DNA of 64,000 nt, from NCBI RefSeq assembly GCF_042242105.1, contig NC_092032.1, positions 5,374,415 to 5,438,414 on the forward strand, read 5' to 3'. This document shows positions 1 through 64,000 of this stretch, piece by piece; the stretch's first letter is position 1, and each line of letters opens with the position of its first letter. Source of the DNA: Pempheris klunzingeri. Its lineage: Eukaryota; Chordata; Actinopteri; Acropomatiformes; Pempheridae. The notes below the pieces were generated by a model. It made no database searches. It had not been told where the DNA came from and saw only the letters and a program-made list of their open reading frames with translations. The position numbers and the translations under genes were made by a program.

Positions 1-1856
1 CACTCCAAAGGTCAAATCCCCCGTTTAGCCTACTCCTTAGAGGCATTCATTGCTTCTTTCCAATCCTGAAGACCTGGACTACTGAAGGGAATATGTAGGG
101 CATGTCTGTCAATGCTGTATTTATATATTATAACATTTCCCTTCTTGGTGAGGAGTGATAATCTTATTGGTTCCCTATGCAACACAGCTTTTCACAAGGA
201 TGCTCATGAGCCAAGTCACACGGTGTCCCTGCATGATGTTGAAAGAGGCTACATGATCTGATTAATTTTAGCGTGGAATGACAAAACAGCGACATTAAAT
301 ATTAAGAATGATATTTACATGCTCACTAACAAAGAAACTGTTTAAGTTTTCAGTAGTTTAGGAGCAACCTAAAGTATACATTAGCAGATTAACTTTCATC
401 AAATCCAGACCAGTAGAAATGGGCAGCAGTGAAGTATAAAAGGAGCAGATCTTTCCAAACAAAGAGTGCATTGTGACAGAGTCTGTTGTATTATGTATCA
501 TGTATCATGTAGTGTACAGCAACAGCCAGTAGGGAGGACCGCCGTAGAGCTGATAAAGTGTTGGCACACTCCGCCGTCAACCTCAGCTCGCTTTGATACA
601 ACCATCTCCGCTACTAAATCAACACATTATGCAAGACTCTGTGTGCTCTTGCTGAGATTTCTAACTGTGCACTTGTGTTTCTCTACAACTAAAGATTCTG
701 TTCCAGTAGGCCTACATCGTTTCATGCACTCGGACAAAACCAAACGTCTGCACACAGAGGACCCAAGTCATCCGCCCCGCTGATCCCTCGGCTGCCTTCA
801 GCAAGTGGAAAGACAATGAACCTAAATGGGATCATATTATTTTAGCATCATCCAAAAATATGCAGCTTCTCTCATCATGTAAAGTCCCTCTAGAAACAGA
901 CTAAACATGAATCTTTTAATGTGGCAAACGATGTTCCTAACACTGATGTGGTCTTCTGTAATGTGTGTCAGAGGACCAAAACCCACATCACTTAAAAACA
1001 CCATGTCCATACTGTTGCTACTCTCAAGTGCAACAAACTGTCTTTTAAAACAAAGACAGTGGGCCAGCTCTGCATTATTCCATTAACGGGGCAAAAATCA
1101 GTGGAACAAAACAAGTAGTCTGTATCTGTGGAGCGAAGCGTGAGAACAACACATATCTGTCCACCTTAATGCAAACGGGTAAAATGGCCACAGACATGTA
1201 TAAACCAGTGTAACCTGCGTTGCATCAACGTTGTATTCATGCGCTGAACGTGACGCCACATCCACAGGTCGGGTACAAAGTGTTTGAAAGGTCAGCCATA
1301 CATACAACCCCTGAACAACGGCGACTGAGGCGCTCCACGGTGCTGGAGCATCATGAAACAGGGATCACAGCGCACACTGTTTTCTTTGATACTCTGACAG
1401 TTGATAGGATTTCCATGTTTCCAACGATGAAACCATGAGATACCAGCAAGGATTGGCAAGTGTGGCAACATACTGAGGGTACTTAATAACTTTCTAACAA
1501 AGCAGGATTATAATTAAGATCTAATATGTAATGTAATAATTGATGTAATATAGTGAAAAAAGGAACTGGTTGATTAACATGCAGTCACAGGACAATCCCT
1601 GCTGTGTCGGGTCTGAACAGATCAGCAGGCTAAGCGACAGAGCTGATGTGAGCACGTATGCAGGGTGTGCCCATTGTCATTTAGCTCCTGCCCCAGTGAC
1701 CTGTTTAGTTACCAGTGAACTTTGCACATTCATTCATTCACACACTGAGTGAGTGACACGCCGCCACCCTAGTCTGATCAGGTATCCACTTATCTGATCC
1801 ACTGTGGAAGGTGATGGGAAACAAAGAGGTAGCTGTTCTCTGCGCTACACACACTG

Positions 1857-1882
1857 ACACACACACACACACACACACACAC
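1857..1882. repeat. (CA)n microsatellite
   Basis: About 13 units. Confidence 0.9.
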
Positions 1883-2157
1883 TTCCGACATAAGCCTAGA
1901 CAATAGCTCATTTCACCCCATTATCTGTGTCTTTGTAGCGGAGTGGGTTGCCTGTTCCTGTCAAAGACCACACAAACAATGATGCCCTGGAGGAAAGTGG
2001 GGGAGGGAGGAGGGTGTGAGAAAGTGTGTGTGAGAAAGAGATAACGTGTGCCTGTGTGACTTTATGATCGCTGCATTAGCTCCTGCAAGTGTCACCAGTC
2101 CCACAGGAGGAATATCAGTGGCTCGTTTCACTTCTCAAACGTCCAAGGCCATAGCTG

Positions 2158-2205
2158 GACTCTCTGGCCCAACGGTGGGATGTCTGACTCCAGATCAGGT
2201 GGGTT
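2158..2205 (+). pseudogene. tRNA-Trp 5' fragment
   Basis: GACTCTCTGGCCCAACGGTG, followed by an exact anticodon arm (TCTGACTCCAGATCAG), matches the first two thirds of tRNA-Trp. The T arm and 3' acceptor strand are absent, so it is a truncated derivative. Confidence 0.55.
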
Positions 2206-2789
2206 TTTGACTCACTGCAGCTGCTTTCACAATCAGTTTAGGTTAATCACATAAATAAGCAGAAGGTGAAAGTCGATTACCTTTGCATCACACACATGTT
2301 AATGAAGGCAAAAGAGAGATGCCAGTGACACTTGAGGTTTTTAGCAAATACAACGCAGACATGTTTCTCATTATGTAGCACTGGGACAAGCATTTAGAGA
2401 GGCAGAGAAAACTTTGTTTTCAGCAGCTTATGGGACAGATAAAATGTGATCATGTCTGTAATCTCCTAGAGATGGCATCAACAAGCCCTGTAGTCTTCAT
2501 TATTATATTTTCATTATTATAAACCATTGCTGAAGTGCAATTAGTGCAGTACATTATGCAGTTAGAAAAGGAAATTATTGAAACTTATTATTTTAAAATG
2601 TAAAACCCCAGAGGCTGCCGGGGAACTGATTATTTGTGGAAGATCTGCCAAAACAAAGGCCTAAGAATTCATGTTCATGTTTTAAAGCAGATAAACAAAC
2701 CAAAACTTTGCATGCAAATCAATGCAAATCCTTACCTAGTCTCAAATCAGCTAACACTAACGGTAAAGATGGGCACTCCAGACGAGGGC

Positions 2790-3232
2790 CAGATGAGATA
2801 TATAATCCCTCCAACGGGTTCTGGGTCTGCCCTGGGGTCTCCTCCTAGTTGGACGTGCCTGGAAAACCTCCAAAGGGAGGCACCCAGGAGGCATCCTGAC
2901 CAGAAGCCTTAGTCACCTCTACTCTCTGCGAGCTACTGCGAGCTCCACCCGGATGTCCGAGCTCATCACCCCAGACACCCTACAGAGGAAACTCATTTCA
3001 GCCACTTGTATCTGCTATCTAGTCATTACCCACAGCTCATGATCATAGGTGAGGGTCGGAATGTAGATCGACTGGTAAATCAAGAGCTTCGCCTTCAGGC
3101 TCAGCTCCCTCTTTACCACGATGGACTGGTACAGTGCAGACGCCGCACCAATCCGTCTGTCCGTCTCACGCTTCATTTTACCCTCACTCATGAGCAAGAC
3201 CCCGAGGTACTTGAACCATGGCCTCAGACGTA
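2790..3232 (-). mobile_element. Non-LTR retrotransposon fragment (reverse transcriptase C-terminal part)
   Basis: On the minus strand the frame reads KYLGVLLMSEGKMKRETDRR, IGAASALYQSIVVKRELSLK and TLTYDHELWVMTR. This is the YLG...DRRIGAAS...TLTYGHELWVMT block found after the reverse transcriptase in abundant fish LINEs. Downstream the frame is broken by stops but still shows the RTRWRDYI-type 3' region. It is 5'-truncated and dead. The exact clade cannot be fixed here. Confidence 0.8.
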
Positions 3233-3883
3233 GAGGTGACATAGAGGTCAGAATAGCCAGAGAAGCATGCAGGCTTACATGTTGGAAAATGTGGCCTGAT
3301 GCAGTAGGACATCCTGGTATTTTTGGCAAACTTCAGGCCTCTGCTGGAAGGTGCTGTAGCTCAACAGGTGCCTCCCACTGAAAAGGACTACACCGCTCTA
3401 GCCAATGTGCCTGTGGGCTGATGAAGATATCACTGGCCTCATACTAGCTGATACTATTGTGTCATTAAGACGGGGTAATATAGTTCAAGATCATATGTAG
3501 TAGAATTTGCTATTGTGGTTTTACTGCATCAACCTTTACTGGGAAGACTGAATGAGAGAGGATGTGATGAAATGGTCCATAATGAAAACTGTGAAAATCC
3601 ACTGATAACAACCAAAATCTTTTAGTGAGGACTCCACAATCCCCAGACTTTCACTGTCTGAGCAAAGAGCTTAGACTCCATTAGGCTGTGACCTCTGTCC
3701 TCTGGGAGTACAGACGTCCCGGTGAATCACCACTTCAACCCAATAGTTCAACCTCTTAACCTCCAACTTTTAAAGTTTGCACTCTACACCATAATACCGG
3801 CTGTGATTTACAGAGTTTAAGGTCTTCCTTAAAATGTTAACACTAACGTCACAAATGCGTTCTGCCTCTCTTGTGTATGTACG

Positions 3884-3886
<3 letters not shown>

Positions 3887-3916
<30 letters not shown>
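3887..3916. repeat. (CA)n microsatellite
   Basis: About 15 units. Confidence 0.9.
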
Positions 3917-3918
<2 letters not shown>

Positions 3919-5733
3919 CCCTAACTCCTTATCTCTGCCATAATGTTCACTGCTGCTCCCAGGAGAAAGTAAACCAAATGCAAAACAGATAAGCTGTTGG
4001 ACAGTAGCAGGCTACTGCTATTACTACTGCTGCAAGGTCACATGTAGTGCAGCCCGCACTTTTATGCATTTGTGTGAAACACAAACGTTTTGTAAGAGGT
4101 ATTTCATCATCTGAATCAAGAACATCGTCAGTGTGTCATGAGGGCTGAGAAGTGGGAGTGTGTATGCTATAATCATCCATATACTCACACACACACCTCA
4201 TAAACAACAGCAGCTGAAGAATGTGCTGTTGATGACAAGCTCAAGCCTTGCTTCATACTCACTAGTTTCAATAGAAACAGCTAATTTACTGATCTGTTCC
4301 CCAAAATCTAGAGAGACTGGCTGCACTTTTGCATCATTCTTAATAAGCTGTAGAAACTCCCTGAGTCAAAATTCCCCTGCTGAGCTAATTCCTGGTTGTT
4401 TATAAAAACCTTCCTCAGGCCTACCAACAGATGAGTTCGCTGACAGACAAACTCCTTCATAGTGGAAAATCGCAGTTTCAAACTGTGGGCTAGTAAGTCT
4501 GTCTGTGTGGACAGTAATGGGCTAAAGAAGTTTAAGAAGCCTTACACTAGTATTCCCCTGAGACAAAGTCACCTCGAGGATCTCTGCATTATTGATGCCC
4601 TGTCTGCCCAAACGACTGTAGCCTGCAGAGAAATATGACACCCAGCTACACACATAACGCAGCTCTACGCATATTGGGATGCTACTGCGTGTTATTGTCT
4701 ATACATGCCAATAGGTCACAGCATGATGCAAAGAAACCATACTGGACACTCAAACTTTACATTTAATGGCAATGAGAGAACTTCCATAGTCTTGTGGGTA
4801 ATTAAGTTTAAAAGATTTTCACACATAGTGAGTAGCTACAGACACTGTGATTGGGCAGCAACCAAACATGCATCAAGCTTTACAACTTGTTTTCTAAGAG
4901 AAAAGCGCATCCACCCCACCCTGAAAGAAAGAAAGACGTGCAGATAATTCAACCAAGCTTTGGGTTAAAAAAAAAAAAACAATCTACGTCCACTACATAA
5001 ATCTAAATCCACTTACATTTCAAGCCTGAAACAAAGTGAGCTTGCCTGAAATTTCATATCAGCTCAGCATCCTCAATTGGACTGCACTCAATACAGTTTT
5101 AAGCACTTAAAAAGGAGAAGTTAGCATTCAAGACAGCTTTTATCGGCCTACCACGGCAAAGTCTACAATGTTGGTTGGCCAACTACAGATTCAACTTTAA
5201 AACGTCCTGGCTGGTTGACTCACCGTCACCGTTCGAATACACAACGCACACGATAAATCACTCGGCTCATGCCATGCACTAAATGAGTGGCAGCATTAGT
5301 GCCAAAGAGGTTAGCAAGGGATCAAGCTGATAATACAGGCCAGGCTTTCAAACACAGAGCCTCTTAACACAGAGACCCTCCAAATATCTGCCACACCTAC
5401 ACACTCTGAGCCAGAGCAGAGACTACTGTCACTTCTCTAGAGTGTTATTCTGCTGTGGAGGGGTGAAGCGAGAGCCAGAGAAAACATCCCACTGTCACCA
5501 TAAGTCATAGGCGGAGACGTTTTTTAGACAAATGGCACCTGATTTTCTAAGTGTCTGACTAAGAGATGAGTTGTATGCATGAGTAAACCTCTGCAGTCAT
5601 CTCCCCTGCTGTGTGATCTGCTTGAGTAGGGGATTTGTAGTTCGTAAACCTTGTTTCTCCAGGACTACAAGTACAATGTGGAAAGATGAGCATCTGGGCT
5701 GGATTAAACAAAAAAAAAAGCAGGTCGGACAGC

Positions 5734-5734
<1 letters not shown>

Positions 5735-5817
<83 letters not shown>
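5735..5817. repeat. (GT)n microsatellite
   Basis: About 41 dinucleotide units with a single C interruption near 5776. Confidence 0.95.
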
Positions 5818-5819
<2 letters not shown>

Positions 5820-7528
5820 GCCCGCACAGGCCAGACATGCTGCTTCATGGCTCAGCGTGAGCTGGAACTGCTGCTGTGCTAAAGGTTTCACTAACAAATT
5901 AAAAGAGACATTATCACATGAGGATCTCATCGGGCAGTTTCATAATGAGACATCATTAAGCCAATTAAAGAGTAAAGACAGGATGTGCCAGGGATCAAGA
6001 GGCATGACAGTCTTAAAAATCGAAAAAACAAATAGAGTTTGTTGTATGAGAAGTGAGAAGCAACATGTATGAATTGTTGAAAGCAAGTTCTGTTAAGATG
6101 AGATCTTCCTCGTGGTCCTAAATTAGCCAGTTTAGTAAACTAGTAAATTTGGTTACTGCACGTATGCATAACTGACTTCTAAATCAAGTGGACCGTCGTG
6201 AGCAGCAGACAGCTCACAGTCAGCGCTTGAGCTTAGCCACCGCTAACATGTTGGCTTGTATCCCAAAGACACATTTTATTAGCATGTTTATTAGCAGTCA
6301 CTCTGGTGTACAAGGTAGCTTGTTTGGGCAGCCAGCCAGTTGCATCCCATCTGAGACAAGCGGTCATTAGCAACAGCAACAGGGCTTTACACGCACATGC
6401 ACACACACCTTACACACATTTGCTTTCCTGGGCATCAAAACCTCCTGGGAATATAGGACATGCAAAGTAACATACTTGGAGCACCCTATTCCATACAAAT
6501 GGTTATAGTATAAACTGCTTAGTTATTAAGGATGTGGTCAAATGGATTACAAATGCTTAGAAACTAAGGTAAAGAAAGAACTTCCAGGCATCGAGGGGCA
6601 GTAAGAAGTACCATTATTTGTCTCAGTTGCCCCCACTGAAGTGTCCATTGCAAAACACACACTTCCTGTGCTATGGGATGCAGTTCTCTAATTGACCCTC
6701 ACCTCTGACATCACAGTGGACAGGAGAAAGCAAAAGGACAGTTTCTTTAAGAGCGTTGATAAGTCTGTCGGTCTGTCAGTTTCCAATGCTTGTCGGGAAT
6801 CACCCCGTGGAGACAGAGGGTGATGGTCTCATGTTACTGAGAGAACATTTTAGTGTCAGACCCTGAGGGAGACAGCCCGTCCAGGCCATCTGCTCTGCCC
6901 CGGACTGGGACACAAGAAATATGTGTATTATTGTATGGTTTCAGAGAAGTTCAGAATGTAAAGAACCTGTGATAACCCCTTCATTGCCAGTGTGTAATAC
7001 TCTTGACATAGTTAAAAATGTTTGTGTTCATTTAAGGAAAATAATCAGTGCCAATGTGCAACAGTAAGGGTGCACAGACAACTCGATCAAGCCATGAAGA
7101 CGAGGCCAACGTGTGGATGAACGCTCTCGTAGATGTGCCACTTTGAGGTTATTGGTTCTCACAGCTTCACATTATAAAGAAAGAGCCACACCAACATTCG
7201 CAACAATAATTGAGCAAAGGAACAAATCCCTGTAATTTTCAACAAGCAATGCAGAGACAGTTTAGCCAGTTTGTACCTGAACATTGGCTACAAAATGAGA
7301 GTCGGTGTAGTCCCTGCAAGCAACAAGTCTGCTGGCTCCGTAAAACTGGATGAGCACTCTTTGTCTACGTAAAGAGACAGCAGTCAGCACAATTTCAGCA
7401 CACTTTTGTTTATTATTTCATAAGCTCAGAGGTTATGCTTGCCAGATGGGACCTCTAAATGAGCCAAGAGAAACAAAGAGCACAGGGTGAATCACCAAGA
7501 ACAGACAGCCCACAATGGAGATGTCGCG

Positions 7529-7569
7529 ACACACACACACACACACACACACACCCACACACACACACA
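7529..7569. repeat. (CA)n microsatellite, interrupted
   Basis: About 20 units with one CCC interruption. Confidence 0.9.
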
Positions 7570-8219
7570 GCTCTTTTACAGACTGCAGATGTGGAGCTGA
7601 GAGAGGTCACGGAGTGTTTTCTAGGATTTGTGTTTGCGTATGTGAAGGAGGAGGTGTCTGGGATCTAAATGCGGAACAAACATCGTTATGTGTCGTGTAT
7701 TAAAATAGAAACGTAATGTCGATGCTCATGTTGACAAATGGTCAAACTGCAACTCCAACGACCAACAGCAGCAGCTGTGGAAACAACAGTAAACTTCACC
7801 CGATGAGGAAATGAGGCAGCTCACTCGTGATGGGTGTCTAGTTTTGGAATTCAAAATATGAGATGAAGAGATGATTGTCTGACTGATCTTCACTTTGCCG
7901 GGGAATAAAGAAAACCGACTTCATTGTTTAGACACAGTTAAATGTCAGTAAGGATCTAGCCTATGTCACCAGTACTCAGGTAGTCACCCCGAAGTGAACA
8001 CTGTCACTAATACTATATATTGTTGGCAAGTCCAGTTGGTGACTGTGTAATGTGACCCTGCAGAACACGTCCAGTCCAGAAACCCTGGCATACTGATCTC
8101 AGGAGTGTGATGTCATGCTGTGTCATGGTTTGTGAGGAAGCAACAGACCGTGATACGATTTACACAAGAACACACCTCAAACTTCACACCCAAGCAAGGA
8201 TCAGTATTCATTTAGACGG

Positions 8220-8222
<3 letters not shown>

Positions 8223-8273
<51 letters not shown>
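8223..8273. repeat. (GT)n microsatellite
   Basis: About 25 uninterrupted units. Confidence 0.95.
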
Positions 8274-8277
<4 letters not shown>

Positions 8278-9074
8278 GTGATATATGGTGAGGTCCTACA
8301 GCTAAAAATGGAAAATTTCTGTCTCTGTCTTTCTGCCGCCGGGGAAGCTTTCTGGCGTAATAAATGGTTGGTTTCATGAGTGCTTTTTCCTGCGCAGCCC
8401 TGATTTGGCAGTCAAAACTGAGAAAACCCCTGGCGTAAATTTTAGGGTGACGTGAAGTGTGTGTAAATCCCCGTAGGTCCAAGAACAACATATGTAGAGC
8501 AGACACTGAGATCCCAGGAGTGTAAAGACCAGCAAGGGAGTGGCAACGCTTTGGTCTCGCACACTGAGACAGCGCACCATGTTCACCACATCTGTTGGGC
8601 ACAAAATTAGCTCATGTACCCACTGAAGAGTTCTCTAATACTTTACTCTGTTACCTCCTACATTGGTGTCCAACATGACGCCAGATATGATGCAACACGG
8701 CCTAACAAATGTATTTGCAGAGCCTGAACCCCGATGGTAGCCACCAATGGGACACTGAGCTTCTATAAAAGAAGTCACTGGAATTTTGATCCGGAGTGGC
8801 CCATTACAACCAACCCGCAGTCCACACACTGCCCCACTTCCCACTATGTAAATATATAGAAGGGATGTGCATGACTCATACTGTAGGCATGCAGTGTGGC
8901 AGCTTGGAGATCCACTCTTATCCACTGTCATCTTTTAGTTCTGCTTATTCTGGCTGGTTTTAACAGGCACCTGAAGGTAGCAAACACCTTTTATACACCT
9001 TTTACTTGCTTGTGTGAAAGTCCATTTCTACATGCTCCTCCTAACTGTGAACACAACAGGCCTTAAAAATAATT

Positions 9075-9146
9075 TTGACCCTGATGAGATTGGACCGAGC
9101 AACCTTCTGATCAGGTGTCGGGCAGCGGCGCTCAATGATGAGCCGA
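9075..9146 (-). pseudogene. tRNA-like remnant, probably tRNA-Trp derived
   Basis: Read on the minus strand, the 3' half contains CTGATCAGAAGGTTGC followed, after a diverged T arm, by CATCAGGGTCA. That is the 3' half layout of the tRNA-Trp genes in this window. The 5' half (GGCTCATCATTGAGCGCC) is diverged. It could equally be the head of a tRNA-derived SINE. Confidence 0.4.
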
Positions 9147-10800
9147 CCAGTGCTGTGAACTTATGTATTGCGCTGAACGCCACAGCTGGAAGTCATTTCT
9201 TTCTCAATAAATGTGCTTATATAAAAACACATAAACTTTTTGTAGAAGCTTTTGGCATGATACATATAATGAGTAGTACAGTCATGTACTACACGTTACA
9301 AAGCGAAACAGGACACTAGGTAGAAAATAGTGACGTGAGAATGACTGAAACAAGAATGACTGCTGTCAATATGTTGTCAACATGAGTGTTGCGTTGATGA
9401 CAACTACGCTTGTTACTGTAAAAAGCCAATACACCTGTTCACCACGCATAAACATTTGAAAAAACTGACTTTTCTTCCCCTCTGTTTGCGGTCTCTCTCT
9501 GAAACCGCTCTGTTGAACACGAGCACAGCGGCCTTGCTCAGCCAACAGCGAATTGTTACGAACAAGCTGACAAATCAGTTTCTGAATTATTATATTATTA
9601 AATATTTTTAAATGATATATATTTTTTAAATGCAACTATTTAGTAATGAAAAACAGTACCAAGAAAGAACAGAATTGATAAGCGGTATCAATAACTGTGG
9701 TGGTGTCGATAAAATACTAACAATCCCCACCCTACTCATGGGATGGGCAGTGTTGTGAAGACAGTGAACACTTTTCCACTGTGACAGGAACTCCTGAACA
9801 TGAACTGCTGAACTTCTGAACCAGGAACAAAGACACACAGACACAGACGGATAAAGAGACGAGGCGGGAGAGAGCTGAAGAAAGCCACCTTCCAATGGAT
9901 CACTAGGGGAAACATCCAAAAATCCACAAACACTGATGTCTGAGCCACGGAGCGAAGCGACGGACTTAAAAATACATGAGATGTAAACAACGGGAAAGAA
10001 GGCTGTCTAAAGAGAAAGATAAGGGGAAGAAAGAAAGTCCAGATGCGTTTGAAATGAGGAGTTTTTTTCTTGTGCACTGTGTTTATGTCTTCAAACTGAG
10101 CCCTGCTGTCCAGCAGCGTCCATTGTTGAAGTAAAGTTGAAGTGGACACACTGTTTGCCTGTGGGGACTATCACATTTGAAAATAAGCCTGGAAGTACCT
10201 GCTCTCGCTACGTACGGTAATATGCCTGAAGAAGCATGAAAAGGACAACACTGCAAGGATAGGGATGATCGAAGAATAAGCAGCTACAGTAAAGAGGAGC
10301 TGCGTTTAAATATTGCAATTTTACTAAACCTGCTGCAAATCTACAACACGTCATCAAGGCATTTGTGCTCTTACCACATTGTTCTTGTCATTAGGGAAAC
10401 CACTCCTACCTGACACACAGCGAGGGCTCATGTCCCAGCACGAACTGTAGAATTATCTCAACTGTTGAGGAAAGTAAAATCATACACTTTTTGTTTTGTT
10501 TTTTGTTTTACATAAACATTGCATGGTCCACTTCAGTTGCCTGCTTTCTATTTGTTTTCATCCGAGCAAGCCACACTGTGTAATGTGCGTAAAAAGGTCT
10601 GGCGCTCCACACAACAGAGGGCGGCCATTATCGGGGCAGTCATGACCTCTTATGTTGACGTTTAAAACCTGTCTGGTAAATGCAGGAAAGCACAGAATGG
10701 AGAGTCGCGTCAAAGTGATAGAAGCACGTCTTCTTTGCAGCGCAGCAGAGTGCAGCTTCATGTACATCATCTGCACCTGGACAAATGTCACACTTGCCAT

Positions 10801-10904
10801 CTGTGTGTGTGATATGTGTTGTATTTTATTGTTGGAGCCTTGTCAAAGGAGAATTTCTGTCACCGTCTGGGGCAGACAATAAAGTCTATCTATTCTATTC
10901 TATT
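10801..10904 (+). mobile_element. Retroposon 3' tail with (TATTC)n end
   Basis: It reads GATATGTGTTGTATTTTATT ... TCTGGGGCAGACAATAAAGTC followed by short TATTC repeats. A copy in opposite orientation lies at 20885-20976. The AATAAAG plus simple-repeat tail suggests a LINE or SINE 3' end. Confidence 0.65.
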
Positions 10905-11445
10905 GTGCATGGTGAACATGGAAAGTTCAGCCCCTCTGAGTGGTGGAGTGATGGTTTGCTTCATAGTTGGGGAGATGTAAAGAGGCAACGCAGGAACAGC
11001 ACCCGGGGCTGAAGTGGTGAACATTGGTGTGGGTTAATTGTAAAGGGAGAGGATAACGTAACGTGAGAATGGCAGTGAGGAAAGATGGAGGAGGTGAAAG
11101 TGAGACATGGAAAGTGTTAGGGTTAGGATGTGTTTGATAGTTTTGCTGAAGAGAAAAAAACCATAAGAGGCGAAAAGAGATTAAGACCAGCAGCGCGACA
11201 CGTTGGGGTAATATCTGTTTTTACATCTGCAGGTTGTGTGATGTTTAAACATTTAGAGGGGAACATTCAAACCTCTGGCAGATACAGGAGATCCTGTCCT
11301 GTACATCAGTACTTCAGCACAATAAACCAAAGATGCACTGAAGGTAATCAAGTGAAATTGCCATAATGTTATTCATTATGTAAAATCTTCGGTAAAACTG
11401 ATGGAAACAACAGGAAAAAAAAGACTACTTTGATGTTTCAAAAAG

Positions 11446-11518
11446 GTTTTGTGATGCAGCAGTAGCACATCTGACTACTGATCAAGAGGCTGTATATGTT
11501 CAAATCATGTCAAGGTCA
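11446..11518 (+). pseudogene. tRNA-Trp pseudogene, heavily decayed
   Basis: It can be aligned along its length with tRNA-Trp: GTGATGCAGCAGTAGCACA for the D arm, TCTGACTACTGATCAAGAGG for the anticodon arm, then ATGTTCAAATCATGTCAAGG for the T and acceptor arms. The anticodon triplet is no longer CCA and several stems are broken. Confidence 0.65.
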
Positions 11519-12639
11519 GTGCCATGGAGCAAAGCCTTCAAAGATGAAAGCTGCACACCAAGGTTTTAACATGACTAAGCTTCTTTCTTCTATCTGGGAG
11601 GAGCCTCATCTGAGTACAACCGAACGTTATGCTCATCTCGTACTCTCCCAGCACGGCCTCTTCTGTGCTTTCTGAGATGTGTCTGTCATGCAGTGGCTGT
11701 GCTGATGGAATAGCCACCTATCGTCGAACATCAGTCGAAAATCAAGTAGGAACTGTTTGTTTTCAAATGTAAAACACAACGAAATGAAGTGTCAGATTGT
11801 GATGGGAATCGAGAACCGGTTCCTCTAAATTGCCTGATCCACAATCGTATGCCTCTGGGCTTATTAATTCCTTTTAACGATGCCAGCATCTTTTTCTGAC
11901 AGTTGAACGTTGCAAAACAATGACACACTTGTGTGTTTACACTGCTGTAAACTTGCAACACAAAGGAGCAAAGAAAGATGAGAACTAGTGCTAGTTGGAA
12001 TGTCTGAAGATTATAATTTCAAGCAAGGCCGCAAACACCAGCAATATGCTGACACATCATTCTACACAAAATGGGCTCAAATTGTAGGAATGCCACGTAT
12101 TTGATACTCTGTGCACAAGTGCTACTGCTTCCCTGAGCACTGCATCCATTAATTAAATATCTTATGTTAATAACATAATAACATTAGCGCCCTACGGGCA
12201 GGTTTAGCAGATTTGAGTGGGTGTTCTCCATAGCCTGAGACACCATTAGCCCAGAGATCTAGGATCCTCCCAGAGCAGCAGATATGCTCATTTTTCTGCA
12301 GAAAATGTGTTGATGTTTGTGCCACTTTTATATTTGTATGTTTAAGCTTATCCCCTTTTGAAAAAAAGGTAGTATTGGAATGTATTCAAGTGTTACTAGG
12401 CAAACGGGCCTTGTTTTCAATAAAACAGTCGCGGAAAACCTGTGTAGGCTTACTATAACCCCACAGAGAAAACTGATCAAGAATCAACGTTGGGAATAGA
12501 TAGAGAAGGGGACTGATGAGCAGAATTGATAATGCAGACAGGATTTACCAGCACAGAGGCTAAGCGATGTATTGCTGAGGACGACCACCACCGACAAAAG
12601 GACAACCAAATAAAATCACAATCAGTGTTTAAGTGTGCA

Positions 12640-13146
12640 CTGCATTTCAAATATTTTTACCATTTCACCTCGCCACCAGACAGCCCTTTTTTGACAGGGG
12701 AACTGAAGCCATTACACCGTTCTCTTCAAAGCCACCAGACTCAGTTGACAAAAACGGTATCATGGGAGTTGCAAGTCTAATTTCTGTAACTTTGGTGTGT
12801 CAGCAGGTTGGTTTGGATCCTAACTGACATCGAAATCACACAATATTACTAAACAAACTAAGAGAGTGAGCGAGCACGAGACCAACTCCCTTGTTCTGCA
12901 AGGTGAAATGACTGTTTTTGTCAATGGAGTCTGGGGGCTTGGAAGAAGAGCTTCAGTTCCCCATCGAAAAGGACTGTCTGATGGCCAGGTAAAGTGGGAA
13001 AAATAGTCTCTTAGATGGCTAAAATATGTTTTGATGCTGCTACACTGCTGGTAAACCTGTCTGCTTCTCCAAATGCTCAAGTCAACATTAACAAACGGTG
13101 AGTGCCTCATACAACCCCCACTTCAAAAATGTGGACTATCCCTTTA
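12640..13146. mobile_element. Foldback (palindromic) element
   Basis: The left arm (about 12655-12765) and the right arm (about 12915-13005) are diverged inverted copies. For example GGGGAACTGAAG in the left arm corresponds to CTTCAGTTCCCC in the right, and TTGACAAAAAC to GTTTTTGTCAA. The spacer is about 150 bp. No ORF for a transposase is present, so it is a non-autonomous foldback/MITE-like element. Confidence 0.65.
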
Positions 13147-15059
13147 AGATGTGCATTTTAATGGTTCCAAAAGTTTGCTGATAACTCCCAGCATACTGTC
13201 TTTCATTATTAACCTCTAGATGGTTCTCTTAGAAATTCATCATGGATCACAGCGCAGGCAACACAAACGTTAACATTCAGCAAATGACTCGCAGGTGGCT
13301 GTACAGGTTGGTTTCATGCTATCCAAAAAAACCCTCATAGTTCTGATTTAATTATGTTATAATTCTCAGATATGGATCTCAAATCTGGGGTGGAGGCCAA
13401 CACTGAGTGCCTTGGTTTGAGAAAGTGAGAAGTGAAACTTGACAAGCACACATCACAGAGTCTGCTCAGATTTATTTCGATCGTTACGATTTTATGGGAC
13501 AATCATCTCAGTTATGACGTCTTTTTTCAAAATGATGTGAAACTTTGCCCCTAATGTAAAAAGCTGACCTGATTCTTTTATTCCAGATGAATACAAGCTC
13601 CCTCTGTGTCTCCCTGTGTCAACTGTAAGAAGAGAGTTCGACAGAGACGCACACGGCCACTTAGCGGCACTTAGCAGCTTTCTGTGCACTTTCTGGAAGC
13701 TTGGCAGCACAAGCAGCATTCAAAGCCAGCGGCTGACGGAGATGCCTGTCTCACGCATAGTGTCGGCGGGCTGCTGATGTGAGCGTGCAAACGTGTTCCC
13801 TTGCATAGTGTCACTGAAATAAATTTCCTGTATCGATATATCTATTCTGAACTAATCAGCATAGCTGTGGCTAAATGCTTGAATGCAGAATTATCGAAGT
13901 CAGATTGAGTGACACAGATCCCCTAATCCCTTTCTCCCCTGCAAGAACACAAAAACTATTTTACTGTCCACACTCGGAGACACATCTCTTCTTTAGACCG
14001 ATATAAACCCATTAATAACTGTCTCTGACTCAGTGTACTAACCAGGAAACACCATCAATTCACTTGCGTAACAAAAAAGTTCCCTCCAAAACTATGTAAA
14101 TCTCTAACCTCATAAACAGAATGGGTCTTCCTTGGGTTCTACCTTGTAATTTTCAGACTTTCCCATGCTGCCCTTCCAATAGCAACGGAGTCTTCCAAAC
14201 ATAATAACATTATGTTTAACGTTCAGGGTACCCACCCACAACTAATGAAGTGCCTGTGAAGAGTGAAGCGGTGCCATTCAAGATGTGCGGGGGGAAAAAA
14301 AAAAGAGTAGGGGTGGGGGGGGATTTGCATGTAAAAGGTCCGCTATGGTTAGGCACAGAAATTGTGCATTCACATGGGTTTGATCATCCCACCACAGGAG
14401 CACCAGCTGGAAAATATCAAGTTTAAGAAAGTGAAATAGTGGACAATATTGAGTATGTCATGCCTGCAGCTACTACACCACTGCTTCTCCCTGCTTCTCT
14501 TAATGCTACCATCTCCTGTCTGCTAATGGACTAACCGTGCAACCTGTAAAACCTTGGAATGCATTGCACCACTTTACCCTCATGTCTCAACATGATCCAG
14601 CGTCACACTCTCTGCTTTTATCTCTTTCAAAGTCTCTCTGATGTTCTCTCCGCGTTGAAATTCAAATGTGTGATCAGCGTGAATTGGTGGGTGTGAAAAT
14701 AATAACAGCGTCACCCAAGGCTCGCCATCGCCTCACAATACATAGAGGGCTGTGTGCAAAGACAGCTAATACAATGTGGATAATAGAGGAGGAGCAAACG
14801 AGATGTAAGTGGGAAAGAGAGGAGAGAACAAAATACAGGAGAGGGTGTGCAAGGACGATAGAAGAAAGAAAACGGGTGGGGATAAAAGAGGGTAGACAAC
14901 AAGGGGAGGTGAAGAGAGGGGAAGGACGTTGAGAGAGAATAAAAAAAGATGTTGAGCGAAACCACCGGAGGCTGTGCTGTGAGGTTAAATCTAATGAGTT
15001 CAGTGTTTATCGACGAGTAAATTAGGGACACAATTACGGCAGAGAGAGTAAAAATGATC

Positions 15060-15079
15060 ACACACACACACACACACAC
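15060..15079. repeat. (CA)n microsatellite
   Basis: About 10 units. Confidence 0.9.
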
Positions 15080-18000
15080 GTACACACCACACATACATTC
15101 TTAATTCCAGGACCTGCTGATGCTTGAAACAAGACTGTAACGTAAGGCAACCTCAATACATCTCATTCCTTTTGGCTGTGCGTGAAGACGGGGTGCCACT
15201 GAGCTGAAACATAACCTGCGGGGCTCAGATCTGTGAAGAACACACTTTTATAGCCACATTCTCCGTCATGACAGCGGCGTTGCGTGTTGTCCACGTTTTG
15301 CTCGTTTTGCTTACGCCTCCTTCTCTCTATGATGTGCAAAGACTTGACACGAGCAGACTTCAGTGCAAACCACAATATTGCGACAGCTTCTTGAACCGAT
15401 GCAACGGGCGTGCCAGTGAAGGCGCCAACCAGCTGCCAGCGTGCCAACTCTGCCGCGGTTCAATCTGAGCTGCGAGGTGATGTGGTTATCGTATCCGTTT
15501 GACTGCCTGAAACCCCTTGCTGCTCCATTGCCCCGCCCCACCCCTCTGCCATGTACTTTACATGAGGCTGCTGTTATTAAAATCGGGGCGTGATGGAGGA
15601 GAGCTCCATTAATCTGTCTTGAGGGCCATCAGAGTTGAAGGTTTGATGTGCGAGGAGGGCGACTGTAAAGGGAAAATGTTCTTGTTTAACCCTGAATTGA
15701 GGGTCCATTTGCATCTCCGAGATGGTGGTAATGATGGCGATGGCGGTGAGAGTAAGAGGGCAGGGGAGGAAAGGGTGGGCAGTAAAATTGTGGCGTGACT
15801 CCGGTGCAGTCTGTTTGCAAAAAAATGAAGAGGTGCAGACCCAGTGCAGAAACAGCACTGGGCTGAGCCAGATACTTAAAAGCAGAGGGAGCTCAAGCGG
15901 GCTGGTGTGTGTTTATTTCTGAGCTGGAGCTTGTACTGCCAGACACAAACCAAAGCAGTGTATTTTTCAATCAATTCCTGGCCAATGCAGAAACCAAACA
16001 CCTCTCATTTCAAAAACCAGTTTTGCTTCCAAACAACAAAAAATGTGCTTGTCGTGCTATTTTAATCCACAGCTTTTTACAGACACAACCAAAGAAAGAC
16101 GACTCCAGCGTAAAGGTAGAGCAGTGTGCAGATCTGAAGGTGCGTGTTGGAGTCATATCATGGTCCAGAGATCTACGCCAAGGTACCTCTTTGCCCTTAA
16201 ATTTGAAGACTCAGGTTTCTGAAATAAGCTGATGATTGCACAGGATTGATGCAGCGTCGCTACAGCCCACTCCGTAGGGGATTGTTAGCCAATCTGACTG
16301 CCATGAAGATCAATATGTGGTGAAGGCGTATGTACTCCTTGACTACAAAGTCGAGCTTAAGGTAGAGAACGTCTAAAGAAAAACCTCAAATTTGTCCAGG
16401 GGTCGACTGAGAAGTGAAGGGGTATGCTGGAGCGTTTCTTGGGAATACTGCAGGCAATAGACTGAAAAGAGGTGATGAAAGTTTAAGTGCCTTGGGGCAC
16501 TAGGGTTGTTGGGAAATCTATTTGTTTGACAGACAGAGGGTTGACGCTAAAAGTAAGAAACCAGCTCAACCAGATCATTCACCCGAACCTGACAGCACAT
16601 ACGGAGAAATGTACAAACACACACACCCACACGGTCTCTCCAGGATGCCATTTACACAAAGCACAAACAAAGATTAATCTGAGGTATTTGCAGTGTGTAA
16701 CCGATGTAGTGTATGTGATGTGGTGGTAGATGTTTACACAGTCCCGCTTTGTATTCAAATTCATTAGTACACAAGTAGATGCGGACATACACCTCAGAGG
16801 TCTTGCTCTGTCAGAGCTACACCAGTCAGCAGACTCTGTGGTTGTAATATGATCTAAGATACCTAACACCCTCTGCCAGTCAGCCTTCTGCAAGGAAAGT
16901 CTAGTAGGCTCTGAGAGGAACTGTCACTTTCTACAATCGCAGGGATGTTGAGACAAAACATAGTGAAACCTTTTTTTTTTTTTTTGCATTTGGAATCAGC
17001 ACTCTTCTATTCTGCCAATACAAGAGTTGAACATATTGAATTTATGTTTGAATTTTAATCTGATGGAGTTAGTGAATTTCCATTCCTTCACCCAAAGGCT
17101 GCAAAATCATCAGCTATCAATTCTGGCCAGCATTTTTTTTTTTAGGTACATGTTTTGGAGATGTGGGGATCTGTTTGCAGGAAGCAGATGCTATTTGCAG
17201 GCTGTCTCCTACCCTCAGGCATTACTGATCCATAATCATAGGGTGTGAGATGGCTGGCCTGTCAGTGGCAACTCAGCATCCTCACAGCCTCAGAGAACAG
17301 ATGAGCAGAAAGCCATCTGTTAACAATGTACTGCAACTCTTACCCTATCAGCAACGGGGGAAAAAATGAAACCCCGATTCCCCATGACATCTCCAAGTCA
17401 GCCTGAAGAGCGTCTCAACTGTTTTGGGGAGGGTGACTGACAGTACATGCTGAGCAGGCTCACTTCCATTGTTGTTATAAGACATATGGGACTATGAGAC
17501 AATGTACAGCAGAAACCTCAGGCGTGATACAAGTAGCAACGTTTTTAAATACTAAAATTCTCTACTAGCTCAATAAGTTAAATTTAAAAAGTAATTATTG
17601 GAGAAAAATGTGTTTTAATGAATCCTGACGACAGCGAAAGATCAGGACAAACACATGAAGCACTCTGGCCAACCCTGATTTCACATTTTAATAGTTACCA
17701 AGTCCTTCAGCCAAACTTCCTTAGTCTGTACCGAATGACCCCATTTCATGGTCCAAGCAACAACTAATCATACCGCAACATGTTCTGTGACCAGAAAGAA
17801 TGTCTGAGCAGGAAATTACTCTGCACGGATAAATCAGCAACTTAACATATTCATCAGTAAAATTCTACCAGCAAAATCTCTGTGTTGGCCATGAAAAACC
17901 AGATGAGCTGAGTTTATGACTCATTTGCAGAAACACGGCATCACACTACATTCAAAATGAAAATGTGTGTATCAATCCGGCCGACCCATGAGCTCACAGC

Positions 18001-18190
18001 TCAGTGGTGATTCCACCTTGCCATCAGCACCTTTGGTTCAAGCTTTGGTTTACTCCAAATGCAAAAAGGCACAGAAATGCCAGCAGTAATAATGTTTTTA
18101 TGAAAAAAAAAAAAACTTTGCTCAAGGTGGAGAAGAATTATCTGATGCCCTGAGATGTTTTACTGCTGCTGGCTTGATTCAGGCCAGAGA

Positions 18191-18400
18191 TCAATCAGTC
18201 AATCAATCAATCTTTATATAGCACCAATCAATAACAGCGTTATCTAAAGACGCTTTCCATAAAGAGCAGGTCTACACCAAATTAAGAGAGAGACCCAACG
18301 ATTCAGGAATTCAAAATTAAGGATTCAAGAATCCCCACATGAGCAGCATCATATATGATATTAGGGAACAATGGCAGGAAGAACTCCCCTTTGTTGTTCT
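18191..18400 (+). mobile_element. Fish retroposon fragment (CAATCAATCTTTATATAGC type)
   Basis: It begins with repeated AATC, then CTTTATATAGCACCAATCAA, GCTTTCCATAAAGAGCAGG and GGCAGGAAGAACTCCC. This module recurs widely in fish genomes as a LINE-derived 3' fragment. Assignment is from memory of the pattern. Confidence 0.55.
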
Positions 18401-18461
18401 TATTTGTTAATAAAATTGTTCTTATTTTTATTGTTCTAGTTTATTTCTTTACTTTTTTTAG

Positions 18462-18565
18462 CACTCAGTAGTCTTTACTGTACATTTAGAGAGAAGTTTC
18501 ACCGGAGTCAAATTCCTTGTTTGCTTGTACAAACTTGGCCAATAAAGGTGATTCTGTGATTCTTT
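18462..18565 (+). mobile_element. LINE 3' end fragment
   Basis: GTCAAATTCCTTGTTTGC ... ACTTGGCCAATAAAGGTGAT, ending in GATTCTGTGATTCT, is the recognisable 3' terminus of an abundant fish non-LTR element with a short tandem tail. Confidence 0.6.
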
Positions 18566-20884
18566 AACGGGCAGAAAGAAGTGAGCATAAACCCAACCAG
18601 CCACATTATCAATCAAACCATATCAAATCACTATTATCATTCATTTCTCAGAGTACCAAACCCACCGCAGTCAGATATGAACCTTTCTAGTCGTCCTTGC
18701 CGCAAATCAGTGTCTGTGTTTGCTTGATGAGGCTGTTTGAGGTGTCCACAAGACAGACAAACATCCGTTCATCTTACGAATGCTTCTCTGGCCACATGTC
18801 AATTCAGATCAAATGCGTCTCAGTCAACATGACAAAAAGACTGAGTCATCTTTGAATCACTTTTCCTAACGAAGAACTTGGTAGCCTTGGGCTGCAATTG
18901 CAATTGTCATTGTTGAAAAGCAACGAAGACGCAGTCCTCATGGCTTATGCACAGGGAAGCTACAGCCAAGGTCAAACAGCAGCGCTCCGTGTGACAGGAA
19001 CAACTAGCAGGACAAATGGCATCAGCAAACTAAAACTAGAGGATGTGCGTATGACAAGATCATGGATTTTCAGCAGAGGTCCCGTCTCATCAGCTTCACT
19101 CGTACTTGGACTGCTGAATGGGAACACACCAGAAACGGCCCATATTAGGCCTCACGTTCTACTGAGAATAACACCAATCTAAAAGATCATTCATCAGAGC
19201 TAAGCCACACTGAACTCCTGACTACTTTAGTATATTTCCACAACAGAAACTCTTGAGTCAGTGCCCTGAGAACAGACAAGAGAGAAGTCCTAACTTTGAT
19301 TTTAAATACTTTAAGCTCCAGAGCACAAAACCAGCCAAAACCTTTTCCTGTGCGTTCATTAACTTCACAAAGAGCGCAATCCACAATAGCACGACAGAAA
19401 ACTTTCCCTATCACTCTGTTCAAACTGCGTGGCTTAATTCAAAATAAATCTGTCCAAATGACTGCAATATCCCACAGCCCCGCCAACATCTAAGCCCTTC
19501 TAAAACCAAGGATTTATTTTCCTACTGTAGCCCTGAGCATGCCATTTTCATTTCACAGCTCTGTCTGGATGTTCGAGAGGATATTTTAGCGGGCAGATGT
19601 TTGGAAAAACCCTAACAGAAATATTCATATAAATGCACAAAAGTACATTCATCTTCAATACTCGGTGTCAGTGTGGTATCCCGTATCAGACACTGATCGG
19701 CAGGTGTTTTTTCGGAAAGATACGTTTGTTTGCAGCATATGTAAAATAATAGAAAGGAAGGTCAATGCATGTATCACAGGGAGGAGAGATTATTCAGTTA
19801 TTTGGCAAAGGAAATGAAAAAGTGCCCTCAGCTCGACAGAACAAGAATGATTGCATTTGAGAACGTAATCAACTCCAGACTGGTGGGGGGGGGGGGACTA
19901 ATGAGAAAGATTTCAGCCAATAATCAATAATTCTGCCTGTTTGAAAGACACTTGGCTGCCTCTTTTTGGCACAAGGCTTTTGTGAGTATCAGGAAGTTAA
20001 TCACGCTTAAACTGCATTACTACTGTATCAACAGCATGAAATATTAAGCTGATGCTGATAATGAAGACTGAAGACTGAATAATGAATGCTAGAAAGTCCT
20101 AAAGCCAAACCCAGTTTAAAATTAAAATTGAGGTCGGAATTAAATCTTGGAATTGAATCTTAACACAGTGATGCACTGATAAACAGGGATCAGGTCACAA
20201 CGGATTATGTTATTGTAGTATTTTAGTTTATAATTGCTATACTGGTAGTTAGTATAGTAGTGAACTTCTAGCATTAGTATACCAAATCATACAAAATGAC
20301 AATGATCATATAAGCTCAGCTACTAATATGATCAAAATGTAGGTTGGCTGGTGTTTGATAAAGGGTTAGTGCAGCCACACAACCATGTTTATTTACTTTA
20401 TCCATCACAAGAGAAGACACGCTCGGGGGTTGAAAGACCCAGAGTGCATTAGTGGGATCAGAAGCCAACGACAGACGAAGCCTCAGGACAACTTTGATGG
20501 TGGCGTATACCAATCTTTTTTTCTTACATGGCTCGCTTATGTCAGTCTAATCCTTCCAAACTACTACCAACAGTAAATACAAATTAATTTGCAACCAATT
20601 ATTTTTTATTGTACTTTCCCACCCAGTGTGTACAAAGAATGACATTCTGCCAGAGGGCGAGAGCTCAACCTCTGCTTTTTTATGAACATCTGCCACGAGT
20701 ACTGTTATCCGGGGGAAGCCTGCACCCAAGCAGCATCATGTCTGTGTCCACCGAGGCTACACAATCGTCCCAAACCTCCTTTTAATTTGAACTTTTTTCA
20801 AGTTTAAACTACAGCACCATGCTTAGACGATGTAGCAGAACCTGTGCAGAAACACCACTATGCTTTGTTTTATGTATGTAATAT

Positions 20885-20976
20885 AATAGAATAGAATAGA
20901 ATAGAATAGATAGACTTTATTGTCTGCCCCAGAAGGTGACAACAATAAAATACAACACATATCACACACACAATAT
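20885..20976 (-). mobile_element. Retroposon 3' tail with (TATTC)n end
   Basis: On the minus strand this repeats the 10801-10904 element (GATATGTGTTGTATTTTATT, GGGGCAGACAATAAAGTC, then five or so TATTC units), with a small internal deletion relative to it. Confidence 0.65.
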
Positions 20977-23591
20977 GAAGAGGAGCATTCAGAATGACAT
21001 GGATGGAGACCTTTTTGACCTTTTACCCCTGTGGAGGTCAGGGGAATCGTACAAGGAGAGATTACACCAATGAAAGAGGTCAAAGAAAAGCAACAGGACA
21101 ACACGCTGAAAGAGAACTGTTCAAGCAGCAAACTGAACATGCTGCATCAGAACGTGTAGACATTCAAATGATTATCTAAAAATTTAATTAATTCCTACGT
21201 GCAGTGTGACGGAGGTCGCTCACAGCAACAAACACACAAAGAATTCTCACCCAACTGTATAACTGTGTGCTCAAACCAGCATTTTAACATATTCATTTTC
21301 CATAGTGGTGAAACAGCAGAGCTAAAACGACATGTGCATGACGTACTTACACTGAGCCGGAAATATAACTCCAAGCGAATGCAAACGTTAACGCCGCTCC
21401 ATATCCGCCGGATGCGAAATAGAAACTTGTTTGGCTAACACGCTAGCCATAGCGACTTAACACTGCAAGAATATGTCACGGCTACTTGTCTGTCAGCTCA
21501 TTTACAAGTTGTTCTGCAGCATTGTGGCAAAAAAAAAAAAAAGAAAAAAGAAATTAAGTTATACACTGTGTTCACAGCACGTCGTAGCAGGGAACGCACA
21601 GGTGCAATCACTTTACATTAGTGCGGGCTGCATTCCATTTAGGTGTACTAATTCTGTGGGCCTGGTGTTGTGAGTGCTGTCTCGCTGCCATTACTCACCT
21701 ATACACTGAATTGGAACAGACCCATTGTAATTAGTTCCACCTGTGTTTTCCTTGGTATGAAAAGTCAAAATCTCTTTTGTAAGTCCATTGCAGCTTTACA
21801 GCCACAAACTTTTGGACTTTCAAAACTTTCATTTTTCTAAACTTTACTCTAAACATATTTTTTTTTTATTCAAATATATATACACTGTGCAGTATGTAGA
21901 GTATATACAGCACAAAGGAGCACCAAAGAAATAAACATGTCCCTGTCCTGGTGCTATGAACTAAATATCCTTGAGTGTAACAGGGAAGAACAGGGAATAT
22001 AAATGACCATGATACCTCTGTGAGAAAATAACTTCTCATAAGAAAAGTATCAGGTGTTCCATCCGAAGGTCTTGTTTTTAATTCTTTGACAAACACCCCA
22101 TGCTTGTGCTTCAATAACTTACTACTCTGTAACTGCAATCATGGCCATGGAAATAAGCTGTTGACAAAACAGGGGATCACACCCAAGAGGGCCTGGCGTG
22201 GCCTGCATGTCGAAACACCGCAAACCACATAGTTGGCCTTTGTAATAACTTGTTCACAGTTGGATCCAGCTGGAGGCAGGAATTATCATCTTCGCAGAGA
22301 AGTGGGATAAGAAAAACAAGAGGAACAGCTCGAAGCATTTCAGAAGGCTGCCGTCAAATCGCAGATCGCAAGTTAATGTGCTTCAAATTGGTCTTCAAAT
22401 CACTGCGATGACCAAATAACAATAATGTAATATAATAGTATAAATGAATAGAAATTTCTTAGATTGGTTAAGCAAATGTAAATGGCTCCTTGTGTTCTTG
22501 GCGCAGACCACTTAGCTTTAGAAATAACCTCAGTGGCTGAGTTAGATGTTGCTATGCCGAGTCAAAAAGATGTCACTTATTGTTTTCTGGTTTGGACACA
22601 TTAAAGCCCACTGCTTCAGATCATAAAGTCTCTCTCTCTTTCTTTCTTCTAACTAAAATAACACGGTTGCTGACCTAACTGACCTTCCAAGCTGACTGTA
22701 TAGTCACATTTTTCAAACCATTCAACTTTGCCAGTGGACGATACTACGTTTCCTTGACTGCACCCATTCAAGAGAACCAATTTGATTATTTCTGCCCCCT
22801 GAGCAGCTCTGCCGTAGAACTACAGCTGGACTTTCTACAAAAGCTGAGGAACCGCTTCTCCCTTTCGCAGAGCCACATTTGGGAGCTTCTTCTGAATAAA
22901 AAAGTGGGTTCCACAGCAGCCAATACCATTACTGAATGGAAACTCCACGTTCAGACGTGCAAAGTGTAGACCTGTCCAAACAGCCTTTAAGAACGTGCTG
23001 GGGAGGTTAAAAGTGTTTTTCCATCTTAGCAGCATTAGCAAACATGATGTCGGACCGTTCATAACGTCGGACCAGATTTAATTCAAATGAAACATCTTGT
23101 CACTTCAAAGTTTTCATTAAGAAACATCCAAATATGGGTTATTATTGGCCACCGCACACATATCAGAATATGGAGAGGGGGTTTGACAGTACAGCCGTAG
23201 TGGCAGCTACTAAAAGCTGGAAAAGATAAAGTGATTTTCTTGAATGTAGCAGAAAAGTAGACAGGGAAATAATATATAATGTTGGCAAAAGAAACAATAG
23301 GACTTCTAATGAGCAGCTTCTCTAAAACCAAATGCTGCAGGAGGGTTTTGTGTAGCAAAAGATTACAAGTTATTCTGCCATGTTGTACTGTGTTACAGTT
23401 GGCTGTGGAGAATTCCCTCTACATCTCAAACGTGGCCCGTCGGCTACAAGTCAAAAAGGAGCTTAATTCTAATCTTCCGCAAAGCATGCCCACTGTCTTC
23501 AGGTGACTAATCTGCGATAAGAAACGAGAGTGTAAAGAGGAAGAATGGGAATGGAGTGAGATGGGAAACACAAGACGAGAGACAGGATTTT

Positions 23592-23663
23592 GACCTTGAG
23601 GCACAACACTCAAGTGTCTGACTCCAGATCAGAGGTTTGGGTGTTTAAATCATGTCAGGGTCG
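23592..23663 (+). pseudogene. tRNA-Trp pseudogene in PARD3 intron
   Basis: It matches tRNA-Trp from GACCTTG through the anticodon arm TCTGACTCCAGATCAG to CATGTCAGGGTC. The D arm (GGCACAACACTCAAGTG) and T arm (GTGTTTAAATCAT) have decayed. A T5 run follows at 23676-23680, so weak polymerase III use cannot be excluded, but the broken D and T arms argue against a working tRNA. Confidence 0.75.
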
Positions 23664-26600
23664 ACCTCAACAGCATTTTTCTTTGGCACGGCATCAATAA
23701 GCCCGTGACCTTACTATAGCTTGATGAGATGAGATGAGATGATGAGAGCGCTCCTTTATTTTTCAATGCCGTGAAGTTGGCAGCATATTTGATTCCAGAT
23801 AGGAGTTGCATGTTGCAGGAGGACAAGGTTGCATGTTTAAGTAATGTCAGGGTTAAGATTTGAAAAAACACACATCACCTTCGGCATACGGAAAATGGAA
23901 TATCAGCAATTAAATCATCCCTAAAGAGAAGAAACGTCCTCCTGAGCTCAGTCTTAACCAAGCCTCCGATCAAGATTTCCTCTTTATTCACCTGGATGGT
24001 CAAATCTGGTGTAAATCTGCCCAATATTTGTCTCTTCATGTCGTGATATCTCCTGCCACAACAGCAAGCAATCGCTATCTTGAATAAACAGGAACATCAG
24101 GGCATTTCGGACGCTCTGAAGTCTAACATTCCTGAAGCTATGCACAGCAAAAACACATGTCTAAGTGCAGTGCATTGCTTCTATTGTCTCGCCTCTACAG
24201 TTCAGGCTAATGATTAGCCAGATTATCAGAACCAGTGGAGTTAAGATAACAAAACGGAGTCCCCGCCATCACAAGGCTGTGGCTGGGGATAGGAAAACGT
24301 GGTCAGGCTGTGCTACGTCTGAATGGGACACGTGAGTTGAGGAACACATGCGCACGCAGATGACTACATATACAACATGTCCTGCATACGCATACGCAAA
24401 TTCCCCCATGTGCCTCTGGAAGTCTGCTAAAATCTGTAAATGATTTGACACCAAAAAGAATTTCTGTGGAAGTGGAAAAAGCAAAAAAAAGCAACAACAA
24501 AAAAAAAAATTCTCAAACCACAGCAGCAGGGGAAACGGAGACTGACCCTGACCCTGAATGCCCCAACGTAGGATGGAAAACCAGTCACTCCATGGCTTGG
24601 CATGGCCGTGGCATACCCACACTTTGGCACTTACCATTATGGCACGAGGCCTGCTAGCATTCTGTGTTTAGCAGCTACTGCCAGAAATCCTCCCAGCTTT
24701 GTCTGCCACACTCAAGCTCAGTGCTTTCAGTGCTTTCAGAGTAGCTGACGTTTCGCTCTCCAGTCAGTCTTTGCGTGCATGCATGCATGTGCCCTGCCTA
24801 CCATATGCATTCCACATATCGGCACCGGCGTGTACACCTGAGACACGCACGCTAGCCAGTGGGGATGCCCTGAAGTCATCTCAGCTTTTACCCTGACCTG
24901 CTGTTTAGGAAAGATAAGGGACTCGGTGTAGTGTCATTGTCCTCGGTGCCGTTCACGTGAGCAGGGAACCTCGCCAGACGCTCATTTAGTGAGTCAGCCA
25001 AACAGGTTGTACAGAAGAGCTCTCAAATTCTCCTTCACACTGACCCACATGCAAAGCCACACAAATGTAGACCGACGTCTGTGGTACCTACAATGGTGTC
25101 CTTTGTATTTCTGTATTTTTCAGACTGTTTTTCTCGTTTTGTCTTTGTCATGGTTTTCAAATGAAGCAAAGACAAAAAATGAGGGCATATGTGTCTATAA
25201 TGGATGAACAGCGTAGCACATCTATACTTTTTTGGTACTTCACTGCCCAAATTTGAATTGGATTACGCTACATAAACTGTAACACAATCAATCGTATTTA
25301 ATATTTGGTTACAGATTCCTTTCAGTGTGGGACAGAAGCCTCCAACCCACAGATATCAGACAGACACTTGATATCCGCCCTGTTGACGCTCTGTCAGGCC
25401 TGTGCTGTAGCCAGAATCACTTCTTGCTTGGGGTTGCTGCAAGTTCAAGTGGCTGCCTTTGACAGTCACGAACATCCCAGTGATCATCTTGCTTTGTTTT
25501 CAGTTGAGCACCGAAATAGCAAAAAAATCGCATGACTGTCCAGCTACTTATGGACTGTACTGTGTATGTTTCTACACTGACTGAGCTATACTTACACTGA
25601 AGCAGTTCTTTAAGATCTCTCTTTCAAATTTTAGACTGGTATTTAACCACTGGATTGCTTCTCCAGTTACTGTCACTACTATACACTCCTCTAAACATGC
25701 TGTTACCAGCCTCCATGTGAAATTACAGGCTATTTTGCACCGTGCAATCAGCTTCCTGTAAACACGACTGCATGTTCTATTATTGCTGTAGAGTTACATT
25801 ACATTACATTTAGCACCTGAAATTCTTTTCCACTTTCACGTGTTAGTTTTAAAAGCAAGACAGATTGTGTACACCTGTGCGTTAGAGCTCAACAGACTAG
25901 ACAGCAGTCTACTGCCTACTGAGCATCTCTTCTGGATGCTTGGATGCAAACTTCTGCTCGTGACTTCCGGAGCAGCGGGAGAGTGATCTTTTACTCAAAC
26001 ATGAGCGAGCAACAGTTTCCCTGGAAGGAAGGAGTTGGCACAAAAGTAGGGACGACGCTCAGTCGGCTGGAGGACAACACTGTTTTTGACCAGCTGGAGA
26101 GAAAAAAAAGAAAAGAAAAAAGAGCTCAAGATACGAGAAGAGAGGAAAAACTGAGAGAGGGAATTGAAGAAAATCAAGAGGAGACTACAACAAGAGGAAG
26201 AGAGGTTACCGAGTCCACATTTCTTTTCTTTTCCTGCTTTGTTCCCTGCTGTGGTAGAATTAATTCTTAAAGCATCACTGCTGCTTGACCACAGTTGAAC
26301 CATAGACCAGCTCTTACTCAGTTACCACCAATCACATTGCATTCCATCACCGTGCAGGGCCTACACAGCGCAGCCTAGCACAGTCCACTCACATGATAAT
26401 CCCCCAATTATCTTCCACTACTGCAATATTCCTGCTCACATACAGCAGCTCCTCTCTATTACATAAGCATTGAGCTGAGTCCATTGAGCAAATGAGCACT
26501 GACAACCCCTCCGGCGCCACTTCCCACTTTCCCTTTGTGGTGCGTTTCAGTATAACGACACTGGCTGTTAGGCCCTTACCTGAGCATAGCGGGCAATTAA

Positions 26601-28042
26601 AAACTACAGTTGTCCTTTTAGTAGAGAATGGTGATCCCCCAGCACGGACAAGTGGTGTTTGAAGCAGTGCATTCGGAAACAAGATCATTGCATTTAGATG
26701 CAAAATAAGAAGTTACAACTTTCTAAATAACAGCATTGCCAGTTCCGTCTCTGGAGATGCCAGAAAAACACCTCTGATGTGCATTAGCAGCTACTTAATA
26801 AGGGATTTCAGCTTGCTATATTCTGTGGTGTTGTTTGAAGAGGGCTTGTAGTTCCGAGCAGCGCTGAGGAGTGGTGTGGTGACAATAACAGTGCTAAAGC
26901 CTTCAATATTTCTTAGAGATGTGTAGAACTGCTACTATTCCAAGAGTTACCTTCTTGATTTAAAAGTTATTTTCATCACAGTTATTATAGTCAGCCCTTA
27001 TCATTTTGTGATTCACATCACATGCGTGTGTACAATAGGCAGATATGGATATTGTGTATCTCAACAGATTGACTTTGCTGTGACATGTCTGCACGGCTAA
27101 ACCTGTGGAACTTTTTGGGAGGAAAAATGGCAATTATGTGCTTCACAGCTTTAGCCTACAGTTAAGTTCAGTAATTGAGGGAAAATCAGAGGATCTAGTG
27201 ACGCAGCTCCTCAAAAAGTTAGAGCCACAAATTATGGATTCCGTGACTGAACGTTTGAGTTTTGTTTAGTTGTGTGTCTCTGACACTGGACCAGACTGTG
27301 AGAGAAACCAGACTGTGAGAGGTCACGTCCACATGATGTTTTGCAGGCCAACAGAAAAACACATAAAATAAGATCTAAATGTGGTGAATACTTAGTAGTC
27401 AAGTGCTAAAAACAAACGCCGTGGCGACAGAAGGCAGGATAGGCAGCTTCAACATTCATGACTGTGCATACTGTGGGCCGCATTGACTCTGAAGCTAATG
27501 ATGCTTGAGTGGGTGATTGATCCGTGCTTCCTGGTCCTTCTGAGACTGTGACAAACGCCTCAAGAGCCCCCACAGAAGATCAGGCGGACCGGAACAGCTT
27601 GCGACACAGTGAAAGCGCTCAGCTCAGTCAGAGGGGAGAAGCGATCTAATTTCCCCCGATCACTAACATTACAGGCAACTGAGAGCACAGGCCACAAGAG
27701 TAAAAAAAAAAGCATCAGATAAGTACGATAACAGTATATGTGGCAAACGTCTTTGTAGCCCAAGATGGCTCATGTGCAAGTAAGAAATAGATGAAGACAT
27801 GTGATCAGATCACCTGTAAGCACAGCTGAGGAAGGTGGAGGTGAGGCACGCATGAAGTAGTTGTCAAAAGAAATGAGTTTTTGAGCTCTCGAGCAGGAAG
27901 TGCCCAGTTTGTCTCCGCATGAATTAGATAAACCAAGAAGTAAATGTGATGTCACGAGAGCAGTCCTGATTTCCTCCAAAAGGGCTTTCACGCCAAACCT
28001 GTTTGGTCCAAATGAAGCCTCGTGCATTTGGTTGGGTTGGCG

Positions 28043-28170
28043 GGGGTTCAGTGGTGGGTAGAGCATCAATAATTTATACTCAAGTAAAAGTAAAAAAAAA
28101 AAAAAGGACATTGGTCATAAATTGCTCAAAGCACAAGTTACTTTACATTTTAATTTAGTGATTCATATTT
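28043..28170 (+). mobile_element. Possible short interspersed repeat
   Basis: GTGGTGGGTAGAGCATCAAT, then ATTTATACTCAAGTAAAAGT, resembles an interspersed repeat seen in many fish genomes. Boundaries are uncertain. Confidence 0.35.
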
Positions 28171-30217
28171 TAGGGCATGCAGGCCAGTGGAAAACAATGA
28201 AAAAGACAACAACTACGAAGAAGTGGCCAGATGTGGCCAGGGATCGTCACTGGAAGCTGCCTCTCTTTCTACCAAGCAGCTGGCAACATCTGCAGTAAAG
28301 GCCTCCCCCCTATATCCTCACATTTAGAGCAGACTAGGTGTAGCAAAGGTATAAATGGCAAATGAAGATTACTAGTTTAAAACTATAATTGAGTAAAGAC
28401 TAAAAGTACAGTTTGAAAAAGCACTTGTTCCTTAAAAAAAAAATAAAATCATGTGTGTTACTTGTTCCTCCCCTCCCCTGGCTGGGGTTCCTTGGTCCTG
28501 ACAAAATCAGCCAAACCGCAGGTGTAACAGCGACCCAATAGAGCACATTAGGCTGCATTCAGAGAGGCATTTGAGTCTCCACTGCATCAACTATTTGTGA
28601 CAACTGGCATGCTGCTCATATCCCACACAGATGTGATCCTGTATACCACTTACAGAGTGTGTCTTTGCAATCTGAAGCTCCTGAACTGTGGCAGGTGCCT
28701 ATTTCACTTTCCTCTGGTCCTCTGTGCTTCATGCTAAAGCCGGATCATCCACGCTGATTTCTGTCTCGAACGAGTTATATACGACTCATGTACTTTTTTC
28801 ACGACAAACAATAAACATAAAATCTGTTTTTGTTGTTTTCAAATACATAGTGTGCCATGAGATGCAATTTTGTATTATGACCTTTAGGCTCGTGGCTTCT
28901 GTTACACTCTAAACGTAGCTACAAAAAACTGGGCTAAAACAATCCTGCACTGCTGTCAGCTACAGGAATCTTATAAAAACTCGAGTGACCCATGTGTGAT
29001 TCCATCTTCCTGTAGTCCAAAGGTCTGCGCTGGGCCTGTGATACAGCAGCAAGTGTTGAACCGGAGCCAAGTGTCCTCCAGAGAAGCCGACACCTCTACA
29101 TTTACAGTGCCACCGCATGGATCGATGGACCAGTCGCCTCCATTCTGCTGAACCATGGAAAGCCATCAAGCACTGGTAAACAGAGGAGTGAATGCGCGTG
29201 GGTGTGTGCATGCGATTAATAGTGTGTATCTAAGGAGGAAGTGCTCTTCAAGAATGAGTGTTAACGTTGACCCACTTCGTTGCTGTTTGCCTTCAGTGGT
29301 GAAATCTACTGCACAGTCTCAACAGTTAGTATTCCTCTTTTTATTTGTCACTACGGAGCTGAGCGTGCAGGCGTGAAGTGAAACACTGCATCTCCAAGAG
29401 CGTGCTGAGGGGGAAAAAAAAACATTTTCCTCTATCAAATCCATATCTGCTTTTACTGCACTCTCACTCTGGATCTCTCTGAAATGTGTCTTAACGGTTA
29501 CTGGAAGTCCTTCTCTCTAAGACACTTAAGATTGTAGATTTTCCAAAGCTAAAGCACAGAAGAAGAAATAACTTGGCAAATGGGTTCACCAAGGTATTCC
29601 AAGCCCTCGAGCAGGAACTGCAGCATTAACGCGACTCCAATGGTAAATGCCACCCACTGGCAGTGAGGAGAGAGTGCCGTCAGTGACCATGGAGACAGAA
29701 CCAAACTTTAATTTGTTCATTAGTCATTTAATGGGCTTTAAAGTGCAGCCACTAGAAACCCACAAAGGGAAAAGCAATCAGTGTCCTAGTCAGGCCTCCT
29801 TCAAATTTGGCCAAGGAGTTTCACACAGTCATGCGTTCCGTCATTTAATAGATGGGACTTGGATGAACTTAAGAACTTTTTGTCAGCATGTAATTGCAAA
29901 GAGCACCGAGTGCAGAGCGGGATTCCTCCGTCTGTGGAGGGGGAGTCATTCCAGTGGCCTGCTACCTCTTTCTGATCAACTGCCTTCTGATACTGAGACA
30001 TGAACACAGATTAAAAAGTGTCTTCGGTGTCTCACGGTGAAGTGACACTTCTGAAAATGGCATTTTATCTCAGGAATAACTAATATTCCTCTAAATATAC
30101 GTAGTGCATGTAGTAGCCGGCTCACCATGCTTTAATGCACTGGCCTGTGTAAATGCAGTTTTATTTGTTGTTTGCTTATACAAATATTTTACTTTGACAT
30201 TTTAAACTGTGGCCTTA

Positions 30218-30255
30218 CCCCCCCCCCCCCCCCACACACACACACACACACACAC
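30218..30255. repeat. Poly-C tract joined to (CA)n
   Basis: A C run of about 16 passes directly into about 11 CA units, a compound simple repeat just 0.4 kb past PARD3 exon 1. Confidence 0.9.
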
Positions 30256-30539
30256 CTACACACAGAGTAGGTTATTATGTTCCTGTTTCATCATCACAGT
30301 CACTGCATTAACACAAGCACTCCTCTTCCTCTGCTACACATGTGGAGAGCATTTACTGAACTTCATCATGGACAAGCTGACAGTCAGTAGCAGAGGACAG
30401 AAAGCTCCAGGGTTCACAACTTTTTTAGATGTGGACAAAATAGTGAGCAGCCGAGACACCTGAGCAACTCGTCTAATACAACAGTTAAAGGTTGGCCCCT
30501 TCACTGAGTGCGCCCCCCCCCCCTCCACCAGGGACCCCT

Positions 30540-31110
<571 letters not shown>

Positions 31111-32213
31111 GCAGGCACCGAGAATGTTTCCAGCACCGACCGACACAAATGCAGGTTGGAGCTGGAACGAACTCATGGAAATTCACTTTGTGTTTCCTCT
31201 GCTTTGTTTTCAAAAGACGTTGCGTAAGTGCGCACCAGTGTGGTGTGAAGGAAGTGATCTAAAACGAATAGATTTATCTTGAGTTCATGTAGTCATGGTG
31301 ATTGGTAGGCTAGATATTATAATATTATATTTAAAAAGAAATTACTTTAAACCACATTTTATTGTCAGTATAATCAGTGGCTGTAATCTAAACTCCAGAA
31401 CTACAGTCTGGTTCTGCCAGAAGTCCTTCAAATCATGGTGAACCTGCAAGACTGAGGGTAATATCCTTATTTGAGACGTGTCCTGTGGCCTGAAGAATAC
31501 TTCAAATCACCAGAGGTCTGCTGAATAATTACAACAAGGCCTGGCGCTGCACGTGATCCAGTAAGGACAGATGTGAAGTCTGTCCTGAGTGCATTTCTAC
31601 CTGCCAAACAGTCAGACAATATCTTATCAGATCTGAGATCCCAGAGTTTTTGGGGTCGTGGTTCAGTAAGTCTGCTAAAAACAGTGATGCAGGTCTGTTG
31701 CAGCAACTGTTACGCATGCCGCCACCACAGTTGGAGTTGATCTGTGACTCCTCGAATGATTCAGCACACGATGCGCGCAAACAGATGTTGAAGTTCCACC
31801 CGAACACAAACTGAGCGAGCAGGAGGACAACAATCAGATGACTTGTGCCCCTGATAGCAAAGCATTACCTGATTTATGCCTAAATTATTGAACTGCAACG
31901 CAAGATGAGGAGCCCACCTCGGGGCTGAGGATATGACCCACTTTACTGATAAAAGCTTTGCAGCCTTTCTGTGGAGCTTCACTCACTCCCTGCAGCTCTT
32001 ATTCTTTATGATCAAATGAAGTCCAAATGAACGAACATGGACAAAGTGCGAGATGGAAGATCGCTGCTCCAAACTATAATATCTAGTTTATAAGCGAGTT
32101 TAGAGGTTAAAAGCTCATATATGTTGCTGATACTAAAAGTTGTTTCCTCTGGTGGAATGTAACATTAGAAGAGATCAGAGTTCCTTTAGACTTCATTATG
32201 ATGGTGTCACTGT

Positions 32214-32285
32214 GACCTTGTGGCGCAACGGTAGCGCGTCTGACTCCAGATCAGAAGGCTGCGTGTTCAAATCACGTCAGGGTCA
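32214..32285 (+). tRNA. tRNA-Trp (CCA), intact
   Basis: This is a 72-nt cloverleaf. The acceptor arm GACCTTG pairs with CAGGGTC through one T:G wobble, and the discriminator A is at 32285. The D arm carries TGGCGCAACGGTAGCG (A box), the anticodon CCA is at 32246-32248 in the loop of a CTGA/TCAG stem, and the T arm contains GTGTTCAAATCAC (B box). A T5 run at 32307-32311 can end RNA polymerase III transcription. There is no intron. Confidence 0.92.
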
Positions 32286-32734
32286 ACAGTGCACACCAGA
32301 GGCTGGTTTTTACTGATGGTTCATGCTTCGGTGGACGTCCTCTCATCTCTTTGGGGTTTGCCGTTTGGCAACAGCAGCTCTGACACGGTCTCCCACTCTC
32401 ATGCAGTTCATTTCTTAACTTGAAGACAAACAGTCCCCTGCATAGTGAAGTAAGGACACTTTAGTGACATCACCAAGCTTCATCTGTGTCCATGATTATG
32501 AGCTGCATGTGTGTTCATTGGAAACCAGCGCTGGAATTCTTGAAACATTCATACAAATGTTTGCATAAACACATTTCATTTCTTATTTCATTTATTTATC
32601 TGTCAGCATTTGAAAAAAAAAAAAAAAGATGAAATCCTCATGCAGTTGAATTTATTTTGTCGGTGTCTGTGTCCAAATGTCCAAATACAGAATCCAAATG
32701 GACCTTTAGCTTGAGAGCTTGTTACAGTGCCCCC

Positions 32735-32737
<3 letters not shown>

Positions 32738-32771
<34 letters not shown>
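32738..32771. repeat. (CA)n microsatellite
   Basis: About 17 units. Confidence 0.9.
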
Positions 32772-32773
<2 letters not shown>

Positions 32774-33195
32774 AAACCAGGTCACTTATTTACTATAGTA
32801 AGATTCCCAGGCCTGGGTTGCCATATGTCCACTGCACATCAGGAATGCAGGGAGGAGGAGCAAGACAGTGGTGGAAATGTGTGGTGGTGTGTGGCACACT
32901 GCAACACAATCACTGCCTAAGGTCAGAGGAAGGCCCACTGCTCTGTTCACATGGAGGAGATGAACCTAAGAAATAAATGCACCATGTTCAGGGAACTAAG
33001 AGAAACAAAACTTTTGATGTTCAGTGTGATTTATGCGGTTAGACATCCAACCAATGTGAATATTTAAACATAATGAGGTCTAAAGGTGAGAGAACATACA
33101 CTTCTGTACGTATGCAACTGTTGGACTACTTCATCTAGACATTAGCAGCCTTGTTCTGATGCAGACATGATAAACGAAACAAGTGGATATCTACA

Positions 33196-33197
<2 letters not shown>

Positions 33198-33259
<62 letters not shown>
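33198..33259. repeat. (GT)n microsatellite
   Basis: About 31 uninterrupted units, facing an inverted (CA)n at 33417-33464. Confidence 0.95.
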
Positions 33260-33260
<1 letters not shown>

Positions 33261-33413
33261 CAGCGGACAGAGAGGTGTTATTTCCATGTTGGACGTGCTC
33301 CGACATGCTCCCAGGAGCGAAGGAGGTCATTCCTGACACATCCCTCTGTCACCGCAGCCTTGCCTCACCACTGGAGAATTCAACAAGTCACATACCGTTG
33401 ATTCATTCTCTCT

Positions 33414-33416
<3 letters not shown>

Positions 33417-33464
<48 letters not shown>
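33417..33464. repeat. (CA)n microsatellite
   Basis: About 24 uninterrupted units, inverted relative to the (GT)n at 33198-33259. Confidence 0.95.
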
Positions 33465-33467
<3 letters not shown>

Positions 33468-35442
33468 GAATCCACAGCCTAGCCACAGCCCTCTGACACC
33501 ACCTTTCTTTAAACCTCTATTAAGACCTACGGGCCGCCGGCGGGCCGAGTGTGCAAGCGCTCTTTGTATTACCGTAATTCGCTCACAATTTGTGCCATCG
33601 GAAAAATAACAACAGTTTCTGAAAGATGAGACATTGGGCTTTACAGCCAATATGGTGTCATTACGGTAATTCCACTTCCGCCTCTCCCGGAAACCCGCGA
33701 AAGAAACATTTCTTTCCCAAACTTTTCTTTTCTTTTCAAGGCAGTAAAAACGATTTTTTTGTTGTTGTTGTTGTTTATTGCTCTGAATTTCTCTATTTAG
33801 GAAAATATGTGTAAAAAAAGAAAACAAACGATTTTCATTTTTTTTGTGGTTTACTGCCCTTTTTGGCAATGTATTTAATTAGTATAGGCATGAATCTATA
33901 CATATTATTAAAATTTAGGATGTAAGGGTTGTATTGATGTATAGTAAGTTAAAATACTCCAAAAAAAATGGGACTACAGTACAGTATAGTAAATGTAAAA
34001 AAAAAAATCAAATTAAACCTTGTGTAACATATCGTTATTGAGCATGTAGACTTTGCTGTTAGCTGGGTGGGGAAAAGTTAAGAATCGTGAATTACTGTTA
34101 TGTCTCGGTTTGATGTAGGAAGTTGCATTTTTTCCAGGCAGATACAAGGCAGAACACCAGGTGCAAGTACAGAGCATGCAAAGGGAAACACTTGGACAGC
34201 AGCCAGAGTGAAGGCTGCTAATATAGATATCACGTCATGATTTTAGGATAAAAACACAAAACCTAACAAATCAATGTTTAACATCGAGACTGTAGGGGGG
34301 TAGATTAGATAGGGTTTTATAATCTGCTTTCTGTGTACTCACATTATTTCTCTCCAACATGCAGTGTCGTGTCCATCTGCATGTGAGGATACAGTAATAA
34401 GTTGACACTGACAAACCGGCCCAGTCACAGATACTGCAGTTTAAAAGCAGTTTAAATCACTCTGAACATTTCTGCAGGTCATCTTAAGTCTGAAAGCAGT
34501 AGAAAAGCATACGCGTTTCCCCAAACAGTGGGAAAACTTGAGGTTTCCTTTATGACGCCCATTAGTGTTTGTTAATACAGCACCGTCATTTTATGATAAA
34601 CTGTTAATGCCTCAAGGCGATATAACCCCCACAGTCTGACTCTGACTAATGCACCAGGCGATGAAAGATGAAGTAAGACTTTAAGCAGCTAAGCCGTCAA
34701 AACAAACAGCACAGGATCTGTTCGTGGCTTTAAGTGGTAGACCCCCCCTCCAAAAAAAACAAAAAAACTAATGATAAACTAGTTATTTTTAGCTAAATGT
34801 TATTTCCATGTACCGTCTCCTTCACTGACCAGCACTGTGGTGTCTGAACAGAGTTCTCTGAAAGCCGACAGGCCCCATCTGCAGGGCCGCCAGCGCACTG
34901 CACCCGCTCGTCTCTCCAGGAATCGTCTTTGTTAGGATTAAGCTCAGAGCCTTTAATTGCTGGGTTTGTAGGGATTGGGCCCAGTGTGTGCTGTGAAAAC
35001 TGAGAATGGTGTTAGAGCAGCCTTAGCGCTCGGATTTCATAGATTTACAAACGCTGCCAGCTGCTGTTCTGCGTGCAACTTCTCTGTCCCCACGCAGTCC
35101 AACCGCAAAACACCAATTCATCATTTCAAATGAAAACGTTCTGTTGTGCACATGATATTTGGCTGCTGCTTGGTAATCCTAGTATAGCTAGTCCTTGTAT
35201 AAATATATGGAATGTGTGAACAGCCCCCCCCTCCACCCCGATAATGCTCAATACTGGTCATTTTGAGTGGAAACAGAAATGGACTTGCTTGTTAATTGTC
35301 AGCCATAAGTTTGGCCCTACTGCTGGGTTAGTCCTGCCCTGCCCCAGCGCTGCCATACTTGTGGATGTACTGTACGCATATTTTGGATGTTGACTTCATT
35401 GTCGTTCAAATAAAAACTGTAAATCGTCATCATTGCAATCAT

Positions 35443-35689
35443 TCCTGGGCGCTGCAGTGGTTAACACTGTCCGGCAGGTCTGTGCTTTGAACTTTGAACC
35501 TTTCTGAGCTCGCATGTTCTCCCCACAGTCCAAAGACATCCAGGTTAGGCTAGTTGGCGACTCTAAATTGCCCAAAGATGTGTGTCAGTGTGAGTCGTGG
35601 TCTGTCATTATGTGTTGGCCCTGTAATTGACTAGCTCCGGCCCCCCCGGCGACCCTCAGGGACAAGCGGCGTAGACAATGGATGGATGT
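35443..35689 (+). mobile_element. SINE-like retroposon with (ATGG)n tail
   Basis: The head (GGCGCTGCAGTGGTTAACACTG) looks tRNA-like. The body has TGTTCTCCCCACAGTCCAAA, GACATCCAGGTTAGGCTAG and CGACTCTAAATTGCCC, and the tail is CAATGGATGGATG. This combination is a very common fish retroposon. Confidence 0.75.
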
Positions 35690-35833
35690 AATCATTCCAA
35701 TGCACATCCAGTGTAAGTGTCCTTGTTGTGTGCAAAAATTCATTAGAAAAGTTATAATAAGCTACTAAACTAAAACTCCTAAAGCCTGTTAGCTTTAAGA
35801 TGAATATAAAAGGAATAAGTGTTTAAAAGAGAG

Positions 35834-35870
35834 TTGTCCAAGTGGGATTCAAACCCACGCCTCCAGGGTC
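35834..35870 (-). pseudogene. tRNA-Leu 3' fragment
   Basis: On the minus strand, CCTGGAGGCGTGGGTTTGAA and the following TCCCACTTGGACA match the variable arm, T arm and 3' acceptor strand of the tRNA-Leu at 37069-37151. The 5' half is missing. It lies about 1.2 kb from the intact gene, in the opposite orientation. Confidence 0.65.
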
Positions 35871-37068
35871 ATCCTCGATTTGTTATTAGCAGAAGTTCTC
35901 TTAAATGTCTGCATTTTAAAACCTGTAGACTTTCTCTTCATGAAACCCCCATCGAACACTGGCTGAGAGGTCCATCTAGTGGAGCAACACTGCAAAGACC
36001 ATTTGAAACAGAAGAGCAAGAACACTTTGGCCTTTTTCCCCAAACCTTTTCTTCCACCTCTGGCCACTGGATGAAATGATCTTTGTTTGTCAGAACTAAT
36101 TTTTCTTCTGCCCAAACCCTAGGTAGGGACCCACACAGTTCTACAATACTTTCAATTCTTTTTCCTAGCCTTCACTGAATGCTTGAAGGCCCAGACGGCT
36201 CCCCTATACAATCAGTTATCATTATTGGGATGAAGACAATTAGGAAGTATTTCAAAGGGGCTTCTTACGTTGCCATCTCAAAAGAGGAAAATCATTACAA
36301 GCAGCAGCATTTGTGAGCTTCTGCACCGTAAGGCCTTTGACAGAGAAGAACACCTGACTGTACCTAAGCTGTTGTCTATCTCAGTTCCTTGGAGGCACGA
36401 GTACATGAAGAGTTTCTGACAGCAGCCCGTCAGTCCTCCTGTCCTGAGCTGTGCACATTCCACTCCAGTCTGGGATGTTTCCACTGCTGCTCCTCTTGTA
36501 AAAGCTGACAAGAACTGATTTCTGGAGATTTCCTTCAGAAACACAGCTGTTTGCACCGTGGGAGGAGACGAGCGAGGGCAGTGTTCTCTGTGGGGGGGGT
36601 GCCTTTCACCTCCTTTTTAAATAAGATTAAACAGGTCACGATATCCATTGTCCTGTAACTGCATATTAACTATATACTGTATATACTTCTGTATCTGACA
36701 ACCGGTTTTCAAAACTTGTTGGACAATGTTCAGAAGAAAAGATTCATTCTTTTGTTTCTGCACCTACAACAGCATTAATATATATATTTTTTTATATTTT
36801 TTACATTTTTGGAAAACTTGGTGTCAGAGTATGCCTTCTATTCCTTCAGGCTGAATAAACACTCTGTCTAGTGTTCTGGCTGTGGAGCCGATCACACCCA
36901 CTCTGGTTAAAGCTTCAAATCCTACCAGAGGTACCGAGGCACATTTCTGACGGAAGCCGGACAGAGTCAGGTGGAAGTGAAGTGGAAGGGAAACGAGAGT
37001 GCGGTCAATTTTCAATATATTCATCAATAATATTCGTCAGAATCACCACTCTGCACTGGTATCATACA

Positions 37069-37151
37069 GTCAGGATGGCCGAGCGGTCTAAGGCGCTGCG
37101 TTCAGGTCGCAGTCTCCCCTGGAGGCGTGGGTTCGAATCCCACTTCTGACA
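37069..37151 (+). tRNA. tRNA-Leu (CAG), intact
   Basis: This is an 83-nt type II tRNA with the long variable arm expected of leucine tRNAs. The acceptor GTCAGGA pairs with TTCTGAC with one wobble. The A box is TGGCCGAGCGG, the anticodon CAG is at 37103-37105, and the B box GGTTCGAATCC is at 37130-37140. A T4 run at 37160-37163 serves as the polymerase III terminator. No intron is present. Confidence 0.95.
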
Positions 37152-37251
37152 TGAACTTATTTTAACAAGAACAGCCCTGGGAACAGCTGTTGGTGTGTGT
37201 TACATGCATGTGGCCCAGCGGGCTGCCACACGTGTGTGATGGTATATAATT

Positions 37252-37550
37252 AACCCTTTAATGCCAAGTGGATCATATGTGCAACAGGAGCTTTTGAGAC
37301 CTCCACATCATCCGTGTGCTATTTTTTTGGTGTGTTTTTTGTGTTTTATCTGTTTTATATGTTTGTATTTGTTTCAGAGAAACAAACTGTGAGCAATAAA
37401 TTGCACAAAAATGCAAAGATGTCGCAAAAATAATACAAATTAAGATTTTTTTTTTTTTTTGTAATTTTGTAATTTTTTGTAATTTGTTCCAGTTTCAAAA
37501 AAAATTTGAATTGTCTGGCAATTATTTCATGGTTCAGCCATTAAAGGGTT
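37252..37550. mobile_element. MITE with terminal inverted repeats
   Basis: AACCCTTTAATGCC at the left end is matched by GCCATTAAAGGGTT at the right end (13 of 14 positions complementary), 299 bp apart. The interior is AT-rich and non-coding. It lies 0.1 kb downstream of the tRNA-Leu gene. Confidence 0.6.
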
Positions 37551-38100
37551 CAAATCGTTACTGTTTAATAAAAAAGATGCATTCACTGTAATGTGTGATA
37601 GTGTGGCTTGCTGTTCCTCCGTCCACAATATTGTACAAAGAACACCCACTAGAGGGCAAGAAAGACTGTCAGTCTGCTTACTGTGAGTGCTCCTCAGTGA
37701 TAGCTGACCAAATTCTGACGTTATAAAGGATAGAAAGCGGAAAGTCTTAAAGTATAGAGAGTTAAGAGGAGTTAGATGAACTATATTTAGACCCTAATTC
37801 CCTTGGAAACACCAAACACTGCACTGAGTTCTGTAAGAGTGAAATGCTTCTGTGAGTATGTTTCATTTAATTCACACATATTGCAGTGATGCGACAGGGA
37901 ATTATTATCCATTTGACACTAAAGGTCGTTGTCATTAAAAAAAAAGAACTGTGTGATTCATCATAAGCAGTAGCTATGGATATCACCGTGACCTGCAGAT
38001 ACACTGGCTGAAGTGTTGAGAGTGTAATCAGTTTACATCCATATGACTGTCCATGCACACACACACTGTAACGTCTCCTCTGAGTGTATGGAGACGGAAC

Positions 38101-38200
38101 ATGAGATAAGATAAGACCTTCATCTGTCACACACACAGTTGTACACAGTATAATGTGCAGTGAAATGTTCGGAGCGCCTGTTCCAGACTGAAAGAAGAAT
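38101..38200. mobile_element. Possible LINE 3' fragment
   Basis: GAGATAAGATAAGACCTTCATCTGTC followed by GTGCAGTGAAATGTTCGGAGC resembles the 3' region of a fish LINE in reverse orientation. Boundaries and family are uncertain. Confidence 0.35.
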
Positions 38201-38932
38201 AGAAAATAAAAATAAAGTATTAAATAAGCACACAAAGTGAAACAATAAGTAGAAACACAAGTAGTTTAAGTTTCACTGTGATATGTTTGGAAGAGTTTGA
38301 TCAATAAAGTTGAGAAGATATAAACTTTATTTATCAAGAATACATCACACTGTCACAATCATTTCATGAGAAGAGGTAAAAAAAAACATTTGATTGCAAC
38401 TTTATGGGCAACAGTGTACACACACACATAAAGATAGACATGATCATAATGAAAAGAATGAAGCCACGTTATTGTGAACAAACGTGCACACACACATTGT
38501 CTTTGTCTTGTTTCTTCCTCTTCTCCTCTCCGAAAAGTGGAGACAATGGTGGACAAACAACATCAGCAAGGAGACAAACTGGCCTTCATCTAATAAAGAG
38601 GACTGGTAGAGAAAAACAACAGATAAAGTTCAGTCCTACACAGATGATTATTGATGAGAGTAGAATAGAACGCATGTATATTTATCTTTTTTAGATTCAG
38701 AGGAATACACTTTGTCCTTTCCTCTCTGCTCGTCTCATCTGGCCTTTGTCTCGTTTCCTCCCTGTGTGGCTCCTGAAGACAAACAGCAGAAAAGTTCAAC
38801 GATATTAACAACCGGAAGAATCCATCCATCTGCACGGGGGCACTGACAAATAGATGAAGATGTATACTTTAAAATAAGAGGGTTAAATGCAGAGCGGACA
38901 CGTGTGAGGAGACCAAGAAGGCCGCTGTGTGT

Positions 38933-39004
38933 GACCTTGTGGGGCGACGGACGTGCGTCTGACTCCAGATCAGAAGGATGAGTGTTTAAATCCTGTCAGA
39001 GTCA
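38933..39004 (+). pseudogene. tRNA-Trp pseudogene
   Basis: The sequence aligns over its full 72 nt with the tRNA-Trp at 39292-39363. The anticodon arm is kept, but the D arm is rearranged (GGGGCGACGGACGTGCG), the B box has become GTGTTTAAATCC, and the acceptor stem has a mismatch. No T-run terminator follows. It is therefore probably not functional. Confidence 0.8.
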
Positions 39005-39291
39005 AAGGCTTGTTGGCTGTAAAGGTTCAGTCCCCCTCCAAACATCATCACGTCTAGTCTGAAATGGGGTGGTAGCTAAGGTGCTGTGTGTGAACTGTGA
39101 ACGAGGACCCACTGCCACTCAAAGTGTCGTTGTGTTTAGGTGCACTGGTGAAAAGCCTTTATCACAGCTGTGTGTGGTGTTATTATAATCACCTGTCCAG
39201 TAGATCCCCCCAGGTATGGTTATATATATATCTGTATTTGTTCTGTATCAATATTGGTCATATTCACAAGGAAATTACAAAAGTAGACACA

Positions 39292-39363
39292 TGACCCCGA
39301 CGTGATTTGAACACGCAACCTTCTGATCTGGAGTCAGACGCGCTACCGTTGCGCCACGAGGTC
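39292..39363 (-). tRNA. tRNA-Trp (CCA), intact
   Basis: This 72-nt cloverleaf on the minus strand has a fully paired acceptor arm (GACCTCG with CGGGGTC), the A box TGGCGCAACGGTAGCG, the anticodon CCA at 39331-39329 and the B box GTGTTCAAATC. A T4 run on the transcribed strand (39282-39279) follows the 3' end. It is the cleanest tRNA-Trp copy in the window and faces a decayed copy 0.3 kb away. Confidence 0.95.
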
Positions 39364-39480
39364 TGTCCCGTTACACTGAGCTGGGATCAGATCAGGATAC
39401 TAAAATAGAAGGTATTAGTGTTTTCTTCTTTCCTATAAGATCAATGGTTTACATACTCGATGCATGTAAAACATCGCTAT

Positions 39481-39850
39481 CCACGGACAGCTGACAGACC
39501 CACGGACAGCTGACAGCACCACGGACAGCTGACTGATCCACGGACAGCTGACAGACCCACGGACAGCTGACTGATCCACGGACAGCTGACAGATCGACGG
39601 ACAGCTGACTGATCCACTGACAGCTGACTGATCCACGGACAGCTGACAGATCCATGGACAGCTGACAGCACCACGGACAGCTGACTGATCCACGGACAGC
39701 TGACAGATCCACTGACAGCACCACGGACAGCTGACAGATCCACTGACAGCACCACGGACAGATGACAGATCCACTGACAGCACCACGGACAGATGACAGA
39801 CCCACGGACAGCTGACAGCACCACGGACAGACCCACGGACAGCTGACAGA
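39481..39850. repeat. 19-bp minisatellite, about 21 units
   Basis: The tandem unit is CCACGGACAGCTGACAGAT with variants ending GAC, GCA and TGAT. Most units are 19 bp. About four are 12 bp (CCACTGACAGCA or CCACGGACAGAC), each lacking 7 bp between the two GACAG copies within the unit. It lies 1.2 kb beyond the inferred CUL2 3' end. On the minus strand no stop codon occurs in any frame across most of it, which creates false ORFs. Confidence 0.95.
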
Positions 39851-40697
39851 GCAGCAGCTGGCCAGGAGCTCGCACATGTTAAGTTGCCATTCATACAACG
39901 CAACTTCAAAGTTTGTTCACACTCAGTTGGTCTTTTAGTGAATCTGCATCCTTTAACCCACTGACATCTTTACTGGATCTAATGTGCACCATAGTTTGAA
40001 GCTTACTGACAAAGAACGCTGCTTCAAGTTTCTTCAAGGTTTTTTAAGTGTCCCTTCATGATGTTGGCTCAACATTTAGTGGTTTTCAGCATCATCCTGC
40101 TCACAAACTTACTGGTTTGTCCTTCATCCAAGAGTGTGATCAGCACTTTACTTTTAGAAAAATGTCAGTGAACAAATGAACAAATCACAGGTGTAACTGA
40201 TCTAATTAATGATGGCTCCCTTCCATCCAGCTGCTTCCTACTGTCACGGCCTGCTGGGACTTTAGAACACAACCAAGCCATTGTTCTGAGCTTCACACTG
40301 AGTCAAAGTGTCAGCTGTGAAAAGTGGCTCTTGTCTGATGCTCTCTACTTTTCTACCAAAACTGATGGACGGGGTGAGATTCAGCGGTCCAGCTGCGGCG
40401 CTGTGCTGATGTCACCAGGAATCTGACTCAGAAATGAGTTTCAGTGTTTTCCAGTAGCCTCAAAGCAAATGCAGAACAGATCCGTCGTTTGTAGTTTCAG
40501 TGTCCCCATGTGCCTGTTCTCATAAGCCTCGGTGTTTTCCGGTCCTCTTCCCGTCAGAGCTGTGGTGGCATCGAGTCCTTCAAGCTCCTCACACAGCCCG
40601 TTGGAGGGAGAAGCGCCTGCTCTATGGCCACAGAAAGGACACGTTCACTGACAAATGGAGACGTCTGACAGATCCTTACATAAAACCTTTCAGTGTT

Positions 40698-40711
40698 TTT
40701 ATTTATTTATT
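40698..40711 (-). terminator. CUL2: CUL2 polyadenylation signals (candidate)
   Basis: On the minus strand three overlapping AATAAA hexamers lie about 0.7 kb past the CUL2 stop codon. Another single AATAAA is at 40796-40791. They would give a 3' UTR of 0.6-0.75 kb. Which one is used cannot be told. Confidence 0.5.
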
Positions 40712-41352
40712 TGACAAGCAGCAGGATCATGTTTGTCACCTCATTTTTCTCTTTACATTTGAAAGTAGATACAATAGTCAGTATACCAGTTTTATTACAA
40801 TATTTTTCCTAAATTCAGTACATTTAACAAAGAAAGAAAAATAAACACACAACAACTGCAAACGTGAGAAAAGAAAGCATGTTTTTTTTGTTTTTTTTTT
40901 TTAAATGTGTAGCCACCAATGTGTCATTGATGTCACAACTAACGCTTTCCCCCCCCTGGTTTTTTCTTTTTTTCCTTTGTTTTTCGGTCGACTAATATGT
41001 TTATCGGCTCTTTCCTCTCGAACAGCTATAGGCATTATCTTTTTGTCGTTTGACGCACAGGTGCGTGGCACTGGTGATGTTGTAAACAGCTTAAAATCAG
41101 AAGGTGGGAGGGGTCGGGAGGAGGGTCTCACGGGTGGCGGTGTTAGCCGGCTGTCTCATGTGACACGATGACCTTTCTTGTTTTCGAAGATGGAGGCACC
41201 AGTCCTGCCTAAAGTCACCGCACAGAATCACAGCAGACAGCGACAGTCCAAAACCTAAATGGATGAATGAGTCTGTTTTGTTTTTTTGTTTTTTTCCCCC
41301 ATGTTTTAAACCTGCATCCGCCGGTCAGTCGCACAGGCGAGAGTGTGTGTGA

Positions 41353-41376
41353 GTGTGTGTGTGTGTGTGTGTGTGT
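41353..41376. repeat. (GT)n microsatellite in CUL2 3' UTR
   Basis: About 12 units, starting 38 nt beyond the CUL2 stop codon on the transcribed strand, where it reads (AC)n. Confidence 0.9.
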
Positions 41377-41413
41377 AAGCGCTCCCTGGCTCGGCTCGGC
41401 TCGGCTCGTCCGC

Positions 41414-50534
<9,121 letters not shown>

Positions 50535-51656
50535 TTAAATAAATTGCTTGGCTCTTAGTTCCAGTTTATCTATTATCTATTCTCTCATCCACCTGCCTGT
50601 ACTAAAGTTTGGACTGTGAAAGCAGACAGAATATTCCCTAAGTGAATGGATAACATAGCTGTGGATTTGTAGCTATGAAACAATTGCAACACAAGGGGAT
50701 GCCATGGGTAACCTTGGCAAGCTGACAGTGAGCATAATGCTAATAATAATAATAATTAAAAAAAAGACGTTTTTATGAGACATGTGACACCAAATACATA
50801 GTAATTATAAAACTGTCAAACTTTGTTGTCATTATTTTCCAACATCCATCATGATCCTAAGGATCCTGAAAACAGCATTCATCAGGATTGCCTGCATTTC
50901 ACAGATGTCATGATATAGGGCGATGTAAACATTACACACTAATAGGAATGAGTCTAATGATAAACAGCCTGCTTCGAAACAGCTGCTCACATTACTATGG
51001 TAGCAACAGATGAGACAAACATTGTCCATGGCCGAAGCACTAACGTTCATCAACAGTAAACACACTGGGGTAACCACCGCGTATCAATAAGAAGGTAGCC
51101 GTGCATTTACCAGGCGAGACTGCTGCATATAATAACACACAAACTTGTATACCTGTGCCATAAGAATCGCAGATTACCTGCCAGTGGGAGAAGCTAGGCC
51201 CTATGATGTTTCTCGTCATTCATACCAGTTGATTTCACGTCAGGCACAACATTGCAACATCATCATGCAGTTTTTCTCGCTAGCGTTGACCAATTCATAT
51301 ATGCCGGTGTCCGTCATTCAAAATAAACTGTTAACGTTAGACAGTCTTCTTGCAGTCATGATAAAGGCAGCTAAGTTAAGGTTACTAGCTAGCGGAATGC
51401 CAATCCCAAAATAGGATGGCTAGCTAAACGGCTAGCTAGCATGCTACTTCTTCCTGCTCTGGTCCCAACAGTGTTGAGGCATCAGTTAGCGGCTAGTCAG
51501 CTAGCAGGAAGCTAACGATAGCTCAGCTATCGCTAGCAAATGGTCATCTTCTTTGCAATTTCCCCACATTTGTGCTGACAGCTCGGCAAAACATGGTACT
51601 GTTGTTAAACAAAACAGGTTACAGAGGTCAAGCGTGGACTTTTGAATAGTACGTAC

Positions 51657-51800
51657 CTCTGTTCAGTATTTATTTGTAATAAAACTCAAGTTTCTCCGCT
51701 GTCACAGGCTTGATTTGTCTCACTTACAGGTCTTCCCTATCTCTTGGATTATACCATTCTGTTGAATGGGGGTGCATCATGAAAAAGCGTACAGTAGTCG
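51657..51800 (-). other. CUL2: Candidate CUL2 5' non-coding exon
   Basis: The start-codon exon is preceded by an AG acceptor, so an upstream non-coding exon is needed. The best donor on the minus strand upstream is GAACAGAG followed by GTACGTAC at 51656-51649. This would place the first exon from about 51800 to 51657. The upstream boundary is a guess, and another candidate donor exists near 51114. Confidence 0.4.
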
Positions 51801-52300
51801 TTCAGAAGGTTCACTATTTATTATGGTACGGCGTCTTTGAGATTTTTTTATTTTAAAGAGTGTTTCTATAACCACAATTACTGATGAAAATAACACCAAA
51901 GCCACACAGACCTAAGTCATGAGAACACCCATATATCCATGGTATCGCCTAGAACTACGGAAACCTCTTAGGAATTGAGTATTAAAATACAACCACGGGC
52001 TTTCTGTCGGTGTTTTATTTCTGCTCTGATTAGAGGGCAAACACTTTGCCACAGCGGTTGTCATACACCTAGTTTACATAATCAAGCAGCAGTTTAAGTT
52101 TTCTGTGTCATTTGATACTTTTGCAAAATTCACCATAAATTGACACAGAAGTCACAGTTATGGGAGAGAAATATCAACAAAGAAACTTAAAGTTGTTTGC
52201 AAATAATGATCTGTGTGGTTTATGTATTTTTCTAATCACGGAAGTTTACAACAATCTTAAGCGAATGCTTAGCATTGCGCTCACTGAGCAGGAAGGATCG
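51801..52300. promoter_or_regulatory. Divergent CUL2/CREM promoter interval
   Basis: The predicted first exons of CUL2 (minus) and CREM (plus) lie back to back, about 0.6 kb apart. A CCAAT box (AACCAATCAG, 52311-52320) stands just before the inferred CREM leader exon. The interval is AT-rich with no strong CpG island, and no TATA box is convincing. The next 0.5 kb toward the CUL2 start is unusually rich in GCTAGC. Confidence 0.45.
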
Positions 52301-52329
52301 AAGAAAAATCAACCAATCAGAATCGTTGA

Positions 52330-52475
52330 AAAAATGACGGCCTAACGTCCAAATAAGGGCTAGCTAATATTCTAAATAACAGCAAATACAAACACGATTT
52401 CTAGCAATTTATCAGTCTATTTTTAACCTTTTTATTCTGATCGTCGTTAACACTCATCAAGTTGCACAACTGAAG
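52330..52475 (+). other. CREM: Candidate CREM 5' non-coding exon
   Basis: A near-perfect donor (CTGAAG followed by GTGAGT) ends this block at 52475, downstream of the CCAAT box at 52311-52320. It would splice to the acceptor before 53174. The start of transcription is inferred only from the position of the promoter motif. Confidence 0.45.
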
Positions 52476-53173
52476 GTGAGTAACGTTACAATGCTGGTTG
52501 AAATAAGTCAACTGTTGACGAATATTAGCCTGGTAGCTACTAGCTAATTAAAAGAGCGTCCGTCTAACTTAGACTGAGACTTAACTTAGACCGGGCACTA
52601 GCTAGCATTTGTTAAAATAACAGTTTTAGATCACGTCTCTTGATCGAGATTATCCATTTAAAAAAAAAAATAGTGTTAATTGTTATTATGCAACAGCTAA
52701 CGGCAGCTACACTTAGCTTAAACAAACAGGGCAACTGTTAGCTAGCTTTGTTAAAGTTTTTGGCTAACAAATAAATGAGGGTTTATTAGCTAGTTGTTTT
52801 GACCAGCAGAGGGAGCCACCTTATGCCGGTGCTTGTAGTCCATTTTTTAAAACAGGAAATGACACGTGATTGCAAACTATCCCCTGCCACTTCTCATTTC
52901 TCAGTAAATTAAGGCAGAGGAAGTACTGAGGAGAAATAGAAAATTGCCTCACAAGCTCTGGTTGAGTCATTATGCTTGGATGATTGGTTTCATTTTCTGT
53001 TTAGACAATGGAGCCATTGTATAACTAGTAAAGGAATAAAAGAATGATGCTCTCTAAGATAAGAGGTAGTAAACAGTGGCAGCTCGGGGGAAACTCTCAT
53101 TTGATCATCTAATCTAACGGTGCCTAACGTAGCCTTACATCTCCACTGATTGTAATCCTCTCTGATCCCTAAG

Positions 53174-53322
53174 GAGAAATCAGAGGGAACACCCTGGTCA
53201 GCAGTCCCAGTCGGTGTCTGTCAGGATGAACCAAGTGATGTCAGAAGGGAAATATCAGCTGTATGCACCTCTGCCCTACATGCAAACACCTATTTGCCAG
53301 CAAGCCAGCCACAACCAGTGCA
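53174..53322 (+). CDS. CREM: CREM exon A, start codon of the long form
   Basis: An acceptor (CCCTAAG) precedes 53174. The ATG at 53226 opens 32 codons, MNQVMSEGKYQLYAPLPYMQ and TPICQQASHNQC, then the donor GTAAGC in phase 1. Only 53226-53322 is coding. The peptide is not one I recognise from mammalian CREM. Confidence 0.6.
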
Positions 53323-56300
53323 GTAAGCATGTCTGAAGGCACATTTACTAGCACAGTTTGTCCTACTTCTACCACTACGTCTACTAGCTATAGTGACATA
53401 ATTACTAGAGCTGCTACCACTTCTACTGCGCGAGTAATAAAGCCGGTAGACGAGTTTACATGAAAACTCTATGGAAAGTGACTTTATCTCTGAAAAAACC
53501 TTATTTAACATTAAAACAAGCCTACAGACACACAGTCGCCACCCTGCTCCTAAAGTTGTGATGGTGATTATGTAATTAAAGTGTTGTACGTTTTCAAATC
53601 CAGCAGAACACAATTAGGAACATAATCGTCCCATCTGAGTTGTGTTTCTGTCCCCCCCCCCCGATGAATGTCAGTTCAGTCTTCAGTCTCCTTTTAGCTC
53701 TCTTTTGTCCTCACCAACTCCTGAAGGGAATAGCTAGGTCCTAGGAAATAACTAGGCTTGCTAAGTCTTTACAAGCCAAGAGTAAGTTTTTGTGTGTTCT
53801 GTACGGTCCTGCTAAGTTTGTATTTGCAAAGTTGCAGTCATTCAACACGAACTATTATCAGTGTGTTATTCACACCTTCCAGTTGTTCAACATTGAACTA
53901 TACTTTTTCTTATTGCTTTGTGTATTTGAGAAAGTAAAGTTTGAAATGACAGCCTACTGTATAAAAAGAGTAGAAACTCACAGATCATATATTTTAAGTT
54001 GTGTGATTTCTGATTATTTAATAGGCGATTTTACACTTTTCCCCTGCCAGTTGGGTTTTTCCAAGGAGGTCAAGTTCCTGTCAAGTTTCTGCCTGAGGGC
54101 ACACAGAGCCTGCAGTCTGTGGCCATAAGCAGCACGCCAACACCACAGCCTCAGTCAAACACTGTTCAGTGCTACGGGGACATGCTGAATTGTACGCAGG
54201 CCTATTGTATGGCCCCACTGCCAGGTAACACTTGATAGCGGGATTTGTGTGTATTATTGAAGTGTCGCAACAAACACAGTCGCAGCATTGTGCTCAGTGG
54301 TTGGGTTAGGGTTAGGGTTAGGGTTAGGCCATTAGACAAGCTTTTCCAGGGCCAAGATATTCCTACCATTGCCCATATTCAAGACAATGGTGTCTGAGCT
54401 GTGTAATAGAATTGATGAACAATGTCATATTCATCAAATTGCAAAGAAGAAATGCTAATGTTACCACAATCATAACCAGGCTGTGTAAAAAAAAAAAAAA
54501 TTAAAAAAAAGCCTGATGTATTATCATTTCTTTCCCTTTTTACCTCCCCAGTCGGATACCCTCAAGGAAGTCCTGTCAGGTTCCTGCCTCTGGGGACACA
54601 GAACCAGCCGCGTGCAGCCATGACCAACACGCAAACACCACCTTTACCCTTTGAGTACAGCAGGGAGCTGTGGGGTGGCTCACTGAGGAACGATAAGCCA
54701 CAGCTGCCAGGTAATACCTGATTTCCAGCGACCGCTGTAAAATGATAAGTGTTGAAACTTGTATATTCTATTATGCTGTTATGAAACACAATTAATCAGA
54801 TGCAGTAAGTCACACAGAAGGGCCATTGTTCACAGTGTCTGCTACACGTCAGAGGTGATTTATTGATCACACAGTACGAACACTCTGCAGCTTGCTGCCT
54901 CCTGGAGCAAATTTCCTCGAACGTCTGGTGGCAAAGCCTGATGGGGATGCTTCTGATATATTTCATAGCTGATGAAATCTATTAATTCTATATGAAACAT
55001 GAGGTGGGGCGACACTGACTAACAAGCCGCTATGGGTGAGAGCTTTGTGGCAGTCCAGCAACATTAACATTAAAAGGTAAACCAAATCACATAAAGACAG
55101 AAAGTAGCTCCTCCTCATCCAACTACAACAGTAAAATACTGCACCATCAGTAGTAATAATACAATGACATACAGTAGAATATGATAGTATAATACAGGGG
55201 CCGAGCACTTTCACTTTTGACACTTCGGGCATGTTGTAATTATGCTCCCATGGCATCACTGTAGTTCCCCAGCAGACCTCAGGTCCTCCATTTACCTCTG
55301 TAATTCCTGCAGAGGGAGCCAGCTCCTTTAGCTCTGAGTGTCAGATGAATCAGTTGAGCGATAATGTTTTTGCTGTGACAGTGGCTAAATATACATGCAC
55401 ATGATAACTTGACTATATGAGAAAAATGGCTTCCTAGTGTATAGTTTGGATTAAGTTATTCCACTGTATAATATATGTTCCTTCAATGTACAGTAAAAAT
55501 ACAGTGGGGGGAGAGATAATGATTATAATAAGTATTAATATTGTGTTAATGAACCCGTTTTTGTAACGACTTTTATCAAGATATCAAATTCTGATCACAG
55601 CAATGAAAATACACAGTGTGTTATCAAATTATTTTTTTATTTATTTTATTCTGTTTCATTCTGATTATTTTGATGTTAATTCATTTATTTCTGGCTTGCC
55701 CAATGGAAAAAATTGGGTGCGAGTGAGTGAAGTCCAAATCATCTGTGCCTCCGCTGACCCGTCCACGCTCAACAAGCTGAATTCTTCAGTGCGCTCCACT
55801 CTCGTCGAAGAAAATTCCTTCTCCAAAGACAAACAGCAGAGTCCCTGACTCATAGCTCTGTGTCGGGGAGAGAGCAAACCAAAGTGTTGACATCAGGAGG
55901 CCAGTGATGTCATGGTGATGTCAATGCCTCGAATTGTAAATTGCACACATAGCCTCGCTGTCGGCTGTGGTAACATTTTAGTCAAAGAGAAGACTCTGAA
56001 GGGGACAGCTGCTCTTGGAAAAGCTGGGAGTAGATACAGTATGGCTGTAACTGGGGACGAGACGGAAACAGGTATGTTTGCCATCAGTTCTTTTTGCCTC
56101 CAGATATAAATATTGGGATTTTTCTTTTGTTGTTGTTCAGTTGAGACAGTAATTTAGGAATCTCTCAAAATGTAGTTAGTGGTTGTGTGGGAACATTTTT
56201 GTATTTGAAGTGAAAAAAACTTAATTGGTTTTTCAGATTATTATTATTATTATTTTTGTTTGTGTTTGTCAGAGAATTCTCAGCTCAAAAGCTCAATAAT

Positions 56301-58759
56301 TCTTTTTTAATAATCAATCAGCACCATAAATCCTCCTCCTCTGAATCTGTGGCAAAACTCCATTTTCCACAGTCGGCAGCAACAAGCTCACTCCGATAAC
56401 AACATTTTCACGGGGTCTGCTCGTCTCCTCGGTCATTCTCTCTGTCTTTTTTTTCCCTCTCCCCCCGCCTCCCGCCCCCCCCCCACCCCCCCACCCTCTG
56501 TGAAATGCCTCAGTGCTCTGCCCACTCACAGCACATAGCAGCAGTAGCTGACGTCGCTGCTTTTCCTGGAACAGGCCCCCAGCAGCGACATGTAAATGCG
56601 AACCAGCGAATAAGATGCGCATTGACGTCAGTCCCCGGCCACGCTGTGATTATACGCTGTTCCTTTTGTGACTCCAGCATATCACAGAATTAATCATCAG
56701 TGCATTATACGACATGGGGGGCAGTGAGTTCTGCTGGCCCTGAGCAAACAGTGAAGAGAGGGAGAAGTACAGTAGATAAGATTGCCACGACCTCTCGGCG
56801 TGTTTTTTTTTTTTTTTTTTTTTCTTTTCCAGTGTCATAAACCCATTGATGTGTTAAAAGAGAAGAGAATGCAACGGGGAGTTCAGCCACTTGTACTCTA
56901 TAATTATATCTATTTATTATGATTTATTTAGCACGGCCTCATGCGCAACCGTGCATTTCAAAACAGCCTGAAAATCTTTTTTATAGTCTCCATTAGTGTT
57001 TATTAATGGAGATCAGTCCATTAATAACTATTACTGATTAAATTAAAACAGTAATACATACTTTTAAAAGGAGTAACTTTAATGTATCACTTTGTCGCCT
57101 TAACTGTTATTTTTAGGGTTATATTACTTGTGGTGCTACGGCTTCCTGGAGACAAAGAAAATGTCTTGGTTTCAATTGCTTCCAATCAGTTTAGACATTA
57201 TTTAAGTGTCTAAATTGCTCGCAGAACGACTTAACTCACCAGCATCATACTGGATTTACACATAGCTGGTGCAACCCCATCCTGCTGAGTGACGTGTTGT
57301 TTTGTGTCCACCCAATAGGTGACTCGACCGGCTGCCAGCTGCATAGCCCCAGCTCTAGTGTCCCACAGGAGATGGCGGGGTCCAGCGCTCATAGCTCCCA
57401 CAAACCTGTAGAGGACGCCTTATACAAGAGGGAGCACCGTTTGATGAAGAACAGGTAGAGAGGACCGCTCACACTCATCAGCTACACCCATTATATCAGC
57501 CACTATTGGTGTCTGTGGATTTGGTGGCAGTACAAAATGCCTCAGATAGGTCAGAGGGGCTGTTTTTTTTATTTATTTTTTTTAAAGGAGTAGTTCAGCA
57601 TTTTGGGAAAGTCGCTGAGAGATATCTTAATCCTAAATATGAAGCCACAGCCAGCAGCCAATTAGGTTATTTTAGCATGAAGACTGGTAACAGGTGCTGT
57701 CCCAGCTCCTCTGATGCTCACTGTTCAACACATCACATCTTGTCTGTCCTTGTCTGAGCACTGAGTTAAGTTCATTTTACAACCATGAAATGGCCCAACT
57801 GAGAATTTATTATGGCTACACTCCTTAAAAAACTAATTTCAGGAATCCTCACCAAAACGGTTCTGCGTTTGCGTTAAAAAAAAAATAGATATAGTTATTG
57901 GAAGTCTCAAATGTCCCCATCACACATCAGTCTGGCTCCATTAGACGTTACTGCATACCATCTGGAGGTTATTATCCCCTGTGCTGTACCTGCATCTGTA
58001 CCACACAAACACCTAGCGTACACCAAACGGCAATAAGCGCATGTAATAATAAGATCCACAAGCCTATCATCACTCCACCGCATGATTCTCCTCCATCCCG
58101 GGTGTTTAGCTGCTAATTCTTAGGTTGTCCGACTCTGCAGCGCATGTTTGGAGTGACACGACCAGCTGTGAGTTCGCTTTGCTGGTGAGCAGAATTGATT
58201 ACCCTCTGCTTTTAACTTCTACTTGGCTTGCTGTGCGTGGAAGGCCCTGAGCTGGAAACGACCTTGTGTCACTGACTCACACGCATCTCGTTAGCATGTT
58301 TGCTTGTCCTCCCACGTGATGATTTTATTGTGATCTGCCACCAGTAAATCTTCTTTTCTTCGCTTGGTCTTTCATGACATCACCCTCTTTTATGTGAAGT
58401 CCTATCTTGAATGTATCTAATGTCATAAACACGTTCATCATCTATACATTCTACACGTGAGAAAAGCTTTTGTATTTTTGGAATGTGAGACGTCTTCCCC
58501 CCCCCCCTCGGTGTACACTGATTCACGGCTAGAATGAGCTCTCTGTTACATCTGGGAGAACAGCCAAGCCTGTTAAGGCCTCCTTTTCACGGTAACCGTT
58601 GTCTCTGCTTGCAGGGAAGCTGCCCGGGAGTGTCGGCGAAAGAAGAAGGAATACGTCAGATGCCTCGAAAACCGCGTGGCCGTGCTCGAAAATCAAAACA
58701 AGACTCTGATTGAGGAGCTCAGAGCCTTAAAAGACGTCTATCGACACAAAGTCGAGTGA
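53226..58759 (+). CDS. CREM: CREM, cAMP-responsive element modulator (236-aa long form)
   Basis: CREM is a nuclear bZIP factor that binds cAMP response elements as a dimer. Exons 53226-53322, 54051-54224, 54552-54710, 57319-57454 and 58615-58759 join in phase 1, 1, 1 and 2 to give 711 nt (236 aa and TGA). The C-terminus has the basic region NREAARECRRKKKEY and four heptad leucines (CLENRVA, VLENQNK, TLIEELR, ALKDVYR), ending YRHKVE like mammalian CREM. Residues 1-143 are not recognisable: there is no RRPSY kinase-inducible site and no Q-rich domain of the CREB/CREM kind. Synteny (CUL2 on one side, CCNY on the other) supports CREM over CREB1 or ATF1. That the three upstream exons belong to this transcript is inferred from phase and open frame. 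Confidence 0.75.
54051..54224 (+). CDS. CREM: CREM exon B (unfamiliar, 174 nt)
   Basis: It follows a good pyrimidine tract and acceptor (TTTTCCCCTGCCAG) and ends at GTAACA. In frame it reads GFFQGGQVPVKFLPEGTQSL and continues to YCMAPLPG. The exon is phase 1 at both ends, so it can be skipped without a frameshift. It shares a core (FLP.GTQ) and the ending LPG with exon C. Confidence 0.65.
54303..54328 (+). repeat. Interstitial telomere-like repeat (TTAGGG)n
   Basis: About four head-to-tail copies of TTAGGG stand in the intron between CREM exons B and C, where vertebrate telomere sequence is not expected. It is short and probably a repair scar or chance expansion. Confidence 0.8.
54552..54710 (+). 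CDS. CREM: CREM exon C (unfamiliar, 159 nt)
   Basis: The acceptor is TTTTTACCTCCCCAG, the donor GTAATA. It reads GYPQGSPVRFLPLGTQNQPR through NDKPQLPG and is phase 1 at both ends. It resembles exon B and probably arose from the same ancestral exon. It then splices in phase to 57319. Confidence 0.65.
55888..55923 (+). promoter_or_regulatory. CREM: ICER internal promoter: three CRE-like elements
   Basis: TGACATCA (55888-55895), TGATGTCA (55905-55912) and TGATGTCA (55916-55923) lie within 36 bp. The first is the exact reverse complement of the other two. They stand about 120 bp before the ICER start codon. In mammals the internal P2 promoter of CREM carries a cluster of such CRE-like autoregulatory elements, through which cAMP induces ICER and ICER later represses itself. 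No clear TATA box is visible. Confidence 0.75.
56041..56071 (+). CDS. CREM: CREM ICER-specific first coding exon
   Basis: The ATG at 56041 opens MAVTGDETET and one base of Gly, then the donor GTATGT. This matches the mammalian ICER start MAVTGD in sequence, length and phase. Spliced to 57319-57454 and 58615-58759 it gives a 103-residue protein with the bZIP and no activation domain, that is, the inducible cAMP early repressor. Confidence 0.88.
56549..56630 (+). promoter_or_regulatory. CREM: Consensus CRE and near-CRE in CREM intron
   Basis: A perfect palindromic CRE, TGACGTCA, is at 56623-56630 and a one-base variant, TGACGTCG, at 56549-56556. Both are downstream of the ICER exon and upstream of exon D, in a locally GC-richer patch. 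They could bind CREB/CREM dimers, but no transcript start is visible beside them. Confidence 0.45.
57319..57454 (+). CDS. CREM: CREM exon D, spacer and start of basic region
   Basis: Acceptor CCCAATAG, donor GTAGAG. It encodes DSTGCQLHSPSSSVPQEMAG through ALYKREHRLMKN. The last part (KREHRLMKN) is the CREB-family lead-in to the basic region. The exon accepts either exon C or the ICER exon in the same phase. Confidence 0.92.
57584..57725 (+). mobile_element. Short interspersed element in CREM intron
   Basis: AAAGGAGTAGTTCAGCATTT, then AAATATGAAGCCACAGCCAG and AGCATGAAGACTGGTAACAG form a module I recognise as a frequent percomorph interspersed repeat. It lies between exon D and the terminal bZIP exon. 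Confidence 0.6.
58615..58759 (+). CDS. CREM: CREM terminal bZIP exon
   Basis: The acceptor is TGCTTGCAG. It encodes EAARECRRKKKEYVRCLENR then VAVLENQNKTLIEELRALKD and VYRHKVE with TGA at 58757. This is one complete basic region and leucine zipper. I could not find the second, alternative DNA-binding-domain exon that mammalian CREM carries. Confidence 0.95.
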
Positions 58760-59782
58760 TTCCTCCCACTGGAGGAGGGACCGGGCTCGTGTGGACTGGG
58801 TTGCTGTACTTCTATGGTGTGTGTCGAGGACTCTGGATTTGCTTACACAGACACACACGCACTCACAAACACACGCTCACACAAAACACTCCTCGTCTTT
58901 GCTTTTAAATGTGTTTACATGATGATGTCAATGTCTCTGGCTCTGAATTATCCACCACCAGCAAAACAAGAAGCTCGTTTCAGGTCAGCAGTTATTATAG
59001 TGAATACTACGCAGAGCCTATATCCTGCTGAACAGGGAGGCGGCCAGAGCAGGCAGGAATCTATGGAAGACCTGCAGACCGGAGATGGAGAATAAGGCGC
59101 TGAAGGCGTCTCGACACCCTGCCTTGATATGCCACCATCACCTTTTACATTCCTTTATCATCAGTTAGAATACTTTTATCAACTGATGCTGTTTGCTGTG
59201 TTTGTGTGTCAGGAAATGCTGCCATAAACCAAATGTTCAAAGGGAAATGGGTGATCAGGGCTTCACACAGCAATGTTTGTATTTTATCTCATTCCACCTA
59301 AGAAATCCTGATGGAAGCACACCACCGGGAGTTAACACCCTCCTTAATTTCCCCCCCTTCTTACTGTATATTTGGTGTAGAGACGTAATCAGGATCTCTT
59401 GTGCATCTGTGTGAGGACACTAACCTGTGGCATTCACTTTTGATTCGGACGGTTTACGCTGTGTTTTTATTGGTTTTAAACACCGGTGGTTAGCCTGAAC
59501 AAAAAAAAAAAAAGCTTTATCTTAATGTGGATGAGTGTATATTTATTTAGACGCATTTGTGGAAGTTGTTCTAGCTTACTTGTTTTAACTTTACTGTTTC
59601 GATGCTTTGCTCGGTCTCAGTGTACATGTACATGATTTTTTTTTGTCACTTCGACAGTGCGGGCTCTATAGACATTTAATACAGAAATTCTACGTTTCTC
59701 GTTTCTTCGTTTCTCCCCTGTGACACATTAGCTCTTGTCTTTTTATGATCGCATCTTATTTGAAGGGTCTTATATTCACTTC

Positions 59783-59788
59783 AATAAA
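59783..59788 (+). terminator. CREM: CREM polyadenylation signal
   Basis: AATAAA lies 1.02 kb after the stop codon, followed within 30 nt by a GT-rich stretch (CCGTGTTGTTC). It marks a 3' UTR of about 1.05 kb. Confidence 0.7.
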
Positions 59789-59809
59789 GTTCTTGCTCAG
59801 TCTCCGTGT

Positions 59810-61830
59810 TGTTCTCACACACAGTAAATACAATAGCTACATATAAGAAAAAAAGCCCCTTACTTGACCATCATTTGTAACCAGCGAGTCACTGCCAGCC
59901 ACTAATGTTCCATTATGAGCGTGTGATAAAGCTTTAATCACCACGCTGAGTTGTAACCTTGTGTTACTGCTCAGATCGCAGCGTGCTGTCCCTTCAGCGG
60001 TGACACAAGCGTGATTGCTAGGACACATCTTTTGTTGCCTTTTGCAGATGAGACATATTGTGGAGGCTGGAAGAAGGGGGTGTAAGACAAGGATGTGAAC
60101 ATAAAACACATCTGGAGGAATGTGGACGTGCTACAGGTGGCTGGTTTTCAGGGATGGTATTCTCTGAACCACTCATAAGGCAGGCTAACTTGTAGTAGGG
60201 ATCAAACTATAATACTGATATGACAGGTATAACCACTGAAAGGGGAAAATGGAAAAAAAAAACAAAACTCACCTTTGGAGTTTTTATTCGCTCACTTTAA
60301 GATGATTAAGATGATTTTTGCTTTACATCTACATCTACATCTTCGTGCTTTGTGTTGGCTTGCGTGTTTCCAGCACTGTCACTCCACATGTGCAGTTTGT
60401 TAGGGAGTCATCATGGAAACAAAACAACTGAAGAAAGAATCCAATACCACTGGGACTTGTGCTGCACCTGGGCCTATTGTGAAACCTGATTCCTGTCCAG
60501 TCTGTAACAAAACACAGTCAACTTCCACCCCGATAGAGACGAAACCACACTGTGGAATGCACCAGTAGGGAAAAGGAAATACTGTCCATGTGTGGCCAGA
60601 GACCGGGCACTCATCCAGCTACTCTGTAGTCAGAGATCTTTGCTTGCAGAGTTTGAAAAAAAGATGGATATATGTGCAAGAACATCTTTTATAGTATAAA
60701 ACACCTTTTCTTAAACTTCTGCAGGTTGTCATGTGGACCCCCCCCCCCCCTTCTTTAAATGCAATGCAGCTGCAGCACCAGCAGGCTGTGCTACAGCACC
60801 ATGCCTCATCACAGCAGCCAGTGTAAACATGCAAAAAAAAAAAAAAAAATCTATCTATTCTCAAACATTCCTCAGTCTCCAGCATCAGAAGTGGCAGTCT
60901 GGGGGCACCGGCTTGTGCATATTGTCTTGCATGTCGTGGAACCATCGCACAGGATTAGGCTGTTCCTCAGGACTTCACTTTGTTTACGTTAACCTCTGCT
61001 AATCCCACTTAATCCTGCAGAGAGATTTAGTGTGAGCAGCCATTTCATTCTGTCACAGGCAGAGCAAAGTCCTCATGCATTAGTCAGTCATGAGTCAAGG
61101 AGGAATGATCAACATCACACACACAAATATTGGGAAGAAGGAAATGACTGCTGTCCATGTTTGGGGCCAGAATGTGCCATGACGCAGGGATGTACAGCAG
61201 CAGGAGTGAAGCAAAGAACAATTTATATATCTTCTTATTTTATTGTGATACTGACTGTGCATCAATACTGGAACAAGTGGAGCAAATCAGTGATGCACTT
61301 CAGGAGCCCAATTCAACCCTTGAGAGGGCCTATTCTATTCTATTCTATTCTATTCTATAATATTCTATTTTTTTCTTAATTTAATGTATTGCAACCCTCC
61401 AGTGACAGTCATAATTGTCCATTTATCTCCCAGCTGTAACCACCCACTTGAACCGGAACCTTTTCCATTAACAGCCACGGCGCTGTACGTTGTTCAGGAT
61501 AGATTTACGTGCTACACCAAATATTGTAATTTCTAACGTGTGCATGTACAACCTTTCTCCCGCAATATAATGATGAGCGAACAACAGAAAAACAGTGAGT
61601 GACTGAAGACAACTGCTACTGATGCGTTTTTCTTCTGCAAATTTGCAACATACACAGGTCGGACAATGCTAAAAAGGTTCAGAGATATAACCTCAAAAGT
61701 TGTAGTTCGTTTAATTTTGACTCTCATAACACTCTTTTTTTCATTGAATTTTTTTTTTTACAATAATTGTATTCGCTCGAGCTGTCGAGGGTGAAAAAGC
61801 CACTTTATTATTATAGAATGAATTCAGAGG
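59810..61830 (+). other. CREM-CCNY intergenic spacer
   Basis: It contains poly-C and poly-A tracts, a (TATTC)n run at 61325-61370 and a 51-codon ORF at 60413-60568. I see no recognisable gene. Confidence 0.6.
60413..60568 (+). CDS. Possible small ORF, 51 aa, unknown
   Basis: The ATG has A at -3 and G at +4, a strong initiation context. The peptide begins METKQLKKES and has a CxxC (SCPVC) followed by an HCGMH end, a pattern that could bind a metal. A fair splice acceptor (CACATGTGCAG) sits 20 nt before it. I do not recognise it, and random ORFs of this size are common. Confidence 0.15.
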   Translation: METKQLKKESNTTGTCAAPGPIVKPDSCPVCNKTQSTSTPIETKPHCGMHQ

Positions 61831-62427
61831 TGCGGAGCCATTTCTCAGCCGTGTAGAGGAACGCCCGACTTTACGGGGAGCACCTGAAAGCAGCGCGGCA
61901 GCGGATGTAGCAGCAGCGTCTGCAGCACATCGGCAACCATGTAGCGCCGAGGGCCGAAATATCTCCCCTCAGCGAGCTCAAGGCAAATGTCCTCACAGTC
62001 ATTCATGTCGCCGTGAAGTTCCAGCGTATCAGAATGCGTCTGTGGAGGTAACTGGACGCCCGGACGGAAATTACAAGGCGAGGGAGTCGAGTGTGAAACC
62101 GACGCCTGAAAGATAGAGGCTCTATCTGTCCTCGGCTGGACGTTTGGAAGGGGGACGTCGGGCTGCTCCTCTGATTTATTAGCCTACCTCGGCGTTTCTC
62201 AGCTTCTTAAATGACCGCACTTGTCCGGCTCTGCGTCTTTCACACTCAGGGGAAGGGCGTGTAACGCTAACGGACACCGGGGTTTGCACCAGGTCTGGAT
62301 ATCCGCGTTACCGCCCCGTTTTTTTTGTTTTTTTCCCCCTCTGTCGTGGTAACGCGAACAGCGCGACCAGAAGAAGAAGGCAGAAGACTGTTGGCTTTGG
62401 ACTATAACCAAAACCGGCTTCCACACC
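61830..62427 (+). promoter_or_regulatory. CCNY: CCNY CpG-rich promoter and 5' leader
   Basis: From about 61.83 kb the composition shifts to GC- and CpG-rich sequence that continues into the coding exon, as expected of a housekeeping promoter and 5' UTR. No TATA box is apparent. Confidence 0.55.
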
Positions 62428-62581
62428 ATGGGGAATACCACCTCCTGCTGCGTGTCATCCAGCCCCAAACACCGGAGGAACAATCACTCCAGGCTCGAGC
62501 CCTACCGGCCGGAGCCGGAGCTGAGCCGGGAGGACACGGGCTGCAACCTCCAGCACATCAGCGACAGAGAGAACCTAGACG
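62428..62581 (+). CDS. CCNY: CCNY coding exon 1 (cyclin Y, N-terminus)
   Basis: Cyclin Y is a membrane-tethered cyclin that activates CDK14/CDK16 and takes part in Wnt co-receptor phosphorylation. The exon encodes [20 protein letters not shown] through [13 protein letters not shown] plus one base, ending at GTGAGA in phase 1. Gly2 in MGNTTS fits N-myristoylation, and Cys7/Cys8 are possible palmitoylation sites. [17 protein letters not shown] is characteristic of cyclin Y. The cyclin box exons lie beyond the right edge of the window. Confidence 0.96.
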
Positions 62582-64000
62582 GTGAGATGCAGTCACCTCC
62601 TCCCTGACGTGGAAATGACATGATGCACACACCGAATGATCAAATTAGCATGAGTGATCCGTGTTGTTGTGATGGGACAGTGGTTTACCCCTCTGATCAC
62701 GAAGGCTGGAAGCGTTTGCAGATAATCAAAGCTGGCAACATCTGTGCGGAGGACCCACCCACCCATCACACCAATAACTACAGAGCTGGAGGCTCCCTTT
62801 GCATTGTACTCCAGCATTAGGAAGGCCCTAAAGATCTTATTTCCTTAAATCAAAAAAAGTTAGTGATTGTGCACTAAGATCATTTCAGCCTAAATTTGAT
62901 TCAAATGAACCTCTATTTTTTTAAAAACTGTCCTCAAACCTGATTCCAGGTTCGTGGAACAAATGCATCCTAATTTTAAAGGCGATCACATGTTTTGAAT
63001 GTCCAATCCTAATCTGGAAAGTCACTTGTAAATGTTTGCCACCTGCCTGTAGTGCAGTTGGAGTATACATTAGCAGATACACAGAAATCCAAGTACATAA
63101 AAGTTATGGAGGTGATTTGCAAACTGGGATGTGAGAGTACCAGCATGTTTTTTGCAGGGGAAACAAGTTTAATGTTCGTTTTAGCTTCACTGATTCCTTC
63201 CGTTATCATAAAAAGCTTCCAGGTTGACCCTGTTGGGTCCTATCACATTAGCACCCCTGACTGGTAGGCTTGTATATTTTTCCAACCCAAGTCCAGAATG
63301 CAGTTTGAATGAGTCTGCTGGCTTGATGTAGGACCCTGCGCTTGTGTCACGTTCACCATGTGTCCGTAAGGTTGGGACAGCGTGCTGAAGGGCCAGTGTG
63401 AGTTTGTGTTCCAGTAGGAGGTGATGTGATAATGATGGCACGTGTGTTTTCCTGCAGGGAGCTGAAGAGGAACTGACCAGACACACGTCTGAATGCTCAT
63501 TAACACCAGCAAAGTCACACTCTGCTGCACATTTTAGATCTTAAGTTTAGATCTAATGTTTAGATCTAATGTTTAGATCTAATGTTTCCTGCGGCTCATG
63601 GGGACGTTTTAGGGGTTGCCAAGCAAATTGAGGATTAATGTAGTAAGACTTTTTTTTTCTGCTTGTTCAAGGTTCGCACACTTGTTTGAGGCACAAGATG
63701 AATATTTGATCTGTAAAGTTGATATATTTAGACATTGTATGGATTTCATCAGGGACCAGTGAGGCCTAAAGTGTCTGATTGTGTATCACAGACACACATA
63801 AAAGCGTAGGTATCCCAGTGATCAGTAAGCGATGGGGAAGGAGAGCGGGGAAGGCAATCATCCCAGCATGCCCACACAGTAAGGAAACTACCAGCAATGC
63901 TTGTGGTAGAACATGTGAAACATTAGCAGGGACCAGCCCTGTGCTAGTTGGAGAAAACTCTGCAGGTCGTAGCGCAGCACCGAATGTGGCATCGGAACAA
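62582..64000 (+). other. CCNY: CCNY intron 1 (partial)
   Basis: It runs from the GTGAGA donor to the window edge. No exon was recognised. A triple 13-bp repeat lies at 63545-63583. Confidence 0.8.

What the first reader, a model, noticed from the sequence alone, without database searches (positions are those of the whole stretch)
53174..57454. CREM without a recognisable kinase-inducible or glutamine-rich domain
Full-length vertebrate CREM carries the RRPSY phosphorylation motif and Q-rich domains on exons upstream of the bZIP. Between the divergent promoter and exon D I could read no RRPSY, no YQTS-type block and no Q-rich exon. Instead there are three short exons (32, 58 and 53 residues or so) with good splice sites and uniform phase 1. 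If real, this copy of CREM cannot be activated through the PKA site and may act as a repressor or through a new partner, perhaps after loss of function partition with a second teleost CREM copy.
Basis: partly seen in the sequence, partly recalled or inferred. Interest (0 to 1): 0.75.

Follow-up and report, generated by a model that had tools for sequence, protein, structure and literature searches.

The report
Fish CREM copy built as repressor
One of two fish copies of the gene CREM has lost the part that lets cAMP signalling switch it on, but keeps the promoter, first exon and DNA-binding part that make the short repressor ICER, so it looks like a gene that has become a dedicated brake; no RNA or protein has been tested.

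Summary
The core observation holds: this CREM copy (53,174-58,759) has no KID. A genome-wide KID search gives 4 matches, one in each of the four other CREB-family genes and none on this contig. Two details need correction. Exon B is a diverged Q2 exon and exon C a tandem duplicate of it. Exon A probably descends from the exon ending TPIYQTSSGQY, so its YQTS block is altered rather than absent. Both match the second crem copy on contig C15, which keeps Q1, KID and Q2. In a DNA comparison of the two copies the conserved crem segments are the CRE cluster, the ICER exon, the end of exon D and the bZIP exon; exons A-C do not align. Synteny (cul2-crem-ccny here, crem-ccny on C15) supports a duplicated crem pair. 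Best reading: a crem ohnolog reduced to an ICER-type CRE repressor, with a decaying KID-less upstream arm. Known ICER biology explains it without a new partner. New variant of a known kind; function is inferred from sequence only.

The parts
53174..53322 (+). Exon A: probable relic of the exon between the RRPSY exon and Q2 (KID second half ... YQTSSGQY). Start codon 53,226; phase 2 in, phase 1 out
   Evidence: 149 nt against 143 nt in the C15 copy, same phases. Donor-anchored tail TPICQQASHNQC vs TPIYQTSSGQY (one and the same 11-mer in C10, C24 and C2): 5, 7 and 12 of 20000 shuffles reach the score; vs the C15 tail TSIYQTSSGQY 116 of 20000. Of 2169 GT-preceding open 12-mers of the window, 2 reach the creb-tail score and 5 the crem-tail score, itself included; another place scores higher. 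Against: whole-exon alignment is weak (p 0.04-0.19), and with the C15 exon (z 0.97) no better than with the wrong partner Q2 (z 1.16)
54051..54224 (+). Exon B: diverged Q2 (glutamine-rich) exon, 58 codons, phase 1-1
   Evidence: tblastn E 0.001 to the C15 Q2 exon; z 4.5, 1 of 2000 shuffles (p 0.0005); 11 of the first 19 exon bases equal (read)
54552..54710 (+). Exon C: tandem duplicate of exon B, 53 codons, phase 1-1
   Evidence: B vs C alignment z 8.5; C vs the C15 Q2 exon only z 1.5; B vs C dN 0.554, dS 0.648
55888..55923 (+). Three CRE-like octamers (TGACATCA, TGATGTCA, TGATGTCA): ICER-type intronic promoter cluster
   Evidence: C15 has TGACTTCA, TGATGTCA, TGATGTCA; steps of 17 and 11 bp here, 19 and 11 bp there; 83% over 54 columns, E 9e-9; 0 of 1000 dinucleotide shuffles have 3 within 40 bp
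56041..56071 (+). ICER-specific first coding exon, MAVTGDETET + 1 nt, donor GTATGT (its 5' untranslated part is not mapped)
   Evidence: 9 of 10 full codons' residues identical to the C15 exon; DNA E 7e-4
57319..57454 (+). Exon D: shared exon ending in the first half of the basic region (KREHRLMKNR)
   Evidence: tblastn E 7e-6 from the C15 exon
58615..58759 (+). bZIP exon (second half of basic region + leucine zipper + stop)
   Evidence: Exon D + bZIP: the three best of 4 PDB sequence matches are CREB bZIPs, best E 5.5e-26; dN 0.059 with saturated synonymous sites vs C15
46239..50453 (-). cul2 exons, divergent upstream neighbour (synteny)
   Evidence: Four exon translations typed together match Cullin-2 chains, E down to 1.3e-83; places
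62428..62583 (+). ccny (cyclin Y) first exon, downstream neighbour (synteny; gene name recalled)
   Evidence: 76% identical exon 6 kb downstream of the C15 crem

Best explanation
The gene is one of two crem copies (ohnologs, probably from the teleost genome duplication). SHOWN by sequence: no Q1 or RRPSY exon is found; diverged descendants of the next exons remain (A, probable; B = Q2; C = duplicate of B); and a conserved ICER module is kept: a CRE cluster, the ICER start exon, exon D and an intact CREB-type bZIP. INFERRED: its main product is ICER (103 aa predicted), made from the intronic promoter when cAMP activates CREB at the CRE cluster. ICER then occupies CREs as a homodimer or as a heterodimer with CREB/CREM/ATF1, blocks activation and shuts down its own promoter. 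Any transcript from the upstream promoter gives a KID-less protein (236 aa predicted) that would also compete for CREs without recruiting CBP through phospho-KID. The C15 copy keeps the activator form.
For: KID absent here and present in all four other CREB-family genes found. ICER exon conserved. CRE cluster conserved in number and nearly in spacing. blastn of 10.7 kb of C21 against 40 kb of C15 (plus strand, E up to 1): 7 hits; those in the crem gene are the CRE cluster, the ICER exon, the end of exon D and the bZIP exon, plus one chance-level non-collinear hit (E 0.36); the other two are ccny exon 1 and a 31-nt block upstream of ccny; none in exons A-C. bZIP under strong purifying selection. 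Synteny. ICER as a KID-less repressor from an intronic CREM promoter, autoregulatory through CREs: PMC12381921, passages read.
Against: No RNA evidence for any exon or promoter. Exons A-C are still open with usable splice sites, so the upstream arm may also matter. The ICER module is equally present on C15, so specialisation is one-sided. Exon D upstream of the basic region is loosely conserved (dN 0.68, dS 1.06). No orthologue from another fish could be examined with these tools, so how old or widespread the KID loss is remains unknown.
Confidence: 0.72

Rival explanations
1. ICER-only (overlaps with the best explanation): exons A-C are dying relics, rarely or never spliced; the sole useful product is ICER.
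For: B vs C dN/dS about 0.85; exons A-C not alignable at DNA level to C15; a neutral simulation of substitutions leaves B and C both open in 5-18% of 5000 runs per setting, so open frames alone prove little.
Against: Three consecutive open exons with intact splice signals and compatible phases; B is still recognisable as Q2 although synonymous sites to C15 are saturated.
Confidence: 0.35
2. The upstream KID-less isoform has gained its own function or partner through exons A-C.
For: Tandem duplication of the Q2-derived exon and retained frames; B and C are each a multiple of 3 and can be skipped without frame change.
Against: No sign of strong constraint between B and C; no Pfam family outside the bZIP reaches its cut-off.
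Confidence: 0.12
3. The KID exon exists but is missing from the assembly or lies elsewhere.
For: Assemblies can lose exons; a genome-wide search can miss a very diverged exon.
Against: No N in the 64 kb, the 53 kb upstream of exon A searched; the 4 KID matches genome-wide are each accounted for by another CREB-family gene.
Confidence: 0.03
4. The whole locus is a pseudogene.
For: No Q1 or RRPSY exon, relaxed upstream exons.
Against: Intact bZIP with dN 0.059 vs C15; conserved ICER exon and CRE cluster.
Confidence: 0.03

Closest known systems
ICER (inducible cAMP early repressor), the intronic-promoter product of vertebrate CREM
   Same: Start exon MAVTGDETE- (recalled for mammals, and present in the C15 copy), clustered CRE-like sites upstream, KID-less bZIP product
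   Different: Here the surrounding gene has no Q1 or RRPSY exon that could be found, so KID-less products are all it can make. Exon D lacks the two SP sites of the C15 copy (S37-P, S43-P), which I match from recalled sequence to mammalian ICER S35/S41
Second crem copy on contig C15 of the same genome
   Same: ICER module, bZIP type, ccny neighbour
   Different: C15 keeps Q1, KID and Q2 exons; one Q2 exon was found there, not two; no cul2 in the 40 kb read
creb1 copies (C24, C10) and atf1 (C2), names assigned from recalled sequence
   Same: bZIP exon and the intron position between the halves of the basic region
   Different: All three have Q1, KID and Q2; no ICER exon was found in the stretches read

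Membership tests
CREM (gene) | CREB-type bZIP with split basic region | tested here: met
CREM (gene) | ICER exon and intronic CRE-rich promoter, distinguishing CREM from CREB1/ATF1 | tested here: met
   ICER exon not found in the creb1/atf1 stretches read
CREM (gene) | Synteny with ccny (and cul2) | tested here: met
   the human gene order is recalled
CREM (gene) | KID with RRPSY | tested here: not met
   By origin still a CREM copy; as full-length activator CREM it does not qualify
CREM (gene) | Glutamine-rich Q1 and Q2 exons | tested here: inconclusive
   Q1 not found; Q2 present but diverged and duplicated
ICER | Short KID-less product starting at the ICER exon and spliced in frame to the bZIP | tested here: met
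   Predicted 103 aa open frame; transcript not tested
ICER | cAMP-inducible, autorepressed transcription; CRE repression | not testable with these tools
   Needs RNA and reporter assays

The most novel reading that the evidence does not exclude
After genome duplication one CREM copy became a dedicated ICER gene: a cAMP-inducible repressor freed from the activator. It also lost the two SP phosphorylation sites matched to the ones that trigger mammalian ICER ubiquitination and removal, so its brake would be longer-lived than that of the other copy.
Probability: 0.3. Interest if true: 0.62.

Novelty: new variant of a known kind. Interest (0 to 1): 0.45.

Why it matters
CREM is a classic case of one gene making activators and repressors. 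A copy in which the activator part is gone while the ICER part is conserved is a natural separation of the two, and would let ICER function be tested by knocking out one gene without removing the CREM activator. If the missing SP sites make the protein stable, it also gives a natural counterpart to the engineered S35-41A ICER (PMC12381921, passages read).

Tried and rejected
Rejected: KID hidden elsewhere in the window (tblastn with KID, Q1 and next-exon queries); atf1 or creb1 identity (those genes are on C2, C24 and C10; the ICER exon and ccny synteny point to crem); a second alternative bZIP exon (none found downstream in either copy as far as ccny); exon A as homologous over its whole length (weak, p 0.04-0.19, and no better with C15 than with the wrong partner, z 0.97 against 1.16; only its tail supports homology, in a test chosen after seeing the sequence). 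Rfam on 52-64 kb gave 0 matches. Pfam on three single neighbour exons gave 0 families, so cul2 was identified by PDB sequence search instead. The bZIP dS was a frame error of mine and that script stopped with an error; one search replaces it (the B, C and Q2 values were computed before it and stand). One search printed exon ends that were off by 1-2 bases for B, C, D and the bZIP exon; one search uses the corrected ones. In one search the C15 donor scores for exons E and X were taken at wrong positions and are not used. The control stretch (14.0-24.7 kb) gave 2 matches, one strong (E 8e-35) and unexplained, one at E 0.10.

Papers: 10 searches (in one search only 15 of 2,333 papers were listed). 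Passages were read in PMC12381921, PMC5132329 and PMC9857879; the others were seen as listings only. None of these listings or passages described a KID-less crem copy in fish, but the library is open-access only and this is no claim that none is in print. PMC5132329 says ICER is not yet well characterised in teleosts and reports a blast hit of one crem transcript to a grouper ICER.

Full report
Setting. The window lies at C21:5,374,415-5,438,414 of a 646 Mb genome in 439 contigs; that it is a teleost is inferred. cul2 is on the minus strand (Cullin-2 chains, E down to 1.3e-83; places), the crem gene on the plus strand, and ccny starts at 62,428. This matches the human CUL2-CREM-CCNY order as I recall it.

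Family census. The bZIP query gives 6 matches genome-wide: C21 (this gene), C24, C15, C10, C2, and one weak match on C16 (40% identity, E 3e-4) that I leave out as outside the CREB family. PF02173 (pKID) gives 4 matches, on C24, C10, C15 and C2. So 4 of 5 CREB-family genes have a KID and the window's gene does not. C15 carries Q1, KID, Q2, an ICER exon and bZIP, with ccny 6 kb downstream: it is the other crem copy. A weaker ccny-like exon (57%, E 2.6e-5) lies 6 kb from the C10 gene, as expected for creb1-ccnyl1 (names recalled). I assign C24 and C10 to creb1 and C2 to atf1 from their sequences, by recall. No cul2 exon was found in the 40 kb read around the C15 gene; the genome-wide cul2 search did not complete.

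The three exons. Exon B and the C15 Q2 exon both follow a phase-1 intron, and 11 of their first 19 bases agree (read). The proteins align at E 0.001 and z 4.5. Mismatched pairings score z 1.2 (A with Q2), 0.3 (B with the exon before Q2) and -1.0 (C with it). C matches B at z 8.5 but Q2 itself only at z 1.5, so C is a later duplicate of B (dS 0.65, against saturation between B and C15). Exon A has both phases and about the length (149 against 143 nt) of the exon between the RRPSY exon and Q2. Its whole-exon alignment is weak (p 0.04-0.19 with the four genes; with C15 z 0.97, no better than the wrong-partner control). Its last 12 residues at the donor do resemble TPIYQTSSGQY: 5, 7 and 12 of 20000 shuffles for the three creb/atf1 exons, which share that 11-mer, and 116 of 20000 for the crem C15 exon; of 2169 GT-preceding open 12-mers in the window 2 reach the creb-tail score and 5 the crem-tail score, itself included, and one other place scores higher. 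I treat that homology as probable, not shown. With the upstream exon that I read by eye ending near 52,475, the frame meets a stop just before exon A, so the ATG at 53,226 is the likely start; this is unverified.

The ICER module. At 56,041 the sequence reads MAVTGDETET followed by one base and a GTATGT donor, in phase with exon D; 9 of these 10 residues equal the C15 exon. Three CRE-like octamers lie at -153, -136 and -125 from the ATG; C15 has three at -221, -202 and -191. This is the only 60-bp cluster of three in the 64 kb window (34 octamers with at most one mismatch in all); in 8 other loci of the genome, 80 kb, 25 such octamers were found and no two within 60 bp. The 7.4 kb region has 8, against a mean of 2.4 in 1000 dinucleotide shuffles, none of which had three within 40 bp. 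In blastn of 10.7 kb of C21 against 40 kb of C15 (plus strand, E up to 1) 7 matches were returned: ccny exon 1, bZIP exon, a 31-nt identical block upstream of ccny, the CRE cluster, the ICER exon, the end of exon D, and one at E 0.36. Exons A-C gave none.

Selection. The bZIP exon differs from C15 by dN 0.059 with pS 0.909, i.e. saturated synonymous sites. Exon D before the basic region is loose (dN 0.68, dS 1.06). B against C gives dN 0.554 and dS 0.648. A neutral simulation of substitutions only (no indels, splice sites not modelled) leaves both B and C open in 5-18% of 5000 runs per setting, and B alone in 6-9% of 3000 runs, so the open frames are only weak evidence that A-C are used.

Mechanism. 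Shown: no KID or Q1 exon found, retained ICER exon, CRE cluster and bZIP. Inferred from known ICER biology (PMC12381921, passages): induction through CREs, repression by CRE occupancy, autorepression. The C15 ICER frame has SP sites at residues 23, 37 and 43; C21 has one, at residue 20. By recalled mammalian sequence the 37 and 43 sites correspond to S35 and S41, whose phosphorylation leads to mono- and polyubiquitination. Their absence suggests a more stable repressor, a prediction only; the remaining SP could substitute.

Verdict. A one-sided split of a duplicated crem pair, with this copy left as an ICER-type repressor, is the best reading. It is a new variant of a known kind; the missing evidence is RNA and orthologues.

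Noticed in passing
61435-61465; L021 6159-6189 (minus): 31 of 31 bases identical between C21 and C15 upstream of ccny exon 1 (3 of 22 loci hold it, which are these two places); conserved noncoding element or repeat, not resolved.
   Followed up: partly
56549 and 56623: TGACGTCG and a perfect TGACGTCA lie in the intron after the ICER exon, in or near a pyrimidine-rich stretch; possibly another promoter.
   Followed up: no
18190-18334: 145 bases match the C15 stretch at 80% (E 8e-35) in a control comparison; probably a repeat.
   Followed up: no
58760-62427, and the C15 copy down to ccny: No second alternative bZIP exon found in either crem copy, unlike mammalian CREM as I recall it.
   Followed up: partly
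54304-54329: About four TTAGGG-type (telomere-like) units in the intron between exons B and C, i.e. between the duplicated exons.
   Followed up: no
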